From the NCBI RefSeq assembly GCF_002844535.1, contig NZ_PJNH01000003.1, forward strand, positions 62,001 to 126,000: a DNA stretch of 64,000 bases. Reading direction: 5' to 3'. The DNA comes from Halalkalibacillus sediminis (GTDB lineage Bacteria > Bacillota > Bacilli > Bacillales > Alkalibacillaceae). Below the pieces are notes generated by a model. The model was not told the origin of the DNA. It searched no databases and saw only the letters and a program-made list of their open reading frames with translations. Positions 1 through 64,000 of this stretch are shown here, in pieces (within the stretch, counting starts at the first letter, position 1; each line of letters opens with the position of its first letter). The translations under genes were made by a program, and so were the position numbers.

Positions 1-454
1 ACCCTTGTCCGTCCCAAATAGCTGTTGTTTCTGGACGACCTCCTCGCGTCGGACTACCTGTATTTCTCTCAGTCGAAGCACGGTTGACCAACTTCTGTTT
101 ACTAACTTCCCGAGCTAGAAATTCGAAATTCTCTTCGGTCCATTTATGCTCATCCCTTAGTTCCATGATGATACCTAAATGCCAACCGACTGAGAGCGCA
201 GTCGCGCCATCACCTTCAGCTATCTTTTCCTGCATCACTAACCACTCGTATAAAGATAAGTGCTCCCCGCCATATTCTTCCGGAAGGGTCATTGATAAGT
301 AGTGATTATTTTTTAATTGTTGTATTATTTCTTCAGCTAATTGACCTTTCTTATCAGATTCTTTTGCAAATGGTTTAATTTGATCAGCCAATTGGCTTGC
401 GCGGTCATATAATTGATGTTGCCGTTCATTTTGTAAAAACAATCCATTTCCCAT
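1..454 (-). CDS. acyl-CoA dehydrogenase, N-terminal part (cut by window edge)
   Basis: About 151 codons are visible, starting at the ATG complementary to 452-454 after a GAAGGGTG ribosome site; the rest lies beyond the left edge. The translation starts MGNGLFLQNERQ and contains LPEEYGGEHLSLYEW near residues 57-71, then ALSVGWHLG. The EYGG motif and the helical pattern are those of the N-terminal domain of acyl-CoA dehydrogenases, flavoenzymes that oxidise acyl-CoA to enoyl-CoA. It most resembles the Bacillus YdbM-type group. The FAD-binding and catalytic parts cannot be seen, so substrate and integrity are unknown. Confidence 0.85.
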   Translation of the reverse strand, partial: MGNGLFLQNERQHQLYDRASQLADQIKPFAKESDKKGQLAEEIIQQLKNNHYLSMTLPEEYGGEHLSLYEWLVMQEKIAEGDGATALSVGWHLGIIMELRDEHKWTEENFEFLAREVSKQKLVNRASTERNTGSPTRGGRPETTAIWDGQG

Positions 455-529
455 TTATTTCACCCTTCTCTATTAACCGATAAACTATCATATGTTATTA
501 CCCGAAAATCGGAAATGATAAATGTCTGT

Positions 530-1399
530 TCAAGAATAATTTTTTAACAATCTATGCTTATTTCCAAGCAGCAACAGTCCTACAAATAACAATGCTAACC
601 CGATACTCGACAGAAATGTCAACTCTTCTCCCAAAAGGAAAATTCCAAGCACAGCCGCGGTCAATGGTTCTGCCAAGGCTAAAGTTACTGCTGAGGATGA
701 CTGTATCTTTTTCAACCCTCTTGCGAATAAAATATAGGCGACGCCTGTTGCAATAATCCCCAAATGTAAAACACTTAAGCTCCCAGACAATGTCCCAATC
801 CACTGGAAATTATGAAAAAACAATATCGGTAGCAACATAACTGCAGCAGAACTGAAAACTACCGCGACTACTAAATCAGAGGAGTGATTTGTTACTAAAG
901 ATTTACTGACGAAAGTATACACAGCAAACGAAAATCCAGCTAAAAGTGAAAAAGTTATTCCTAGTGGTTCAACCACAATTGATTGATTCGATTGGAATAA
1001 CAACATACAACCGATAACTGCTAATAATGTTGAAAGGCCCCATACCCAGTCGGGAACCTTTCGGTATAGAAAAACCTCAAATAGACCCGCAAAAATAGGC
1101 GCACTGCATAAAGCAACGACGGTTCCGACAGCTACCCCTGTAACAGCGACTCCCGTGAAAAAGAATGGTTGGTAAGCAGCCATGGCCAAAGCGCTGAAAA
1201 ACAGTGGGAGTAGCGGAAGGTTCCATTGATAATTTTCACGCGATATAAATATGTATACGAGTAAAGCAATTCCACCAACTAGTAATCGAAGAGCCCCTAC
1301 AACTAACGGAGTTGCTTCTTCCGGTGCAAGTGCTTGAGCCGTTCCTGTGGTCCCCCACAAGATGGCTCCCAGCAAGACGAAAATAATATATCTATTCAT
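530..1399 (-). CDS. EamA-family (DMT) transporter
   Basis: 289 aa, almost wholly hydrophobic, with about ten membrane segments in two similar halves; LWGTTGTAQAL in the first helix is the usual EamA start. EamA/DMT proteins export or import small metabolites, but the substrate cannot be told from sequence. I chose the ATG at 1399 (MNRYIIFVLL) rather than the in-frame ATG at 1417 because AGGGG lies about 8 nt upstream of it, while 1417 has no ribosome site. It is a single gene: a repeat element and the terminator of the dioxygenase gene separate it from its upstream neighbour. Confidence 0.85.
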   Translation of the reverse strand: MNRYIIFVLLGAILWGTTGTAQALAPEEATPLVVGALRLLVGGIALLVYIFISRENYQWNLPLLPLFFSALAMAAYQPFFFTGVAVTGVAVGTVVALCSAPIFAGLFEVFLYRKVPDWVWGLSTLLAVIGCMLLFQSNQSIVVEPLGITFSLLAGFSFAVYTFVSKSLVTNHSSDLVVAVVFSSAAVMLLPILFFHNFQWIGTLSGSLSVLHLGIIATGVAYILFARGLKKIQSSSAVTLALAEPLTAAVLGIFLLGEELTFLSSIGLALLFVGLLLLGNKHRLLKNYS

Positions 1400-1448
1400 A
1401 AATAGACCCCTGAACATTTTTATTTTGTATCATTTTAACACGAAATAA

Positions 1449-1550
1449 GTGAGAAAAACTTGGCTTGTCGCCAAGTTCTAATGGCGAAAGCCTTTGTTTT
1501 TCACATACTTTAATCATTTAACAAAGTTAAACATTCTTAAAGTGTTAAAA
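1449..1550. repeat. Branched palindromic intergenic repeat, copy 1
   Basis: About 100 bp, matched by 22031-22130 with around 90% identity. The left half can fold as an outer stem (GAAAAAC with GTTTTTC) enclosing two hairpins: CTTGGC-ttgtc-GCCAAG and GGC-GAAA-GCC. The right half is ACTTTAA...TTAAAGT around TTTAAC-AAA-GTTAAA. It lies between the dioxygenase terminator and the EamA gene. Confidence 0.85.
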
Positions 1551-1578
1551 AAGCTGATGTGTCATCTACACATCAGCT
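1547..1578 (-). terminator. Terminator of the ring-cleaving dioxygenase gene
   Basis: A perfect 10-bp stem, AGCTGATGTG / CACATCAGCT, with a 7-nt loop, followed on the minus strand by a T run. Confidence 0.85.
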
Positions 1579-1584
1579 CTTAAA

Positions 1585-2547
1585 TCAATATTTTATCGGG
1601 TTCAATTTTTGTTCGATCTCTTCTCTTTTCGATTCTAAGAATGGAGGCAATGCGAGTGATTCACCAAGATAATCTTGATCCTCGTCGGTCGCAAAACCCG
1701 GTCCGTCTGTTGCTAGCTCGAATAGGATACCATTAGGTTCCCGGAAGTAGACGGACTTGAAATAAAAACGATCAACAAAACCTGAATTACCGACACCAAT
1801 TTCATTAAGTTTAGCTAGCCAATTTCTTAATTCACTCTCCGTGCTCACTCGGAAAGCGACGTGGTGAACTCCACCTCGTCCTAGACGTTCTTGTTTCAAC
1901 TCAGGACGCTCTTGGACGTGAAGCTCTCCACCCGTACCACCTTCACCTGTCTCATATACAACTACAGAGTGACTGGATTGATGGTGTATATAATCACCCG
2001 CTCGTCTGAAGCCCATGACTCGTGTAAGGATGGCTTCTGTCGGTTTGATATCTGGGACGGTTAAATGGATTGGCCCAAGTCCTATAATTCCATGAGTAGA
2101 GTCGACAGGACTCTTCTCCCAAGGGTGACCACCTACCACACCAAGGTTTTTCTCATCACTGACTAAGATCAAACGCTGTTTTTCAAAGTCTTCGAAAGGT
2201 AGAACTTTTCGGCCAAATTGTTCAATGATCCCTTCATTTTCTACTTCATATTGATTCAAACGGTTCTCCCAGTAACTCAGAGCCTCATCAGATGGAACCC
2301 TGAGTGAAGTGGTTGAAATGCTATTATTTCCGTTATGATTTTGTCCGGCTCGTGGAATTTCAAAAAAAGTCAGCTCTGTCCCAGGATTACCAACTTCATC
2401 CCCATAAAATAAATGGTACATGGAAGGTTCATCCTGATTGACCGTTCTCTTTACCATTCGCAACCCCAATATTTTCGTATAAAAGTCGACATTTTTTTGT
2501 GCATTTGCCGTCATTGCTGATAAATGGTGGATACCTAGTAGCTCCAT
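1585..2547 (-). CDS. Ring-cleaving dioxygenase, MhqO/MhqA-like (VOC family)
   Basis: 320 aa with two vicinal-oxygen-chelate modules. The first starts GIHHLSAMTANAQKNVDFY; the second has GPIHLTVPD near residue 160, GGVHHVAFRV near 225 and ILFELATDGPGF near 280, placing candidate metal ligands in the His and Glu positions. Length and motifs match Bacillus MhqO/MhqA, which cleave hydroquinone-type rings during quinone detoxification. The reading frame is open for 45 more codons upstream, but AGAAGG six nt before the ATG at 2547 fixes the start. An MhqR-like operator lies 46 nt upstream. The reaction is inferred from family membership; the metal and true substrate are unknown. Confidence 0.85.
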   Translation of the reverse strand: MELLGIHHLSAMTANAQKNVDFYTKILGLRMVKRTVNQDEPSMYHLFYGDEVGNPGTELTFFEIPRAGQNHNGNNSISTTSLRVPSDEALSYWENRLNQYEVENEGIIEQFGRKVLPFEDFEKQRLILVSDEKNLGVVGGHPWEKSPVDSTHGIIGLGPIHLTVPDIKPTEAILTRVMGFRRAGDYIHHQSSHSVVVYETGEGGTGGELHVQERPELKQERLGRGGVHHVAFRVSTESELRNWLAKLNEIGVGNSGFVDRFYFKSVYFREPNGILFELATDGPGFATDEDQDYLGESLALPPFLESKREEIEQKLNPIKY

Positions 2548-2592
2548 GTTATTACCTTCTTTCCTCTTGTTAATAAATATTTTAACAAGAAT

Positions 2593-2610
2593 TATCTCGA
2601 AATCAAAATA
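2593..2610. promoter_or_regulatory. MhqR-like operator
   Basis: TATCTCGAAATCAAAATA agrees at 15 of 18 positions with the MhqR operator as I recall it from B. subtilis (tATCTcgaattcgAGATa). It lies upstream of the MhqO-like gene, where repression by MhqR would be expected. The right half-site is weaker than the left. No mhqR gene is in this window. Confidence 0.5.
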
Positions 2611-2634
2611 AATAGCATTTTTGAATATTTGTAC

Positions 2635-2640
2635 TATAAT
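2635..2640 (+). promoter_or_regulatory. Probable -10 box of the AAC(6')-like gene
   Basis: A perfect TATAAT lies 24 nt before the TTG start at 2664. No good -35 hexamer is seen at 16-18 bp. Confidence 0.4.
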
Positions 2641-2663
2641 GTAGAAAAGAGGTGAGGAACATT

Positions 2664-3134
2664 TTGATAGCAATCGAACCATTCAGAAAAAATCATATGG
2701 ACTTATGGGCGAATTTTCGCCAAAAATTATGGCCAGAGCACTCACTGGAAGACATGACTATTGATGTTCAACATATTTTCGAAGGAAAGAAACTCGTTGG
2801 AGATGAAAAGACTTATGAAGGCTTTCATTTATTAAAAGATGATGAACCGATCGGCTTTATCGAGGTCAGCCTCCGTGATTCAATCGATTGGTACGATGCT
2901 TCTCCCATTGCTTATATAGAGGGATGGTTTGTTGAGCAATCTGAACGAAAAAAATCATTCGGAGCGAAATTAGTAAAGCATGCAGAAGAATGGGCCCAAG
3001 AACAAGGCTGCGATTATTTAGCTTCAGACTTAGAAAAGGATAATCGAATCAGCTTGCTGGCACACCAACGACTCGGCTTTACCATCGTCGATGAAAATGT
3101 AAAAGAGTACTTGTTGATTAAAGAAATAGAGTGA
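2664..3134 (+). CDS. GNAT acetyltransferase resembling aminoglycoside 6'-N-acetyltransferases
   Basis: 156 aa. LWPEHSLEDM near residue 24, SPIAYIEGWFV near 85 and ASDLEKDNRISLLAHQRLGF near 120 follow the order seen in chromosomal AAC(6')-I enzymes (WPDH, SPVAFLEGIYV, SDxxxDNxxSxxxHxxLGF). Such enzymes acetylate an amino group with acetyl-CoA. GAGGTG lies at the right distance from the TTG at 2664; the alternative GTG at 2652 lies inside that ribosome site, so TTG is preferred. A terminator follows. Activity on aminoglycosides is not shown by sequence; other amines are possible natural substrates. Confidence 0.75.
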   Translation: MIAIEPFRKNHMDLWANFRQKLWPEHSLEDMTIDVQHIFEGKKLVGDEKTYEGFHLLKDDEPIGFIEVSLRDSIDWYDASPIAYIEGWFVEQSERKKSFGAKLVKHAEEWAQEQGCDYLASDLEKDNRISLLAHQRLGFTIVDENVKEYLLIKEIE

Positions 3135-3140
3135 TATATT

Positions 3141-3172
3141 AAGGCACCCCACTGCTTTGGGGTGCCTTTTTT
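3141..3172 (+). terminator. Terminator after the AAC(6')-like gene
   Basis: Perfect 10-bp stem AAGGCACCCC / GGGGTGCCTT with an 8-nt loop, followed by T6. It runs into the stop codon of the converging gene. Confidence 0.85.
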
Positions 3173-3686
3173 AGAGAACATCGATCCAATAACGTTCAAC
3201 GATATTACCGCTCTCTTCAACAAACGATTCGTCTTGCTTTCCACCGTTTTTCAATATAACTTTTTGGGATGCTGGATTGTCTTGATTACACGTGATCAAT
3301 GCTCGTTCGATATCCATTGCCTTTAAAATACTCAAAGACTCTCCTAACATTCGCGAAGCGTATCCCTTCCCTCGCTCAGTCGGCCGAACACCATACCCTA
3401 CGTGACCTCCAATTTGAAGAAGTGGTTCATTCAATTCATGACGAATGTTCGCAGCTCCAAGGATTCTTCCGCCCGAATCCAATAGAAAATATGTAGAACT
3501 CGGAACCCAACCAGGTTTAACCCCGCTTGGATCTTCTTTCTTAATCAGACGCTTCATAAACTCACTAAAGTCATCAGGGATTTGTCTAAGTCCCGATGGT
3601 ACAATCTTTTCATCATAATCTAGCCAATCATTGATGTATGTAAAATATTCTTTCTCAGAAACTTCATTTGCCTTCACAAAATTCAT
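3171..3686 (-). CDS. GNAT family N-acetyltransferase
   Basis: 171 aa. The acetyl-CoA-binding region VRPTERGKGYASRMLGESL (near residue 103) and the following NPASQKVILKNGG identify a GNAT enzyme of the RimJ/RimL-like kind. The N-terminal MNFVKANEVSEKEYFTYIND is typical of the uncharacterised Bacillus acetyltransferases of this length. It converges with the AAC(6')-like gene and is followed closely by ykuS on the same strand, with a terminator between them. Substrate unknown. Confidence 0.85.
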   Translation of the reverse strand: MNFVKANEVSEKEYFTYINDWLDYDEKIVPSGLRQIPDDFSEFMKRLIKKEDPSGVKPGWVPSSTYFLLDSGGRILGAANIRHELNEPLLQIGGHVGYGVRPTERGKGYASRMLGESLSILKAMDIERALITCNQDNPASQKVILKNGGKQDESFVEESGNIVERYWIDVL

Positions 3687-3707
3687 CTCGCATCCCCCTA
3701 ATGAATG

Positions 3708-3733
3708 AAAAAAGCAGGGGGCTCCTGCTTTTT
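3708..3733. terminator. Hairpin between the GNAT gene and ykuS
   Basis: AAAAAGCAGG / CCTGCTTTTT with a 6-nt loop and T runs on both sides; it overlaps the ykuS stop codon and could end ykuS transcripts on the minus strand. Confidence 0.75.
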
Positions 3734-3968
3734 ACACTCGTTCGTTCACTTCCTGTACAACTTCTTCTGCTGTCTTTCCGTTACAATTTATAACTGGTGC
3801 TTGAGTGGTTGCCTCACTCATACCCATCACATTCTGATCTTGTCCTGAAACGCAACAACAATCACAATCTTGTGCTTGGTCCGCTTCTAATGCAACTACT
3901 TGGTGCCCGTTCTCTTGCAATGCTTGTTTCACATCACTCAAATTACCTTCTACTGCTATTCTAGCCAT
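3732..3968 (-). CDS. ykuS: YkuS/UPF0180 family protein
   Basis: 78 aa. MARIAVEGNLSDVKQALQ at the N-terminus, AQDCDCCCVSGQDQNVMG near residues 32-49 and a C-terminal NCNGKTAEEVVQEV match the UPF0180 family, known in B. subtilis as YkuS. The four clustered cysteines are characteristic. The function is not known. A good AGGTGAAATG ribosome site precedes the ATG. Confidence 0.85.
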   Translation of the reverse strand: MARIAVEGNLSDVKQALQENGHQVVALEADQAQDCDCCCVSGQDQNVMGMSEATTQAPVINCNGKTAEEVVQEVNERV

Positions 3969-4054
3969 TCATTTCACCTCCCGTTTTCCCACGTTAGTTT
4001 GCATAACGAACAGGAAAATTATTCTCAAGGAGGTGAATTTTTTCTTTTATAGGA

Positions 4055-4489
4055 TTATATCTTTTCCCAACTTGCAATCGGTCCCTCTTTTTTTTCAAAT
4101 AATGGATGAGGGATCAGTACTTTACTCTTCGATTCACTAATCTTCTTCAACCTTTCGGGATCCCGTTTTCTAAGCTTGGCACGCAAATGTGCCCACTCGT
4201 AATCTAATTGGCCTGTTGTTACAGGAATCGGGTCACACGCTTCGGGTTGTAAAATCTTTGAAGAATCAAAATTGTAACCTCTTGATTTTGCTTCAATATA
4301 TACATATTGAAGATAAATGCCAATTGCTTTCATCGGTTCCTCGTGTTGATAAAACCTTTCTAACTGGGGGTGGTTTTGATAACCCTTCGTTTGTCCAGCT
4401 AACACTTTCTGTGCTAACAATGTTTCTCGCCATAGCGCAACTAACCCTTTGGCGTCCAAATAACTAGGATTGATTGACCATAACCTCAT
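4055..4489 (-). CDS. Pyrimidine-dimer DNA glycosylase (T4 endonuclease V family)
   Basis: 144 aa. MRLWSINPSYLDAKGLVALWRETLLAQ, NHPQLERF and AEAKSRGYNFDSSK-like segments match the bacterial pyrimidine-dimer glycosylase family related to T4 DenV. These enzymes cut the glycosidic bond at UV dimers and nick the backbone; the N-terminal amine and the Glu of LWRE are the expected catalytic groups (by family). It is the last gene of a four-gene operon, 13 nt after the 5'-3' exonuclease gene, which suggests that incision and excision are made together. Confidence 0.85.
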   Translation of the reverse strand: MRLWSINPSYLDAKGLVALWRETLLAQKVLAGQTKGYQNHPQLERFYQHEEPMKAIGIYLQYVYIEAKSRGYNFDSSKILQPEACDPIPVTTGQLDYEWAHLRAKLRKRDPERLKKISESKSKVLIPHPLFEKKEGPIASWEKI

Positions 4490-4502
4490 TCAACACACCC
4501 CT

Positions 4503-5363
4503 CTAAAACAACGAATCTAACCGTTTGAATTCAAGCTCTTGGAATTTCTCCATTGCACGTTCACGATTGATTCGAAATTCAGCTTCATTCAGGTCACATG
4601 TCACGCCTGTTTCGCAATTGATTTCAGCCAGTTTTCTAGATAAATGAACCATCTCTAGATCATTCTCGAATTTTGCACGCTGCGCTTTTGTCAATTGGTC
4701 CAAATTGGCCAAAATATCTTCCAAAGTCCCATGCTTTTGTAATAATTTCAAAGCAGTTTTCTCACCAACACCACGAACGCCAGGGTAATTATCGCTCGTA
4801 TCACCCATCATCGCTTTCAGCTCGATCATCTGGTATGGCGTAATTCCTTTTTCTTCAGTAAATCTCTCAGCATGGTAAATATCATAATTTCCATACCCTT
4901 TTTTCAACAAAATCACTTTGATATTCTCATCCAATAACTGAAGAATATCTTGGTCCCCTGTTAAAATATGTACCTCCGCTTCACTTTGATAGGCTTTTGC
5001 AAGTGTACCGATACAGTCATCCGCTTCATAACCGACTTCTCCAATATTCGGGATTTCCATCGATTCAGTCACTTCTTTGACTAGATCGAATTGTGGTACT
5101 AATTCTTCTGGAGGTGCTCCTCGATTGGCTTTATAGTCTGGATACAGATCATTCCTGAACGTATGTGCACCCATATCCCAGCAACAAATCACATGGCTAG
5201 GTTGGAAGGTGTTGGCTGCAGTCATCATATGACGGACGAATCCGTGCACGGCATTTGTCGGAACCCCTTTGCTATTGACCATGAAATAACCACTCATCGC
5301 AGTTGAATAAAACGCTCGAAATAACAATGCCATCCCATCTACTAATAATATCTTTTTTTCCAT
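4503..5363 (-). CDS. ypcP: 5'-3' exonuclease (YpcP-like, PolA N-terminal type)
   Basis: 286 aa, about the length of B. subtilis YpcP. Metal-binding acidic motifs are in order: LLVDGMALLFRAF at the start, CCWDMG near 62, YEADDCIGTLA near 114, LTGDQDILQLL near 135, and MGDTSDNYPGVRGVGEKTA near 187 that begins the helix-hairpin-helix. This is a free-standing flap/5'-3' exonuclease lacking polymerase domains, acting in primer removal and repair. It is 10 nt downstream of an unknown 97-aa gene and 13 nt upstream of a UV-dimer glycosylase gene. Confidence 0.9.
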   Translation of the reverse strand: MEKKILLVDGMALLFRAFYSTAMSGYFMVNSKGVPTNAVHGFVRHMMTAANTFQPSHVICCWDMGAHTFRNDLYPDYKANRGAPPEELVPQFDLVKEVTESMEIPNIGEVGYEADDCIGTLAKAYQSEAEVHILTGDQDILQLLDENIKVILLKKGYGNYDIYHAERFTEEKGITPYQMIELKAMMGDTSDNYPGVRGVGEKTALKLLQKHGTLEDILANLDQLTKAQRAKFENDLEMVHLSRKLAEINCETGVTCDLNEAEFRINRERAMEKFQELEFKRLDSLF

Positions 5364-5373
5364 TATGTTCCCC

Positions 5374-5667
5374 TCACTTTCGCTCTACTTCTCTGAATTT
5401 CTCTATGAATTCACTCGGATTCTCTTTGACCTGCAATGTAAAAACACCCTTAGAAGTATGCAAATAAAAGAATCCATATCCCTCAGATAACATTTTGTAA
5501 GATAGATCGAACACTTTCTCTATAGAAAAAACAAGCTCATCTGTCGTAATCTTCTCTTCGGTCAATTCGACCCAGAATTCCTCTTCGATATATTTCTGTT
5601 CGAAGTTCCAATGGTCTATTTCTCTTCGCACTTTCACATAAGGATGTCTGAAAACCATTTGAATCAC
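5374..5667 (-). CDS. Conserved-looking small protein, unknown function
   Basis: 97 aa, not recognised. It begins MIQMVFRHPYVKVRREIDHW and is rich in aromatic and charged residues; no signal peptide, membrane segment or metal motif is seen. The secondary structure suggested by the pattern is mixed alpha/beta. It lies 2 nt after the M20 peptidase gene and 10 nt before the exonuclease gene, so it is surely co-transcribed with them. Confidence 0.7.
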   Translation of the reverse strand: MIQMVFRHPYVKVRREIDHWNFEQKYIEEEFWVELTEEKITTDELVFSIEKVFDLSYKMLSEGYGFFYLHTSKGVFTLQVKENPSEFIEKFREVERK

Positions 5668-5669
5668 TC

Positions 5670-6815
5670 CTACTTTGATTGCCCGCAGGTGACTAGAAGC
5701 ATCGCCAACAAGGCACTTCTTTTTGGCATTTCTTCTATGATCACATGTTCATGTGAAGCGTGTGCTCCATCACCAACTGCCCCTAAACCATCAAGGGTCG
5801 GGGCTAATTCAGCCGTGAAATTAGCATCACTGCCACCACCTGTAGACTCTTCTTCTAATTCAAACCCTAGATATTTTTTTGATAAAACACTCGCCTGATC
5901 GAATAGGGCTTCAATTTCATCCGTCCGCTCAAGTGGGGGACGGTAGATTTCACCTGTAACTTCAATCTTAACCTCATCATCTTGAGGAGAGAGCGCTTCA
6001 ATCAATGGAACGACTCGGTCCATTTCTTCTTGAGTTTGGACTCTTACATCCACTACTGCGTGCGCTTCTTCAGCTACCACATTCTTGGACGAACCTCCGT
6101 CAATAATCCCAACATTGACTGATGTCCCTTTAACTAAATCAGTCAAAGATGATAGATAAGTGATTTGTTCAGCAAGCTCTGTAATAGCACTTGCTCCCTT
6201 TTCAGGCTCAATTCCGGCGTGAGAAGAAACTCCAGTCACACTGACATCGAATGTTCCAACGCCTTTACGCGCCGTTTTTAACGCACCGTTTTCCCCTAAA
6301 GGTGGCTCCATTACAAATACATGTGAACTCTTCTCAGCTTCCTCCATGATGGCTTCCTTGGATGTCGGGCTTCCAAGCTCCTCGTCACTCGTCATTAACA
6401 AAACAATTTTTTTGTTCAAATGGATATTCAGCTCATGAATCGCTTGAATAGCGAATAAAGCCTGTACAATGCCAGCTTTCATATCAAAAGTCCCTGGTCC
6501 GTATGCTTTTCCATCTTCCACGTAAAATGGCATTTCCTCAATTGTTCCTTGTGGCCATACGGTATCAAAATGAGTGAGGATTAATAACTGCTCCTCACCT
6601 GTTCCCCATTCAGCACGTATATGATCGGTATATTCGTCACTTGAAATTCGTGTATAAGTTCCCTCTGTCATTTTCGTAAAACAGATCGTCAGATATTCAG
6701 CAATTTGCGAAGTAAGTATCGGCTCCTGTGATGGGGATTCCATTTTCACCAAATCTTCCACAAGCTCAAGCATCTCACCCTGACGATTCTTCAAATACTC
6801 AATTATTTCCTCCAT
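5670..6815 (-). CDS. M20 family metallopeptidase (glutamate carboxypeptidase-like)
   Basis: 381 aa. Zinc-ligand motifs are complete: LTHFDTVWP near residue 80, GPGTFDMKAG near 107, MTSDEELGSP near 142, MEPPLGE near 168 and GDGAHASHEH near 350, with the dimerisation domain between (DVSVTGVSSHAGIEPEKGAS). The profile is that of the carboxypeptidase G2/ArgE/DapE group, acting on a C-terminal or N-acylated amino acid. GGAGG lies 6 nt before the ATG at 6815; a further ATG at 6836 has no ribosome site. First gene of a tight operon with two DNA-repair genes; no functional link is evident. Confidence 0.88.
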   Translation of the reverse strand: MEEIIEYLKNRQGEMLELVEDLVKMESPSQEPILTSQIAEYLTICFTKMTEGTYTRISSDEYTDHIRAEWGTGEEQLLILTHFDTVWPQGTIEEMPFYVEDGKAYGPGTFDMKAGIVQALFAIQAIHELNIHLNKKIVLLMTSDEELGSPTSKEAIMEEAEKSSHVFVMEPPLGENGALKTARKGVGTFDVSVTGVSSHAGIEPEKGASAITELAEQITYLSSLTDLVKGTSVNVGIIDGGSSKNVVAEEAHAVVDVRVQTQEEMDRVVPLIEALSPQDDEVKIEVTGEIYRPPLERTDEIEALFDQASVLSKKYLGFELEEESTGGGSDANFTAELAPTLDGLGAVGDGAHASHEHVIIEEMPKRSALLAMLLVTCGQSK

Positions 6816-6905
6816 GTATATCCTCCAATGTTGCATCTCGCTAGTTAATATTATACACGTTTTCGTTTAGCGTTTCCTACCAAAAGGGAACTGGAATTAT
6901 AAAAA

Positions 6906-6934
6906 TGCAACCACTAATGTAAAGGAAGCGTCAT
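6906..6934 (+). promoter_or_regulatory. ECF-type promoter of the sigma factor gene
   Basis: TGCAAC (-35) and CGTCAT (-10) are separated by 17 bp, 25 nt upstream of the ribosome site. The AAC and CGTC cores are those recognised by Bacillus ECF sigma factors, so autoregulation is likely. Confidence 0.6.
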
Positions 6935-6958
6935 ATTAGGTAAGAAAGGAGGTTGGGG

Positions 6959-7540
6959 ATGTCAGTGTTCGAACACGATAAAGACTATAGTCAAAAAATG
7001 ACCGAACAAGATAGATTACGAATCGTAGAAGAATGCATGAATGAATACGGGGACGAAATCAAACGTCTTGTTTTCACATACGTGAGCAATCATGCCGATG
7101 CAGATGACATTTCACAAGAAGTATTTCTTAAGGTTTATCAAAAGATAGACCAGTTCAAAGGTGAATCAGAGCTCAAAAGTTGGATTTATCGCATTGCTAT
7201 TAATAAGAGCAAGGATCACTTAAGAAGTTGGAAATACCGGCAACAAAAGTTAAAAGATAAGATGGAAAGAACGTTCAAGAAAGAATCAGCTGTAGAGCAT
7301 CAAACGCCTGAACATATTTCCATTGAAGATGAAGAGGCGAATACATTAATGGAACATGTATATGAATTACCGGTGAAGTATCGTGAAGTGATTATTCTTC
7401 ACTACTTTGAACAATTATCCACAAAAGAGATAGCTGAAGTATTAGAGACAAATTTGAATACTGTCAAAGCTAGATTGAAGCGCGGTAGAGAGCGTCTAAA
7501 GACATTCCTTGATGGAAACGGGGGTGAACAGTTTGGATAA
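6959..7540 (+). CDS. ECF-type RNA polymerase sigma factor
   Basis: 193 aa. Region 2 includes RLVFTYVSNHADADDISQE and SWIYRIAINKSKDHL (residues about 35-85); region 4 has LPVKYREVIILHYFEQLSTKEIAEVLETNLNTVKARLKRGR near 135-175. The ATG at 6959 is chosen because AAAGGAGG lies 6 nt upstream; a TTG two codons earlier is not needed. The downstream anti-sigma gene overlaps its last codons. An ECF promoter upstream suggests it transcribes its own operon. A paralogue lies at 48902-49471. The signal it responds to is unknown. Confidence 0.9.
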   Translation: MSVFEHDKDYSQKMTEQDRLRIVEECMNEYGDEIKRLVFTYVSNHADADDISQEVFLKVYQKIDQFKGESELKSWIYRIAINKSKDHLRSWKYRQQKLKDKMERTFKKESAVEHQTPEHISIEDEEANTLMEHVYELPVKYREVIILHYFEQLSTKEIAEVLETNLNTVKARLKRGRERLKTFLDGNGGEQFG

Positions 7541-8981
7541 AAAGTTAGAAAAAATGCGAAAAGCATATCAAAATAACGAGAATTTACGCTTTACTAAATC
7601 GGACAAAGAAGAAGTGTTTGATAAAATCGCACGTCACAATGAACCTCCTCAAAAAGCTCCCCTATTTCCTTGGAAAGTTGTTATGTCCATGTTAGCTGTA
7701 ATATTGATTGGCGCAGTCATCTTTGCCAGCGCTGACGGGGATTTCTTTAATACTGCCGAAGCCCCTACTACGGACGATGAACCTTCAAACGAGGAAGATC
7801 CATCTATTGAAGGTTATGTAATGGAGATGGACGAAGATCGAATATTGGTCGTTGAACCTGAGCTTTCTGATAATGATCAATACCAAGCTGTTTGGTACAG
7901 TGACGTACCGGATGGAATAGAAATGGGACAGTTTGTGTATGTATGGCATGAAGGTCAAGAAGAATCTTATCCAGCTCAAGCTTCTATTGATGAAATCGAA
8001 ATTCAAGAAAGCGAAACGGTCGATGAATCTAATTTGACCGAACAAGAAGCTTTGAATACAGCATTATCGTCTACTGATTTCGAAGATACTGAAGTTTTAG
8101 TGGTTGATTCAGTTTCATTTGATTCAGATTCAAGTATTTGGGAAATTTCTCTGAACGATAGCGAAGGCACATCAGTAAGCACCATTCAAGTTGACGATGA
8201 AAAAAATACGGTCGTTGAAGAGGAAGAAGAATCTTTCTTCGATTATGAACCGTATGGCAAACCTTTTACAAAACTTGAAATTGATGTAGTCGAGGCAATG
8301 CAAGATAGCGAGAACATCTTGAATCAACTTTCCGGAGATGCCACGTTGAATGCTGTTGCCATTGACGAAAAGGGCACAGTAACGATGGACTTCGAACCTT
8401 TTGAAGAATCTATAACGAGCGGGGAAAAAGGAGAACTGACTCAGACGATTGCTGAATTAGCATTTGCATACGACGAAAGCGAAGAAGTCTACGTTCAGTT
8501 CGAAGGTAGTAGCGAAGCATTCCGAGATTATATGGAAGCTGAAGCAGTTACTCCAATTACAAGGGATAACCTAGAATCCAATCAAGGACCACCTGAACCT
8601 GATTTAGAAGAAGTTCTGACCGAATATGAGGAAAAGGTTAATAATTTTCTTGAAGGCCAAGCTGACGATCAAAGAATCACAACGCACGACTCAATTGAAG
8701 AAATTCGAAACGATTTCATGACAGTCATGTCTAGAAGCCAAGCACAATATTTGATTGAGACCTACGTCCGGGAAGATAATGGACTATATCTAGTAGCAAC
8801 TGGCGGGCCAGTATTTATTAACCTAGAAGAGCCTTATAGTACAGAGCAAGTTTCTGAAAAGGAATATCAGGTTATCCAGGAAAAGGACGGACAAATGAGA
8901 AACGGAATATTCACATTTAACATTGTATACAATGGAGAGGCCTATGTCGTTGACTCAATAGAGCATGAGGAAACTCAATAA
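7533..8981 (+). CDS. Membrane-anchored anti-sigma factor with GerMN-like ectodomain
   Basis: 482 aa from a TTG at 7533, which is preceded at 7 nt by GGGGGTG and overlaps the end of the sigma gene by 8 nt. Residues 1-45 are cytoplasmic and basic, a single membrane segment spans about 47-66 (WKVVMSMLAVILIGAVIFAS), and the rest is an acidic outer domain. Residues about 240-345 (VVEAMQDSENILNQL..., MDFEPFEES) read like a GerMN-type domain. A cytoplasmic tail, one helix and gene overlap with a sigma factor are the basis for the anti-sigma call; there is no zinc-binding ZAS motif. Very acidic composition suits a salt-adapted cell. Confidence 0.75.
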   Translation: MDKKLEKMRKAYQNNENLRFTKSDKEEVFDKIARHNEPPQKAPLFPWKVVMSMLAVILIGAVIFASADGDFFNTAEAPTTDDEPSNEEDPSIEGYVMEMDEDRILVVEPELSDNDQYQAVWYSDVPDGIEMGQFVYVWHEGQEESYPAQASIDEIEIQESETVDESNLTEQEALNTALSSTDFEDTEVLVVDSVSFDSDSSIWEISLNDSEGTSVSTIQVDDEKNTVVEEEEESFFDYEPYGKPFTKLEIDVVEAMQDSENILNQLSGDATLNAVAIDEKGTVTMDFEPFEESITSGEKGELTQTIAELAFAYDESEEVYVQFEGSSEAFRDYMEAEAVTPITRDNLESNQGPPEPDLEEVLTEYEEKVNNFLEGQADDQRITTHDSIEEIRNDFMTVMSRSQAQYLIETYVREDNGLYLVATGGPVFINLEEPYSTEQVSEKEYQVIQEKDGQMRNGIFTFNIVYNGEAYVVDSIEHEETQ

Positions 8982-9017
8982 ATAAGAACCATCAAAAATG
9001 ATGGAGGATTTAATCGG

Positions 9018-9122
9018 TTAATCGACGTATAGCTTCAGTTAATTCTGTTATAGATTCAGTTAATTAACGCGTAGCTTCAGTTGATTCTGTTTTAGGTTCA
9101 GTTAATCAACGAATAGATATAA
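9018..9122 (+). repeat. Five-unit 21-bp tandem array between convergent genes
   Basis: Five units of exactly 21 bp: consensus TTAATYNNBKTATAGMTTCAG. Units 1, 3, 5 and units 2, 4 form two subtypes, giving a 42-bp higher-order period. The array lies after the anti-sigma gene and before the bidirectional terminator. Confidence 0.8.
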
Positions 9123-9144
9123 CTTTGGTTTTAATTAAACCAGA

Positions 9145-9177
9145 AAAAACGGAGCTCACCTTTAGAGCTCCGTTTTT
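9145..9177. terminator. Bidirectional terminator between the anti-sigma and MMPL genes
   Basis: AAAAACGGAGCTC / GAGCTCCGTTTTT, a perfect 13-bp stem with a 7-nt loop and T runs in both directions. Confidence 0.9.
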
Positions 9178-9184
9178 CTTATGA

Positions 9185-11827
9185 CTATTTTTTCTTAAAT
9201 GGGAACCAAGCAACTTTTCCGAGCAACATTGTTACAGCTGGGATGAACAGTGGCAGAACAATCAACCCATACATGAGTAACCCAGTGATAACAATTGTTG
9301 CAATCTGAATCAGACTAAGTACACCTGATGGGAGCATGGCACCAAAGGTACCTGCTAGAATGATGGACGCTGTGATGATCACAGTACCCATTTTCGCCAT
9401 TGCTTTCTTCATTGCAAATTGTAGGCGAACGCCATTAGTCGCTTCTTCGTTATATCTTTCTAGTAAAAAGATCGAGTAATCCACACCAAGTGCGATTAAC
9501 ATGACAAACCCGAAGAATGGTACAGCCCAACTGATTCCGTCATAACCTAATAGATTCACGAAAATCAATTCTGCTGCAGAGACAGATGCAAAATAGGTCA
9601 ATAACAACGAACCAATCATGTAAATCGGCATGACGACTGATCGAAGCAAGAATAGTAAAACCACGAATAAACTACTCAACATGATAATAATCGTACGAGT
9701 GTAGTCATCGGAAGAGATTTCATCTAAATCATGGTTAATACTAGTAACCCCACTATATGCTATCTCCGCATCACTCAGTGCACCACTTAAATCTTCTGAA
9801 TCCAACTGGGCTTTGATTTCTTCCAGAGTATCCATCGCTTCTACAGAATATGGATCATCTTCTAGAACGACTTCAACAGTCATCCCATTACCTTCACCGA
9901 ATGTATACTGATCTACTAATCTACTGAACGACTCTTCTTCTAAGACCTCTTCAGGAACATAAAGACCTGTCGATTGAGCTGCTTCACTCTCTTCAATTGA
10001 AGTTACCATTTCTTCAGCATCTTCTAACCCAGAACGGATCTCCTCAATTCCAAGTCGTGATTCCTCAATGCCTCCTGACATTTGTCCGAGTGCTTCTGCT
10101 AGGGCTTCTCCCTGAGATCCTTGCTGTGAAAGTTGTGACTGGAGTTCTTCCATATCACTTTCAGCAGTGTCCAGTTGATCTTCAACCTCTGATAATCGAG
10201 TGACTGTAGAAGGAAGATCCTCAGCTTGGTTCAATAGACTTTCAGCTTCATTCAATCTGTTGAAGGCAGTTGCTAGATCATTTTGAATATTCACAAGCTC
10301 TTCAGACATCTGAGGTCCTGCTTGGGAAGTCAACTCGCCCAAGTTTTGTTGAATGGATGAAATTCCACCCGATACACCAGACAATCCTTCTCTAGCCTCA
10401 GGAAAATTCTCTTCGATTTGTTCATATTGTTCATCGACTTTCAAGTCTTCTAATAAATTGCCATCAGGTCGAGTAATGGTTCTGACAGATTTAACACCTT
10501 CAACCGATGCAACTTTACTTACCACTTGTTCAACATATGGAATTTCTTCTGAAGTTGCTAGTTCTTCTTCGCCATTCAGAACAATTTCTATCGGTAAAGA
10601 ATCCCCTGTGCCGAAGGCCTCTTCGATTCTTTCAAGTCCTTGAACAGACCCATAACCATCGCCAATTTCATCTACCATGTTAAAAGATAGATCCTCTTCA
10701 TACATCAGCAGTAAAGGGACTGTGATAATGGCCACGATGAAAATTGAAAAGATAGGTCTCACCACGGAGACTTTACTCATCCACGCCCATAGCTTGCTAT
10801 CGCTATGTTTTGCTGCCTTTTTAGATGGCCAGAATAGTTTATCTTTCAGTACTGCCATGAAAAATGGCATGACTGTAAACAGTACTAACAGCAAGATAGC
10901 AATACCTATTGCGACCCCTGCTGCAGATTTATAGATTGGAAAGTCAGCAAAAATAATCACCATGAACGCTATAAACCCTGAGATCGCGCTTGCCACCAAT
11001 GTTTTTCCTGCAGTCCGATATGTCTCAATGATTGCATCGTTTACTGACTTCCCTAATGTCAGCTCTTCTTTATACCTACTCAATAGCAAGATGCAATAAT
11101 CCGTTCCGATCCCGAAGAGCACCGCTACTAAAAAGATCTGTGTATAATTTGATACCGGGAAACCGAACCAATCAATGAAAAATGCCACAACCGACTGACT
11201 CATAAGGTAGGTCAAACCGACAGCTACCAGAGGAACTAAAGGAGTTACAATCGAGCGGAAGACCGCCAGTAGTAAACCAAAAATAAGTACGACGGTTATA
11301 ATTTCAGTTCTTTCCAGCCCTTCTTGTGCACTCTCATTCACTTCATGATTAATAATTGGTTCGCCCGTAACATAAGCGGTCCACTCATTCGGGATGATAT
11401 CGGCCCTTATGTGCTCAGCTAGTTCATTAATTGCGACCTCTTCACCATCTACCTGTATTGGTAAAAGAACAGTTTGCTCATCTTCTGAAACAAACTGAGA
11501 TTCTAGTTCATCTGATTCAAAAGGATTCACCACTTCTTCAACTGGTGCACCATATGAATCGATTTCATCGACCATGTTTTCAATCGATGAACGTTGATCT
11601 TCATTCAGCTCACTTTCAAGGGCAAATACGATTGATATGGTATCTGAAGTTGAACCAGCTTCCTCCAGAATTTCAGCCGCACGCTGTGAATCGGCATCGT
11701 TCGATAATTGGAAGGTGCCAGCTTCCTCCGCCTGCTCCGTTAAATTTGGAGACAAAACAAACAAAGCCCCTGTAAGAGCAATTATTCCTATCAAAATGTA
11801 CCATCTGAACTTTATGACTTTACCCAT
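9185..11827 (-). CDS. MMPL/RND-family exporter (YdgH-like)
   Basis: 880 aa with twelve predicted membrane segments in two RND halves. Each half carries the proton-relay Asp-Tyr pair of the MMPL family: GIGTDYCILLLSRYKEE near residue 240 and ALGVDYSIFLLERYNEE near 770. Between the halves, residues about 480-620 form an acidic region with long heptad-like stretches (likely coiled coil). It lies 3 nt after a MarR regulator gene, as does ydgH after ydgG in B. subtilis, so it is probably a MarR-controlled efflux pump or lipid exporter. Substrate unknown. Confidence 0.88.
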   Translation of the reverse strand: MGKVIKFRWYILIGIIALTGALFVLSPNLTEQAEEAGTFQLSNDADSQRAAEILEEAGSTSDTISIVFALESELNEDQRSSIENMVDEIDSYGAPVEEVVNPFESDELESQFVSEDEQTVLLPIQVDGEEVAINELAEHIRADIIPNEWTAYVTGEPIINHEVNESAQEGLERTEIITVVLIFGLLLAVFRSIVTPLVPLVAVGLTYLMSQSVVAFFIDWFGFPVSNYTQIFLVAVLFGIGTDYCILLLSRYKEELTLGKSVNDAIIETYRTAGKTLVASAISGFIAFMVIIFADFPIYKSAAGVAIGIAILLLVLFTVMPFFMAVLKDKLFWPSKKAAKHSDSKLWAWMSKVSVVRPIFSIFIVAIITVPLLLMYEEDLSFNMVDEIGDGYGSVQGLERIEEAFGTGDSLPIEIVLNGEEELATSEEIPYVEQVVSKVASVEGVKSVRTITRPDGNLLEDLKVDEQYEQIEENFPEAREGLSGVSGGISSIQQNLGELTSQAGPQMSEELVNIQNDLATAFNRLNEAESLLNQAEDLPSTVTRLSEVEDQLDTAESDMEELQSQLSQQGSQGEALAEALGQMSGGIEESRLGIEEIRSGLEDAEEMVTSIEESEAAQSTGLYVPEEVLEEESFSRLVDQYTFGEGNGMTVEVVLEDDPYSVEAMDTLEEIKAQLDSEDLSGALSDAEIAYSGVTSINHDLDEISSDDYTRTIIIMLSSLFVVLLFLLRSVVMPIYMIGSLLLTYFASVSAAELIFVNLLGYDGISWAVPFFGFVMLIALGVDYSIFLLERYNEEATNGVRLQFAMKKAMAKMGTVIITASIILAGTFGAMLPSGVLSLIQIATIVITGLLMYGLIVLPLFIPAVTMLLGKVAWFPFKKK

Positions 11828-11830
11828 CTG

Positions 11831-12277
11831 CTACTCCCCATCCACTTTCAATATCGATTTTATTTTTCGGAACATGCTGATGAACTGTTCCAATTCCTCT
11901 TCTTCTATATGCTCAGAGAAGATTCTTTCAATATATTGAAAGACCATTTCATTCGTCTTCTCCACCACTTGTTTTCCTCTCTCAGTAAGCATGATCAACT
12001 TCGTCCGTTGATCATTTTCATCAGGAATCATCTCGACAACTTCTTTATCTAATAACTTTTTCAAACGGTTCGAGACTGCACTTTTATGTACCCCTTGCAG
12101 TTCTGCGAGTCTATTAGATGTCATTCCTTCTTCTTTCTCAATAAGCTTCATCATCTGGACTTGTTCTCGAGAAAAATCTCGCCAAACGTCACCATCAACA
12201 GATTTCAAGATTCTACTCGTACCATAAATCATCACTTCTTCAAAAAGTTCTACTGCTTCATACAATCGCTTATCCAA
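11831..12277 (-). CDS. MarR-family transcriptional regulator (YdgG-like)
   Basis: 148 aa. The winged helix is clear: MTSNRLAELQGVHKSAVSNRLKKLLDKEVVEMIPDENDQRTKLIMLTERG (about residues 60-110). The frame is open further upstream, but GGGGG 7 nt before the TTG at 12277 sets the start. That ribosome site lies inside one arm of an 18-bp inverted repeat that also covers the -10 region. The gene and the MMPL exporter gene form an operon, so this is likely its autorepressor. Confidence 0.88.
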   Translation of the reverse strand: MDKRLYEAVELFEEVMIYGTSRILKSVDGDVWRDFSREQVQMMKLIEKEEGMTSNRLAELQGVHKSAVSNRLKKLLDKEVVEMIPDENDQRTKLIMLTERGKQVVEKTNEMVFQYIERIFSEHIEEEELEQFISMFRKIKSILKVDGE

Positions 12278-12279
12278 AG

Positions 12280-12328
12280 GTTTACCCCCTAAACTAAAAA
12301 CAACTATCAATTAGTTTAGGGGGTAAAC
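12280..12328. promoter_or_regulatory. Perfect 18-bp inverted repeat at the MarR gene promoter
   Basis: GTTTACCCCCTAAACTAA (12280-12297) and its exact complement at 12311-12328, with a 13-nt loop. A perfect -35 TTGACA (minus strand, 12342-12337) is followed 17-18 bp later by CTAAAC/TAAACT inside the distal arm. It fits a MarR operator; in RNA the hairpin would also hide the GGGGG ribosome site. Confidence 0.75.
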
Positions 12329-12349
12329 AATCTGTCTGTCAACTGAAGC

Positions 12350-12835
12350 TTATAAATTTTTTTGATAATAATAAACATCCAACCAGCGGTTAAATTTCCA
12401 ACCTACTTCTTTTAAAGTTCCTCGATGCTCGAAACCGAACTGTTCATGCAAGTACACACTAGCTTCATTTCCCGAAGCTATCAAACTCAATACAGAATGG
12501 AATCCATTATCCACAGCCTGATCAATCAAAGCTTGCATCATCCTTGCACCGTAACCCCTGCCACGGCATTCAGCTTTCAAATAAATCGATAAATTACTGG
12601 TGGGACGATACCCTTCCTTGGATGAGTGTGGTGAGATCGAACCATAACCGACCACGTTGCCATCAATTTCTCCAACTAACACAAAGAAAGGGTCTTCATG
12701 ACTTTTCAACCAATTTTCCCGCTCTTCTAAATCCATCTCTTCGTTATCCAATGTGGCTGTCAGCGTCCGTATCGCCTCATTATAAATCTCTAAAATGACC
12801 GGTAAATCCTTTTCTGTAGCATGCCTAATGTTCAT
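12350..12835 (-). CDS. GNAT acetyltransferase, phosphinothricin-acetyltransferase-like
   Basis: 161 aa. MNIRHATEKDLPVILEIYNE, the pantetheine-binding segment AECRGRGYGARMMQALIDQA near residue 88, and the ending GWKFNRWLDVYYYQ match the YwnH/Pat group that N-acetylates phosphinothricin or methionine sulfoximine-type amino acids. It lies just upstream of the MarR promoter on the same strand but without visible co-transcription with it. True substrate unknown. Confidence 0.85.
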   Translation of the reverse strand: MNIRHATEKDLPVILEIYNEAIRTLTATLDNEEMDLEERENWLKSHEDPFFVLVGEIDGNVVGYGSISPHSSKEGYRPTSNLSIYLKAECRGRGYGARMMQALIDQAVDNGFHSVLSLIASGNEASVYLHEQFGFEHRGTLKEVGWKFNRWLDVYYYQKNL

Positions 12836-12976
12836 AGTTGACTCCTTTTTCAGAAAAATAACTCAAATCTCTATGTAAAATGATTAAATCGAGATAAAAT
12901 AAGTATCATTGGTATATTATTCGAATTCCGAATTATATCTCTATATAGAATAACATCAATCGGTGGAGGAGCCATC

Positions 12977-14722
12977 ATGAAACAATCAATTTTATCTTAT
13001 TTAAAACCATATAAATTACACGTAGGCATCGCTTGGACTTTAATGCTCATTGAATTATCAGTTGAGCTGATGCTCCCTTTCATATTGGGTAAAATGATCG
13101 ATGACGGAATTGAAGTAGGCAACTACGATCAAGTCATATTCTGGGGATCCATCATGATTGGTCTAGCGTTGTTGTCTTTTTCAGCGGGAATAACCAATTC
13201 TTTCTTCGCATCACACGCTACATATCGTTTCGGCTATGATGTACGGGAGAAATTATTCGAAAAAGTACAATCATTTTCGTTTAAAAATTTGAACGACTAT
13301 CCAACTTCATCGTTAATTACTCGCTTCACAAACGATGTAAGGCAAGTTCAAACAGGGATATTCATGGCACTTCGAATCATGTTACGTGCACCTTTGCTTG
13401 CGCTCGGCGGAGTCATTATGGCATTCATCGTCAATTGGAGAATCGCACTCGTTTTTTTCATATCCGTACCGCTTTTGATCGGATTCTTGTTCTTTTTATT
13501 GAAAAAGGGAAGCAGTCTGTTCAAAAAGGTGCAATCGCGACTGGATTTCGTCAACCGTGTCATGCAGGAGAACTTAGCGGGTATTCGGTTGATCAAAGCA
13601 TTTTTACGCAAAAACCATGAGAAATCAAGGTTCATGGACGCGAATACAGATTTGATGAAACGCACGAAAACCTCCTATCGAGTGATTGAATCCTCGATGC
13701 CCGTCCTACTTTTCGTAATGAACATGAGTTTAATAGCAATCATCTGGCTCGGTTATATCGAGGTAGGTAATAATCAGGCAACAACAGGAGAAATTGTATC
13801 AATCGTGAACTATGCCTTACGAGTATCGATGGCGATTTCCATGTTCGGCTTTCTAACGATGGCTTTTGCCCGTGCCAAAGCATCTGTAGAACGTCTACAA
13901 GTAGTGATGGATGCCGAAGTGGACTTATTGGAAGCAGATGATGCGGATGACTCTCATAAGATCACCGAAGGAAAAGTGGAGTTCTCAAACGTCACTTTCC
14001 GTTACCCAGGATTAAAAGCGAATGTACTTGATAACGTTTCATTCACAGCAAAGCCGCGCGAAAAGATTGCTATTATAGGCTCCACCGGATCAGGGAAGAC
14101 TTCTTTATTTCAATTAGTGCCTAGACTTTATGATACGAATGAAGGAAAAGTATTTATCGATGGGTATCCGGTCGAACGCTTGAAACTCGATAACTTAAGA
14201 AAGGCAATTGGTTATGTGCCTCAAGCGCCTCTCTTATTTACCGGATCGGTCTTCGACAACATCGCCTGGGGGAAAAACGATGCGACAGAAGCCGAAGTCA
14301 TGCAGGCCGCCAAAGATGCCCAAATCCATGATACGTTAGCTAATCTTCCAAATGGTTATCAAACGAAGATCGGCCAAAAAGGTGTCAATCTATCTGGAGG
14401 GCAAAAGCAGCGTGTTTCCATAGCTCGTGCTTTGATCCGTCAGCCCAAGATATTAATGCTCGATGATAGTACCAGTGCACTGGATTTAAAGACTGAATCG
14501 AAATTGCTTGAAGCCATTCAGGAATACGAATGTACCACGTTGATTGTCACCCAGAAAGTGACTACGGCAATGGAATCCGATCGTATTTTACTATTAGACG
14601 ACGGGGAATTGATTGCAGAAGGAACGCACGCAGACTTATTGCAAACGAATGATCTCTATCAAAAGGTTGTCGAGTCTCAGTTCGGAAAGGAGGAAGCATA
14701 TGATCAGAAAGCAGCTCGCTGA
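12977..14722 (+). CDS. ABC exporter half-transporter with degenerate ATPase site (YfiB-like)
   Basis: 581 aa: six membrane helices in the first 320 residues, then a nucleotide-binding domain. Walker A is GSTGSGKTS and the signature LSGGQKQR is perfect, but the Walker B ending is LMLDDSTSALD (Asp where the catalytic Glu is expected) and the switch His is replaced (VTQKVTT). The next gene starts 23 nt before this one ends and supplies the opposite mixture, so the two form a heterodimer with one consensus and one degenerate ATP site, like BmrCD/TM287-288. It is likely a multidrug or lipid exporter. The ribosome site is GGTGGAGG. Confidence 0.9.
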   Translation: MKQSILSYLKPYKLHVGIAWTLMLIELSVELMLPFILGKMIDDGIEVGNYDQVIFWGSIMIGLALLSFSAGITNSFFASHATYRFGYDVREKLFEKVQSFSFKNLNDYPTSSLITRFTNDVRQVQTGIFMALRIMLRAPLLALGGVIMAFIVNWRIALVFFISVPLLIGFLFFLLKKGSSLFKKVQSRLDFVNRVMQENLAGIRLIKAFLRKNHEKSRFMDANTDLMKRTKTSYRVIESSMPVLLFVMNMSLIAIIWLGYIEVGNNQATTGEIVSIVNYALRVSMAISMFGFLTMAFARAKASVERLQVVMDAEVDLLEADDADDSHKITEGKVEFSNVTFRYPGLKANVLDNVSFTAKPREKIAIIGSTGSGKTSLFQLVPRLYDTNEGKVFIDGYPVERLKLDNLRKAIGYVPQAPLLFTGSVFDNIAWGKNDATEAEVMQAAKDAQIHDTLANLPNGYQTKIGQKGVNLSGGQKQRVSIARALIRQPKILMLDDSTSALDLKTESKLLEAIQEYECTTLIVTQKVTTAMESDRILLLDDGELIAEGTHADLLQTNDLYQKVVESQFGKEEAYDQKAAR

Positions 14723-16532
14723 ACCGTTCCGTTACGAAAAAATTGACCTGAACGAAGCCGAACATGTCCAGGATGAACGTGCCAAACCTCGCGTGCGAGA
14801 TTGGAAAGGGACCATCAAACGTATTTGGAGTTTGTTGATGAAAGATAACAAAATCCTGCTGTTCGTATTTATGATGGTTGTAATCAGTTCAGGGCTCGCA
14901 ATACTGGGTCCTTACATGATTGGTTCATCTATTGACCGCTTCATCGACAATCAAAATGTCGAAGGACTAAGTAAGACGTTATGGGCACTGTTTTTCATAT
15001 ATCTCTTTTACTCACTAGCGATTTTTCTTCAAAACTTTTTTATGGTGGGAATTGCTCAGAACACTGTTTTCGACCTGAGATCTCAACTGTTCAACCAACT
15101 ACATCAATTGCCGATTTCATTTTTTGATAAAAGACAATTCGGCGAAATCATGAGTAGGATTACCAATGATGTAGATAATGTCAGTAATACGTTGAATCAA
15201 TCAGTAATCCAGATCTTCTCAAGTATCTTGACACTGCTTGGGACGGTCGCAGTAATGATTTATTTGAGTCCAATTCTGGCACTTGTTACGATGTCGATCA
15301 TTCCAATGATGGTGTTCGGCATGAAATGGATTACGAAGCGTACCGGACCCCTTTTCAAAATCCAACAGAAAAGGTTAGGAGATTTGAACGGGTATGTAGA
15401 AGAAACGGTTTCAGGACAAAGGATCGTGAAAACTTTCTCCCAAGAAGATCGTGTGAAAAGTGAATTCCATCAACGTAACGACCGTGTTATGAGGTCGAGC
15501 TATTGGGCGTCTGTCTTTTCAGGTTTCATTCCTAAGCTGATGAATATGCTGAACTCTTTCAGTTTCGCAATCATCGCTTTTATCGGTGGTATTCTCGTAA
15601 TTCAGGGGTCTGTCACAGTGGGTACGATCGTTATTTTCACTGAGCTTGCCCGACAGTTTACACGCCCACTCAACGAATTATCCAATCAATTCAACCAGCT
15701 ACTATCAGCAGTAGCCGGGGCTGAACGCGTCTTTGATATTATTGATGAAGACAGCGAGGAACTAGACGAATCAGAGGCCATAGAGATTGATGAACCAAAA
15801 GGTGAAATGGAGTTTAAGGACGTCACATTTTCTTATGACGAAGATGAAGTTGTTTTGAAAGGTGTATCTTTCAAGGCTAATGCCGGAAATACTATCGCAT
15901 TCGTCGGGCACACAGGCGCAGGAAAAACAACAATCATCAACTTGATTTCCCGCTTCTACAATTATGATAGCGGACAAATCCTGCTAGACGGAACCGAAAT
16001 CAAAAATATTAAGCGTGCTAGCTTAAGAAAACATATGGCTTTCGTATTACAGGATGCATTTTTATTCCAAGGAACAATCCGAGAAAATATCCGCTATGGC
16101 CGACTGGATGCAACAGATGAGGAAGTGGTCGAGGCAGGCAAAAATGCTAATGCTCACTCATTCATCATGAAAATGCCCGACCAATACGACACGTTACTAA
16201 GCACGGACGGAAGTGGGATTAGTCAAGGACAAATGCAATTGCTGACAATTGCCAGAGCGATTTTAGCTGATCCAAAAATTTTAGTGCTAGATGAAGCAAC
16301 AAGCAGTATCGACACTGTTACAGAGGTGAAGATCCAAGAGGCTCTAGGACGACTAATGGAAGGACGCACAAGCTTTGTCATCGCACACCGACTCAACACG
16401 ATCCAAAGTGCTGATCAAATCATCATGCTCGAGCATGGTAAAATCATTGAACAAGGTTCTCACGATGTGTTGATCAAACAAAAAGGACGCTACGCAGACT
16501 TATATCAGAGTCAATTACGAACAAGCAGTTAA
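14700..16532 (+). CDS. ABC exporter half-transporter, catalytic partner (YfiC-like)
   Basis: 610 aa from the ATG at 14700 (AGGAGGAAGCAT before it), overlapping the partner gene. An N-terminal extension of about 55 residues precedes six membrane helices; the ATPase domain starts near residue 370. Walker A GHTGAGKTT, Walker B LVLDEATSSID with catalytic Glu, and the switch His (VIAHRLNT) are intact, but the signature is ISQGQMQL instead of LSGGQ. Combined with the partner's intact LSGGQ this makes one hydrolytic site; the weak signature completes the degenerate one. Confidence 0.9.
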   Translation: MIRKQLAEPFRYEKIDLNEAEHVQDERAKPRVRDWKGTIKRIWSLLMKDNKILLFVFMMVVISSGLAILGPYMIGSSIDRFIDNQNVEGLSKTLWALFFIYLFYSLAIFLQNFFMVGIAQNTVFDLRSQLFNQLHQLPISFFDKRQFGEIMSRITNDVDNVSNTLNQSVIQIFSSILTLLGTVAVMIYLSPILALVTMSIIPMMVFGMKWITKRTGPLFKIQQKRLGDLNGYVEETVSGQRIVKTFSQEDRVKSEFHQRNDRVMRSSYWASVFSGFIPKLMNMLNSFSFAIIAFIGGILVIQGSVTVGTIVIFTELARQFTRPLNELSNQFNQLLSAVAGAERVFDIIDEDSEELDESEAIEIDEPKGEMEFKDVTFSYDEDEVVLKGVSFKANAGNTIAFVGHTGAGKTTIINLISRFYNYDSGQILLDGTEIKNIKRASLRKHMAFVLQDAFLFQGTIRENIRYGRLDATDEEVVEAGKNANAHSFIMKMPDQYDTLLSTDGSGISQGQMQLLTIARAILADPKILVLDEATSSIDTVTEVKIQEALGRLMEGRTSFVIAHRLNTIQSADQIIMLEHGKIIEQGSHDVLIKQKGRYADLYQSQLRTSS

Positions 16533-16552
16533 GAAAAAATGAGTTTATACTA

Positions 16553-16608
16553 AGTAGTTCAGTTTTGGAGTACATATTCCCTGTACCCATGATTGGACTA
16601 CTTTTTTC
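16553..16608 (+). terminator. Terminator of the ABC exporter operon
   Basis: Outer stem AGTAGTTCA / TGGACTACT followed by T6, enclosing an inner GTACA / TGTAC hairpin. Confidence 0.65.
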
Positions 16609-16731
16609 ATACAAAGCATTTGTCGGAGATTGTAGAAAAGTAAATTTATTGAATTTTAAGCGATTTGGTATTTTTATGGTAATATAACAATAATAACTGT
16701 TTCGGTTAACTTATAGGAGGACAAAAATATT

Positions 16732-17292
16732 ATGAAGAAATACTTAATCATTGTTGGATTGTTTCTCTTAGTAGGGTGTGGGCAAGAAGCTGGCAGTCAT
16801 TCAGATATTAGTGATGAAATAAATAATCATTTAGGAATTGCACCTTACTTGCCTGAGATAGATGACCCCATTGGCCATGTTCATGTAGAGTATAGTCCAG
16901 AATTCGAGGACGGTGAACCTATTAATGGTGAGCCCTTTCAAGCTACGGTAGAATATAAAGTTTCCCTTGATGAAAAAGTTGATGAAGAATTTAAAGAATC
17001 ATGGGAAGAAATTAACCCACGCCGAGAAATTATTTACGGTGAATTATATAAAGATAGAACTGCTGTCATGGTAAGAGTCTCTAAAGGATCAGGGGAAATT
17101 CAAGGCGCTAAAACGATTGAATTTAAGAATCATGATGTTCGATATCAACTAATTGAAAGAGAAACTAAGACAGTTTTTATGCTTATTAACTTTGAAGATA
17201 TCGGATATGAAATCCAATATCGAACGGAAGAAAACGATATCGAAGAAGAAGCTAAAGCATTTGCGAAGGATATAATAAACAATAATGATTAA
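16732..17292 (+). CDS. Lipoprotein of unknown function
   Basis: 186 aa. MKKYLIIVGLFLLVGCGQEA is a lipoprotein signal with the lipobox LVGC (Cys16). The mature protein is acidic (HVHVEYSPEFEDGEPINGEP) with predicted beta strands and no known domain. A good AGGAGG site precedes the ATG. It is a single gene between two terminators. Not recognised as a family member; surface location is the only supported statement. Confidence 0.75.
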   Translation: MKKYLIIVGLFLLVGCGQEAGSHSDISDEINNHLGIAPYLPEIDDPIGHVHVEYSPEFEDGEPINGEPFQATVEYKVSLDEKVDEEFKESWEEINPRREIIYGELYKDRTAVMVRVSKGSGEIQGAKTIEFKNHDVRYQLIERETKTVFMLINFEDIGYEIQYRTEENDIEEEAKAFAKDIINNND

Positions 17293-17299
17293 TATAAAA

Positions 17300-17328
17300 A
17301 GAGCATTAAATTACTTATTTAATGCCCT
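17300..17328. terminator. Hairpin between the lipoprotein and DUF3298 genes
   Basis: GCATTAAAT / ATTTAATGC with a 5-nt loop; the better T run is on the minus strand (about 95 nt beyond the DUF3298 gene), so it probably serves both. Confidence 0.6.
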
Positions 17329-17421
17329 CATATCATACATTCTTATTGTTTACGTTCCGAAAATGGATGCTACTTAGTCAAGTGAGCACCCGATTTTTTT
17401 CCGTTAATTTGGTTCGACTTT

Positions 17422-18231
17422 CTATTCACTTTGAAATCTTTTTAGCCACTCATCGTCTATTAAATCTTTTACTTCGGAAATTGGAATGACGACTTCAGGC
17501 ATGCCTGCAGCTCCAGCTAAAACTTCATATTTATTGAACTTGAAAACAAAGGCACCGTCTCGTACGTAGAGGTTTGAGAAGTCATAGCCCTCCTGACTCA
17601 ACCACTTATTTAATTCATCTTCCAGTACGTACCCTTCATATTGCTTAACTAGACCTTCTTCCACCAATGGTAAAAGTACATCCCTTGCTTGATTAGGATC
17701 TTTGAAAATTTTCGACCGATCGACTAGCTCTTTACTCTTCATATCTACCAAAAAGACTTTTGTTCTTTGGTTTACATTTGCTCCGCCTGTGTAACTTTCT
17801 TCATCAATAACAATTGAATACAGACCTTCTCCACCCTCATAAATGTCAGTGGTGATGTATAGACTCCCTCTACGCTCAGCACTAACTTGATCATACATTT
17901 TAATCGCTGTTAAAAATTGAGTTTTCATTGTCTGAACTTGCTTTTCGAAAAAGTTCGTAAGGTTTTCATCTTTAAATACAGGAACCTGAAAATTCAGTTC
18001 ATAAGTCTTTGCCTGCTTATGAAGTGGTTGGATTCTTATTTCTTCATATTCTGTTGCATTTGCTTTTACCACCTCTTCTGTGAAAACAGGCATACTTTGT
18101 TCATCACTTTCCGTATACCAAAGATACAGTTGTCCTAAAGCAAGACTGATCAGCAATGTTACTAGAAACATTCTATATATATTCATCTGCTCAACTTCTT
18201 TCATAAGATGTCGTTTTGATTCCTTAATCAA
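17422..18231 (-). CDS. DUF3298-domain membrane-anchored protein
   Basis: 269 aa. A short basic head is followed by one membrane segment (MFLVTLLISLALGQLYLWY). The outer part has SLYITTDIYEGGEGLYSIVIDEESYTGGAN near residues 130-155 and a C-terminal VFKFNKYEVLAGAAGMPEVVIP, the DUF3298/DUF4163 signature found in the lysozyme-binding region of RsiV and in PdaC. No anti-sigma domain and no sigma gene accompany it, so it is not RsiV itself. Start uncertain: TTG at 18231, ATG at 18204 or ATG at 18186, none with a strong ribosome site. Confidence 0.8.
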   Translation of the reverse strand: MIKESKRHLMKEVEQMNIYRMFLVTLLISLALGQLYLWYTESDEQSMPVFTEEVVKANATEYEEIRIQPLHKQAKTYELNFQVPVFKDENLTNFFEKQVQTMKTQFLTAIKMYDQVSAERRGSLYITTDIYEGGEGLYSIVIDEESYTGGANVNQRTKVFLVDMKSKELVDRSKIFKDPNQARDVLLPLVEEGLVKQYEGYVLEDELNKWLSQEGYDFSNLYVRDGAFVFKFNKYEVLAGAAGMPEVVIPISEVKDLIDDEWLKRFQSE

Positions 18232-18263
18232 AGTATGAGCAGAACAGGAGTGTTTTTATTCAT

Positions 18264-18293
18264 AAGAAAAGAGATGCAGTCCTGCACCTCTTC
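18264..18293 (-). terminator. Terminator of the glycerate operon
   Basis: AAGAGGTGCA / TGCATCTCTT (one mismatch) followed by TTTTC on the minus strand, directly after the permease gene. Confidence 0.75.
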
Positions 18294-18303
18294 ACTTTAT
18301 TCT

Positions 18304-19662
18304 CTATACAAGAACTACCCAGAGCAGGATAGAAACAGTGATCGCAACTAAACCTTGTACGAGTGTACCGCCTGTTTGAGCTTTGTATGCCTGTGTTACA
18401 GACATACCACTAAATTCTTTTACGACCCAGAAGTAGCTGTCATTGATATGAGAAACCACCATTGCACCTGCACCGACTGCCATGACAACTAGAGCCAATG
18501 GTAGAGCACCATCGATTCCTACGTCAGTCAATAACGGAGCGACTAGTGTTGATGTAATGACTAGTGCTGTCGTTGAAGAACCTTGAGCCGTTTTCAAAGC
18601 TGCTGCAATCAGGAATGGTACAAGTAAGAATAAAGCACCTGTCAAGAAGGAGTTACTTGCGAAACCTTCTATAAATCCTGAAATATTCGTAGAAGAAATG
18701 ACCGTTCCAAAGGCACCACCTGCACCTGTGATCAGCAAGATTGGAGCTGCCTCTTTAATTCCTATTCCTACCCAGTCATTCATCGTTTCTTTATTGAATT
18801 TAGGAACTAGGGCAAAGGCGAAAATTACACCCACTAACAATGCGACAACTGGTGCGCCTAAGAATAATAGAATGTCAAAAAATAGTCCTTCCCATCCCGC
18901 GAATGTTACGACTGAACCTAATCCAATAAGCAGGATCGGAACAAGAATAGGCGCAAAAGCCTTTCCAGTTGAAGGCATTTGACCGAATTCACTAACAACT
19001 TCGTCATAATCAAAATCCCACTCGTCTTCACCTTCGACTTTAATTTTCGTACCGACTTTGATCGCCCAGAAATAACCTGCCATAATTGTCGGGATCGCTA
19101 CGACAATACCGATTAGAATGATGGTTCCTAAATACTGTTCAGCACCAATGTTTCCTGCGGCCGCAATCGGACCAGGTGTCGGAGGAACTAGCGTGTGAGT
19201 CGCAAATAGTCCAGTCGACAAAGCAATCGCCATTGAAGCTACTGCCACTTTTGCACGTTTCGCCAACGCCTTTTTCAAGGATGATAAGATGACATATCCT
19301 GAATCACAAAACACAGGGATACTTACAATACTGCCGATGACACTCATCGCTAGCTGGGGACGTTTCTGTCCTACTATTCTCAGGACGACCTCTGCCATAC
19401 GATAAGCAGCTCCTGTCTTTTCTAATAAGACCCCAATGATCGTACCGAATACGATCACCAGTCCGATGCCACCCATCAAGCCACCGAATCCGTCGTTGAC
19501 CGCTGCAACAACGTCACTTAACGGTAACCCAGCTACGATTCCTAATGCGAACGCCGCAATTATGAGTGATAAAAATGGATGCAAATTCAATTTCGCCGTT
19601 AAACCGATGACCAGTAGAACTGACGCAATGATTACTAGTACTAAGCCAAAACCTTCCATCAT
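18304..19662 (-). CDS. GntP-family permease, likely D-glycerate importer
   Basis: 452 aa with about twelve membrane segments. FGLVLVIIASVLLVIGLTAK at the start, PVFCDSGYVIL near residue 115 and THTLVPPTPGPIAAAGNIGA near 155 are hallmark GntP motifs (gluconate:H+ symporters). It follows the glycerate kinase gene by 21 nt, so glycerate is a more likely substrate than gluconate; this is an inference from context. The ribosome site is GAGGAGG. Confidence 0.85.
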   Translation of the reverse strand: MMEGFGLVLVIIASVLLVIGLTAKLNLHPFLSLIIAAFALGIVAGLPLSDVVAAVNDGFGGLMGGIGLVIVFGTIIGVLLEKTGAAYRMAEVVLRIVGQKRPQLAMSVIGSIVSIPVFCDSGYVILSSLKKALAKRAKVAVASMAIALSTGLFATHTLVPPTPGPIAAAGNIGAEQYLGTIILIGIVVAIPTIMAGYFWAIKVGTKIKVEGEDEWDFDYDEVVSEFGQMPSTGKAFAPILVPILLIGLGSVVTFAGWEGLFFDILLFLGAPVVALLVGVIFAFALVPKFNKETMNDWVGIGIKEAAPILLITGAGGAFGTVISSTNISGFIEGFASNSFLTGALFLLVPFLIAAALKTAQGSSTTALVITSTLVAPLLTDVGIDGALPLALVVMAVGAGAMVVSHINDSYFWVVKEFSGMSVTQAYKAQTGGTLVQGLVAITVSILLWVVLV

Positions 19663-19683
19663 TGACCTCCTCTTTGTTATCTA

Positions 19684-20811
19684 TTAATTCTTTAAATATT
19701 TGTAGAACTGAAGTACTCTAACTGTTTGATTAAAAAGTAATTCCTCCGCTCGTTCCATGCTTTCTTCTACAGACATAGGACGCTCCATAATCGAAAACAC
19801 TCCAGAAAAATGTTTATTCAATTCTTGATCTTCATCATCTATTCCACCGGATATCACTACCACAGGAACATCATGTTTGTTAGCGAGTCCTGCGACATAT
19901 CCCGGAGCTTTCCCAAACAATGTTTGTCGGTCCGACTGTCCTTCACCCGTCAAAACCAATTCACTTTTCATAATTTCTTCTTCTAATTTAATGATTTCAC
20001 TAACCAGTTCTGCTCCAGATACCAGTTTTCCACCGGCAACCAGTAAAGCAAAACCTAGGCCTCCTGCCGCTCCCGAACCTGCCGCATTACTGTATTCATG
20101 ACCAGATTTCTTTTCAACCATTTCAGCGAATTTATTCAGAGCATCATCGAGCTGGGCAATTTCATTTGAAGAAGCGCCCTTTTGTGGACCGAATATGTAA
20201 CTAGCTCCTTCTGGCCCACATAACGGATTCGTTACATCAGTAGCAACAGATATTTCAGTGTGTTGTAAACGTCGGTCTAACCCAGACAAATCAGCTTCTT
20301 CGACGTTCAACAGATCTTCACCAAACCCTCTTCCAATTAGCTTTTGTTGCGAAAAGAACTTTGCGCCTAAAGCTTGAAGCATTCCTAGCCCACCATCGTT
20401 GGTTGCACTCCCTCCAAGTCCGACGATGACTCTTTCAGCTTTATTGTCTAAAGCGTGAATGATTAATTCACCTAACCCATATGAAGTAGTTTTCATTGGG
20501 TCGCGCTTTTCAACAGGTATTGAAACCAAGCCTGCAACTTCAGCAATTTCTATATAGGCCGTCTTCGTTGCGTCATTCCACCCATACAAAGCTTGAACTT
20601 TTTCCCCGAATGGCCCGGTTACTTCTTTATGAAAACGCTTACTTTTTGTTGCAAAAATCAAGGCATCTACAGTACCCTCCCCGCCATCAGCCATAGGCTT
20701 TGTGACGACTTCTTCTACAGGGAGCACTTGTTTACATGCCTTTTCCATCACCTGAGCTGCTTTCTTTGCCGAAATACTTCCCTTGAAGGAGTCCGGGCAA
20801 ATCGTAATCAT
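19684..20811 (-). CDS. glxK: Glycerate kinase (GlxK/GarK family)
   Basis: 375 aa. MITICPDSFKGSISAKKAAQVM at the start, PMADGGEGTVDAL near residue 40, GLGGSATNDGGLGMLQALGA near 125, TNPLCGPEGAS near 193 and LTGEGQSDRQTLFGKAPG near 285 are the conserved segments of the class II glycerate kinases that phosphorylate D-glycerate (usually to 2-phosphoglycerate). It lies between the CdaR regulator gene and the GntP permease gene on the same strand. The 111-bp gap before it has a plausible promoter (TTGTTC-N17-TAAAAT on the minus strand). Confidence 0.92.
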   Translation of the reverse strand: MITICPDSFKGSISAKKAAQVMEKACKQVLPVEEVVTKPMADGGEGTVDALIFATKSKRFHKEVTGPFGEKVQALYGWNDATKTAYIEIAEVAGLVSIPVEKRDPMKTTSYGLGELIIHALDNKAERVIVGLGGSATNDGGLGMLQALGAKFFSQQKLIGRGFGEDLLNVEEADLSGLDRRLQHTEISVATDVTNPLCGPEGASYIFGPQKGASSNEIAQLDDALNKFAEMVEKKSGHEYSNAAGSGAAGGLGFALLVAGGKLVSGAELVSEIIKLEEEIMKSELVLTGEGQSDRQTLFGKAPGYVAGLANKHDVPVVVISGGIDDEDQELNKHFSGVFSIMERPMSVEESMERAEELLFNQTVRVLQFYKYLKN

Positions 20812-20922
20812 AACCTCTCCCCTTTCTGACTACACAGTTTAAATTATGACAATTTTATAAACAATCATCATAATGAACAAAATATTTAAATTTTCTGTTA
20901 ATTATTTTGTGCAAATGCCCAA

Positions 20923-22017
20923 TCAATTCTGATGAATGAGCATCCATAAAGTCATCAAATCCTTAGTGTTGCGAGGGTCCAAGCCAGTCTTTTTCTTAAC
21001 CATTTCCAAACGATAATTCAGAGTATTTCTATGAATATGAAGCATCTTGGACGTCCGGTTGATCTGCAAATTATTTTCGACATACGCAAGAAATGTATTT
21101 AGATAGATTGGTGACAAGTCAGTCAGTTGTCTATCTTCATATGGGTAAAGAAGGTCAATTGATTCATAATCCAAATAAGATATCAATATTTCTAACCTGT
21201 GGTTTTCAGAAAATATAACCTTACCCTTAGTATTTATTGCCGATTGTTGTTTAATCTCAGATGTCTTCTTAGCAGTAAAGTACGATTGCCTGATTCCTTT
21301 TAAACCACTTCTGAAATCACCAATAATCACCTGTTGGATAGCTAGTGAGTTTATGAAGGGGTCCAATTGCTCTTCTTTAATTTGCATAGGTAAGGCGACG
21401 ATGATTTCATGCTTTTGTGCAATCGTAGCAAAAAGGTGTGAAGGAAAGTATTTGGTCATGAAATGTTTCACTTCATCTATGACAAGGTTTTCGTGTTCAC
21501 AGACGAATAGAAGTATTTGATATGATTGATCCTCATCGAAATTAATCACTTGCTTCGATTCTTCCCTCACTTCCTCTATATCTACCGTTGAAGGATGTAA
21601 TAAGTGTGAGAGCCAATTCTGTAGCCTCTGTTCTTGATAAAAATACTGTCGTTCATTCAAGTTTTGTTCAATTAATATTTCAACTGTGGCCTTGACCACA
21701 TTTGCGATTAATGTCGTGCGCGAAGGGTTACCTGTAATTCCAACTACTCCGATTATCTCATCATGCAATACAATCGGTACATTCGCTCCAGGCTTTGAAT
21801 TCGCGTATTCGTCATTGTTTTCCTCTGTAACGATGATTTCTTTTTGTTTCTCTAGTGCACGCTTAGCACCGAAATGGATACTTCCAACTCTCTTAGGGTC
21901 TGAACTTGCTACAATCATTCCGCTATCGTCCATAATATTTATCGGAAACTCTATGTCATCAGCCAAACGCCGAATGACTGCTTTGGCTAAATCTTTTGTT
22001 AACCTCATGCTGGTCAC
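20923..22017 (-). CDS. cdaR: CdaR-type sugar-diacid/glycerate regulator
   Basis: 364 aa. Residues 1-130 form the diacid-recognition domain (RLTKDLAKAVIRRLADDIEFPINIMDDSG, SIHFGAKRAL, VVGITGNP); the C-terminus has the PucR-type helix-turn-helix INRTSKMLHIHRNTLNYRLE. E. coli CdaR activates galactarate/glucarate/glycerate genes, and here glycerate kinase and permease genes follow. The gene's leader contains the branched repeat (copy 2), so its mRNA may start within or beyond that element. Confidence 0.88.
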   Translation of the reverse strand: MTSMRLTKDLAKAVIRRLADDIEFPINIMDDSGMIVASSDPKRVGSIHFGAKRALEKQKEIIVTEENNDEYANSKPGANVPIVLHDEIIGVVGITGNPSRTTLIANVVKATVEILIEQNLNERQYFYQEQRLQNWLSHLLHPSTVDIEEVREESKQVINFDEDQSYQILLFVCEHENLVIDEVKHFMTKYFPSHLFATIAQKHEIIVALPMQIKEEQLDPFINSLAIQQVIIGDFRSGLKGIRQSYFTAKKTSEIKQQSAINTKGKVIFSENHRLEILISYLDYESIDLLYPYEDRQLTDLSPIYLNTFLAYVENNLQINRTSKMLHIHRNTLNYRLEMVKKKTGLDPRNTKDLMTLWMLIHQN

Positions 22018-22030
22018 GACTCCTCATTTT

Positions 22031-22130
22031 GAGAAAAACTTGGCTTCTCGCCAAGTCCTAATGGCGAAAGCCCTAGTTTTTCACATACTTTGATCCTTTA
22101 ACAAAGTTAAATATTCTTAAAGTATAAAAA
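22031..22130. repeat. Branched palindromic intergenic repeat, copy 2
   Basis: Same element as 1449-1550 in the same orientation. Stems are kept: GAAAAAC/GTTTTTC, CTTGGC/GCCAAG, GGC-GAAA-GCC and TTTAAC-AAA-GTTAAA; one outer A-T pair has become a G-T pair, so pairing is preserved. It ends 14 nt before the cdaR start. Confidence 0.85.
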
Positions 22131-22168
22131 ATACATTCTAATTATACACATTCAACGAAAGTTAAAAA

Positions 22169-22312
22169 ACGCAAGTGTCCTCCTACCAGCTTATAATAGT
22201 GGCGCAATTATTAAAGAAAGTGGCGCAATAATACCTATAATTTCCCAAATTAACATCTACTCAGTCCTTTATTAACGAAAAAGGGAAGAAAAGTGGCGCA
22301 ATTCAATTCTTA
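22169..22312. repeat. Degenerate AGTGGCGCAAT repeats
   Basis: The rest of this 375-bp gap. AGTGGCGCAAT occurs at 22198, 22219 (exactly 21 bp later) and 22292. The stretch at 22169 (AACGCAAGTGTCCTCCTA) resembles the start of the repeat at 39815. No coding potential is seen. Confidence 0.55.
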
Positions 22313-22350
22313 TCAACAAAACTCCGTGCTAATTCTTCATTTTTTCTTAA

Positions 22351-22386
22351 ACATAAAAAAACGGATGTGGTTTACCACACCCGTTT
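22351..22386 (-). terminator. Terminator of the BCCT carrier gene
   Basis: AACGGATGTGG / CCACACCCGTTT (one mismatch), loop TTTA, followed by a T7 run on the minus strand. Confidence 0.85.
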
Positions 22387-22392
22387 CAAACT

Positions 22393-23946
22393 CTATTCTT
22401 TATTGTCTTCTTCAGCAGCATTTTCCAATCTCTGATGGCGTCTCAAATCCCGTTTCGAGATAGGGATTGGTTCTTTTTTGAGCATCTTGAAAATACCGGC
22501 TAGCATAATCAACATGATCACCGTGAACGGTAAGGCGGCCACCAGCGAAGCGGTCTGCAACGCATCAAGTCCTCCAGCAAGTAGCAACACTGCTGCTATT
22601 GCTGAAATGAGGACACCCCATACTAGTTTTAAGAACATCGGTGGATTCAAGCTACCCTTCGATGTCATCGTTCCTAAAATATATGAAGCTGAGTCTGCTG
22701 AAGTCACTAGGAATGTAAAAATCAATAGGATGGACAACAGCGACATGACAGTAGTTAATGGTACAGTCTCATAAACCTGGAACAAGGCCACTGTGATATC
22801 ATTATCTACTGCTTCAGCAATCTCTCCTCCGCGATTCAAATCTTCAAATAATGCTGTACCTCCGAATGCTGCAATCCATACACATGCAATGACTGGAGGC
22901 ACGACCATGACACCAAAGATGAATTCGCGGATCGTACGTCCTCGTGATACTCGAGCTACGAACGCACCGACGAAAGGAGACCAAGCAATAACCCAAGCCC
23001 AATAGAAAATCGTCCACTCACGAACCCATGTGTCTCCCTCATATGGGGTTAACCGCAAGCTATATTGGAAGAAGTTTGTGATGTAGTCACCTATCCCTAG
23101 AGTAAAGGCATTCAGTATGAATACTGTCGGGCCTGCGATTAGAACGAATAATAATAGCAAAATACATAGACCTAAGTTCACATTACTCAAATATTTAATA
23201 CCTTTATTCAAGCCTGTCGTTGCTGATGTCATGTATGCAACAAAGACGACTAATGTGATGATCAACTGGACCCACACCGCGTTAGGAACGGCTGAAACTG
23301 ACGTCAGACCACCATTCATTTGTAAAATACCTAAACCTAATGAGGTTGCTACACCCATTACTGTCGCAATAACAGCCAATGAATCAATGGTATTCGTAAC
23401 GATTTTATTTTTACCAGTGATTGGCTCCATTGCTGTCGAAATCAAACCTGCATCTTTTTTACGGAATTGCATGAAACCTACTACGAGACCAACAATGGCA
23501 AATACTGACCATTGGCTGATTCCCCAGTGGAAGAAAGAGTACCCCATAGCAACACGTGCTGCTTCTTCTGTCTGTGGTTCAATGTTATCAAATGGAGTTG
23601 TAAAGAAGTGAGACATTGGTTCTGCAACACCCCAGAACACTAGCCCTGCACCAAAACCAGCAGAGAACAACATCCCGATCCAAGTGAACCATGGATATTC
23701 TGGTCGTTCATCCTGGCCACCAAGACGAATCTTACCAAATCGACTGAATGCTAGACCTGTTAAGAAAATTAGGATAACCATTACTGAAATTAAGTAGAAC
23801 CACCCAAAATTAGCGGTGGTAAACGTGAACAATTTACCTGCTACCGTACCAAATTGCTTCGGTGCTATAGCTCCTATTATTACGAGTATCGTTATAACAG
23901 TAGCTGATACATAAAATACAGGATTCTTAAAATAGTCTGTGTTCAA
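22393..23946 (-). CDS. BCCT-family betaine/choline carrier (OpuD-like)
   Basis: 517 aa, about twelve membrane segments. FSAGFGAGLVFWGVAEP near residue 95 and the Trp-rich FYWAWVIAWSPFVGAFVAR near 325 form the substrate cage signature of BCCT carriers (glycine betaine, choline, carnitine, DMSP). Length fits OpuD. The TTG at 23946 is preferred over the GTG at 23955 because AGGTGA lies 5 nt before it. That site lies within an inverted repeat. No partner genes. The likely role is osmoprotectant uptake; the exact substrate is open. Confidence 0.87.
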   Translation of the reverse strand: MNTDYFKNPVFYVSATVITILVIIGAIAPKQFGTVAGKLFTFTTANFGWFYLISVMVILIFLTGLAFSRFGKIRLGGQDERPEYPWFTWIGMLFSAGFGAGLVFWGVAEPMSHFFTTPFDNIEPQTEEAARVAMGYSFFHWGISQWSVFAIVGLVVGFMQFRKKDAGLISTAMEPITGKNKIVTNTIDSLAVIATVMGVATSLGLGILQMNGGLTSVSAVPNAVWVQLIITLVVFVAYMTSATTGLNKGIKYLSNVNLGLCILLLLFVLIAGPTVFILNAFTLGIGDYITNFFQYSLRLTPYEGDTWVREWTIFYWAWVIAWSPFVGAFVARVSRGRTIREFIFGVMVVPPVIACVWIAAFGGTALFEDLNRGGEIAEAVDNDITVALFQVYETVPLTTVMSLLSILLIFTFLVTSADSASYILGTMTSKGSLNPPMFLKLVWGVLISAIAAVLLLAGGLDALQTASLVAALPFTVIMLIMLAGIFKMLKKEPIPISKRDLRRHQRLENAAEEDNKE

Positions 23947-23954
23947 TGTTTTCA

Positions 23955-24011
23955 CCTACATTTTCTGAATATTTTGTGTCCATGTTCATTTTTTACCCCA
24001 AAAAATGTAGG
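23955..24011 (-). promoter_or_regulatory. Leader inverted repeat covering the BCCT ribosome site
   Basis: CCTACATTTT at 23955-23964 and AAAATGTAGG at 24002-24011 pair perfectly over 10 bp with a 37-nt loop. In the minus-strand RNA the second arm includes the AGG of the ribosome site of the BCCT gene. Confidence 0.5.
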
Positions 24012-24045
24012 CGTAACCTTCTATTAAACAATTAATCCATCAGTA

Positions 24046-24768
24046 CTATAGCACTTTTGCTAGAAAATCCTTGGCACGCTCCGTGTGAGCTTCCTCAAAG
24101 AATTTTTTCGGAGAATTTTCTTCGACTATCTTCCCGTAATCCATAAAAATGATTCGATCAGCGACCTCTTTTGCAAATCCCATTTCATGGGTTACTACTA
24201 CCAAAGTCATGCCTGAGTGTGCTAGCGATTTGATAACATCAAGCACTTCTTTTACCATCTCAGGGTCAAGAGCAGAAGTTGGCTCGTCAAATAACATTAA
24301 CTCTGGTTCCATAGCGAGTGCTCGAGCAATTGCAACACGTTGCTTTTGCCCTCCTGACAAGCTGGTTGGATATGCATCTGCTTTTTCATTCAAACCAACT
24401 TGATTCAAGAGGGACATTGCTTTCTCCTTTGCCTCTTTCTCTGACATCCCTTTGACTTTCATCGGCGCGTACGTCAAATTATCGATCACTTTCATATGAG
24501 GAAACAAATGAAAATGTTGGAATACCATGCCGACCTTTTGGCGAATCTCTAAAATATCTGTTTTAGGCTGGGTTATATCTTTCCCATGTACATAAACAGA
24601 TCCTGAAGTCGGTTCTTCTAATAGATTGATACAACGTAATAGAGTTGATTTACCAGATCCAGATGGACCGATAATGGCTACAACTTCCCCTTTGTCGATC
24701 GTCGTATTAATATCCGTAAGCACTTCATTTTTTCCAAACTTTTTATGCAAATTCTCAATTCTAATCAC
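24046..24768 (-). CDS. Polar amino-acid ABC transporter ATPase (ArtR/GlnQ-like)
   Basis: 240 aa. Walker [10 protein letters not shown] near 33, signature [14 protein letters not shown] near 137, Walker [15 protein letters not shown] near 157 and the switch His in VVTHEMGFA; all intact. 240 aa and sequence style match ATPases for arginine/glutamine uptake. Its start overlaps the permease gene by 8 nt. It energises the permease and binding protein encoded next to it. Confidence 0.92.
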
Positions 24769-25420
24769 TTTGTCTCATCCTTTTCTCAACATATTTGCCG
24801 AGCAATGTCAGAAGCATGACCATAATATAATAGATGATTCCCACAAATAATAGTGGCTCGAAGTTTCGGTAGATTTGTGAACTTACCACCTGTGCACGAC
24901 GCATCAAGTCTAAATAGCTGATTACCGACACAATCGCTGATTCTTTGGTCAATGTAATAAACTCATTCATTAAGGCAGGAAGAATATTCTTCATCGCCTG
25001 AGGTAGAATAATTTTCAACATCATAGGTCTGTATGGAATACCTAAGGCTTCTGCAGCTTCACGTTGACCTTTATCAACAGCTTGAATACCTGCACGGATA
25101 ATTTCTGATACGTAAGCGGAAGAATTCAGTCCAAACGTCAAAATTGCTGATAAGAATGGAGATATGTCGTAACCCGTCAGTTGCGGGATCGCATAATAAA
25201 TAAGTAAAAGTTGCAAGATCAGAGGTGTTCCTCTGAAGATGGATGTATAAAAATCTGCCATCCATCGTAACCAGCCTGTTTTACCAATTTTAATCAAGGC
25301 AATAACGGAGCCTAATATAAAACCAAAAATAATTGCTATAATTACGAATTGTAATGTGACCCATATTCCTTCCAACATAAAAGGAATATAAGGCACGATT
25401 TGGCTAAAGTCCAAATTCAT
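24761..25420 (-). CDS. Polar amino-acid ABC transporter permease (ArtQ-like)
   Basis: 219 aa, five membrane helices. The EAA loop [22 protein letters not shown] near residues 140-160 and [14 protein letters not shown] near 60 are typical of HisM/GlnP-type permeases. 219 aa equals B. subtilis ArtQ as I recall it, so arginine is the best guess. It is encoded between the binding-protein and ATPase genes. Confidence 0.9.
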
Positions 25421-25462
25421 GCCTTATTCACCTCTTTCTACTAAGCTAATTGTCTAGTTGTC

Positions 25463-26332
25463 TTATTCGTCTTCCCCAAGCTCCCACTTTTCTTCAAGCT
25501 CTTCGATCGTTCCATCTTCTAGGAACTTTTCAATTACTTCACTTACTTCATCAGTAAGTTCACTATCTTTTGGAAAAGCAACTGCCATTCCTGGTGAAGC
25601 TGTTGTTGGATCTTCAAATCCAGCTAATCCTTGCTCTTCGATATGTCCCTCTGCAACAGTCGTGTCCATGTAAGCAATATCGACACGCCCAGTTATCAAT
25701 TCTTGGATTAAAGTAGAAGATTCAGTCATTCCTTTGATTTCAAAATCATAGTCTTCTTGAAGTGTTTTTGCTCCTTCTTCTTGGATGGTACCTTGTTGAA
25801 CACCTATGACTTTGCCTTCAATATCCTCGATTGAAGTAATGTCCGAACCATCTTGAGTGACAAAATATTCACCTGAGTGGTGATAAGCCGGTGAGAAATC
25901 AACGTTCTCTTTACGCTCTTCCGTTGCTGACATCCCAGCTAGCACCATATGCACACGTTCAGATTGTAGTGCACCGATCAAACCGTCAAAGCTCATATCT
26001 GAAATTTCTAATTCATAACCTAACTCATCAGCAATCTTATGTGCTAAATCAATATCGAAACCTACAAATTCTCCTGATTCATCTATGGATTCAAAAGGAG
26101 GAAAATCTGCTGATGTACCCATTTTAAGTACTCCATCTTCAATAGCCGCTTCTCCGCTAGATTCAGAAGACCCTTCAACTTCTTCATCACTTTCTTCCTC
26201 TGCACCTGATGACTCTTCAGATGACTCTTCCTCTAAGTCCCCCACTGCTTCGTCTTCACTTTCTGCTCCGCATGCTGAAATGACCAGCATCGCAGCTACA
26301 ATAAACAAGATTGATAATAACCACTTCTTCAT
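25463..26332 (-). CDS. Polar amino-acid ABC transporter substrate-binding lipoprotein
   Basis: 289 aa. Lipobox ISAC with Cys21, then a linker of about 45 residues made nearly only of Glu, Ser, Asp and Gly, then a type II binding domain (KMGTSADFPPFESIDESGEFVGFDIDLA; GVQQGTIQEEGA). The domain is of the HisJ/GlnH/ArtP class. The long acidic linker is unusual compared with B. subtilis homologues and suits a high-salt surface. First gene of the three-gene operon. Confidence 0.9.
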   Translation of the reverse strand: MKKWLLSILFIVAAMLVISACGAESEDEAVGDLEEESSEESSGAEEESDEEVEGSSESSGEAAIEDGVLKMGTSADFPPFESIDESGEFVGFDIDLAHKIADELGYELEISDMSFDGLIGALQSERVHMVLAGMSATEERKENVDFSPAYHHSGEYFVTQDGSDITSIEDIEGKVIGVQQGTIQEEGAKTLQEDYDFEIKGMTESSTLIQELITGRVDIAYMDTTVAEGHIEEQGLAGFEDPTTASPGMAVAFPKDSELTDEVSEVIEKFLEDGTIEELEEKWELGEDE

Positions 26333-26497
26333 TTATAAAACCCCTTCCCAATTTATGAATATTTATTCGATTAAATGAATATTATCACACAAATATACAA
26401 ACTTAAAGGGTTTTTGCTGCATAAAAATAAAATAAAACTATTCAGATAATTGAAAGGGTTTTCAATTCTAAGTTACTCTTTAACAACGTCAAACATA

Positions 26498-26527
26498 AAA
26501 AAGACGAAGCGTAACCGCTCCGTCTCT
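26498..26527 (-). terminator. Terminator of small lipoprotein gene 1
   Basis: GACGAAGCG / CGCTCCGTC (one mismatch), loop TAAC, T run on the minus strand. Confidence 0.8.
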
Positions 26528-26543
26528 TCATTCTCCTATTCAA

Positions 26544-26762
26544 TTAACTATCTGAGTCGTCATCTTCTTCTTCTGATTCTTCCTCTTCCATTTCTTCTTC
26601 AGCTTGGTCAGATGCTTCATCAACATCATCTTCAACTTCTTCTCCTACATCCTCTACTTCTTCGCCAGTGTCCTCCATCTCTTCTTCCATTTCTCCATCA
26701 TCTCCACAGGCAACTAACCCTAGCGAAAGAACTAAAAATAGACTGAATAAAAGATTTCTCAT
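26544..26762 (-). CDS. Small, extremely acidic lipoprotein 1
   Basis: 72 aa from the ATG at 26762 (MRNLLFSLFLVLSLGLVACG); lipobox LVAC with Cys19. After the Cys, the roughly 53 residues are mostly Glu and Asp (EEVEDVGEEVEDDVDEASDQ) with no Lys or Arg. The signal peptide is nearly the same as in the next gene, so the two are paralogues. No domain is recognised. Its role could be in the charged outer layer of the cell; this is a guess. Confidence 0.75.
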   Translation of the reverse strand: MRNLLFSLFLVLSLGLVACGDDGEMEEEMEDTGEEVEDVGEEVEDDVDEASDQAEEEMEEEESEEEDDDSDS

Positions 26763-26856
26763 GCTTATGAACACTCCTCATATAGATTCTATTAATGCTG
26801 TTGCTTACCAAGAAGATACCCCTATGTATGAATTCTAAACAATTCATAAACAAACA

Positions 26857-26885
26857 AAAAAGCAGGGACAGAATCCCTGCTTTTG
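26857..26885. terminator. Terminator of small lipoprotein gene 2
   Basis: AAAAGCAGGGA / TCCCTGCTTTT, a perfect 11-bp stem with a 5-nt loop. Confidence 0.85.
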
Positions 26886-26899
26886 CTTATAAGTTAATA

Positions 26900-27181
26900 T
26901 TATTCAGTGTCTTCAGAGTCGCTCATGTCGTCTTCAGAGTCGCTCATGTCGTCTTCAGAGTCTTCCGTGTCGCCTTCTGTATCTTCAGAATCTGTTTCTG
27001 TGTCTTCAGAATCGCCTTCTGTACCTTCAGAATCCTCTGTGCCTTCAGAATCTTCTGTGCCTTCACTGTCTTCCATTTCTTCAGTGTCTTCTGTGTTTTC
27101 TTCTGGCTCTTCATCTCCGCCACCACAAGCAGCTAGCCCTAATGTAAGAACTAAGAATAAACTAAATAGCATTTTTCTCAT
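26900..27181 (-). CDS. Small, extremely acidic repeat lipoprotein 2
   Basis: 93 aa from the ATG at 27181 (MRKMLFSLFLVLTLGLAACG); lipobox LAAC with Cys19. The mature part consists of repeated DSEGTE, DSEDTE and DSEDDMS units with no basic residue. The last 21-bp unit is duplicated exactly in the DNA (26909-26929 and 26930-26950), pointing to recent slippage. It may vary in length between strains. Function unknown. Confidence 0.75.
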   Translation of the reverse strand: MRKMLFSLFLVLTLGLAACGGGDEEPEENTEDTEEMEDSEGTEDSEGTEDSEGTEGDSEDTETDSEDTEGDTEDSEDDMSDSEDDMSDSEDTE

Positions 27182-27391
27182 TTTAAAAGCACTCCCTTTT
27201 TTTGTGATTATCTTGCACAACTTTATGTTTTTCGCTGCGCGTATTAGAGAGATACCCGGATAAAAATATATTTAAACAATATTTCCAAAAATGGAACTTA
27301 AGTCATGGATAGAACATATTTCAAAAATAGTTTTGATGCTTCTTGCCTATGGTTGTCCTATGACCTATCAGTGACTACTTTCCTAACAACA

Positions 27392-28231
27392 CTAGAAATG
27401 TACGATGATTCCCGATGGATCTCGCACTTCATAGTAATCTAGTGATTGATTCACATCATAATCCAATTCCAGCAAACCTCTTAAAGTGTTCTTCCGTTCG
27501 CTTTCAGTCATCTTCACTCGAAACCAATTCAACCCCGCTTCAGTTGATTCTTTAGGTTGGCTATTGGCACTGCGCCATATGTTTAATCCAATGTGATGAT
27601 GATACTTTTGATCAGCTATGAAAAAGGCTTGGCTACCATAGTTAGCTACTTTCTCAAAACCTATTTTTCTATAAAACGGTTCGGCCAGTGCTAAATTGTG
27701 AACTTGAAGGTGTATATGGCCGATAGTCGTTTCCTGAGGAAGCCCATTCCATCCCCCAGGTGTTCTCCTAGCGATCAATTCTTCTGATTGGATTGGTTCT
27801 GTCATCATTTTCACTTGACCGGCACTCCATTTCCAATCCTTTTCGTCTCGGTCAGCATAGATTTCGATTCCATTGCCATCAGGATCTGCTAAGTAAATAG
27901 CTTCTGAAACCCCATGATCCGATGCTCCTTGAATCGGAAACTCTTCACTCAAAAAATAATAGAGGGCATTCGCCAAATCAGCTCTTTTAGGTACTAAGTA
28001 TGCTACATGAAATAGACCAGTCTTATTAGGATCTAAAGGTTCAGCATTTGCTGGCTGGACTAACTCGACTAATGCTCTCTCTCCATCTAAAGTCAGTTCA
28101 ACATGGTTTTCATGCTTTGTAAGAATATCAAAGCCTAAGATATGTTTATAAAACTCAATTGATTTTTCAAGATCGGTCACATTCAGTGATATTTTTTCAA
28201 TGTGTTTAGTCGGTAACTGGTGAAAATTCAT
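27392..28231 (-). CDS. VOC-family protein, CatE-like catechol dioxygenase homologue
   Basis: 279 aa, close to B. subtilis CatE. Two VOC modules: KISLNVTDLEKSIEFYKHILGF with DPDGNGIEIYADR in the first, and IGHIHLQVHNLALAEPFYRKIGF with YHHHIGLNIW in the second. Two candidate metal His are present (GHIH, HHH), but the C-terminal end VRDPSGIIVHF has no Glu where the third ligand of extradiol dioxygenases usually sits. It may bind metal differently or not be a dioxygenase. Single gene. Confidence 0.78.
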   Translation of the reverse strand: MNFHQLPTKHIEKISLNVTDLEKSIEFYKHILGFDILTKHENHVELTLDGERALVELVQPANAEPLDPNKTGLFHVAYLVPKRADLANALYYFLSEEFPIQGASDHGVSEAIYLADPDGNGIEIYADRDEKDWKWSAGQVKMMTEPIQSEELIARRTPGGWNGLPQETTIGHIHLQVHNLALAEPFYRKIGFEKVANYGSQAFFIADQKYHHHIGLNIWRSANSQPKESTEAGLNWFRVKMTESERKNTLRGLLELDYDVNQSLDYYEVRDPSGIIVHF

Positions 28232-28299
28232 TCAAACACCTCCTACCACATGTATACCACTTATCGATCAATCCTAAATGATTTTTTCATAAAAATATT

Positions 28300-30147
28300 C
28301 TATCCTTCGGTCGTTACACCATAGGTTGAAAGCCAGTATTCAATTTGGCATAGATGCGCAATCAACTGAGGTCCAGCCATCAGTTGGCCATACCATGGTG
28401 TAGAGAAAGCTTTTCCGTCGGTGTCGATCAGTTCTTCTAATCTTTTTTTATTCAAAAATTCATGTATCCTTGCATCTTTATGCAACAATATTTTCTTTGC
28501 CCACTCGTTCACCAATCTTGTGTACTCAGGCTGGAATGTTTTCGGGTAAGGATTCTTTTTCCGGTAAAGCACTTCATCGGGGAGTACTCCCTCCATGGCC
28601 TTCCTTAATAATCCTTTTTCATATCCCCCGACTCGCTTCATCTCCCAAGGTACATTCCACACGTATTGGATCAACCGATGATCAGCGAATGGTACCCGTA
28701 CTTCTAAGGTAGCTCCCATACTCATCCGATCTTTTCTTTCCAGTAATTGCGCCATGAACCAATGCATGTTCAAATAAAACATTTGTCGCCTTTTCGCGTC
28801 AGCCGCTGATTCTCCTTCGAGTTTTGGAGATTCATCCATTGTTTCTTGAAACCTTTGATGAACATAATCTTTTATCGACAGTCGATCTTTCCATTCATCA
28901 TGCAGTAAATTTTCGCGCCCTTCCAACGAACGAATCCACGGAAAACTGTCAGCCTGACTGAGCGTCGGTTCTTCAAACCAAGGGTAACCACCGAATATTT
29001 CATCAGCGCATTCACCGGATAGACTGACTGAAGTATGTTGTTTAACCCTCTGGCAAAACCATAGTAAAGAAGAGTCAATATCCGCCATCCCTGGTAAGTC
29101 TCTCAACTCAACTGATCGTTTCAACAATTCTGCAAGCTCATTTTCACTTATTCGTTCATCGTGATGTTTCGTTTCGAATTTCTGTACCATTTTTTGAATG
29201 AATTCACGATCACTTGAAGGTTGAAATTCATTCTTCTTAAAATATTTTTCGTTACCTTCATAATCTATGGAAAAAGTCGAGAGTTGCCCTCGATGATCTT
29301 TTTCAAATCGACGGGCTGCTATAGCAGTGATTGCACTTGAGTCTAACCCTCCAGACAAGAAAGTGGATAGGGGAACATCTGAGACTAGCTGCCGTTCAAT
29401 TGCGTCTGTTAATAAAAAACGCACCTTTTCCACAGTTTCTTCAAAAGAGTCTTCGTGAGGATGACTTTCTACATTCCAATACCTCCAAGACTTCAATCCA
29501 TTTTTCGAAAAAATCATTGCATGACCAGCGCGGAGTTCTTTTACTTGTTTAAAAATCGCATGGCCTGGTGTCGATGATGGACCAAGGCCGAATATTTCTG
29601 CGAGTCCGTCACGATCAACTACAGGATCGACCGCTGAATGAGCAAGAATTGCTTTTACTTCAGACCCGAAGATAAGGTTCTTACCTTTTTCAGCGTAGTA
29701 CAGAGGCTTTACCCCTAAACGATCTCGAGCGATGAAAACTTGTTCTTTACTTGAGTCCCAAATGACGAATGCAAAAATCCCGTTCAAATGATCGAGACAA
29801 TCTTCTCCCCAGTGAATATAAGCACAAAGCAGGACTTCTGTGTCACATGTGGTATTGAATGTATACCCCTGACTTTTCAGAGACCGTCTAAGTTCTTCAG
29901 TATTATATAATTCACCATTATAAATAATCATATATTCATCATGATCGATCATTCTTTTCATCGGCTGCTTACCTTTTTCAACATCGATAATAGCTAATCG
30001 TCTATGGCCGAATGCCACATGTTCGTTCATGTAATACCCTTCATCGTCTGTTCCCCGATGTGTGATTGTAGCTGTCATCTGTTTAAGCATGCTGTATTGG
30101 TCCGGTTGAACCCCATTCCAACTGACCCATCCTGTTAGTCCACACAT
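28300..30147 (-). CDS. asnO: Asparagine synthetase (glutamine-hydrolysing), AsnO type
   Basis: 615 aa against 614 for B. subtilis AsnO (YisO) as I recall. Cys2 is the amidotransferase nucleophile (MCGLTGWV); YNGELYN and DTEVLLCAYIHW follow. The synthetase domain has the PP-loop SGGLDSSAITAIA near 260 and SGECADEIFGGYPWF near 378, and LSEIFGLGP-like AEIFGLGPSSTPG, all as in AsnO. It makes asparagine from aspartate, glutamine and ATP; AsnO is linked to sporulation in B. subtilis. GGAGGGG precedes the start. Confidence 0.92.
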   Translation of the reverse strand: MCGLTGWVSWNGVQPDQYSMLKQMTATITHRGTDDEGYYMNEHVAFGHRRLAIIDVEKGKQPMKRMIDHDEYMIIYNGELYNTEELRRSLKSQGYTFNTTCDTEVLLCAYIHWGEDCLDHLNGIFAFVIWDSSKEQVFIARDRLGVKPLYYAEKGKNLIFGSEVKAILAHSAVDPVVDRDGLAEIFGLGPSSTPGHAIFKQVKELRAGHAMIFSKNGLKSWRYWNVESHPHEDSFEETVEKVRFLLTDAIERQLVSDVPLSTFLSGGLDSSAITAIAARRFEKDHRGQLSTFSIDYEGNEKYFKKNEFQPSSDREFIQKMVQKFETKHHDERISENELAELLKRSVELRDLPGMADIDSSLLWFCQRVKQHTSVSLSGECADEIFGGYPWFEEPTLSQADSFPWIRSLEGRENLLHDEWKDRLSIKDYVHQRFQETMDESPKLEGESAADAKRRQMFYLNMHWFMAQLLERKDRMSMGATLEVRVPFADHRLIQYVWNVPWEMKRVGGYEKGLLRKAMEGVLPDEVLYRKKNPYPKTFQPEYTRLVNEWAKKILLHKDARIHEFLNKKRLEELIDTDGKAFSTPWYGQLMAGPQLIAHLCQIEYWLSTYGVTTEG

Positions 30148-30298
30148 ATTTTCCCCTCCATATGTTCACCCTGTGGTCATCATATGCGAGAGGGGCTGAA
30201 AGATTGCAACTTTTGTATTGAATTCTCCAATATTAGACTGTTTAAAGGAAGTATTGGTATCATAAGATATAACGAATCCTAAAAAAAGAGGTTTTGAC

Positions 30299-31186
30299 AT
30301 GTCCAATCGTTTCAAACAAGCGCAGATCGCATCTATAATCGGCATCGTAGCAAACTTACTCTTAGCAATCCTCAAAGGGGTCACAGGGGTCGTGGCAAAT
30401 AGTAAAGCTTTAATTGCCGATGCCTTCCACTCCGCTTCAGATGTTGTCAGCTCAGTAGCAGTCCTTGTCGGTATCCGCGCTGCCCAAAAACCACCTGACT
30501 CAGAGCACCCGTACGGTCACGGTAAGGCAGAAAATATAGCAACCTTGATTGTTGCTATTCTTTTAGTAGTCGTCGGATTCGAAATTTTAATGGACTCTGC
30601 TACCGCCGTCTGGAGTCGCGAATCCAGTAACACAAGTATCATTGCTCTTTATGTAATTATTTTTTCTATCATATTAAAAGAAATTCTTTTTCAATATAAA
30701 AATCGATTAGGAAAAAAAATCAATAGCCCTGCGTTAATTGCAGACTCTTGGCATCACCGATCAGATGCAATCTCGTCTGTCATAGCCTTAGTGGGTATTG
30801 GTTTATCCATACTAGGAAACCGCCTAGATATCGCTTATCTATTCTTATTCGATCCAATCGCCGGAGCTCTTATTGCCCTATTAGTAATGTGGATGGGCGT
30901 CAAAATCGGTAAAGATGCAATCAACGTCTCCTTGGAAACTGTTCTAGATGAAGGTAGAACGAAGAAGTTCGAACACACCACATGGAAAGTTGATGGAGTG
31001 AAACGAATCGATACCCTAAACGCACGGACCCACGGTTCATATGTCATTATTGATGTTAAAATCAGCGTTCAACCATATATTACAGTTGACGAAGGGCACG
31101 CAATCGCAGCCCGGGTAAAAGAACAGCTGATCAATGACCATTCAGAAGTCCAAGACGTCTACGTACACGTAAATCCATATCACTAA
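30299..31186 (+). CDS. Cation diffusion facilitator (MneP/FieF-like metal efflux)
   Basis: 295 aa, six membrane helices. The transport-site motifs ADAFHSASDVVSS near residue 41 and ADSWHHRSDAISS near 146 place His/Asp pairs in helices 2 and 5; HPYGHGKAENIATL follows helix 2. A cytoplasmic C-terminal domain ends VQDVYVHVNPYH. The family exports Mn, Zn or Fe ions in exchange for protons. B. subtilis MneP/MneS have similar length. No Mn-box is visible upstream; metal not determined. Confidence 0.9.
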   Translation: MSNRFKQAQIASIIGIVANLLLAILKGVTGVVANSKALIADAFHSASDVVSSVAVLVGIRAAQKPPDSEHPYGHGKAENIATLIVAILLVVVGFEILMDSATAVWSRESSNTSIIALYVIIFSIILKEILFQYKNRLGKKINSPALIADSWHHRSDAISSVIALVGIGLSILGNRLDIAYLFLFDPIAGALIALLVMWMGVKIGKDAINVSLETVLDEGRTKKFEHTTWKVDGVKRIDTLNARTHGSYVIIDVKISVQPYITVDEGHAIAARVKEQLINDHSEVQDVYVHVNPYH

Positions 31187-31190
31187 ATGA

Positions 31191-31225
31191 AATGCCCAAG
31201 CGCTTGATGCGCCTGGGCATTATTT
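31191..31225. terminator. Terminator after the cation efflux gene
   Basis: AATGCCCAAGCGC / GCGCCTGGGCATT (one mismatch), loop TTGAT. T-rich tail on the plus strand; it could also stop minus-strand reads coming through the repeat array. Confidence 0.8.
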
Positions 31226-31268
31226 GTGCATGATTTATAGGTCCCGTTGGAGGGGAAATTCGAATCCT

Positions 31269-31490
31269 TTCAATGATATTCAGATGCATTCACTGAAATT
31301 TTAACTGATTCACTGAAACTTTAGGGCATTCACTGAAACTTTAGGGCATTCACTGAAATTCGGGTTTGAATCCATGAAATTTTAGAGTTATTCCATGAAT
31401 TCTAGCCTGGTTTCCATGAAATTGAGGATGGATTCCCTGAAATACAGCTTCGTTCCCGTAACTTTCAGCATTTGCCCGTGAATTCTCCTT
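31269..31490 (-). repeat. Eleven-unit 20-21-bp imperfect tandem array
   Basis: Units begin at about 31269, 31289, 31309, 31329, 31349, 31370, 31391, 31412, 31433, 31453 and 31473: spacings of 20 or 21 bp. Plus-strand core TTCACTGAAA, drifting to TTCCATGAAA and TTCCCGTGAA. On the minus strand the core is TTTCAGTGAAT, close to the TTCAGTTAAT of the array at 9018. It fills the 317-bp gap with the terminator of the efflux gene. Confidence 0.85.
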
Positions 31491-31503
31491 CATCTCACAC
31501 ATC

Positions 31504-33078
31504 TTACATCGATTGTTCTTTTTTCCTCAGTTCTATTCTGCGAATTTTTCCTGAAGTTGTTTTCGGTAGTTCATCGATGAACTCGATTTTCCTTGGATAT
31601 TTATATGGTGCAGTTAGTTTTTTCACGTGATCTTGTAACTCTTTTTCAAATCCTTCTTTATTTGGATCGACTCCATCTTTTAACACAACAAACGCTTTGA
31701 CCACTGCTCCTCGGACTTCATCAGGGCTTGCGACGACGGCACATTCCTGGACGTCTGGGTGTTTGACCAGCGCATCCTCTACTTCGAATGGGCCGATAGT
31801 ATAGCCTGAACTGATGATAATGTCATCACTACGCCCTTCGAACCAAAAGTACCCTGCGGAGTCTTTCGAAGCTTGGTCTCCAGTCAGATAATAGTCGCCT
31901 CGGTAGGAAGCGCTCGTTTTCTCTGGATCTTTATAATATTCTTTGAAAAGAGCTGGGGTCGTTCGATGAACAGCGATATCACCGACCTCTCCTTCTTCGA
32001 CCGGATGTCCGTCTTCATTAATGATTTCAACGGAGTTCCCTGGTGTCGGCATCCCCATTGAACCAGGGCGCACCTCCATGTCCTTCGTGATACCAACTAA
32101 TAAAGTGTTCTCAGTCTGACCATAACCATCTCTTACAGTTACATCGAAATATTTTTCAAAAGTGTCAATTACTTCACGATTCAACGGTTCACCCGCAGAA
32201 ACTGCGCTGTGTAAATGAGTCAGTGAATATTTATCCAAGCCGTCTACTTTTGACATAAGACGATATTCAGTCGGTGTACAACATAGCACATTAATCTGTT
32301 GCTCTTGTAGTAACTGCAAATATTTATTCGGGTCAAATTTTCCATTGTAGACGAAGCCCGTACCACCAGAGCCTAGAACGGAAAGGAATGGGCTCCATAA
32401 CCACTTAGCCCAACCAGGGCCTGCAGTCGCCCAAACTCGATCACCTTCATTGATGCCGAGCCAATTTTCAGAAGCTGTCTTCAAATGGGCATAACCCCAA
32501 CCATGTGTGTGGACAACACCTTTTGGATTCCCGGTTGTACCCGATGTATAAGATAAGAAAGCCATGTCATCACGATTGGTTTCAGCCATATCAAATGATT
32601 CAGGTTGCTCCCCCATAAGTTCATCTAAGAACAACCAGCCATCAGTCTTTTCTCCGATTGAAAACTTTACTAAGTCCTTCACACGATCGACTTTTTCAAA
32701 TTCATCTGTGAACGGATGATAGCTGACGATTGCTTTTACTTCACCGTGGTGAATACGGTATTCAATATCTTTTGCGCGAAGCATCTCTGAACTCGGAATG
32801 ACCACGATCCCTGCTTTAAGAGCTGCGACATAAACCTCGTAAGCTTCTATTAATCTAGGAATCATAATCAGAACCTTGTCACCTTGTTCTAAACCGTTTC
32901 TCTTAAAAGCATTCGCAATCTGATTCGCTCGCTTGATTAAATCATAATATCCTATCTCTTTCTGATCTCCACTTTCGTTTTGCCAAATAATCGCTGGACG
33001 GTTACCTTCAGTAGCATACTTCTCGAATTCTGAGACAATGTTATAGTTTTCGGGTGCTATTAATTCTTCTCTTTTCAA
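31504..33078 (-). CDS. Acyl-CoA synthetase (AMP-forming), YtcI/medium-chain-like
   Basis: 524 aa. The P-loop-like YTSGTTGNPKGVVHTH near residue 175, DGYGQTENTLLVG near 318, YLTGDQASKD near 395 and the C-terminal PKTTSGKIRRIELR with the catalytic Lys are complete. The family makes acyl-CoA from a short or medium carboxylic acid via an acyl-adenylate. No substrate-defining gene is near. No hairpin is seen between the stop codon and the repeat array, so the transcript probably includes the array. Confidence 0.88.
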   Translation of the reverse strand: MKREELIAPENYNIVSEFEKYATEGNRPAIIWQNESGDQKEIGYYDLIKRANQIANAFKRNGLEQGDKVLIMIPRLIEAYEVYVAALKAGIVVIPSSEMLRAKDIEYRIHHGEVKAIVSYHPFTDEFEKVDRVKDLVKFSIGEKTDGWLFLDELMGEQPESFDMAETNRDDMAFLSYTSGTTGNPKGVVHTHGWGYAHLKTASENWLGINEGDRVWATAGPGWAKWLWSPFLSVLGSGGTGFVYNGKFDPNKYLQLLQEQQINVLCCTPTEYRLMSKVDGLDKYSLTHLHSAVSAGEPLNREVIDTFEKYFDVTVRDGYGQTENTLLVGITKDMEVRPGSMGMPTPGNSVEIINEDGHPVEEGEVGDIAVHRTTPALFKEYYKDPEKTSASYRGDYYLTGDQASKDSAGYFWFEGRSDDIIISSGYTIGPFEVEDALVKHPDVQECAVVASPDEVRGAVVKAFVVLKDGVDPNKEGFEKELQDHVKKLTAPYKYPRKIEFIDELPKTTSGKIRRIELRKKEQSM

Positions 33079-33212
33079 TGCTTTCCCTCCAATGACTTGA
33101 TGCTTATGATTAAAATCTCAATTCTAATTATAACAAAAATTCAGAATACGAATGTTATATCTTTTTATAAATAGTCATATTTTGCTATGATAGGTAGGAA
33201 AGGAGAATGATG

Positions 33213-33593
33213 ATGAAAAAGATATATACTACTGACAAAGCACCAGCAGCAATTGGTCCGTACTCTCAGGCAGTAGGGGTTGGAGATCAAGTATTTATTT
33301 CCGGTCAGATTCCTCTAGTACCTGAAACGATGGATTTAGTGAGTGAAGACGTGAATGAACAAACACATCAAGTAATGAAAAATTTAGGCGCCATTCTAAA
33401 AGAGGCGGGTCTGGATTACGAAAACATTGTTAAAACAACGATTCTATTGAACTCAATGGATGATTTCCAGACGGTCAATGAAATCTACGCTAGTTATTTA
33501 GAAGAACCATTCCCGGCAAGAGCAGCCTATGAAGTATCAAGATTACCAAAAGACGTCAAAGTCGAAATCGAAGCGATTGCGACAAAAGGTTAA
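33213..33593 (+). CDS. ridA: RidA-family enamine/imine deaminase
   Basis: 126 aa from the third of three consecutive ATGs (33207, 33210, 33213); GGAG at 33202-33205 gives a 7-nt spacer only for the third. KAPAAIGPYSQAV, VFISGQIPL, ENIVKTTILL and the C-terminal FPARAAYEVSRLPKDVKVEIEAIA are the RidA/YabJ hallmarks, with the substrate-anchoring Arg in PARAA. It hydrolyses reactive enamines/imines from PLP enzymes. Single gene with its own terminator. Confidence 0.92.
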   Translation: MKKIYTTDKAPAAIGPYSQAVGVGDQVFISGQIPLVPETMDLVSEDVNEQTHQVMKNLGAILKEAGLDYENIVKTTILLNSMDDFQTVNEIYASYLEEPFPARAAYEVSRLPKDVKVEIEAIATKG

Positions 33594-33626
33594 TTAAATC
33601 TACGTTAAATTATTCATCTACAAGCA

Positions 33627-33655
33627 AAAAGCAGGGCATCCACGCCCTGCTTTTC
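33627..33655. terminator. Bidirectional terminator between ridA and the oxidase operon
   Basis: AAAAGCAGGGC / GCCCTGCTTTT, a perfect 11-bp stem with a 6-nt loop; T runs on both strands. Confidence 0.9.
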
Positions 33656-34113
33656 TAATATCCGCTATAAGAATCCCTATGAAATTGGCCATTAGCTTGG
33701 TAAAGGTAATTCTCTGGCACTGTTTTCTCTACTATCGGAAAAAATTCACGTTCTTCGAGTCTAACATGTTCATCCAGCAATTCACCTAACCGCTGCATCA
33801 ACTCAGCCTTTGTTTCAGTATCATTTCTAATTTCCATCAATATACTTCTGAACTGAGCATGTTGATAGAGCAATTTCTTGATCATTTCTTCCTCTACTTC
33901 CTCAGCGTAATTCATATAAAGAGGTATTAGAATATCTTCCTCGTCTTTAAAATGATTTCTTCCATCTTGTTCCCAGAAATTAATCAGATCACGCAAGACT
34001 TGTTTATACGTTTTCTTTTCATTACTCGTTCCTACTCGTTTCATGTCTAGCGCCAAAACAAGCGCATGATGATGGTGGTGAGATAAAGGATTCAAAGCTT
34101 CATGCCGTTTCAT
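33655..34113 (-). CDS. Hemerythrin-domain protein
   Basis: 152 aa. NPLSHHHHHALVLAL at residues 8-22, FKDEEDILIPLY near 68, LLYQHAQFRSIL near 93 and LLDEHVRLEEREFFPIVE near 115 supply the His/Glu ligands of a di-iron hemerythrin fold. It can bind O2, NO or iron. It is 40 nt after the CuA lipoprotein gene with no terminator between, so it is probably the last gene of the ba3 oxidase operon, which points to a low-oxygen or NO-related role. Confidence 0.87.
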   Translation of the reverse strand: MKRHEALNPLSHHHHHALVLALDMKRVGTSNEKKTYKQVLRDLINFWEQDGRNHFKDEEDILIPLYMNYAEEVEEEMIKKLLYQHAQFRSILMEIRNDTETKAELMQRLGELLDEHVRLEEREFFPIVEKTVPENYLYQANGQFHRDSYSGY

Positions 34114-34153
34114 TTAACCCTCTCCCTAGAATCATTTATTTTCATTCATCATA

Positions 34154-34510
34154 CTATTCAACGTGAATGGTCGCAACCATTTCTGAGTGGCCAGCTCCAC
34201 AAGGAACGCTACAACGAACAGTATATTCACCAGGAGTTAATTTAACTACTTGAGATCCTTCATTTTCGATTTCAAAACCATCGACTCCATCTATTGTGAT
34301 GCCGTGCATACCTTCTTCATTCACTAATTCGATTTCAACGTTTCCTGCATTTACGTGGTACTCTTCCTGATCGAAGTCGAAGTTGGTAGCTGTCAGTGTT
34401 ACCGATTCATCCGCTTCAGCTGCCTCACTACTTGAAGCGTCGTCTCCTCCGCATGCTGCCAAAACTAAACCCATCATCAAAACAACCGCTAATAATACTA
34501 ATTTTTTCAT
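34154..34510 (-). CDS. Lipoprotein cupredoxin with a CuA-type copper site
   Basis: 118 aa from the ATG at 34510 (GGAGGG 7 nt upstream). Lipobox LAAC (Cys20). The mature domain has GMHGITIDG and CSVPCGAGHSEM near its end: His, Cys-x3-Cys, His and Met in the order of the binuclear CuA centre of oxidase subunit II, with Val where subunit II has the backbone-ligand Glu. Subunit II of this operon has its own CuA motif, so this is a second one. It may feed electrons to the oxidase, or handle copper for it. Confidence 0.82.
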   Translation of the reverse strand: MKKLVLLAVVLMMGLVLAACGGDDASSSEAAEADESVTLTATNFDFDQEEYHVNAGNVEIELVNEEGMHGITIDGVDGFEIENEGSQVVKLTPGEYTVRCSVPCGAGHSEMVATIHVE

Positions 34511-34539
34511 TATAAATCCCTCCAATTTTTTATTAAAAC

Positions 34540-36171
34540 CTACCAGAACTTGAATCCTTTAGACCCAGGTGGTGAATGTTGAATCATATCCATGATCGGA
34601 ATGGTGTAAGCGAATAAGATCAGCGCAAATGCGATTCCAATCCAGACTTTCCAGTTTTCTAAAATTTTTGGTGTTTCTTGTGCGTTCTCACTTGCCTCAG
34701 CAATCGGAAATTCTTCGTTACCTTTTGGAGCGAAGAAAGATAGATTGATCATCAAGATGATATATAGAATCAGGGAGATGAATAAGAATGAACCTCCTAC
34801 AGCCATCCCAACTTCATAAGCCCCCCATTGAGAAGCAACTTCGTGACCGTTGTAAGACGTCACTTGAGTACGCCTTGGGTTACCTAACAGACCTGAGAAG
34901 TGCATAGCGCCAGACATGATCAACATACCAAAGACCCAGATGACTGTTTGATAGATTCCTAAGTCATTGACTCTCTCAGTCATGACCCGACCTTTCAAGT
35001 GAGGAATCAACCAATAGCTAATTCCGAAAAATGTGATTGCAACCGTTGCCCCTACGGTCAGGTGAAAGTGTCCAGTCACCCAGATCGTATTATGGATTAC
35101 CTGGTTCATTTGGTTACTTGCATTGATGATTCCGCCTGCCCCAGCTGGAATGAAGATGACCATACCAGCAAATGGTGCGAAGAATCTAACGTCTCTCCAT
35201 GGAAGTTTCTTGAACCATCCAAAAAGTCCTCTTCCTCCTCTTGCTCTACCACTGATTTCAAATGTTGCGAATAAAGCGAAGGCAGTCATTAAAGATGGGA
35301 CGATTACTGCGAAAGTCAGTACAACCTGTAAGAACTTCCATCCGTGGCTAATTCCTGATTCCAACAACTGATGGTGGAAACCGACTGGAATGGAGAATAA
35401 GATGAATAAAAGAAAGGCTAATCTTGCGAGTGAATCACTGAAAATTTTTCCTTTGATTACTTTCGGTACGATTACATACCATGCCATGTACGCTGGCAAT
35501 AACCAGAAGTAAACGAGTGGATGGCCGAAGTACCAGAAAAGGGTTCGACTCAGAACCACATTAATCTCATCAACCCATCCAAGTGACCAAGGGATGAACT
35601 GGAAGACTACTGCGATAACTACGCCGATGGTTGCGATCAACCACAGTACAAGTGTCGCTACAGCCATGAAAGCGATGAGTGGGCTACGCTGTCCTGGGTT
35701 GGCTTTACGCCAATCCGCATACTGTTTGATGATTGCGAAAGAAGCAAAATAAGTTCCGATGATAATTAGAGCTAAAGCTATATAAAATAGTGGATTCGCT
35801 TGCAAAGGAGCATAGAAAGTATATAAAACTGTAGCTTCATTCGCTAAAATCATTACGACAGTCAAGATAACTCCAACAGTCATTATGATAAAACCGATCC
35901 AACCTGATTTTCTCGCCATATTAGAAAGCGACCCAGTCGTTCTTGCTACACTCGCGTACATGAATCCGAAAATGAAAAATGTTGTAAAGACAATTGCCAT
36001 CAAAATCCCGTGTGCAGTTAAAATTTGATAATAGTTCATGCTTGGCGGTAAAGTAATCATTTCACTGCGAACAAGCGCTTGTAGAAGTCCGAATAAACCA
36101 CCTACAAAAATTGCTGCGAATGCTACATAAAAGTGAGCCATACTCAATCTTGAATCTAGCTGGTGTACCAT
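34540..36171 (-). CDS. ba3-type (B-family) cytochrome c oxidase subunit I
   Basis: 543 aa, about 13 membrane helices. ILTAHGILMAIVFTTFFIFG near residue 50 carries a low-spin heme His; FGHPLVYFWLLPAYMAWY near 213 has the CuB His; HHQLLESGI near 263 has two more His, and HFHLTVGATVAITFF near 365 has heme ligands. The short length and sequence are of the heme-copper oxidases related to Thermus ba3. It reduces O2 to water at high affinity and pumps protons. It lies 1 nt after subunit II. Confidence 0.93.
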   Translation of the reverse strand: MVHQLDSRLSMAHFYVAFAAIFVGGLFGLLQALVRSEMITLPPSMNYYQILTAHGILMAIVFTTFFIFGFMYASVARTTGSLSNMARKSGWIGFIIMTVGVILTVVMILANEATVLYTFYAPLQANPLFYIALALIIIGTYFASFAIIKQYADWRKANPGQRSPLIAFMAVATLVLWLIATIGVVIAVVFQFIPWSLGWVDEINVVLSRTLFWYFGHPLVYFWLLPAYMAWYVIVPKVIKGKIFSDSLARLAFLLFILFSIPVGFHHQLLESGISHGWKFLQVVLTFAVIVPSLMTAFALFATFEISGRARGGRGLFGWFKKLPWRDVRFFAPFAGMVIFIPAGAGGIINASNQMNQVIHNTIWVTGHFHLTVGATVAITFFGISYWLIPHLKGRVMTERVNDLGIYQTVIWVFGMLIMSGAMHFSGLLGNPRRTQVTSYNGHEVASQWGAYEVGMAVGGSFLFISLILYIILMINLSFFAPKGNEEFPIAEASENAQETPKILENWKVWIGIAFALILFAYTIPIMDMIQHSPPGSKGFKFW

Positions 36172-36172
36172 T

Positions 36173-36643
36173 TTACTTCACCTCCAATTCAGCGCTCATA
36201 TAATGATGACCGATGCCGCAATACTCGTTACACAAAATCAAGAAACTGCCTTTTTCATCAAAAGTGTAAGTCATGGAGTTGATGTGTCCTGGTGTAACCA
36301 TCATATTGATGTTCGTTCCGGCAACTTCAAAACCATGAACGACATCTATTGAAGTAACAATGAATTTCACTTTTGCGCCTTGAGGAATTTCCACCTCACC
36401 CGGAGTGAAACCGAAAGACTGTAAGATCATCACAAGTTCGTATTCATTTTCTCCAACCTTTTTCAATCCTGGTTCATCGAAAGGTGCTGTAGTTTCCACC
36501 TCTTCAGGTTCGATGGTCGTCAAGTCACTCGGTGGAGCATGATCGGGCGATGTAAATGCCTGAATTCCTATTGTCGAGAGGAATGCAACTAATGTAACTG
36601 TTCCTAAAATCAACCATATCTTTTCAAATTTGTGTATGTGCAT
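36173..36643 (-). CDS. ba3-type cytochrome c oxidase subunit II
   Basis: 156 aa, one N-terminal membrane helix (IWLILGTVTLVAFLSTIGIQAF), then a cupredoxin domain. VVHGFEVAG and CNEYCGIGHHYM give the full CuA ligand set. It receives electrons from cytochrome c. The single helix is typical of ba3 oxidases, unlike caa3-type subunit II. Tightly linked to the subunit I gene. Confidence 0.93.
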   Translation of the reverse strand: MHIHKFEKIWLILGTVTLVAFLSTIGIQAFTSPDHAPPSDLTTIEPEEVETTAPFDEPGLKKVGENEYELVMILQSFGFTPGEVEIPQGAKVKFIVTSIDVVHGFEVAGTNINMMVTPGHINSMTYTFDEKGSFLILCNEYCGIGHHYMSAELEVK

Positions 36644-36655
36644 GAGAAACCCTCC

Positions 36656-36826
36656 TTAACGTGATAAAAATAAGAAATAAATAGCAAGCCAAGAACCTAC
36701 AATAAATAATCCAACAATTAAAACTGATATGAATGCACCTGATAACTTCGGTTCTTGTTCTTGCTTGGATTCATTCACCAAGCTCGGTTGTTCGTTCTTT
36801 TTCTTCTCTTCAACTTGAAGGCTCAT
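36656..36826 (-). CDS. Oxidase subunit IIa-like single-helix protein
   Basis: 56 aa from the ATG at 36826, set by GGAGGGG 5 nt upstream. A hydrophilic Lys/Glu-rich head of about 30 residues is followed by one helix (FISVLIVGLFIVGSWLAIYF). Size, topology and position directly before subunit II match CoxIIa, which replaces the missing second helix of ba3 subunit II. Confidence 0.8.
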   Translation of the reverse strand: MSLQVEEKKKNEQPSLVNESKQEQEPKLSGAFISVLIVGLFIVGSWLAIYFLFLSR

Positions 36827-36865
36827 GTTAACCCCTCCCAACCATTTGATGTTTGATTCAAACTA

Positions 36866-36871
36866 AGCATA
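36866..36871 (-). promoter_or_regulatory. -10 box of the ba3 oxidase operon
   Basis: TATGCT on the minus strand, predicting a transcription start near 36859. The centre of the proximal Crp/Fnr box is then at about -41.5; no -35 hexamer is seen, as expected for a class II activated promoter. Confidence 0.5.
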
Positions 36872-36890
36872 ACTTGATTCCAAAACAGAC

Positions 36891-36910
36891 TTTGTGATTT
36901 AAATCACAAA
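36891..36910. promoter_or_regulatory. Crp/Fnr box, proximal to the oxidase operon
   Basis: TTTGTGATTTAAATCACAAA is a perfect 20-bp palindrome with the TGTGA-N6-TCACA core of Crp/Fnr regulators. Confidence 0.8.
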
Positions 36911-36934
36911 ATGCCATATATTTCATGACGGAAT

Positions 36935-36950
36935 TGTGAATTATTTCACA
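36935..36950. promoter_or_regulatory. Crp/Fnr box, distal
   Basis: TGTGAATTATTTCACA; core TGTGA-N6-TCACA, with its centre 42 bp (four helical turns) from the proximal box. Confidence 0.75.
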
Positions 36951-36961
36951 TAGTATAAAAA

Positions 36962-36996
36962 TAAAAATCCACCCGTGTATAGTCACTAAGTGGATT
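36962..36996 (-). terminator. Terminator of the Crp/Fnr regulator gene
   Basis: AATCCAC / GTGGATT with a 17-nt loop and TTTTTATTTT after it on the minus strand. Confidence 0.65.
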
Positions 36997-37007
36997 CGCA
37001 CCAAAAT

Positions 37008-37691
37008 CTATATTCGATTCAATTCTGCAAAGTTATGTATCACAATTTCTTGTCGGTTGTAAGACAGAATTCCTTCCTTTTTCAACTTACTGAAAGTACG
37101 ATTCACCGTTTCACGTCGAACACCGACCAAATTAGCGAACTCAGAGTTGGTGATCGGCACTCTTACATGAATACTCCCATCTGATCTATCCTCTTCACCT
37201 AATTCATGGATGAAACTACAGAGAGTTCCTACAACTCTTTTCATGACATCCGGGGTAGTCATCGTTTGGACCCTTTCTTGCAATTGAAGAAGTTTCTCGC
37301 CAATCACTTTCATGACTTTTATCGTCACTTTTGGATTTCGGATCAACCATTCTTCAAATGCTTCAATCGGAATAGACAACAACTCAGTATCTGTCAATGT
37401 GAAAGCTGTTGCTGGATATGGACTATCGTCAAAGAATCCGACATGGGGGAACATTTCATTGGAATGCAATATAGAGATAATCTGCTCCTCACCTTCCTCA
37501 CTCAATTTATAGATTTTAACCAACCCACTTTGAATGAAAAATACTTCTTCTCTTCTGTCCCCCTCTAAAAAAATATTTTCATGTTTTTTAATGGATTTCT
37601 GATGTGAGATATCAGAGATCTCGACCAATTCTTCATCAGTCAAGTCGCGAAAAATAGTAAATTGCCTAAAAAATTCAATTGGGCAACTCAT
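37008..37691 (-). CDS. Crp/Fnr-family transcriptional regulator
   Basis: 227 aa. A cyclic-nucleotide-type beta roll (KKHENIFLEGDRREEVFFIQSGLVKIYK, residues 36-63) is followed by a dimer helix and a winged helix: TNSEFANLVGVRRETVNRTFSKLKKEG (about 182-208). E-x-x-R in VRRETVNR matches the TGTGA-reading helix. There is no Fe-S cysteine cluster (only Cys3 and Cys156), so it is not an Fnr oxygen sensor of the usual type. Two TGTGA-N6-TCACA boxes lie between it and the oxidase operon, its probable target. Confidence 0.88.
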   Translation of the reverse strand: MSCPIEFFRQFTIFRDLTDEELVEISDISHQKSIKKHENIFLEGDRREEVFFIQSGLVKIYKLSEEGEEQIISILHSNEMFPHVGFFDDSPYPATAFTLTDTELLSIPIEAFEEWLIRNPKVTIKVMKVIGEKLLQLQERVQTMTTPDVMKRVVGTLCSFIHELGEEDRSDGSIHVRVPITNSEFANLVGVRRETVNRTFSKLKKEGILSYNRQEIVIHNFAELNRI

Positions 37692-37831
37692 AAAACATTC
37701 CCCTTCAATAATATATTTCTTACTTTTATTATATAGCTCTCACCCCAAATTAAAATACTAAATATCAGAGCAACCTAAAAATTTCATGCCATCCACGTGA
37801 GAATCACAAGCTATTTTTTCTCAGAGAAAAT

Positions 37832-37862
37832 AAAAAACAACCATCCTAAGATGATTGTTTTT
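37832..37862 (-). terminator. Terminator of the CorC/HlyC gene
   Basis: AAAACAACCATC / GATGATTGTTTT (one mismatch), loop CTAA, overlapping the stop codon; T run on the minus strand. Confidence 0.7.
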
Positions 37863-39153
37863 CAACTTCTACTCTCCGTACGGTATAGTCTCCTACTTCC
37901 AGCACTTTAAAATAGACTCCATTATATTCTTTTTGATCTCCAACATCCAGCTCTGGGTTCAAGGTCATAAGCCATCCACCAAGTGTATCAACACCATCCA
38001 TGTTGATATCAAGATCCATTATTTCATTTACATCATGGATTAAAACTCGCCCGTCCATCCGGTACGAGCTCTCATTCAATTTCTCAATCATTTGTTCCTC
38101 TTCTTCATCGAACTCATCTTGGATTTCCCCAACGATTTCTTCGAGTATATCCTCTACAGTTACTATCCCAGAAGTACCTCCATATTCATCTACTAACACG
38201 GCCATATGGATTTGGTCTTTTTGCATCTTTTTCAATAAACTTTTAATAGGCATCGTTTCGATCACCCGAATAATTGGACGCACATAACTTTGGATGAATT
38301 CCTTCTCATAGTCATCGATTGATAGTAAAGAATTAGCCACTTGTTTGACATTGATCAGACCGATCACGTGATCATTATCTCCGTCAACTACAGGGTAACG
38401 AGTGAACTTCGACTCACTAATTTTCCCCAAAAATTGTTTCACTGTTTCATGTTGCTCAAACGTTTCCATTTCAGTCCGAGGTACCATGATTTCTTTAGCA
38501 ACCCTATTGTCAAATTCGAATATCCGGTTGACGTAGCGATATTCAGACTGATTGATTTCTCCCTTCTGATAACTTTCAGATAGAATGATTCGTAGCTCTT
38601 CTTCTGAGTGAGCTACTTCATGTTCAGAAGCTGCATGCAATCCAAATAATTTTGTCAGCTGACGGGCAGAACCGTTTAACAACCAAATTAACGGAAACAT
38701 AATGCGATAGAACCATATCAAAGGCTTGGCAACTAGCATCGTTATCTTCTCAGCTTTTTGGATCGCTAATGTTTTAGGAGCAAGCTCCCCCACCACTACA
38801 TGCAAAAATGTAATGATGAAGAAAGCAATTCCGAAAGATAAAACTGATGTTACTGATGAAGGCAAAGAAAAGTAACCGAAAACAGGATGGAGGATCCGTT
38901 CGACTGTAGGTTCACCGATCCACCCTAACCCTAATGCAGTAATTGTTATTCCTAATTGACAAGCTGATAAATACTCGTCTAATTGATTGACTACTTTTTG
39001 AGCAGCCAAAGCCCGTTTGTCCCCACTTTCAATAAGGTGGTCAATCTTACTACCTCTAATTTTAACGATCGCAAACTCTGAAGCGACGAAGAAAGCAGTC
39101 AGTGCGATTAGAATGACAATTAATATCAAATATAATACAGTTGTAAATTCCAT
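37846..39153 (-). CDS. CorC/HlyC (CNNM-type) membrane protein with CBS domains
   Basis: 435 aa from the ATG at 39153 (GGAGG upstream; the longer frame to 39192 lacks a ribosome site). An N-terminal DUF21 domain of four helices (LYLILIVILIALTAFFVASEFA...) is followed by a CBS pair: VPRTEMETF near 205 to GLINVKQVANSLL near 255, and MAVLVDEYGGTSGIVTVEDILEEIVG near 315. The C-terminal domain ends VRRVEVEKQ. Bacillus relatives (YhdP/MpfA) act in Mg2+ efflux. Single gene. Confidence 0.9.
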   Translation of the reverse strand: MEFTTVLYLILIVILIALTAFFVASEFAIVKIRGSKIDHLIESGDKRALAAQKVVNQLDEYLSACQLGITITALGLGWIGEPTVERILHPVFGYFSLPSSVTSVLSFGIAFFIITFLHVVVGELAPKTLAIQKAEKITMLVAKPLIWFYRIMFPLIWLLNGSARQLTKLFGLHAASEHEVAHSEEELRIILSESYQKGEINQSEYRYVNRIFEFDNRVAKEIMVPRTEMETFEQHETVKQFLGKISESKFTRYPVVDGDNDHVIGLINVKQVANSLLSIDDYEKEFIQSYVRPIIRVIETMPIKSLLKKMQKDQIHMAVLVDEYGGTSGIVTVEDILEEIVGEIQDEFDEEEEQMIEKLNESSYRMDGRVLIHDVNEIMDLDINMDGVDTLGGWLMTLNPELDVGDQKEYNGVYFKVLEVGDYTVRRVEVEKQSS

Positions 39154-39285
39154 ATTATTCCTCCAAAAATATAAGTAAATACCCAAAAACACTATATTCT
39201 ATTTAAATAGCATACCCTTTATCATGGCTCGATTATCATATTCCATAACATTCCTCTGATTTATCAAAATTTTCAAGCAAAATTA

Positions 39286-39294
39286 TGGTATAAT
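39286..39294 (+). promoter_or_regulatory. Extended -10 promoter of the DinB gene
   Basis: TGGTATAAT (TGn plus a perfect TATAAT), 32 nt before the start codon. Confidence 0.55.
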
Positions 39295-39325
39295 TTTTTT
39301 GAGAAATAAAGAGAGGATGTTCTTA

Positions 39326-39814
39326 ATGACAGAAGTACAAACCATGCAGCAAGTGCTATTCCACGAGATTGAAGTCGGCGTTCGTTCCACTCAGAACCTT
39401 CTATTGAAAATCAGAGACCAAGATTGGGATTATCGTCCTCATGAGAATATGCGTTCAATCAGAGAACTCGTTGAACATTTGATATCCATCCCAGCGGTTG
39501 ATCTATATATTTTACAGGAAGAACCACATGAGTCCATCAAAGCTCTTGAAGACAAATATTCAAAGTTAAATTCTGTGGATGACATGAATGTTGTATTTGA
39601 AGACGGCTATAACAAGCTGAATAATTATATGACCTCGCTGTCGAATGAAGAATTTTTGAATAAAAAAACTAAAGCCTTCTATATGGAAAATGGTCAAACT
39701 CAAGCAACATGGCTGACTGAGATCTTGACGCACATCTTCCACCACCGTGGTCAATTATTCAACTATTTGAAGCAATTGGATTATGAAGTAAGTATGTTTG
39801 ATTTGTATGTATAA
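39326..39814 (+). CDS. DinB-family protein
   Basis: 162 aa from the ATG at 39326; AGAGAGGA lies 8 nt upstream, and earlier in-frame starts overlap it. Four-helix DinB fold: VRSTQNLLLKIRDQDWDYRP, SIRELVEHLISIPAVD and TEILTHIFHHRGQLFNYL carry the three His of the metal triad (ELVEH, THIFHHRGQ). DinB/YfiT proteins are metal-binding, thiol-transferase-like; the reaction is unknown. Confidence 0.85.
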   Translation: MTEVQTMQQVLFHEIEVGVRSTQNLLLKIRDQDWDYRPHENMRSIRELVEHLISIPAVDLYILQEEPHESIKALEDKYSKLNSVDDMNVVFEDGYNKLNNYMTSLSNEEFLNKKTKAFYMENGQTQATWLTEILTHIFHHRGQLFNYLKQLDYEVSMFDLYV

Positions 39815-39968
39815 GAAAAGCGCAAGCGTCCTCTTATTAACGTATAAATTGGAGAGGAGAAACTAGATATAAAAAACACGGTGAGTTTACTATCCGAGGT
39901 TGACTTATCGATAGCTTCTTCTCGAAATTTACTAGTTGATGGGAACTTGGGCTAGACAATTAAGCGCC
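39815..39968. repeat. Degenerate Bacillaceae intergenic repeat
   Basis: Begins AAGAAAAGCGCAAGCGTCC and ends GGGCTAGACAATTAAGCGCC, the ends I know from a common Bacillaceae intergenic element (GCGCAAGCGCC ... GAGCTAGACAATTAAGCGCC). The middle is strongly diverged. No gene is seen in this gap. Confidence 0.55.
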
Positions 39969-39992
39969 AAACTTTTATCCTTTTTAACTAAA

Positions 39993-40030
39993 AAAACGCC
40001 TGGCCTCTCCATACAAGAGGTCAGGCATTC
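39993..40030. terminator. Bidirectional terminator between the DinB and TRIC genes
   Basis: GCCTGGCCTCT / AGAGGTCAGGC (one mismatch) with a 7-nt loop; A run before and T run after. Confidence 0.85.
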
Positions 40031-40033
40031 TTT

Positions 40034-40660
40034 TTAATTCTTAACTTTCCTTAGCAGTATGAACCAATCGACTCTTCCTGGCAGTTTCCAATGCCTCGTA
40101 ACTGAAAGCATTCTCAACAATACAATGACCACAACTAGAAGTAAGTGTTGCCACGTTTCTCCCGCAATACCAATCCCTATTGTAAGGGCACCTAACACAG
40201 CCCACACTGCATAAATCTCTTGGTGTAGGACAAGTGGTTTGCGTCCAGCTAAAATATCTCGGATAATCCCGCCACCTGTTCCTGTCAACACACCCGCTAT
40301 AATGATTGCACTTAACGGATAGCCAGCAGCAGCCGCAAAAAGCGCCCCTTGAATAGCGAAAGAAGCCAAACCTATTGCATCAAAAAAGACTCCCCATCTT
40401 TTCCAGCTTAATACCCAATGGAATGGAATGAAGAACATTAATGTCATCGTCAAGAAAGCTACTGTAAATAGCATATTTTGATTCCATACGTCTGAGACAG
40501 GTAAACCAAGTAATACGTTCCGTATGATTCCCCCACCAAAAGCGGTAGTAAAACCTAATAAATAAACCCCGAACAAATCATATTTTTCTTCTAACGCTAC
40601 GATCACTCCACTTATCGCAAAAGCCATCGTACCGATTATATTTAAAATCTCCCAAGTCAT
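40034..40660 (-). CDS. TRIC/UPF0126-type membrane protein (cation channel family)
   Basis: 208 aa, seven membrane helices in two repeats: FAISGVIVALEEKYDLFGVYLLGFTTAFGGGIIRNVLLG and its second-half counterpart AGVLTGTGGGIIRDILAG. These glycine-rich GGG-x-I-R loops are the signature of the UPF0126/TRIC family (YvgT in B. subtilis). The start at 40660 follows GGGGTG; the longer frame lacks a site. The family is proposed to form K+ channels; here this is only by homology. Confidence 0.88.
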   Translation of the reverse strand: MTWEILNIIGTMAFAISGVIVALEEKYDLFGVYLLGFTTAFGGGIIRNVLLGLPVSDVWNQNMLFTVAFLTMTLMFFIPFHWVLSWKRWGVFFDAIGLASFAIQGALFAAAAGYPLSAIIIAGVLTGTGGGIIRDILAGRKPLVLHQEIYAVWAVLGALTIGIGIAGETWQHLLLVVVIVLLRMLSVTRHWKLPGRVDWFILLRKVKN

Positions 40661-40744
40661 ATCGACACCCCGTTTCTTCTTGCACACCAATAATACAATG
40701 TACAGTCGATCGAAGGTATTTGTCAATAATTTACGGTTTTAAGT

Positions 40745-41197
40745 TTAGATTATTTTACGGATTGAGTTCATCGTTCCTAAGTGAAGCGATTCATGCGCAG
40801 TTAAAAACTGACACATCTCACCAAGAGAATTCATTTGAAAAAACGAATGTTTTAAAGGAGCATTTAAATTTCCCTCGATCAATAGGGAGAACTCTTTTGG
40901 CTGATCTTTTAAATGGCTAACTAGTTCTTTATATGAAGGAGGAGTTTCCTTCCAATCAGACGGACTCGATCCATCACCGAACATAAGATGATATTCTTCC
41001 GGGAGCCTACGCTGTTGTTCCAATGTCTTGGTTACAACATCGTCCCATCCCACCAAAAGATGCCCCATGTTCCAACGGATATTATTGTTGAAACCTTCAG
41101 GGATGACGTCAATTTTGTGCTCAGGTACTTCTTCTACTAATTCAATGACATATTCTCTCCAAATGTTCCATTGATTTGTTACAGCTTTCTCGTTCAT
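40745..41197 (-). CDS. DinB-family protein (DinB_2 type)
   Basis: 150 aa. IRWNMGHLLVGWDDVVTKTL near residue 40 and EMCQFLTAHESLHLGTMNSI near 127 give the DinB metal-binding His positions (GHLL; AHESLH). It lies 84 nt upstream of the TRIC gene on the same strand. Second DinB protein in 2 kb, but the two are not close paralogues. Function unknown. Confidence 0.82.
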   Translation of the reverse strand: MNEKAVTNQWNIWREYVIELVEEVPEHKIDVIPEGFNNNIRWNMGHLLVGWDDVVTKTLEQQRRLPEEYHLMFGDGSSPSDWKETPPSYKELVSHLKDQPKEFSLLIEGNLNAPLKHSFFQMNSLGEMCQFLTAHESLHLGTMNSIRKII

Positions 41198-41360
41198 ATC
41201 ACTTGTCCCCCTAAAAAATTAAGCACATTCTCTATACTTCTATTAAATTCAATTAATAACTTCCAAAAGAATCTTCACAGTGTATTTCTACCAAAAATCG
41301 TAAAACTCCTTTATAATCCCCATTTTTTATATGAATTCGGTGGGAGGGTAGAAACAAAAC

Positions 41361-41391
41361 AAAAAAGAACAGGCGATTCGCCTGTTCTTCC
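41361..41391 (-). terminator. Terminator of the aconitase operon
   Basis: AAGAACAGGCG / CGCCTGTTCTT, a perfect 11-bp stem with a 3-nt loop, and a T run on the minus strand. Confidence 0.9.
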
Positions 41392-41395
41392 TAAT

Positions 41396-41572
41396 TTAAT
41401 CCATATAACGTTTGTTTTCATCGACATTCGCTACTTTAGTTTCTTCAGTATTTTCAAACTCTGAGACGTAGCCATCTCCACTACATACCGTACATGTATA
41501 GCGCCATTCCTCATCATCCATTAAGAGGCCGTCGCCATCACATGCTTTACATCTGAACTGCTGTGAGCCCAT
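41396..41572 (-). CDS. Small DnaJ-type zinc-finger protein
   Basis: 58 aa, beginning MGSQQFRCKACDGDGLLMDD. Two CxxCxGDG motifs (CKACDGDG at residue 8 and CTVCSGDG near 27) are of the type found in the DnaJ zinc-binding domain, here with one zinc site's worth of cysteines. The rest is an acidic tail. GAGGT 8 nt upstream, and only 4 nt separate its ATG from the stop codon of the aconitase gene, so it is co-translated with it. Function unknown; an Fe-S or folding helper for the enzyme is a guess. Confidence 0.75.
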   Translation of the reverse strand: MGSQQFRCKACDGDGLLMDDEEWRYTCTVCSGDGYVSEFENTEETKVANVDENKRYMD

Positions 41573-41576
41573 TGAA

Positions 41577-43538
41577 TTAAACCTCGCTTTCTTGTTTATC
41601 CTTAATCCAATTGATCACTCCACCTGCTAATAGTATGTCCAGATGACGGTCTGTTAACTCATGGAATACTCGAATCGTTTCATTTTTATCTTTTACAGTT
41701 ATATCGAATTCTTTACTGTTCTGTACTTTCTCACGTATATCATCGAATACCAGTACATCGCCCTGCTCGATTTTTTCGTAATCTTCCTCATTTGCGAACT
41801 GGATCGGCAAGATACCGAAATTGATCAAGTTCTGTAAATGAATTCGAGCAAAGTCTTTTACCAACACTGCTTTTAAGCCCAGATAACGAGGAGCAAGTGC
41901 AGCGTGTTCACGGCTCGATCCTTGACCGTAGTTATTTCCTGCTACTACGACGTGACCGGATTCATCTTTCATATTCATCGACTTCTCATAATATTGATCG
42001 TCGATTATTTCAAACGTAAACGTACTGATTTTTTGTAAATTACTTCGGAATGGTAGCACACGAGAGCCACCAGCTAATATTTCATCAGTAGAAACGTTGT
42101 CGCCCATCTTCAGTAGAACAGGAACCTCAAACTTATCTTCTAATGGATCCATTTGTGGTATTGAGTTGATGTTCGGTCCTTTTTCAAGCTCTACTTTCAC
42201 TCCGTCCGTTTCAGAAGAAGGTGCTTCTAACATGGCCTGCTCAGCTTCTAAATTTCTATTTTCAGGTTCTTTGATTTTCGGGCACTTCATATCAAGTGTT
42301 CGAGGGTCCGTGATCACACCAGTCAGCGCGGAAGCTGCAGCCACTTCAGGACTACATAAGAATACACTATCCTCTTTAGTACCAGAACGACCAGGGAAGT
42401 TACGAGGGGTTGTTCGTAAGCTGTTTCGTCCTGATGCAGGCGCTTGTCCCATACCGATACAACCATTACAACCTGCCTGGTGAAGACGTGCCCCAGAACC
42501 TAACAGGCTTGCGATGTGCCCTTCCTCAACCATTTTCGTTAACAATTGACGAGATGTCGGGTTAATATCAAACGATAGCCCCTCAGCAATCGATTTACCT
42601 TTTACTATTTCAGCTGCAATCGCGAAATCACGATAACCAGGGTTGGCTGAAGAACCGATATATGATTGATAAATTGGTTCCCCAGCTACCTCGCTGATAG
42701 GTACCACATTACCAGGACTTGACGGTTTAGCAATCAACGGCTCAAGTGAAGATAAATCGATTTCTTCATCGATATCATATTTAGCCCCTCGATCAGCCTT
42801 CAATTCCATCCACTCATCTTCACGACCTTGAGACTTCATATAACGCTTGACTTCCTTATCAGAAGGAAAGACCGTCGCTGTTGCACCTAGTTCTGCACCC
42901 ATATTTGCAATTACATGGCGGTCCATTGCAGATAGATCTTTTAAACCAGGGCCGTAATATTCAATGATCTTTCCTACGCCACCTTTCACATCATGACGGC
43001 GTAACATTTCTAAAATAACATCTTTCGCACTTACCCAGTCAGGAAGTTTACCAGTAAGCTTCACACCCCAAACTTGAGGCATCTTTACGTAGTATGGTTC
43101 GCCAGCAATAGCCATTGCAACATCAATACCACCAGCGCCCATAGCTAACATACCCATACAACCATTTGCACAAGTATGGCTGTCTGAGCCTAATAATGTT
43201 CTTCCAGGTCGAGCAAGCCGTTGCATATGGACAGGGTGACTTACCCCATTACCAGGTCTACTAAAATAAAGTCCGAACCGATTAGCTGCACTTCGTAAAA
43301 ATAAGTGGTCGTCCGCATTTCGATAATCATCTTGTATCAAGTTATGGTCGACATATTGAGCTGAAGCTTCTGTTTGAGCACGATCTACCCCCATAGCCTC
43401 CAACTCCAACATAACCATCGTTCCAGTAGCATCCTGTGTCAACGTCTGATCAATTTTCAGACCGATTTCTTTTCCGGGTTCCATTTCACCTTCAACTAAA
43501 TGATCTTTAATCAATTTCTGGGCAACATTCAACTTCAT
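41577..43538 (-). CDS. Aconitase-family hydratase, short (Aquifex-type)
   Basis: 653 aa, against about 900 for B. subtilis CitB. Start set by AAAGGGG 6 nt before the ATG at 43538. The [4Fe-4S] ligands are present: SDSHTCANGCMG near residue 125 and GCNGCIGMGQAPASG near 365. The swivel domain is at the C-terminus (GDNVSTDEILAGGSRVLPFRS; GNNYGQGSSREHAALAPRYL). The order and size match what I recall as the putative Aquifex-type aconitate hydratases, close to mitochondrial aconitase. Citrate/isocitrate is the likely substrate; homoaconitate-like substrates are not excluded. Confidence 0.87.
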   Translation of the reverse strand: MKLNVAQKLIKDHLVEGEMEPGKEIGLKIDQTLTQDATGTMVMLELEAMGVDRAQTEASAQYVDHNLIQDDYRNADDHLFLRSAANRFGLYFSRPGNGVSHPVHMQRLARPGRTLLGSDSHTCANGCMGMLAMGAGGIDVAMAIAGEPYYVKMPQVWGVKLTGKLPDWVSAKDVILEMLRRHDVKGGVGKIIEYYGPGLKDLSAMDRHVIANMGAELGATATVFPSDKEVKRYMKSQGREDEWMELKADRGAKYDIDEEIDLSSLEPLIAKPSSPGNVVPISEVAGEPIYQSYIGSSANPGYRDFAIAAEIVKGKSIAEGLSFDINPTSRQLLTKMVEEGHIASLLGSGARLHQAGCNGCIGMGQAPASGRNSLRTTPRNFPGRSGTKEDSVFLCSPEVAAASALTGVITDPRTLDMKCPKIKEPENRNLEAEQAMLEAPSSETDGVKVELEKGPNINSIPQMDPLEDKFEVPVLLKMGDNVSTDEILAGGSRVLPFRSNLQKISTFTFEIIDDQYYEKSMNMKDESGHVVVAGNNYGQGSSREHAALAPRYLGLKAVLVKDFARIHLQNLINFGILPIQFANEEDYEKIEQGDVLVFDDIREKVQNSKEFDITVKDKNETIRVFHELTDRHLDILLAGGVINWIKDKQESEV

Positions 43539-43706
43539 TTTGTTTCCCCTTTCTAATGTTATTTTCGTACTCTTCATCATTAGTATCTATGTAATAAAAA
43601 TACCCTTAAACTGGCATATTTAAACACGTGCAGATTGATGAGCTAGTACTTATGATGTGTAATTCGCTAAGGTTTATGACCACAATTAGTAATTTTGAAG
43701 CAAAAA

Positions 43707-43739
43707 AACAAGAACACTTTACGAACATGTGTTCTTGTT
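43707..43739. terminator. Terminator hairpin upstream of the small toxin gene
   Basis: AACAAGAACAC / GTGTTCTTGTT, perfect 11-bp stem, 11-nt loop. The minus strand has a T7 run after it, so it should stop minus-strand RNA arriving from the acetyltransferase gene. Confidence 0.8.
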
Positions 43740-43746
43740 TTATACT
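43718..43746 (+). promoter_or_regulatory. Probable promoter of the holin-like toxin gene
   Basis: TTTACG (-35) and TATACT (-10) with a 17-bp spacer, followed 21 nt later by the GGAGGA ribosome site. The -35 lies in the loop of the hairpin. Confidence 0.5.
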
Positions 43747-43778
43747 ACTTACACAAACATTTTATCGGAGGAATTTAA

Positions 43779-43886
43779 ATGGAAACATACGGATACGTAC
43801 TCATCGTCATTGCGTTCGGTTCGTTCGTTCTGGCTCTCTTATCTTTAGTCGTACAGATTATTGTAGCTATCAACCGAAAAAAATAA
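43779..43886 (+). CDS. Putative holin-like toxin peptide (type I toxin family)
   Basis: 35 aa, METYGYVLIVIAFG then SFVLALLSLVVQIIVAI and a basic end NRKK. One membrane helix, a short polar N-terminus and a Lys-rich C-terminus match the short holin-like toxins of type I toxin-antitoxin systems in Bacilli. GGAGGA is 5 nt before the ATG. Its stop codon directly abuts that of the acetyltransferase gene on the other strand. Such peptides depolarise membranes and are held back by antisense RNA. Toxicity is inferred. Confidence 0.7.
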   Translation: METYGYVLIVIAFGSFVLALLSLVVQIIVAINRKK

Positions 43887-44315
43887 TCAGCTTAACTTCT
43901 TATAGAAGCCAGTTGCACTAGCTTCAAACCCTTGATTTATATAAAATTGATGGGCAAGATCGCGCTCTGAACGATTCCCACTATTCAAAGTCACCATGAC
44001 TGCATCGTTCTGATGCGCCCATTCTTCTGCTTCATTGAGTAGTTCCTTGCCAATTCCCCTACCTCTAAAACGTCCATCCACGACATAGGCTACGATTCGA
44101 ACATAGCTATCGGTCTTTTCATATCGGAAACAATGCATCATGCCAATCATACCGATTATTTCTTTATCCTTTTCACACACAAGCGTCAAATAATTACCCT
44201 GATTATTTATGCGTTCCATACGTTTCTCCATTTCATCAGGAGATGTAGGGTAACCTAACTCCCCCATTAAAATTGCTAAGGATTCAATATCTCTACTTTC
44301 CGCTTTTCTGATCAT
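43887..44315 (-). CDS. GNAT family N-acetyltransferase
   Basis: 142 aa. MIRKAESRDIESLAILMGELGYPTSPDEM at the start and AYVVDGRFRGRGIGKELLNEAEEWA near residue 77 (acetyl-CoA loop RGRGIG), followed by TLNSGNRSERDLAHQFYINQGF, are typical of small GNAT enzymes of the aminoglycoside-3/ribosomal type. No terminator lies between its stop codon and the toxin gene, so its mRNA should extend antisense through the toxin gene to the hairpin at 43707. Substrate unknown. Confidence 0.87.
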   Translation of the reverse strand: MIRKAESRDIESLAILMGELGYPTSPDEMEKRMERINNQGNYLTLVCEKDKEIIGMIGMMHCFRYEKTDSYVRIVAYVVDGRFRGRGIGKELLNEAEEWAHQNDAVMVTLNSGNRSERDLAHQFYINQGFEASATGFYKKLS

Positions 44316-44441
44316 TACTTCACCTACTTCTCTTTTATTAACTTATAAAAGTGCCTTCTTCAACTAATTTTAAAAATCCTTCATATAACTTTACAAACTT
44401 TTGTTTATATAATAAACTTTTGTTAGAGAGGGGGTCAATCA

Positions 44442-45536
44442 TTGAATAAAGAAGAACAAATCCTCAATTACATACGTATCAACCCATATATTTCACAACA
44501 ACAACTATCTGAAAAGGTAGGGATTTCCCGTCCAGCCGTCGCTAATTATATTAAAAAATTGGTGCAGTCAGGACAAATTAAAGGACGGGCCTATATCTTA
44601 AACGATCAGGAAACCATTACATGCATTGGTGGAGCAAACGTAGACAGGAAAGCAATCGCATCACAGACCGTTCGCTTACAGTCTTCCAATCCAGTCAATA
44701 CAGAGGAATCTCTAGGGGGAGTAGCCCGAAATGTCGCAGAAAATTTCGCAAAGCTTTCTCAAACAACCAGCCTCATAACATTTGTAGGACAGGATAAAGA
44801 AGGTGAATGGTTGCTTAAAGAGTCTAAACGAATGAACATCGATATCAGCCAAACCGCTGTCCTGCCCAACCATCGCACAGGGACTTACACAGCACTGCTC
44901 GAACCGACTGGAGAACTAGTCGTTTCCTTAGCAGACATGGATATATATGATGAGGTCACATCAAAAATGATTGAGGATCGATGGAACCACATTTCATCAT
45001 CACAGATGATTTTTGCTGATACAAACATTACAGAAGAAAGTTTAATTTATTTGATTAATAACTGTAAAAAGGACGACTGCCAGCTTTACTTAGACCCCGT
45101 ATCTTCGATCAAAGCAGAAAAGTTACCTGAAGATTTATCAGGAGTTCACACTCTTCTTCCTAATCAAGAAGAAGCAGAAATTTTATCGGGAGTCACCATC
45201 AAAGAAGTGGAAGACTGCTCAAAAGCTTGTGAATTTCTTCACGCCCGCGGGGTAAAACAAGTGGTCATAACTCTTGGATCATCAGGCATATATTTTTCTT
45301 CAAAAGAAAATCAAGGTCACATTGCTCCCCCTAAAGTAGAAGTGGTGGACGTCACTGGAGCAGGAGATGCATTTGCAGCCTGTCTCATGTATGGCCAACT
45401 TAAAGGGGAATCATTAGAATCAGCTTGTCGTCTAGGGCTTTCAGGAGCAGCGATCACATTACAAGCTAATGATTCAGTATCTCCTCAAATGAGCGCAGAG
45501 AATATCAACCATATGGCAAAGGAGTTTTTTCAATGA
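44442..45536 (+). CDS. psuK: Pseudouridine kinase with N-terminal helix-turn-helix
   Basis: 364 aa from a TTG at 44442 with GAGGGGG upstream. Residues 1-55 are a winged helix ([23 protein letters not shown]); the rest is a PfkB kinase: [12 protein letters not shown] near 62, [17 protein letters not shown] near 90 and the active-site [17 protein letters not shown] near 305. The HTH-PfkB layout is that of YeiC-type PsuK, which makes pseudouridine 5'-phosphate. It overlaps psuG by 4 nt. The HTH suggests the kinase may also regulate the operon. Confidence 0.9.
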
Positions 45537-46444
45537 ACCAATATCTATCCTTCACAGAAGAAGTGAAACACGCAATAGAGAATGACCTACCAATCGTAGC
45601 ATTAGAGACGACAATCATCTCACACGGAATGCCTTATCCGGATAACATCCAAATGGCTCAAAAAGTTGAACAAATCATACGCGATCAAGGTGCAGTGCCT
45701 GCAACGATCGGTATTATGGACGGAAAAATTAAGATAGGATTAAACGAGGAAGAACTTGAAATCTTCGCTACTCGTGACGATGTCCAGAAAGTCAGTCGCC
45801 GCGATTTTCCTTATGTACTTTCGACAGGTCAAATCGGCGCCACCACTGTTGCTGCAACAATGATCGCTGCAGAGCTTGCAGGTATTAAAGTATTCGCAAC
45901 TGGAGGAATCGGTGGAGTACACCGTGAAGGAGAAATGACTTGGGATGTATCTGCTGATCTTCAGGAGCTTGCTCAAACGAGTGTTGCTGTTGTATGTGCA
46001 GGAGCTAAATCCATCTTAGATATCGGAAGAACTTTAGAATACCTAGAAACCCATGGTGTACCAGTAGTCGGCTATCAAACGGAAACTTTCCCTTCTTTTT
46101 ATTCGAGAGAAAGTGAATTCAACGTCGATTTCGGATTGAACAAACCTGAAGACGTAGCCTCACTTATGGATAAAAAATGGGCCTTAGGTTTAAATGGAGG
46201 ACTTGTCGTCGCAAATCCAGTACCAAAGGAATCTGCTATTGATTATGATCAAATCGAAAACGTCATCCAGCAAGCATTGAAAGAAGCGAAAGAGAACGGC
46301 ATCCGGGGAAAAGAAGTGACTCCTTTCATCTTGGATAAAGTCAAAACGCTGACTGAAGGCAAAAGCTTAGAAACAAACCTGGCACTTGTTTACCACAATG
46401 CAGAAGTTGCGGGAAAGATCGCCAAATCATATCAAGTATTATAG
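45533..46444 (+). CDS. psuG: Pseudouridine-5'-phosphate glycosidase
   Basis: 303 aa. [19 protein letters not shown] at residue 21, [13 protein letters not shown] near 57, [25 protein letters not shown] near 84, [11 protein letters not shown] near 122 and [11 protein letters not shown] near 218 are the signature PsuG/IndA segments. It splits the C-glycosidic bond of pseudouridine 5'-phosphate into uracil and ribose 5-phosphate. Coupled by ATGA to psuK. No pseudouridine transporter gene is adjacent. Confidence 0.93.
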
Positions 46445-46447
46445 AAG

Positions 46448-46482
46448 CAAAAAGGGATGCTACCAAGAGCATCCCTTTTTCT
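46448..46482. terminator. Bidirectional terminator between psuG and the pirin gene
   Basis: AAAAAGGGATGCT / AGCATCCCTTTTT, perfect 13-bp stem, with T runs both ways. Confidence 0.9.
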
Positions 46483-46484
46483 AT

Positions 46485-47348
46485 TTATGACTTCACCGCA
46501 GCTCCAAATTTCCCATCTCGGAAATCTTGATAAGCCTTCTTCATTTCTTCCATCGTATTCGTGATAAATGGTCCACGAGCTACCACCTCTTCACGAACAG
46601 GCTTTCCAGTGTAAACCAAAAATTTAGAGCGGTGGTTCGCATGAATTTTCAAGTGACTATCGGATTCATCACTTGCTTCTTCATCAAAATCCAAAAGTCC
46701 TACAGAGCTTTTTTTCAATGTTTGACCTTCTTCGCCCACTTCTATTTCTCCTTGTAACACATAGACGAATGCATTGTGGTTGGCAGGAATCGTCAGCGTG
46801 TGGTCTACTCCTTCTTTCAATACCATTTCTGCTAAACCGAACGGAACTAACGAATTTAGAGGACCTGATTTCTCATCAAAGGAACCAGCATAAACCCTCA
46901 TCATTCCTCCATCAAAACGCTTCACTTCTGCATCTTCAGCATACACATTTTGATAATAAGGATCTGATTTCTTCTGCTCCTTCGGTAGGTTCAACCATAA
47001 CTGAAGTGAATGGACGATATCATCTTCAACTGGCTCTTCAGCATGTCTCGCACCCTTGCCAGCATTCATATATTGCATATCATTCGCCTCAAGCACTTCA
47101 TGTCCACCCGAATTATCGATATGCTCTAAACGACCATCGATCACATAAGTGACGGTCTGAAAACCGCAATGAGGATGGTCTGAGAAAGTTCCGCGCTTAA
47201 ACCAATCCTCAGCCATCAAAAGAAAAGGATCAAAGGCTTCAAACTGATCTGGAGGTAAAACAAATGCTTGCTGTACATGTGGATAACCATTTTCGTTATA
47301 AGTTACTTTCCAATTATTTATCACTTTCCGATTAAAACCTGGATTCAT
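46485..47348 (-). CDS. Pirin-family protein
   Basis: 287 aa from the ATG at 47348 (GGAGGGG upstream; the GTG at 47366 overlaps that site). FDPFLLMAEDWF, FSDHPHCGFQTVTYVIDGRLEHID near residue 55 and GKGARHAEEPVE near 95 give the cupin metal ligands (two His, His, Glu) of pirins. The C-terminal cupin follows (AFVYVLQGEIEVG). Bacterial pirins include quercetin 2,3-dioxygenases and redox cofactors; the role here is unknown. Single gene. Confidence 0.9.
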   Translation of the reverse strand: MNPGFNRKVINNWKVTYNENGYPHVQQAFVLPPDQFEAFDPFLLMAEDWFKRGTFSDHPHCGFQTVTYVIDGRLEHIDNSGGHEVLEANDMQYMNAGKGARHAEEPVEDDIVHSLQLWLNLPKEQKKSDPYYQNVYAEDAEVKRFDGGMMRVYAGSFDEKSGPLNSLVPFGLAEMVLKEGVDHTLTIPANHNAFVYVLQGEIEVGEEGQTLKKSSVGLLDFDEEASDESDSHLKIHANHRSKFLVYTGKPVREEVVARGPFITNTMEEMKKAYQDFRDGKFGAAVKS

Positions 47349-47421
47349 AGCTGCTTTCCCCTCCACTCATAAGAATTACCTTTATTTTAGTCCAAAGTAG
47401 AGGTGTTAAAAAGTAAACTGC

Positions 47422-48909
47422 TTACTGATTATCTGGAAGGGTAATTTCAAAAGTTTCATCAACTTCTACGTCGTATGATAAATTTTCAATCGTAAAAAAC
47501 AAACGCTCAGCTTCACCGATAGATTCAGTAGGAATAGATAATACCAACCCTCCATCTCCTCTCCGGTCAATAGAGTAATCTTCACTTAAATTATCACCTT
47601 CCGAGTTTTGAATCCGAAGAATATTTCCAGTCACAGTTTCTTCGTTAAAAGGAAATTGATGAATAGACTGCAGTTGAAACTTTATATTTGGTTCGCTCTC
47701 ACCGCTTTCCGATAGGAATAGTAATCGAAGTTCATCATCCACGAAAGAACTTTCTTTAAGGTATATGTTATTCCCCTTAAACTGAGCTACATTAATTGAG
47801 GTTTTCACGTCGTTCCTATCAGTTAATTCTGAAATGGGTAGATTAAATTCCAATCGCTTATCCGTTATAGCTCCGATAGAAGTAATCTGAATAGGCATTT
47901 GATCACCCTTCATGATCTCATCTCTTAATGAGACGGTGAATTCCTCACCCCCGGATAATTGAGAGATGTTTTCACCAGTCTGGTCTCCGAACCTTGTATT
48001 TACACTCTTAACGTTTATTCCTTCTTCGCCCCTCAGTGAAAGATTGATCTTCTCAGAATCAAATCTTGTTTCTATACTTTCAACATCTAATTTAATTTCA
48101 CCCAAGTCCTCTTCTTCGAATGAAAATGTTTCCCCTACATCCATAGTCTCGTATTCATAATTAGAAGAATCGTATTTTAAAGGTAAATAAACATCATCAA
48201 TCAAAAGTCTTTCTCCGAAATAGTTAAGATAAAAATTAACGTTAAATTCATTATCGTATTGCTTGAGAGAATCACTACCTTCAGTTTTTAAAGGTTGCGT
48301 GCTATATACACCGTACATCCGATCCTCAAACAAAATCCCAGCCAGGTGGACCTCATTCATTCTGTGATGAGGAAAGTTGATATTCCCTACTTCTTCATTT
48401 TTATAAATATACAATTCAGATAAATGGAATCGGTAGTCAGATGTTTTTAATTCCTCTTCAGAAACAGGCAAACTATACATAAGGTGCATATGTTCATCTG
48501 TGACCCAGACTTCTTCTACTCTGAGATTGATCTCGGAATCAGGAACATTATACTGTTGGTTTACTTCCTTTACTAGACCTTTCTCCCTAGCTTCTGAAAG
48601 ACCGTGAAGGTGCTCTTCAAGAATTCGATCCATTTCTTCTTCACTTTCAGCTATTTCGATCTGATTTTTTAAATGCGGGTCAATCTCTAAATCAGTTTGC
48701 CCTTGTTCAGATAATGGTGGTATTCCCACATTTATGATAAGGATAAATACACTGAATACCAAAACGGCAGTAACAAATTGCGGAACTAGCCTACGCATGA
48801 ATCTCATACCTTTTTTCTTCTTGAAAAACCGGTTTTTATCGGATGAGGAGTCATAATACTGTTTTTCACCTAAAAAGTGGTCAAAGTCTTTCTTCGAGAG
48901 TTTATCCAT
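47422..48909 (-). CDS. Anti-sigma factor with large acidic ectodomain (DUF4179-like)
   Basis: 495 aa, overlapping the sigma gene by 8 nt. Residues 1-40 are cytoplasmic and basic (FFKKKKGMRFMRRL), one membrane helix spans about 43-62 (FVTAVLVFSVFILIINVGIP), and the outer part is acidic, with LRVEEVWVTDEHMHLMYSLP near residue 130 and beta-rich repeats towards the end. The arrangement is that of anti-sigma partners of ECF factors. It has a decayed paralogue upstream (49574-51180). The outer ligand is unknown. Confidence 0.78.
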   Translation of the reverse strand: MDKLSKKDFDHFLGEKQYYDSSSDKNRFFKKKKGMRFMRRLVPQFVTAVLVFSVFILIINVGIPPLSEQGQTDLEIDPHLKNQIEIAESEEEMDRILEEHLHGLSEAREKGLVKEVNQQYNVPDSEINLRVEEVWVTDEHMHLMYSLPVSEEELKTSDYRFHLSELYIYKNEEVGNINFPHHRMNEVHLAGILFEDRMYGVYSTQPLKTEGSDSLKQYDNEFNVNFYLNYFGERLLIDDVYLPLKYDSSNYEYETMDVGETFSFEEEDLGEIKLDVESIETRFDSEKINLSLRGEEGINVKSVNTRFGDQTGENISQLSGGEEFTVSLRDEIMKGDQMPIQITSIGAITDKRLEFNLPISELTDRNDVKTSINVAQFKGNNIYLKESSFVDDELRLLFLSESGESEPNIKFQLQSIHQFPFNEETVTGNILRIQNSEGDNLSEDYSIDRRGDGGLVLSIPTESIGEAERLFFTIENLSYDVEVDETFEITLPDNQ

Positions 48910-49471
48910 CTAAATAACCCTCCTTCAATTCATTTTTCAGTTTTGCTTTAGCCCTTGAAATCCTCGTTCTTACTGTCGAAGCATTCATTTCTAACAAATC
49001 GCTGATCTCTTCGATTTTCATTTCTTTGTAATACTGCAAAACCAATACTTCCCGATCCTTTAACGGCAAACTCAAAATAGATTCGATTAACTCCTCTTTT
49101 TTTTCCTCTAATAGAAGTCTGGATTCAGGTGTTTCCTCATCTTTTGAATCAAACCAGTTATTTTTCCAAAGAATTAGCCGATTAGCAGGTGATTTTAAAT
49201 AGTCTTTGCATTTGTTAACCGTAATTCTGAATAGCCATGTCTTAAAAGCAGAATCGCCTCTGAAGCTATCTAGTTTTTTATATACGATGATCATAATTTC
49301 CTGAAAAACGTCATCTGTTGTTGCCCGATTTTTTACATAAGTAAATATTAACCGCTTCAATTCTTCTCCATATTCATCCATTAACCAGCTGATCGCTTCG
49401 TCTCTGTTCATCTCATGAATGAAAGTAGAAGACTCTTCGTTTTGCTCCAAACTCTTCACCTCATCTTTCAC
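48902..49471 (-). CDS. ECF-type RNA polymerase sigma factor
   Basis: 189 aa. Region 2: LKRLIFTYVKNRATTDDVFQEIMIIVYKK and FKTWLFRITVNKCKDYL (about residues 38-90). Region 4: LPLKDREVLVLQYYKEMKIEEISDLLEMNASTVRTRISRAKAKL (about 135-180). It shares its plan with the sigma factor at 6959-7540. An ECF promoter (TGAGAC-N16-CGTCTA) is found 11 nt before the start region, so it is probably self-activating. The coupled anti-sigma gene follows. Confidence 0.9.
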   Translation of the reverse strand: MKDEVKSLEQNEESSTFIHEMNRDEAISWLMDEYGEELKRLIFTYVKNRATTDDVFQEIMIIVYKKLDSFRGDSAFKTWLFRITVNKCKDYLKSPANRLILWKNNWFDSKDEETPESRLLLEEKKEELIESILSLPLKDREVLVLQYYKEMKIEEISDLLEMNASTVRTRISRAKAKLKNELKEGYLDG

Positions 49472-49481
49472 TTCTACCTAT

Positions 49482-49509
49482 TAGACGCACATCCGTTCAA
49501 AATGTCTCA
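49482..49509 (-). promoter_or_regulatory. ECF-type promoter of the second sigma factor gene
   Basis: On the minus strand TGAGAC (-35) and CGTCTA (-10) are 16 bp apart, one base from the TGAAAC-N16-CGTCTA consensus of SigW/SigM-type factors. Confidence 0.65.
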
Positions 49510-49513
49510 AAAA

Positions 49514-49544
49514 AATAAAATCGGGCAACAATCACCCGATTTTT
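49514..49544 (-). terminator. Terminator after the fused sigma/anti-sigma relic
   Basis: AAATCGGG / CCCGATTT with a 9-nt loop and a T-rich tail on the minus strand; it separates the relic from the intact sigma operon. Confidence 0.8.
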
Positions 49545-49573
49545 ATCGTTTAAAATCATTTAATTTCAGCTTA

Positions 49574-50089
49574 CTACTTTCCTGAAAGATCTATATCAAC
49601 CGACTCCTCGATTTCAACTCCATAGATCAACCTCTCTAACTTAAAATAAACCGTCTCTGAATTGTTCAGGAAATAGCTTTCAACCAAATATCCAGACTCA
49701 CCGTTTTCTTCTATATACATGCCATGATCAACAGAACTGAAGCTATTTTCATCATTAGCTATAGACACCTTATTACCTTGTTGACCCTGGATTCCCGAAT
49801 GGTCGCGCCTACCTATAAAGTATTCATCTGAATTTTCCTCATTCAATTGGTTGAGGACAATAAACCAATCATCCCTACGTTGTTTTAATCCTTTAAAGTA
49901 GATTTCTGACCCTTTAAATTCTTTAACCTTTTGATCATACTGAAAGGACTTTTCTTCAGTATCATTGAAGTCAACGTCAACTGGTTCAAAATCGAAGGTT
50001 AATTCTTTGTCAGAAATAAAATCCACTTCAGTAAAATGAATCGTCAAGTCTTCTGGAACCTCAGGGAGACTTCCAAAACCCACTCTCAT
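49574..50089 (-). pseudogene. Detached ectodomain piece of a degenerate anti-sigma factor
   Basis: 171 aa, no signal peptide or membrane helix. DFISDKELTFDFEPVDVD and VKEFKGSEIYFKGLKQRRDD align with AITDKRLEFNLPISEL and VAQFKGNNIYLKESSF of the intact anti-sigma (47422-48909), and GVEIEESVDIDL with DVEVDETFEITL at its end. It overlaps the fused gene by 4 nt (ATGA). Without export signals, a free protein could not reach the cell surface, so this is best read as the cut-off 3' part of a larger gene. It remains open for 516 nt. Confidence 0.65.
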
Positions 50090-51180
50090 TTCATTGTCAT
50101 TGTTCCCTTGGTGATCAATCCAGGTTCATTTCTATGGTACATTCCCATATATTTCATACTTTCGTTTCCAACATTTTCATTTTTATAAATATACAACTCA
50201 TCTAGCACCAAATTATAAGTTGGTTTTTGTAAATCAGCTTCACTGACGGGTAAACTATATATTAGATGCATTCCTTCCCCTGAATTGTACATTTTTTCAA
50301 ACTTCAGTTCTCCATCTCTCTCAGGCAATTTCACAGATGTTTCCATATCCTTTACAAGTCCATCACTCTTAGCTCGTTCCCAACCAGGAACATTCCTCGT
50401 GACCATACGCATTAATTCTTCTTCGTTTTCAGGAAATTGCAATGTTCTCTCTAGCTGCTCGTTAATGTCCAGATCAGCACTAATAGCCTTGTTCGCTTCC
50501 TGATATTGAACGAAAAGAATGATACAAGCAATGCTCAAGAACATAACAAACTGCACTTTGATATTCCTCGGAACGTGAAACTTGTTTTTGTTAGCACTTC
50601 CATTTGATTCTGCGGTAATTTTATGTAATCTCTTTGATCCGATATAGAAATCGATATCCTTTGAAGAAATACCACTCTCATCAACTCGAGCATTTAATTT
50701 ATCCTCAACTTTTACCCACCTCGAGTTTAATTCAGACGCAGAAATATTTAGTATTTGATAGATATCGTCAGGGTGAAAACCGCAATAGATATGCAGGATG
50801 ACGACTTCCCGTAACTTCACGGGTAACTCCATGATTAAATCAATTAAAGTCGACTTTTCACTAGACAAACTCTGTTGAGTTTCAGGAATGAAACCCTTAT
50901 TAAGATGAACCCAGTGATCCACTGCCCATAACCCTCTAGTAAAAGGTAATCGCAAATACCTCTTGCTTTTTTTAGCGGCCGCTTCAAATAACATTATTTC
51001 TATCTCTGAATCTTGATCAGAAGACTTAATCTTTCTCTTCGATGAATGAATGACAGATTTAAAAATCTCGTCAGTTGTTTTATAGTTTTTCACGTATGTA
51101 AAAATGAACCGTTTTAACTCTTCTCCCTTATTTTCTAATAAATTTGTTAACCGTTCGTGTTTCCAGCCTTTTCCGCCCAC
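50086..51180 (-). pseudogene. Degenerate sigma/anti-sigma fusion, paralogue of the neighbouring pair
   Basis: 364 aa from a GTG at 51180 (GGTGGTG upstream). Residues 1-165 look like an ECF sigma: GEELKRFIFTYVKNYKTTDE and MELPVKLREVVILHIYCGF are kept, but the region 2 segment matching TWLFRITVNKCKDYL is badly diverged (IMLFEAAAKKSKRYL). They run without a stop into an anti-sigma part: DIDFYIGSKRLHK, a helix VQFVMFLSIACIILFVQY near 210, then GMHLIYSLPVSEADLQKP and LDELYIYKNENVGN, matching MHLMYSLPVSEEELK and LSELYIYKNEEVGN of the intact protein. About 150 residues of the ectodomain are missing before the piece at 49574. I take it for a decaying duplicate; a self-contained regulator is possible because both frames stay open. 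Confidence 0.65.
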
Positions 51181-51213
51181 ATTTTTTCACCACCGTTTTA
51201 TTGGTATAACATA

Positions 51214-51246
51214 AAAAAATTCCTTGTATCTTTACAAGGAATTTTA
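51214..51246 (-). terminator. Terminator of the epimerase gene
   Basis: AAATTCCTTGTA / TACAAGGAATTT, perfect 12-bp stem, 4-nt loop, T run on the minus strand. Confidence 0.85.
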
Positions 51247-51260
51247 ACATAAATCAACTA

Positions 51261-52271
51261 TTACTGGTGAATTTTCTCAGCAACTTTATCTTCTATTTCG
51301 TAGCCAAAGACTTCCGAGAAATCTCCTTCAGGAGGATTTTCAAGTTCCCACTTGACTGTTCGGTTCAATCCTTCTTCCAATGAGACTTCCTCAGTGAAAC
51401 CTGTAATATCACGGAACTTTGATGTATCTAAGTGTAATTCCTGGTCCGTGTTAATACCGAGATCATCAACTAATTCTCCAGCCGGAGCGACGATAATTTC
51501 TCCAGACCAATCCAACACTTTCTTCAAATGTTTTACCCATTCAAGTTCGGTAATAGGTGTTGGTTCCCCTAAATTGAATATCTCACCGATTGTTTCTTCG
51601 TTTTCAATGGCTTCTACAATAGCTTGAGCAATATTTTCAGAATAACCTTTTGAAAAAAGAGCATTCGCCATCCGATCATCCATAACAAGGTGTGGTCGCC
51701 CATCGTTCATCTTATGAATATAGTTCATAAACCTTCGATTAGGGTCTTTGGCTCCGTATACCATCGGCAACCTTAATACGGTTCCCTTGAAATTTTTACT
51801 GTTCAAGATCTTTTGCTCGATTGGGATCTTGTCATATTTTCGGGCGAATTCAGTATCCAATTTGTCTTTGAAAGGATAAAGTCGTGTTCTCAATTCATCA
51901 TTTTCTCTAATTGGCGATGGCTGCACAGGGTCATCCGTTACCTGATTCAAAACTTCAAACGCACGATAAACATCGGCACTGCTTATGACAACAAGTCTTT
52001 CAACGATGCCTTCAAGTGCTTGCTCCAACTGATCGACATTTCGTTCAAACATGCAGACCATATCAACAACCACATCCGGTTCAAAATCTTTTGCTTCATC
52101 TTTAAGCTTCACGATGTCTTCCCTGTCACCTAAAACTTCTTTCACACCTTCAATTTCAGGTGCTGGATTACTACCGCGATGATAGACCATGACCTCGTGC
52201 CCTTTATCAATCAGTTGCTTTACAACATGTGGTCCCATAAAATTTGTACCACCAATAATGAATACTCTCAT
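51261..52271 (-). CDS. NAD-dependent epimerase/dehydratase family protein
   Basis: 336 aa from the ATG at 52271 (GTGGAG 6 nt upstream). The N-terminal Rossmann motif is VFIIGGTNFMGPHVVKQL (GGxxFxG), followed by DMVCMF and VVISSADVYRAF. The expected catalytic YxxxK of extended SDR enzymes is not obvious: the region after SSADVYR has KYDKIPIEQK near residue 145, which could supply Tyr and Lys. It is of the type often annotated as SDR-like nucleoside-sugar epimerases or RNA-binding homologues. Substrate unknown. Confidence 0.82.
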   Translation of the reverse strand: MRVFIIGGTNFMGPHVVKQLIDKGHEVMVYHRGSNPAPEIEGVKEVLGDREDIVKLKDEAKDFEPDVVVDMVCMFERNVDQLEQALEGIVERLVVISSADVYRAFEVLNQVTDDPVQPSPIRENDELRTRLYPFKDKLDTEFARKYDKIPIEQKILNSKNFKGTVLRLPMVYGAKDPNRRFMNYIHKMNDGRPHLVMDDRMANALFSKGYSENIAQAIVEAIENEETIGEIFNLGEPTPITELEWVKHLKKVLDWSGEIIVAPAGELVDDLGINTDQELHLDTSKFRDITGFTEEVSLEEGLNRTVKWELENPPEGDFSEVFGYEIEDKVAEKIHQ

Positions 52272-52403
52272 AACTAACTCCACTCCCTATCCTAATATGG
52301 AATGAACGCTCAACTATAAAATATATGCCGACTTTGAAAGTTTCATGATACTTGCCGTATATATTGATTCTACAAATTTATAGGAATACCTTTATTTGAG
52401 ATA

Positions 52404-53099
52404 TTAATTTTCAGCCAGTGCTTGATCCAGCGCTTTCCCCACGTGCACATGCGAAGTATCAAATAGTGGTAAAGAAACATCCTTCTGTTTAATCAATAAC
52501 CCAATCTCCGTACACCCTAGAATGACTCCTTCAACTCCCTGGTCGACTAACCGACTGACTATTTCTAAATATTCTATTCTAGAACTTTCCTTAATTTCCC
52601 CCATAACGAGTTCTTGGAAAATAATATCGTTTACTACATTTCGATCTCTTTCTTCAGGAACGACGATTTCAATACCATGTGAAGCGACACGTTCTTTATA
52701 AAAATCCTGCTCCATCGTGTACTTCGTGCCTAATAAACCTATTTTCTTTAAGTTCCTAGACTTGATTACTTCAGCCGTAGCATCAGCTATGTGAAGAGTC
52801 GGAATAGCAACTGCTTGTTCAATTTGATGCATCACTTTGTGCATCGTATTCGTTGCAAGAATGATCAAATCAGCTCCCGCTTCCTCTAATGATTTAGCAG
52901 CATCCGCCAACACCTTCCCTGCTTGCTCCCAGTTCCCCGATGATTGATATTTTTCAATCTCTTCAAAATCAACACTATAAACAATACATTTCGTTGAATG
53001 CAGACCACCGAGTCGCTCTTTCACCCCTTCATTCAACAACCGATAGTATTCAGATGTGGATTCCCAACTCATTCCGCCAATAATTCCAATCGTTTTCAT
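52404..53099 (-). CDS. Aspartate/glutamate racemase family protein (YgeA/RacX-like)
   Basis: 231 aa. MKTIGIIGGMSWESTSEYY at the start, ILATNTMHKVMHQIE near residue 80 and GVILGCTEIGLLI near 193. The second catalytic Cys (GCTE) is present, while the first position has Thr/Asn (ATNTMH) instead of Cys, as in the E. coli YgeA-type L-Asp/Glu-specific racemases. It interconverts amino-acid enantiomers, possibly for D-amino-acid supply. Single gene. Confidence 0.85.
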   Translation of the reverse strand: MKTIGIIGGMSWESTSEYYRLLNEGVKERLGGLHSTKCIVYSVDFEEIEKYQSSGNWEQAGKVLADAAKSLEEAGADLIILATNTMHKVMHQIEQAVAIPTLHIADATAEVIKSRNLKKIGLLGTKYTMEQDFYKERVASHGIEIVVPEERDRNVVNDIIFQELVMGEIKESSRIEYLEIVSRLVDQGVEGVILGCTEIGLLIKQKDVSLPLFDTSHVHVGKALDQALAEN

Positions 53100-53212
53100 T
53101 TTAATCAGCTCCTATAATTCGACATTTCCCGGGAAATAACGTTTTTTCTCTACAACTTACATTTATCCCGATTTTACCATATATGAGGAATATTCCTTTA
53201 CTAATTAAATGT

Positions 53213-53243
53213 CATACTGTATATTAAGTATGCACTGTATACA
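53213..53243. promoter_or_regulatory. Operator-like inverted repeats upstream of the AbrB-Doc module
   Basis: CATAC-N10-GTATG (53213-53232) and the palindrome TGTATACA (53236-53243), just upstream of the antitoxin ribosome site; likely sites for autoregulation by the antitoxin. Confidence 0.45.
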
Positions 53244-53271
53244 CGTATTTATAAAAAAAGGAGGGGATGAC

Positions 53272-53517
53272 ATGATTAGGCGAAAGGTGATCCAATCAGG
53301 CAATAGTTTAAGCTTGAACATGACTGAAGTCCTCAAGAAAATAGATGCTAAGAAAGGAGATACCATGGTGATTGAAGTAAATGAAAATAATGAAATAGTT
53401 ATTAAAAAGCAAGCAGAATATGAATTACCCAAAAACGTCAGTAATGATTTCTTTAAAGTTTTAGAAAGAAATTTAAATGATTATGACAAAACAATCAAAG
53501 GATTGATCGATAGGTAA
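53272..53517 (+). CDS. AbrB/MazE-type antitoxin
   Basis: 81 aa from the ATG at 53272, preceded by AAAGGAGGGG; an upstream in-frame ATG at 53209 has no ribosome site. MIRRKVIQSGNSLSLNM and a hydrophobic beta strand (DTMVIEVNENNEIVIKK) make the AbrB swapped-hairpin DNA-binding fold; the acidic C-terminal region (residues 50-81) should wrap the toxin. Its stop codon overlaps the doc start by 1 nt. The AT-rich codon use differs from neighbours, suggesting acquisition. Confidence 0.85.
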   Translation: MIRRKVIQSGNSLSLNMTEVLKKIDAKKGDTMVIEVNENNEIVIKKQAEYELPKNVSNDFFKVLERNLNDYDKTIKGLIDR

Positions 53518-53906
53518 TGAAAAATATTCGATATCTAACAGAAGAAGAAGTTATAACCCTAAACGTCTATTTAATTGAAATATATAGCTCAGAAGAGATT
53601 TCTGGGGTAAAAGACGCTTCGTTATTACAATCTGCTGTGAATAGGCCATTACAATCAGCTTTTGGAGAAGACGCATATCCAACAATAGAAGAAAAAGCAG
53701 CTGCTTTGTTTGAGTCACTAGCTAAAAATCATCCTTTTCATAACGCAAATAAACGTACAGCCTTTATGGCAATGCTTCAATTTTTAAGTTACAACAACAG
53801 AGACTTCAATATGGAACAAAAGAAGGCTGAAGATTTTGTAGTAGACGTAGTTACACATAAAGTAACTTTCGAGGAAATCATAAATATCATAAAAGCTCAT
53901 CAATAA
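53517..53906 (+). CDS. doc: Doc-type (Fic fold) death-on-curing toxin
   Basis: 129 aa. The Fic motif HPFHNANKRTAF near residues 73-84 fits HxFx(D/N)(A/G)NKR of Doc, which phosphorylates elongation factor Tu. RYLTEEEVITLN at the start and VKDASLLQSAVNRPLQSAFG near 31 complete the Doc fold. Encoded directly after the antitoxin gene. The family usually pairs with Phd; here the partner is AbrB-like. Confidence 0.9.
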   Translation: MKNIRYLTEEEVITLNVYLIEIYSSEEISGVKDASLLQSAVNRPLQSAFGEDAYPTIEEKAAALFESLAKNHPFHNANKRTAFMAMLQFLSYNNRDFNMEQKKAEDFVVDVVTHKVTFEEIINIIKAHQ

Positions 53907-53925
53907 TTTTAGGAGGAGATGAAAA

Positions 53926-54405
53926 ATGGAAAAACAAATTAAACACGCCATACAGGATCAATACCCAAATGACGTAGCCTATTGCTATGGCTGTGGTAGG
54001 TTGAATGACGATGGACATCATTTCCGAACAGGTTGGGAGGGTGATCAAACGGTTACTTACTTCAAGCCTGAAGCTGAACATACTGCAATTCCAGGCTTTG
54101 TTTACGGGGGATTGATCGCTTCTTTAATTGATTGTCACGGGACTGGTTCAGCATCGCTAGCACTACATCGAAAAAATGGTCACGAGCCATTAGATGATGT
54201 CACTCCTCCTAGATTTGTAACCGCATCTTTAGAAGTGAAATACTTGAAACCGACACCAATTGAGGCAACTTTAAAGGCTGTTGGCACCATCGAAGAAATC
54301 CACCCAAAGAAATTCAAAGTCATCATCGAAGTATTTGCAGACGATGTTCAATGTGCAAGCGGAGAAGTAATCGCTGCTGTCATGCCCGAAGGTTTCGGGA
54401 AGTAA
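53926..54405 (+). CDS. Hot-dog fold thioesterase (PaaI family)
   Basis: 159 aa. CYGCGRLNDDGHHFRTGW at residue 20 and IPGFVYGGLIASLIDCHGTGSAS near 55 are typical of PaaI/YigI-type thioesterases; the Asp in LIDCHG is the likely catalytic acid. It hydrolyses an acyl-CoA; the acyl group is unknown. It follows doc by 19 nt with its own AGGAGG site; co-transcription with the toxin module may be accidental. Confidence 0.87.
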   Translation: MEKQIKHAIQDQYPNDVAYCYGCGRLNDDGHHFRTGWEGDQTVTYFKPEAEHTAIPGFVYGGLIASLIDCHGTGSASLALHRKNGHEPLDDVTPPRFVTASLEVKYLKPTPIEATLKAVGTIEEIHPKKFKVIIEVFADDVQCASGEVIAAVMPEGFGK

Positions 54406-54438
54406 AGAATCCGCTTCTTTCGAGAAGCGGATCAAGAT
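54405..54438. terminator. Hairpin between the thioesterase and RDD genes
   Basis: ATCCGCTTCT / AGAAGCGGAT, a 10-bp stem overlapping the RDD stop region. Neither strand has a long T run, so termination strength is doubtful. Confidence 0.55.
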
Positions 54439-54842
54439 TCATCTATCACATAAGTATCTGCAATAAAGTCGTGAATCGCACGTTTATCTTCACGAATCCC
54501 CACCATAAATGCGCTAACAATAGCTGCGATACCCAGAGTGATTCCATAAACAATTCCCGCGATAATTACACGCTTAACCATCGTCCACAAAGTCACATCC
54601 ACACCGTCCGACTGCACGATTCGTATATTCCTCAATCTTTTTCCAATCACATAACCTCTCCAAAAAACAGGCAATAGCAAGCCGTAAAGAAATGATATCA
54701 AGTCAACCCCGGCTTCAGTAACGTCATTAAAACCAAAAATCAGCCCAAACAAAACAAACAAAGGCAAATAAAAGCATAATACATCTAGCACAATTGCTTC
54801 CAGCCTTCTCCAAAAACCAGCCAATTTATAATTGTCTACCAT
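54432..54842 (-). CDS. RDD-family membrane protein
   Basis: 136 aa. AGFWRRLEAIVLDVLCFYLPLF near the start (Arg and Asp of the RDD motif) and a C-terminal KRAIHDFIADTYVID (the closing Asp) are the RDD signature, with about three membrane helices between. Some RDD proteins are Na+/H+ antiporters in halophiles, but most are uncharacterised. Single gene. Confidence 0.85.
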   Translation of the reverse strand: MVDNYKLAGFWRRLEAIVLDVLCFYLPLFVLFGLIFGFNDVTEAGVDLISFLYGLLLPVFWRGYVIGKRLRNIRIVQSDGVDVTLWTMVKRVIIAGIVYGITLGIAAIVSAFMVGIREDKRAIHDFIADTYVIDES

Positions 54843-55025
54843 ATAATCGATAGTGAATCATCCTTTTTGTAAATTAAAACCATTTTAGCATAATAGATAA
54901 TCTTATTCTATTAATCTAATAATAAATATATGTACTATCATACCTTAAATCACAGAGTGCAAAACCCGTTTAATTCTATTGAGAATAACGCAAATTCAAA
55001 TCATTTTAGCATAAACAAAATCCAA

Positions 55026-55063
55026 AAAAACAGGACCCCCTTTAAGGAGCCCCTGTATAAAGT
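55026..55063 (-). terminator. Terminator of the copA operon
   Basis: ACAGGGGCTCC / GGGGGTCCTGT (imperfect stem) followed by T7 on the minus strand. Confidence 0.7.
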
Positions 55064-55069
55064 CACTTA

Positions 55070-57469
55070 TTAAAACTTCTGCTTTTTTAACCTTAATGAA
55101 TTGGACACGACTGAAACTGAACTGAACGCCATTGCTGCGCCTGCAACCCATGGAGCTAGGAAACCGACAGCTGCAATTGGTATTCCTCCACTGTTATAGA
55201 ATAATGCCCAGAACAAGTTCTGTTTGATGTTGCGCATTGTTTTCTTACTTAATTTGATCGCTTTAGAGATGTTAGTCAGATCACCACCGACCAACGTCAC
55301 GTCAGCGGCTTCAATTGCTACATCCGTACCGGTTCCGATTGCCATACCAATGTCAGCTGTAGCGAGTGCTGGTGCGTCGTTGATACCATCACCAACCATT
55401 GCTACTTTTTTACCTTCATTCTGTAGTTTTTTGACTTGATCTGCTTTGTTTTCAGGTAGAACTTCTGCGAAAACATTCTCTTCTGGGATGCCTACTTCTT
55501 TAGCAACAGCTTTAGCTGTAAGTTGGTTATCCCCTGTCATCATATATACTTCGATGCCTTCATCTTGAAGTTCTTTGATTGCTTGTGTTGAAGTAGGTTT
55601 CACTGTATCAGCAATAGCGATGATGAAACGTAATTCGCCGTCAATCGCTGCTAACACAGCCGTTTTACCTTCTTTTTCAAAAGCAGCTAACTGTTCTTCT
55701 GAAGCAGAGCTATCAATATTTCTTTCCTTCATCAATTTACGAGTTCCTACAAGAACTTCTTTTCCGTCAATACCAGAAGTTACCCCGTGACCAGATACTG
55801 CTTCGAATGAGGTAGGGTTCTGTACTTCAATTCCTTTTTCTGTAGCATATGCCACGACAGATTCGGCTAATGGGTGCTCTGAACGTTTTTCAGCTGAAGC
55901 GACTAACGAGAAGTCTTCTTCAGATCCAGAAAGCGTCACAACATCCGTCACTCGTGGCTTACCTTCTGTAATCGTTCCAGTTTTGTCTAATAGAACAGCT
56001 TGAATTGCTTGGGTTCCTTCTAAATATTCTCCACCTTTAAAAAGAATCCCACTTTCAGCTCCACGACCGGAACCAACCATAATGGATGTTGGAGTCGCAA
56101 GCCCTAAAGCACATGGACACGCAATTACGAGTACTGCAATTGACGCTTCTAAGGCTGGTCCCCAAACACCTGGATCTACTATAAAGAACCAGCTGGCAAA
56201 AGTCACAACTGCTATAGCAACAACAATCGGAACGAAGATACCTGATATCTTATCCGCCATTCGTTGGATCGGAGCCTTTGAACCTTGAGCATCCTCGACA
56301 ATTTTAATAATTCCAGCAAGAGCTGTATCTTTCCCTACCTTTTGAGCTTCCATAGTGATCGTACCGTTTTTGTTAATCGTTGAACCAATCACATGATCCT
56401 CAATCTTTTTATCAACTGGAATGGACTCCCCTGTAATCATCGACTCATCGATAGAGGACGATCCCTCGATCACTTTACCGTCCACCGGTATTTTTTCACC
56501 AGGCTTCACAATGATCTGTTCGCCTACTTGTACTTGGTCGACTGGAATCTGTTCTTCCTTACCGTTTCTAATGACGGTTGCTTCTTTTGCTTGGAGACTG
56601 ACTAATTTAGAAATCGCTGCAGTCGTTCTCCCTTTCGCCATCGCTTCGAAATATTTTCCTAAAATAATGAGCGTAATTAATACGGCACTAGTTTCAAAAT
56701 ATAACTCTGGATGCATAGTCGCACCTGTCTGCCATAAAATTGTTTGTACGACACTGTAAAAATATGCTGCAGAAGTTCCTAATGCAACTAAAACATCCAT
56801 ATTGGCGCTTTTATTGGATAATGCTCTGTAAGCCCCTGTATAGAAAGGCAGACCAACATAGAACTGCACTATCCCCGCTAATACAAATTGAGTCCATGGA
56901 TATTCAATGAAGGCAGGTGCTGAGAAACCTAAATCAAATGGCATATGGCCAATCATCGTCAGCAATAATGGAAAAGATAAAATAGCTGAGAAGATGAATT
57001 TATTACGTTTATCTCTAATTTCTTTTTCTTTTTTAGAAGCGGTATCTTGATTTTCCTGTTTGACTACCGCATCGTATCCAAGCTTCTTCACCTTTTCGAT
57101 CACTTCATCAACCGATACCACCCCAGGGGTATAAGAAATCGTCCCTGTCTCAGTTGAAAGGTTGATATTAGCATCTGAAACCCCCTGCATACGTGAAAGG
57201 CCTTTTTCTATTCGAGTAGAACAAGCTGCACAGGTCATGCCGGAAATATCCAAATCAACTTTTTCTTCTTGGACACCATATCCAAGCTTATCTATTTTTT
57301 CTATCAGATCATTTACACTATGTTGGTCCTCATCATAAGAGACGGTAGCACGTTCCATAGATAAATTGACATTCGCTTCCACCCCGTCCATTTTGTTCAG
57401 AACCTTTTCTATTCGTGATGAGCATGCGGCACATGTCATCCCTGTAACATTCAGTTGTGTTTGTTTCAT
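55070..57469 (-). CDS. copA: Copper-exporting P1B-type ATPase
   Basis: 799 aa. Two N-terminal metal-binding domains, each with GMTCAACS (residues 10 and 78); eight membrane helices; the transport motif [12 protein letters not shown] near 445; phosphorylation site DKTGTITEG near 490; SEHPLAESV near 535; and the hinge [11 protein letters not shown] near 690. It pumps Cu+ out of the cell. It lies 24 nt after csoR; the chaperone gene copZ, usually between them in Bacilli, is missing. Confidence 0.95.
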
Positions 57470-57493
57470 AATCAGACTCCTTCTTCCTAGCTA

Positions 57494-57829
57494 TTATTTC
57501 GTAAACTGACGAATCACTTTCATCAGTTCATCCATATATTCTTCACCATTTCCTTGTTTAACTGATTCAGTGACACACATTTTTGCATGTCGTTCCATCA
57601 TGGAATAGCCCACTTTGTCTAATGCCGCGTTAACTGCAGAAATCTGCACAAGAACATCTACACAATAGCGATCATCCTCAATCATTTTCTGAAGGCCACG
57701 TACTTGCCCTTCAATTCTTTTCAAACGGTTGAGCATTTGTTCTTTCTCAGAATGACTGCGTGGCACAACGGGCTCTTCATCAGTGACTAGCTTTGTATTC
57801 AATTCTTCTTCATTTATTTTATTGGTCAT
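57494..57829 (-). CDS. csoR: Copper-sensing repressor CsoR
   Basis: 111 aa. The Cu(I) ligand set Cys-His-Cys is present in DRYCVDVLVQISAV (near residue 59) and MMERHAKMCV (near 87). An N-terminal acidic tail of about 27 residues precedes the helical core (LNRLKRIEGQVRGLQKMIEDD). Copper binding releases DNA and allows copA expression. The promoter upstream carries a GC-rich pseudo-palindrome. Confidence 0.95.
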   Translation of the reverse strand: MTNKINEEELNTKLVTDEEPVVPRSHSEKEQMLNRLKRIEGQVRGLQKMIEDDRYCVDVLVQISAVNAALDKVGYSMMERHAKMCVTESVKQGNGEEYMDELMKVIRQFTK

Positions 57830-57851
57830 TTTTTCTTCACCTCTAATTATT

Positions 57852-57880
57852 ACTATACCCCCCTATAGTATATTTGTAAA
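57852..57880 (-). promoter_or_regulatory. csoR-copA promoter with CsoR operator
   Basis: Minus strand: -35 TTTACA (57880-57875), 17-bp spacer, -10 TATAGT (57857-57852). The spacer holds TATACTATAGGGGGGTATAG, a GGG-cored pseudo-palindrome of the CsoR type, overlapping the -10 box. Confidence 0.65.
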
Positions 57881-57903
57881 TGCTTCTGCATATGATTTAC
57901 AAA
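57873..57903. repeat. Inverted repeat at the centre of the csoR divergent region
   Basis: TTTGTAAAT (57873-57881) and ATTTACAAA (57895-57903), 9-bp perfect arms, 13-nt spacer, with the csoR -35 box in one arm and its mirror image facing the divergent gene. Confidence 0.55.
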
Positions 57904-57927
57904 ATACTTTAAAAAGGAGGGATAGAG

Positions 57928-58341
57928 ATGCTACTAATAAGTGTGTCTATCTTGGTTATATTCATTACTTTTATGAACTTGATGAGGAATCTGAATTTCC
58001 GTTCATACAGTGGTATGGAAGGAATGGTTCTGACTATGGCTTTTAGCACATTTTTTGGACTAACCATAGGCTTTACCACGATAATAATTATCAAAGATCT
58101 GTTTTCAGCGTTCTTATTCGCAATGGTTCTTTCAATAGCAATCGGATTCATTTACGGAAAAAAGTTCTCTTCGATCGGACAAGTAGAAGGAATGATTTCA
58201 GGAGTAATGGCAGCAATGATGGCCACCATGATGGGAGCCATGCTTTCCATTCATGAGCAAATTATAACTTTAATCATTTTCTTGTTCATGCTAACAATCG
58301 CTTCATATCTGGTGGTCATAAAAAAAAGAGTTCATGATTGA
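57928..58341 (+). CDS. Met-rich small membrane protein, divergent from csoR
   Basis: 137 aa, about four membrane helices. Two Gly/Met-rich stretches: YSGMEGMVLTMAF near residue 27 and VEGMISGVMAAMMATMMGAM near 86, with many Met facing the membrane. Not recognised as a named family. AAGGAGG is 7 nt before the ATG. It shares a 98-bp intergenic region with csoR, so copper control is plausible, and Met clusters can bind Cu(I). A role in copper handling is inferred from place and composition only. Confidence 0.7.
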   Translation: MLLISVSILVIFITFMNLMRNLNFRSYSGMEGMVLTMAFSTFFGLTIGFTTIIIIKDLFSAFLFAMVLSIAIGFIYGKKFSSIGQVEGMISGVMAAMMATMMGAMLSIHEQIITLIIFLFMLTIASYLVVIKKRVHD

Positions 58342-58362
58342 TTCTGTTCATGAACTCTTTAA
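58325..58362. terminator. Bidirectional terminator between the Met-rich and DUF1700 genes
   Basis: AAAGAGTTCATGA / TCATGAACTCTTT, perfect 13-bp stem with a 10-nt loop containing the stop codon of the Met-rich gene. Confidence 0.88.
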
Positions 58363-58368
58363 AAACCT

Positions 58369-59022
58369 TTATACGTTACTTTTTTTCCTCGTTGATTTAG
58401 TCGTCAATAGAAGACCTAACCACAATCCGAACCCACCTATGAAGAATACAGTGAATGTGGAGATTGCGATGAACATCTCACCAGTTGCGAGCCCAGAGGT
58501 AAGTGCGACAAAGATAGAAAATAACATGACGCCTACAGCAATTGCATAGAGACCAGCACGAATCTTATTCATCCCGAACACAGAGGAAGATTCTCTGGTC
58601 AGGATGCTGTATGTCAAAATTGTTCCACCAGCAACAGCGAATATCCCCGTCGCTGGTACAGCAGCCCGTTCAATATCCATAAAAAACATACTTAATGACA
58701 TCAGTAATCCGAACAATATCAATATGGATCCGATCACAATTCCACCTATAGAAATCCGGTTCGTCATAGATGAATAAACCTGCTGTTTAGCCTCGTTTTG
58801 GCCGTGAGTTCTCATATCATCCACTAAGCCACTTAAATCACCCATCGATACTTTCGCCTCCTTGAAAGCTTCTTCTTCGCTCATTCCTTTTGTGCGGTAA
58901 TCCTTGATTCTTTCGTGCATGTTCGTGATTAGTTCTTGCTTTAAATCAAATAATTGCTGACTTTCTCCAACATCTTTGAATAAACTGTCCACGTATTCTT
59001 TCACTTTTTTATTCAGATCCAT
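58369..59022 (-). CDS. DUF1700/permease-prefix membrane protein
   Basis: 217 aa. The soluble N-terminus (about 1-75) is a helical permease-prefix/DUF1700-type domain: DSLFKDVGESQQLFDLKQEL and GMSEEEAFKEAKVSMGDLSG. Four membrane helices follow from residue 88. Such proteins are commonly paired with PadR regulators; here the PadR gene overlaps by 14 nt. The function of the pair is unknown, perhaps envelope stress. Confidence 0.8.
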   Translation of the reverse strand: MDLNKKVKEYVDSLFKDVGESQQLFDLKQELITNMHERIKDYRTKGMSEEEAFKEAKVSMGDLSGLVDDMRTHGQNEAKQQVYSSMTNRISIGGIVIGSILILFGLLMSLSMFFMDIERAAVPATGIFAVAGGTILTYSILTRESSSVFGMNKIRAGLYAIAVGVMLFSIFVALTSGLATGEMFIAISTFTVFFIGGFGLWLGLLLTTKSTRKKSNV

Positions 59023-59362
59023 CTTCCGAACCTCCCGTAATCAATTGATCTAATATCTCTTTAGCGAACAACCACTCATCTTTGCTCGCTTCATATTTGT
59101 TCTTGCCTTCTTCAGTGAGCCGGTAATATTTCCTTCTCCCACCTTGGGTTTCATCTCCCCAGTAAGATTCTATGAAACCGTCTTTTTCCAAACGACGGAA
59201 CGCTGTGTAAAGTGTCGCCTCTTTTAATTCATACTGATTATCGCTAAGTGAAATAATCTTTTTATATATTTCATATCCATAGCTATCGCCTTGTCTTAAC
59301 ACATTCAAAATAATTGTTGTCGTGTTCCCTCGGATCAGATCTGTAGATATACTCGATGACAT
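59009..59362 (-). CDS. PadR-family transcriptional regulator
   Basis: 117 aa. The winged helix ILNVLRQGDSYGYEIYKKII (residues 18-37) with LKEATLYTAFRRLEKDGFIESYW and GRRKYYRLTEEGKNKYE is the PadR signature. It overlaps the DUF1700 gene, which it probably represses together with itself. A perfect 11-bp inverted repeat lies 32 nt upstream. Confidence 0.92.
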   Translation of the reverse strand: MSSSISTDLIRGNTTTIILNVLRQGDSYGYEIYKKIISLSDNQYELKEATLYTAFRRLEKDGFIESYWGDETQGGRRKYYRLTEEGKNKYEASKDEWLFAKEILDQLITGGSEDGSE

Positions 59363-59393
59363 GTATTTCGCCTCCTCAAATACATCATATACA

Positions 59394-59420
59394 ATATTAC
59401 TTTGTCTGTCAAAGTAATAT
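59394..59420. promoter_or_regulatory. PadR operator candidate
   Basis: ATATTACTTTG-tctgt-CAAAGTAATAT, a perfect 11-bp inverted repeat just upstream of the padR start; likely the autorepression site. Confidence 0.7.
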
Positions 59421-59550
59421 GCGTAAAATATTTAATTAAAAAACCTACTGCATACTTAAACATGAAGAAATCCTGTTAAGGTAGAATTTTTGCAGGGCTG
59501 CTTTGTTTAGAGGGATCAGTGCTTGATTCTTGATATTTCATCGTATAAAA

Positions 59551-59585
59551 AAAAGAGTAAGTGACTTATATCACTTACTCCTTTA
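59551..59585 (-). terminator. Terminator of the M24/OpuAC-like operon
   Basis: GAGTAAGTGA / TCACTTACTC, perfect 10-bp stem, loop CTTATA, followed by a T-rich tail on the minus strand. The rest of the gap 59421-59550 shows nothing definite. Confidence 0.85.
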
Positions 59586-59605
59586 AACTAAATATCTTAA
59601 ATTGA

Positions 59606-60505
59606 TTATTCTGATCCACCAGTCCACTCTTCAATTAGATCCCTGTTATCATCGATCCAATTCTGCGCACCTTCTTCTTCTGATTCAGCTTCATTTAATT
59701 CTGCCATTAAGCTTCCTAACTGATCATCATTAAGCATGAAGTTATCAAACCACTCAACAATTTCTGGATGTTCATCTTCTAAGCCTAATCGAGCGGCATA
59801 TAGAATGTTCTCAGAGTCCCCATAAATATTCTTCGGATCCTCGAGGATTTTAAGATCCATTTCTGCGAAGGCCCAGTGTGGTTTCCATAATGTAACAACT
59901 ACTGGTTCTTCACTTGACATACGGTTATCTAATTCAGCCATCATACTTGGCTCAGACGAAGGAACTAATTCGTAGTCAAGATTATATTCAGCAACTACCT
60001 CTTCCGTTAGTCCCATAAGGCTTGATCCCGGATCGATTCCATAAATTTGAGATTCAAACTTCTCTTTATTGGCATTCAAGTCCTCAATACTATTAATATC
60101 TTCCATGTAAGAAGGGACAACTAGCGCTAAATCAGTTCCTTCATACCAGTTCTCACGCCAATCAATTTCTTCTTCGTATTCATTATAGAAAGATTTATCT
60201 GTATTAGGTAACCAAACCTCCATACCTATATCTAAGTCCTGATTTGCTAATCCTTCATAAAGAATAGCTTTCTCAACAGGCTCTAATGAAACATCATATC
60301 CTTTCTCTTCTAATACAATCTTCCACATATTAGACACAGCAACATTTTCTGCCCAGTTGTTCATTCCTATAGATATAGAACCTTTTTCCTCTTCAGCTTC
60401 ATTACCGTCCCCGCTATCAGCCTGATCATCTTCGCCACCACAGGCAGCAAGAAGCAAGATCAGTCCTAGCACTAAGACTGGAAATAACTTTTTCACGTTT
60501 TTCAT
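59606..60505 (-). CDS. OpuAC-type quaternary-amine binding lipoprotein (orphan)
   Basis: 299 aa. Lipobox LAAC (Cys22), an acidic linker, then an OpuAC/ProX-type domain: MNNWAENVAVSNMWKIVLEE near residue 47, AILYEGLANQDLDIGMEVWLP near 80 and VVVTLWKPHWAFAEMDLKIL near 200, including the Trp residues that cage trimethylammonium or sulfonium groups. No permease or ATPase gene is adjacent. It follows the DddP-like gene by 68 nt. Glycine betaine, choline derivatives or DMSP are possible ligands. Confidence 0.87.
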   Translation of the reverse strand: MKNVKKLFPVLVLGLILLLAACGGEDDQADSGDGNEAEEEKGSISIGMNNWAENVAVSNMWKIVLEEKGYDVSLEPVEKAILYEGLANQDLDIGMEVWLPNTDKSFYNEYEEEIDWRENWYEGTDLALVVPSYMEDINSIEDLNANKEKFESQIYGIDPGSSLMGLTEEVVAEYNLDYELVPSSEPSMMAELDNRMSSEEPVVVTLWKPHWAFAEMDLKILEDPKNIYGDSENILYAARLGLEDEHPEIVEWFDNFMLNDDQLGSLMAELNEAESEEEGAQNWIDDNRDLIEEWTGGSE

Positions 60506-60573
60506 ATAAACACTCCTGATTGAATTAATAAATGATTGTTTCTTAAATGTTCTTACTAAGTAATTTTATTTAT

Positions 60574-61788
60574 CTATTTTAAAAGCTTTTCTTCGAATGG
60601 AAACGAAGAAAAATTTTCGACGCCATCTTTTGTTACTAGAAGTTGCTCTTCTAGTTTGACCCCTTCTTTACCTCCAGGCGATCCTATATAGCTTTCTACA
60701 CTGATCACCATGTTCTCTTCAATGACACCATCGTATCCTTTTTCATCGAAATCTTCCGAATAGACAATGTAAGGGTATTCTCCACTTAACCCAGTACCAT
60801 GAGCCACTGTAAAGTAACGGTTCGGGAAAAATTCATCTGGAATTTGCCAACCTTTTTCTGCATATTCCTTAAAGGTCATACCTGGCTTAAGCAACTCTTT
60901 ATTAAATTGAACCTGCTCATATGCAGTTTGATAAAGGCGTCTCTGTTCATCCGTCGGTTTACTGTCACCACAATAAAACGTACGACTAATATCTGTGAAA
61001 TAGCCTAGTGGTCCGTTCATATCCGTATCGAATGCTACGAGTTCACCCTCATTGATCACTTTATCACTACACTCCTGAAACCATGGGTTCGTTCGTTCCC
61101 CAGAGCTTAGCAATCGAGTTTCTACGTAGTCCCCACCTTGAGCAATATTTGTTTGATGAAGGTGTGACCATAATTCATTTTCAGTAACACCAGGTTTAAG
61201 TTCTTCCACCATTCGCACCATACCGGCTTCCGCTGTACGAACAGATATTTTCATTGCCTCAATCTCTTCTTTACTCTTTATGCTGCGTGCATGCTCAATC
61301 GGTTCTTGGCCGTCAACCACACGCATCCCTTCTTTTGCTAGAGCTATAGCCCCTGAAGGATGAATTTTATCAACAGCAATCTTATTATTTTCTCCGGCGT
61401 GTTGTCGCATGAGATCAGCGATTTCTTGGGCCCATTTCTTAGCTGTATCCTCTAAATTATAGCCAGACGCTACATAAGACATAGTCAGTGCCGATCTGAC
61501 TTCATCTATTGTTTCAATACCTTCTGATAAATGTTCACAGTTAGGGAAGTCAAATAATACAACTGGCCCGTCTGCTGGTATAAAGACATAACGTCCAGGG
61601 TTTCGTAACATAAACACTTGCATGTTCCTACTGCCTGTTGCGTACCTCAAATTGACTGGATCGAATAACACAATCCCACCATAACCTAATGATTGTAACT
61701 GTTCACGAACTCGTCCAAGTCGGTAGTTGCGCAATTTTACTAGATCGATTTGAGTTTTATCATGTCGAATACTCGTTAATTTATCCAT
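60574..61788 (-). CDS. M24-fold enzyme related to DMSP lyase DddP
   Basis: 404 aa. It aligns along its length with Roseovarius DddP as I remember it: YGGIVLFDPVNLRYATGSRN (DddP YGGLLMFDPLNIRYAT), GGDYVETRLLSSGERTNPWF (DddP GGEWIETRLLASGPRTNPWF) and the end KLEEQLLVTKDGVENF. M24 metal ligands are kept: FDTDMNG and FTDISRT (two Asp), VAHGTG (His), VESYIG and KLEEQ (two Glu). However, HGTGLSGEYP has Gly at the place of the DddP catalytic Asp (HGVGLCDEWP). So it may cleave a related compound, or be an ectoine-hydrolase or Xaa-Pro peptidase-like enzyme. Regulated with a GntR gene upstream. Confidence 0.75.
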   Translation of the reverse strand: MDKLTSIRHDKTQIDLVKLRNYRLGRVREQLQSLGYGGIVLFDPVNLRYATGSRNMQVFMLRNPGRYVFIPADGPVVLFDFPNCEHLSEGIETIDEVRSALTMSYVASGYNLEDTAKKWAQEIADLMRQHAGENNKIAVDKIHPSGAIALAKEGMRVVDGQEPIEHARSIKSKEEIEAMKISVRTAEAGMVRMVEELKPGVTENELWSHLHQTNIAQGGDYVETRLLSSGERTNPWFQECSDKVINEGELVAFDTDMNGPLGYFTDISRTFYCGDSKPTDEQRRLYQTAYEQVQFNKELLKPGMTFKEYAEKGWQIPDEFFPNRYFTVAHGTGLSGEYPYIVYSEDFDEKGYDGVIEENMVISVESYIGSPGGKEGVKLEEQLLVTKDGVENFSSFPFEEKLLK

Positions 61789-61833
61789 AGTATTTCACCT
61801 CCTGTTGCATTAAGTAAGTTATTAACTCTCACC

Positions 61834-61875
61834 TAACTTATTGTAACATGTTAATAACTTATTGCAACAAGTTGT
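61834..61875. promoter_or_regulatory. Paired 21-bp direct repeats before the M24 gene
   Basis: TAACTTATTGTAACATGTTAA and TAACTTATTGCAACAAGTTGT, in exact 21-bp register (two helical turns); the first holds the palindrome TAACATGTTA. They are plausible GntR-family sites in the gap between the regulator and M24 genes. Confidence 0.55.
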
Positions 61876-61888
61876 GACATTTCATCAT

Positions 61889-62605
61889 TTACCGACCGAT
61901 TTCTATATTATAATTAAAGTTAGATGGTACGTATTTCGTCTTGGAAAATTCGATTGGAGTATGATCTAACCCTAGTGTTAATCTAGTTATTTCGATCAAG
62001 GGATCCCCACTCATAATGCCTAATAAATCAGCTTCATGTTGGTTCGCTAGACAAGAAGTCACATTTTCTTTAATGGTTGAATAATTAACCATATGTTTTC
62101 CTAACACTGGAAATATATCGAAATAAGTGAAGCCTTCCTTTTCCAATATCTCTCCGATGTAAGTAGGTGTGAATAATTGCTGTAATCCGATTGGGATTCC
62201 ATCTGCTATACGAATGCGTTCCAACAAATAAACATCAGTATGATCATCGAGTTTCAGCTGATGCTTTGCGAATTGGTGATTATCTGCCTGGTAAGCTCTT
62301 AACACTTTCACAGAAAATTCTTCTCCAACTTCATGATGCACAACCCCTGTGTTATTCACATCCTCCTCTGGTGCCGATTTTAACCGAGCCGCCGCACCTC
62401 TACGTGTTTCAATGATTCCATCTTGCGCTAAGTCCCGTATTGCCTGACGTACAGTCGTTCGACTAACGTTGTAATACTTCATCAATTGGCTTTCAGAAGG
62501 AATTGCGTCACCAGGGTTCCATTCGTTCTCATTTATGCGGTCTATTAATTTACTTTTAATTTGCATATATAATGGGATTTTTCTTTGATTTTCTGACATT
62601 TTCAC
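61889..62605 (-). CDS. GntR-family regulator with UTRA domain
   Basis: 238 aa. Winged helix PLYMQIKSKLIDRINENEWNPGDAIPSESQLMKYYNVSRTTVRQAIRDLAQDGIIE (about residues 11-65) and a UTRA effector domain ending DPLIEITRLTLGLDHTPIEFSKT. HutC/FarR type. It is followed after 100 bp by the M24 gene; direct repeats between them suggest that it regulates that operon in answer to a small molecule. Confidence 0.92.
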   Translation of the reverse strand: MKMSENQRKIPLYMQIKSKLIDRINENEWNPGDAIPSESQLMKYYNVSRTTVRQAIRDLAQDGIIETRRGAAARLKSAPEEDVNNTGVVHHEVGEEFSVKVLRAYQADNHQFAKHQLKLDDHTDVYLLERIRIADGIPIGLQQLFTPTYIGEILEKEGFTYFDIFPVLGKHMVNYSTIKENVTSCLANQHEADLLGIMSGDPLIEITRLTLGLDHTPIEFSKTKYVPSNFNYNIEIGR

Positions 62606-62641
62606 TACTCCTATATTTATCTTTTGATTTAATCTTGTATC

Positions 62642-63289
62642 CTACTTCTCTCCATTCCACTCCATATAAAACTGGTCTAGGTATATTTCCATGAACCTAT
62701 GTCTTTCCTCAGCAATTTTTAGGCCTGTCTCGGTATTCATCAAGTCTTTTAACTTCAGTAGTTTTTCATAAAAATGCTGAATGGCTGTTCCGTCCTTTTT
62801 TCGATAATCTTCCTCAGTAATTTCTTCTCTTGGTTTCACTTCGGGGTCGTGGATGATGTTCCCTGCTGAACCAGCGTAAGTGAAGCACCTTGCAATCCCA
62901 ATCGCCCCAATAGCGTCCAGTCGATCTGCATCTTGGACTACTTTTGCTTCTAATGTGGAAGGCGTAGGTTTATTTCCTCCTTTAAAAGATATCGTGGTGA
63001 TAATTTCGATAATCCGTTTCTGCTCTTTTGAGGGTATCTCCATTTGATCGAACCACTTCATCAGTTGATTCATTGCTCTTTTTGTTTTATTCGTCACTTT
63101 TTCATCAATCAGATCATGCGTCAAAGCGGCCATCAAACAAATAAAGTAATCAGCATTTTCTTTTTCCGCAATCTTCTTGGTAAGCTCGGTCACTCGATGG
63201 ATGTGCCACCAGTCATGGCCTGTACCTTCTCCTTCTAACTGTTTCTGAACATATTTTTCTGTTTCCATAATTATTATTTGTCGTTCCAT
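62642..63289 (-). CDS. HD-domain hydrolase (YpgQ-like)
   Basis: 215 aa. The HD ligands are in HDWWHIHRVTELTKKIA near residue 25 (first His-Asp), LMAALTHDLID near 52 (HD pair) and VVQDADRLDAIGAIGIAR near 117 (Asp). The family matches YpgQ/YedJ, nucleotide pyrophosphohydrolases or phosphohydrolases. AGAGAGGT precedes the ATG at 63289. Co-directional with the GntR gene (36-nt gap). Confidence 0.87.
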   Translation of the reverse strand: MERQIIIMETEKYVQKQLEGEGTGHDWWHIHRVTELTKKIAEKENADYFICLMAALTHDLIDEKVTNKTKRAMNQLMKWFDQMEIPSKEQKRIIEIITTISFKGGNKPTPSTLEAKVVQDADRLDAIGAIGIARCFTYAGSAGNIIHDPEVKPREEITEEDYRKKDGTAIQHFYEKLLKLKDLMNTETGLKIAEERHRFMEIYLDQFYMEWNGEK

Positions 63290-63370
63290 AAAAATTACCT
63301 CTCTAACTGTTTACAAATTTCCAAATGTTGATTATTCTAAGATTATAACAAACTGCATATTCGAACAAAC

Positions 63371-63457
63371 ACTAGGGGAGCTACATTTTGTGGCTGAGAA
63401 GGCATTGCCTGACCCTTTGAACCCGATCTGGATAATACTAGCGTGGGGAAGTGTAGT
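63371..63457 (+). ncRNA. TPP riboswitch (THI element)
   Basis: ACTAGGGGAGC, TGGCTGAGAAGG, CTGACCCTTTGAACCCGATC, TGGATAATACTAGCGTGGGGA and GTGTAGT are the conserved segments of the thiamine-pyrophosphate aptamer. A terminator follows 38 nt later, and the first gene downstream is ykoF. TPP should cause early termination. Confidence 0.95.
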
Positions 63458-63494
63458 AGACTGTATGATTAATAAAATTGAAACCATACATGTA

Positions 63495-63530
63495 AACTGC
63501 ATTCCCTTCGGAGTGCAGTTTTTTATTTTT
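63495..63530 (+). terminator. Terminator of the TPP riboswitch
   Basis: AACTGCATTCC / GGAGTGCAGTT (one T-G pair), loop CTTC, then T6ATTTTT; likely the OFF-state terminator. Confidence 0.88.
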
Positions 63531-63537
63531 AGGCTAA

Positions 63538-63744
63538 GTTAAAGTCCGTTTTTGATTTGAAAGGTTAGATTCAATACTACTTCGTTGGTTCTGACGAATT
63601 GTGAGCGGTGGCGACTCCTAGGGGATCAGCACGAGCTGAAAATCACGCAAAACTCGCAGTGGCGAGTTTTGGGAAGTTAAAGCCGTGCCCCCAGGAACGC
63701 GTCCGCCTTCAAGCAATTCGGCAGAAACAACAACAAACTTTAAC
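63538..63744. repeat. Long imperfect palindrome between the TPP riboswitch and ykoF
   Basis: About 207 bp bounded by GTTAAAGT and ACTTTAAC. The arms (TTCGTTGGTTCTGACGAATT... with ...AATTCGGCAGAAACAACAA, and CCTAGGGG with CCCCCAGG) pair imperfectly around an inner perfect hairpin AAAACTCGC-AGTG-GCGAGTTTT (63649-63670). It resembles the well-known family of palindromic intergenic repeats in Bacillaceae. No coding potential. Confidence 0.7.
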
Positions 63745-63783
63745 AACGCTTATTTTTTAAAAATATTTTAGGAGGTTATTAGT

Positions 63784-64000
63784 ATGAGTAATGATTGTGG
63801 AACAAGCAGAATTGCAGGGTGTCAGTTCACTCTTCACCCCATGACAGACAAATTTGTCGATGTAATCCTAGGGGCACTTGAAGAGGTAGATACTACGAAT
63901 GTCTGGAAGGACACGGACGATGTGAGCACTTGTATACGAGGAAAAATGGTTCATATTTTTGACGTCACTAAGGCGATTTTCCTCCATGCAGCAAAAACGG
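63784..64000 (+). CDS. ykoF: YkoF, HMP/thiamine-binding protein, N-terminal part
   Basis: 72 codons before the right edge. MSNDCGTSRIAGCQFTLHPM, then VILGALEEVDTTNVWKDTDD, STCIRGK and HIFDVTKAIFLHAAKT match B. subtilis YkoF, which binds thiamine or its hydroxymethylpyrimidine part and is encoded with the ykoEDC ECF-type transporter under a TPP riboswitch. AGGAGG lies 9 nt before the ATG. The rest of the operon should lie beyond the window. Confidence 0.92.
   Translation, partial: MSNDCGTSRIAGCQFTLHPMTDKFVDVILGALEEVDTTNVWKDTDDVSTCIRGKMVHIFDVTKAIFLHAAKT

Follow-up and report, generated by a model that had tools for sequence, protein, structure and literature searches.

Fusions that place an ECF σ-factor and its regulator in one chain have been described. 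IutY of Pseudomonas putida (ECF243) combines a cytosolic σ domain, a transmembrane segment, and a periplasmic anti-σ domain in a single polypeptide, and it is active and released by Prc and RseP (PMC5411451). Likewise, the groups ECF48, ECF52, and ECF53 have been described from Actinobacteria with a zinc-finger domain, and ECF36 with N-terminal membrane helices and DUF2275 (PMC8999054). Because working σ/anti-σ fusions are known from these accounts, the architecture described here is not in itself new. The closest systems in the Bacillales are PRK09415-like (sigma C) pairs, in which, in 32 cases and in the intact neighbor of our locus, the gene after the σ gene overlaps or adjoins it and encodes a membrane protein with one helix.

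Here we analyze a locus of Halalkalibacillus sediminis that lies in a window of 64,000 nucleotides, by which we mean the whole stretch of DNA analyzed. One of its frames, f1, encodes a diverged ECF σ-factor, then a single membrane helix and the first portion of an anti-σ ectodomain. It shares with IutY a σ part, one membrane helix, and an outer domain in one chain, and with ECF48, ECF52, ECF53, and ECF36 a σ part joined to membrane segments that replace an anti-σ factor. In contrast to IutY, f1 has lost σ-marking residues and its outer domain is truncated and matches no Pfam family; in contrast to the ECF groups, which are classified, the fusion is seen in one genome. It also differs from the PRK09415-like pairs, as it has no promoter match, no pre-membrane motif, and no stop/start overlap. 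We read the locus as a tandem duplicate of an ECF σ/membrane anti-σ pair in late decay, with a probability of roughly 0.77.

Layout and promoters of the locus

The genome assembly (2.86 Mb, 11 contigs, 99% complete) places the locus on a 533-kb contig. The features are as follows.

51216-51245, minus strand: terminator-like hairpin between the upstream epimerase-like gene and the fusion
51180-50086, minus strand: f1, GTG start, 364 aa, a single frame by ORF reading
50665-51180, minus strand: σ part of the fusion, f1 residues 1-172, an ECF σ-factor in outline
50656-50700, minus strand: fusion point KLNARVDESGISSKD, 39 nt compared with 52 nt in four intact pairs
50086-50664, minus strand: anti-σ part of the fusion, comprising the pre-membrane segment, the helix, and most of the first ectodomain module
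50497-50565, minus strand: single transmembrane helix of the fusion, f1 residues about 206-228, hydropathy 2.16
50146-50292, minus strand: stretch where the fusion is best preserved (f1 residues 297-345), with 50-65% identity to the intact anti-σ factor per 20-codon window
50104-50115 (approximate), minus strand: internal deletion junction, about 125 codons gone and the frame changed, placed by eye on the alignment
49574-50089, minus strand: f2, 171 aa, the ectodomain end in another frame than f1, its ATG an internal codon of the old ectodomain
49517-49543, minus strand: terminator-like hairpin downstream of f2, ahead of the intact pair's promoter
49484-49509, minus strand: putative autoregulatory ECF promoter of the intact pair, TGAGAC-N16-CGTC
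48902-49471, minus strand: intact paralogous ECF σ-factor, 189 aa, Sigma70_r2 and Sigma70_r4_2 both above cut-off
47422-48909, minus strand: intact paralogous anti-σ factor, 495 aa, DKNRF before one membrane helix, large ectodomain

The two frames and coordinates given for the fused copy in an earlier note on this DNA agree with the ORF reading, and the neighboring pair that it described is indeed intact (49471-48902 and 48909-47422). This pair spans 49471-47422, downstream of f1 and f2 on the minus strand. The longest stop-free run among single-base shuffles of 1.7 kb (n = 2000, one strand) was 130 codons, so the f1 and f2 frames are not there by chance. Upstream of f1 is the epimerase-like gene, and the window also holds a racemase-like gene; these names, like that of the phosphatase-like gene below, were assigned by eye, without a family search. 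By eye, a purine-rich stretch resembling a ribosome site precedes the GTG of f1.

The promoter of the intact pair has counterparts in other genomes. TGGGAC-N16-CGTC precedes the σ genes in G145, G261, and G100, in G261 ahead of an ATG that lies 63 nt within the longest frame, and TGRGAC-N16-CGTC, a refined pattern set after the sites had been viewed, is common to 4/4 intact pairs of the type checked. On a generic ECF promoter score (TGAAAC/CGTC, 10 positions) the site of the intact pair reaches 9, as did 41/3000 random stretches, and the three other sites reach 8 (534/3000). The best generic score within the 170 nt before the fusion is 7/10, the commonest value in 3000 random stretches. The corresponding place ahead of a decayed pair in Filobacillus milosensis, described below, reads TGGGAC-N16-CGCC and scores 7. 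Genome-wide, a stricter pattern hits one site, the intact pair's own, and because a reversed control pattern equally hits one, no regulon targets are claimed. Matches with one mismatch occur in the window at chance level (4 vs. 3.76 expected). The only σ70-like match on the minus strand in 49400-52400 is at 51991-51963, in the upstream gene and ahead of the hairpin at its end.

The window contains a third ECF σ/anti-σ pair of overlapping genes at 6953-8981 on the plus strand. It belongs to another branch, and its promoter match is TGCAAC-N17-CGTC.

Junctions and the two halves of the fusion

In the intact pairs viewed (4/4) the σ and anti-σ genes, read in different frames, share 8 nt, and 52 nt separate two fixed codons. 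As the fusion point has 39 nt, fusing the genes took a net change of 13 nt that also altered the frame, and loss of the σ stop codon, the route that had been proposed, would by itself be insufficient.

An alignment of 15 full homologues with the fragments reveals both the internal deletion and the frame break that the earlier note had suspected, with a different deletion size: the missing piece measures 122-132 residues on six homologues (125 on the neighbor), not about 150. Homology in f1 ends at about PGLI, and the last f1 residues are f2-frame DNA read in another frame. Homology in f2 starts ahead of its ATG (NNDNE before it, MRV... from it onward). The ATG is therefore an internal ectodomain codon, and the ATGA shared by f1 and f2 is a by-product of the break. 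Thus f2 does encode the missing end of the ectodomain, as claimed, but it is not a second, coupled gene with a start of its own. It contains no hydrophobic, membrane, or export segment. Programmed frameshifting at the ATGA was rejected, since no usual slippery heptamer was found at the junction by eye and the ATG is an internal codon. Coupled reinitiation there appears unlikely, as f2 lacks a hydrophobic segment. Compared with its paralogue, the fused copy thus carries several disabling lesions, namely the frame break, the deletion, the lost stop and start, and the lost promoter match, and the intact paralogue lies alongside.

A single wrong base would suffice to create the f1/f2 break, and one assembly is the source of the sequence, so that the true gene could be a long fusion with an in-frame deletion. 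We regard such an error as very improbable: the contig is 533 kb long in an assembly of 11 contigs and 99% completeness, single-base runs do not exceed 4 within 91 bases around the junction, and the deletion and the fusion would persist anyway.

The σ part of f1 retains the outline of its family. The ECF σ model PRK09415 matches f1 residues 7-168 at E 5e-15, short of the model's cut-off, residues 112-153 match Pfam Sigma70_r4_2 at 19.9 bits against a cut-off of 25.7, and the helix GEELKRFIFTYVKN is retained. In Pfam, f1 has no match to σ region 2, part of which (2.1/2.2) binds the β′ clamp of RNA polymerase (PMC7406223). The intact neighbor has regions 2 and 4 above the Pfam gathering scores, whereas f1 has neither. 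At columns at least 94% invariant in other ECF σ-factors, f1 differs at 9/18, the worst of 36 other ECF proteins at 5/19. Its losses include, in intact-σ numbering, D54E, Q57K, Y64K, W79M, I83A, N86K, D90R, and R173K. Over the most conserved quarter of columns its match to the consensus is 0.57, which is not much lower than the 0.64 of two outlying ECF proteins; the mean is 0.86. In the σ tree its end branch is 5.23 changes per column (next longest 3.51, median 0.33), and its placement is unsure; grouping with the neighboring σ-factor is not rejected (p 0.23). A sequence search of solved structures with f1 gave nothing better than E 0.33, and the intact σ-factor matched E. coli σE and others. 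If made, f1 would be a membrane-anchored σ-like domain with a truncated sensor, probably dead in transcription.

The order of parts in f1 is identical to that in IutY, and such fusions exist (PMC8999054 and PMC5411451). An IutY-like protein whose σ domain is freed by regulated proteolysis is nevertheless extremely improbable, as σ region 2 is unmatched in Pfam and near-invariant residues are replaced, the ectodomain is truncated, and f1 shows no family other than σ factors in Pfam and NCBIfam at E values up to 1.

In the anti-σ half, residues 156-351 of f1 match the neighboring anti-σ factor at 33% identity (E 1.3e-27), and f2 matches its residues 336-491 at 27% (E 6.5e-5). The intact anti-σ factor itself belongs to no Pfam family in a Pfam search. 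For the wider class, 35 ECF genes led to 32 distinct proteins encoded directly after them, and hydropathy places a membrane helix in all 32. Ahead of the helix, 28/32 carry the motif [DE][KRD]xx[FIVL], our own definition set after viewing the sequences; in 500 shuffles of the segments the mean count was 10.3 and the largest 17 of 32. The motif is DKNRF in the intact neighbor, and we infer that it contacts the σ-factor. The fusion keeps the single helix but its pre-membrane segment lacks the motif, as do 76% of shuffles of that same segment. Nor is the ectodomain of about 430 residues complete, with about 125 residues missing and the frame changed.

Structure predictions had a mean pLDDT of 46.9 for f1 and 56.0 for the intact anti-σ factor; built on alignments of 5 and 4 rows, the models are too poor for use beyond secondary structure. 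A Foldseek search of the anti-σ model against the PDB returned mostly Ig-like and sugar-binding chains with query TM-scores of 0.07-0.17 among the 50 rows listed, and was not used.

Age, past selection, and ancestry of the fused copy

Comparison of the fusion with the intact pair gives amino acid identities of 32% in the σ part (172 residues), 34% in the membrane part with the first module (181), and 25% in f2 (165). Where the residues are the same, the codons are identical at 23/54, 27/60, and 18/41 positions, respectively, and 40-44% is expected from codon use. Codon identity is thus at chance level and synonymous sites are near saturation; judged by its sequence, the fused copy is an old tandem paralogue. 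That 25-34% of residues and the open frames are retained despite such saturation argues that the copy was long under selection, if relaxed.

The absence of stop codons points the same way. In the aligned σ part, f1 has no stop and no gap despite its divergence. When neutral decay of this part was simulated down to 63% of the starting identity, about 4-5 stops were expected and 0.25-1% of runs (400 per setting) were stop-free; the observed number is 0. A one-branch neutral simulation overstated selection, because it allows change in one copy only, and was set aside. In a two-branch simulation of the membrane part, neutral evolution to a codon identity of 0.47-0.50 gave an amino acid identity of 0.19-0.26 and about nine stops, compared with an observed codon identity of 0.44 (68/155, three parts), amino acid identity of 0.25-0.34, and no stops. 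An ω of about 0.3-0.5 is the best fit in this crude simulation. Taken alone, the identity of f2 (0.25) is barely above neutral, and the missing stops weigh more. Collectively, these values indicate relaxed selection on the fused copy for much of the time since the duplication. The absent stops imply either that decay came late or that the frame was kept open for the membrane part, which is translated after the σ part. The view that open frames argue against plain decay was hence half right: the stops expected under it are absent, but late decay fits as well.

Two further observations bear on how long the copy was used. The end branch of f2 is 1.90, compared with 2.17 for the same region of the intact anti-σ factor, so f2 has not evolved faster. 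In the best-kept stretch, f1 297-345, windows have identical codons at 4-8 of 10-13 positions; recent gene conversion of this stretch found no support, as codon identity in the part that contains it is 27/60, against 0.43 expected by chance. Together, the open and gapless σ part, the rate of f2, this stretch, and the ribosome-site-like sequence weigh against the decay reading, in that they call for a copy whose product was made and of use up to a fairly late date.

These same traits bear on whether f1 is alive today. The earlier note had raised a tethered decoy, which is possible but gained no positive support: the σ-marking residues, the motif, and the promoter are gone, and f2 lacks a start and a membrane or export segment. 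In its fuller form, f1 would be a living protein, with a tethered, transcriptionally dead σ domain and most of the first sensor module, that acts as a decoy for the signal or the anti-σ factor of the intact pair. The open, gapless σ part, an identity and lack of stops that fit past selection (ω about 0.3-0.5 in the crude two-branch simulation), the kept sensor stretch 297-345, and the intact helix GEELKRFIFTYVKN are all compatible with it. We nonetheless consider it unlikely, because no pair-type promoter is present in the 170 nt ahead of f1, hairpins flank the copy and the sole σ70-like match sits before the upstream one, the σ residues and the pre-membrane motif are lost, the sensor module is shortened, and no second genome with the fusion is found among the matches listed. 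A domesticated fused gene, whose dead σ domain would have been retained after the fusion as a mimic anchored in the membrane and would sequester the intact pair's signal or partner, is quite improbable; if true, the duplicated copy would have become a built-in damper. We favor late decay, in which f1 would have no present function.

Trees were used to ask where the two anti-σ pieces came from. The 5′ anti-σ part groups with the intact anti-σ factor at 100/99, and f2 does so weakly (94/74), in a join of two long branches. The alternative is a chimera formed by unequal recombination, with the 5′ part from the ancestor of the intact pair and f2 from a stand-alone homologue at the site seen in two related genomes, F. 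milosensis (G010) and G021 (below). A tree that places f2 with the gene of G010 and G021 cannot be rejected (p 0.44), whereas the like grouping of the 5′ part is rejected (p 0.005). In the 5′ part, identity to its own anti-σ factor is in excess by 18 points (95% interval 12-25), and in f2 by 1.6 (-4.7 to 8). A C-terminal ESVxxDLSG is common to f2 and the G010 protein, and in a tree without G021 the support for f2 with its own anti-σ factor is 65/0. However, with G021 added f2 joins its own anti-σ factor at the 94/74 given above, and the σ part shows an excess as small as that of f2 (0.7 points), so uneven rates suffice and no chimera is needed. A chimeric origin thus appears fairly unlikely, and on these alignments and trees duplication of the whole pair is enough as a history.

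The events may be pictured as follows. An ancient duplication of the pair would have been followed by selection that maintained both copies, with a looser hold on the upstream one. The upstream copy would have lost the pair-type promoter, many σ-marking residues, and the pre-membrane motif of its anti-σ factor. A net 13-nt frame-changing event at the stop/start overlap would have fused the two genes, and a deletion of about 125 codons would have broken the ectodomain and the frame, so that f2 has neither a start nor an export segment. This order is a reconstruction, and the losses of promoter, residues, and motif may precede or follow the fusion. The intact pair presumably carries the function, its σ-factor driving its own operon from TGAGAC-N16-CGTC and, by analogy, being held by the membrane anti-σ factor until an outside signal frees it. 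The decay by fusion, deletion, and frame break that had been proposed for the upstream copy is in this way supported, with the deletion size and the fusion route corrected.

Relatives in the host's family and beyond

The genus is represented in the searched genome set by the host genome alone. Among the matches listed, no other σ/anti-σ fusion was found in 22 genomes of the family, 397 at the order level, and 398 at the class level, sets that overlap and that were each searched with an E-value cut-off. One apparent case, a fused σ-factor in G066 (276-aa open frame), proved to be a separate σ and anti-σ factor with an 8-nt overlap. A scan of the genomes' contigs with f1 gave no relative, and one with an alignment of the epimerase gave 8 loci, one of them the syntenic contig of F. 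milosensis.

F. milosensis is syntenic with the window through the epimerase-like (57% identical) and racemase-like genes, followed by a phosphatase-like gene. At the place of the fusion it has a stand-alone anti-like protein of 464 residues, open and without a σ part, and then a scar in which σ residues 8-53 (52% identical to the intact σ-factor) and anti-σ residues 417-493 survive with two stops between them. The scar resembles the fusion in being a syntenic pair of the same kind with a large internal deletion. Unlike the window, F. milosensis has lost the counterpart of the intact pair, and its upstream anti-like gene has an open frame without a σ part. In a second genome of the family (G021), a racemase-like gene and a broken phosphatase-like gene accompany a frameshift-split relative of the 464-residue gene, which joins that gene at 99/97 in the 5′ tree; the 15 kb read there contains no σ gene. 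A third (G019) has another frameshift-split anti-like gene, in a place without these neighbors and with no σ gene alongside. The decayed loci are as follows.

L087:4714-5121, minus strand: F. milosensis scar, same contig as NZ_SOPW01000007.1, with a decayed-looking promoter copy ahead
L109:6320-7757 and L110:5498-6944: frameshifted anti-like genes without σ genes, from the same family, split close to where the first ectodomain module meets the second

In the family (22 genomes), 4/6 copies seen of this anti-σ type are broken, compared with 0/19 outside it, where all 19 matched rows are open and 453-539 residues long. This contrast is biased and suggestive only, because the search cut-offs differed (E 0.001 in the family, 1e-6 in the order), a split gene earns a low score, and the scar came from a targeted inspection. 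With that bias, the counts suggest that breakage of this anti-σ type recurs in the host's family. The locus shows a duplicated σ/anti-σ pair coming apart, with promoter, residues, motif, and frame lost and the old reading frame still open. Since the stages at this one place differ among three genera of the family, the locus could help to time the loss of regulators. A further lesson is that neither an ATGA-coupled second frame nor a σ/anti-σ fusion need be more than a leftover.

Stand-alone membrane proteins with such ectodomains, with no directly adjoining σ gene, were seen at eight loci (L088-L095; for example, L088:4474-7215 and L089:4977-7925). At L094 a σ gene lies about 2 kb from the stand-alone anti-like gene, and in G097 and G227 stand-alone anti-like membrane proteins occur as tandem pairs. 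Elsewhere in the window, a TPP riboswitch is found at 63364-63466 on the plus strand (87.8 bits), and two coupled small genes at 53209-53906 on the plus strand resemble by eye an AbrB-type antitoxin and a Fic/Doc toxin. A similar pair is present in G021 at L109:2622-3269, near the syntenic place.
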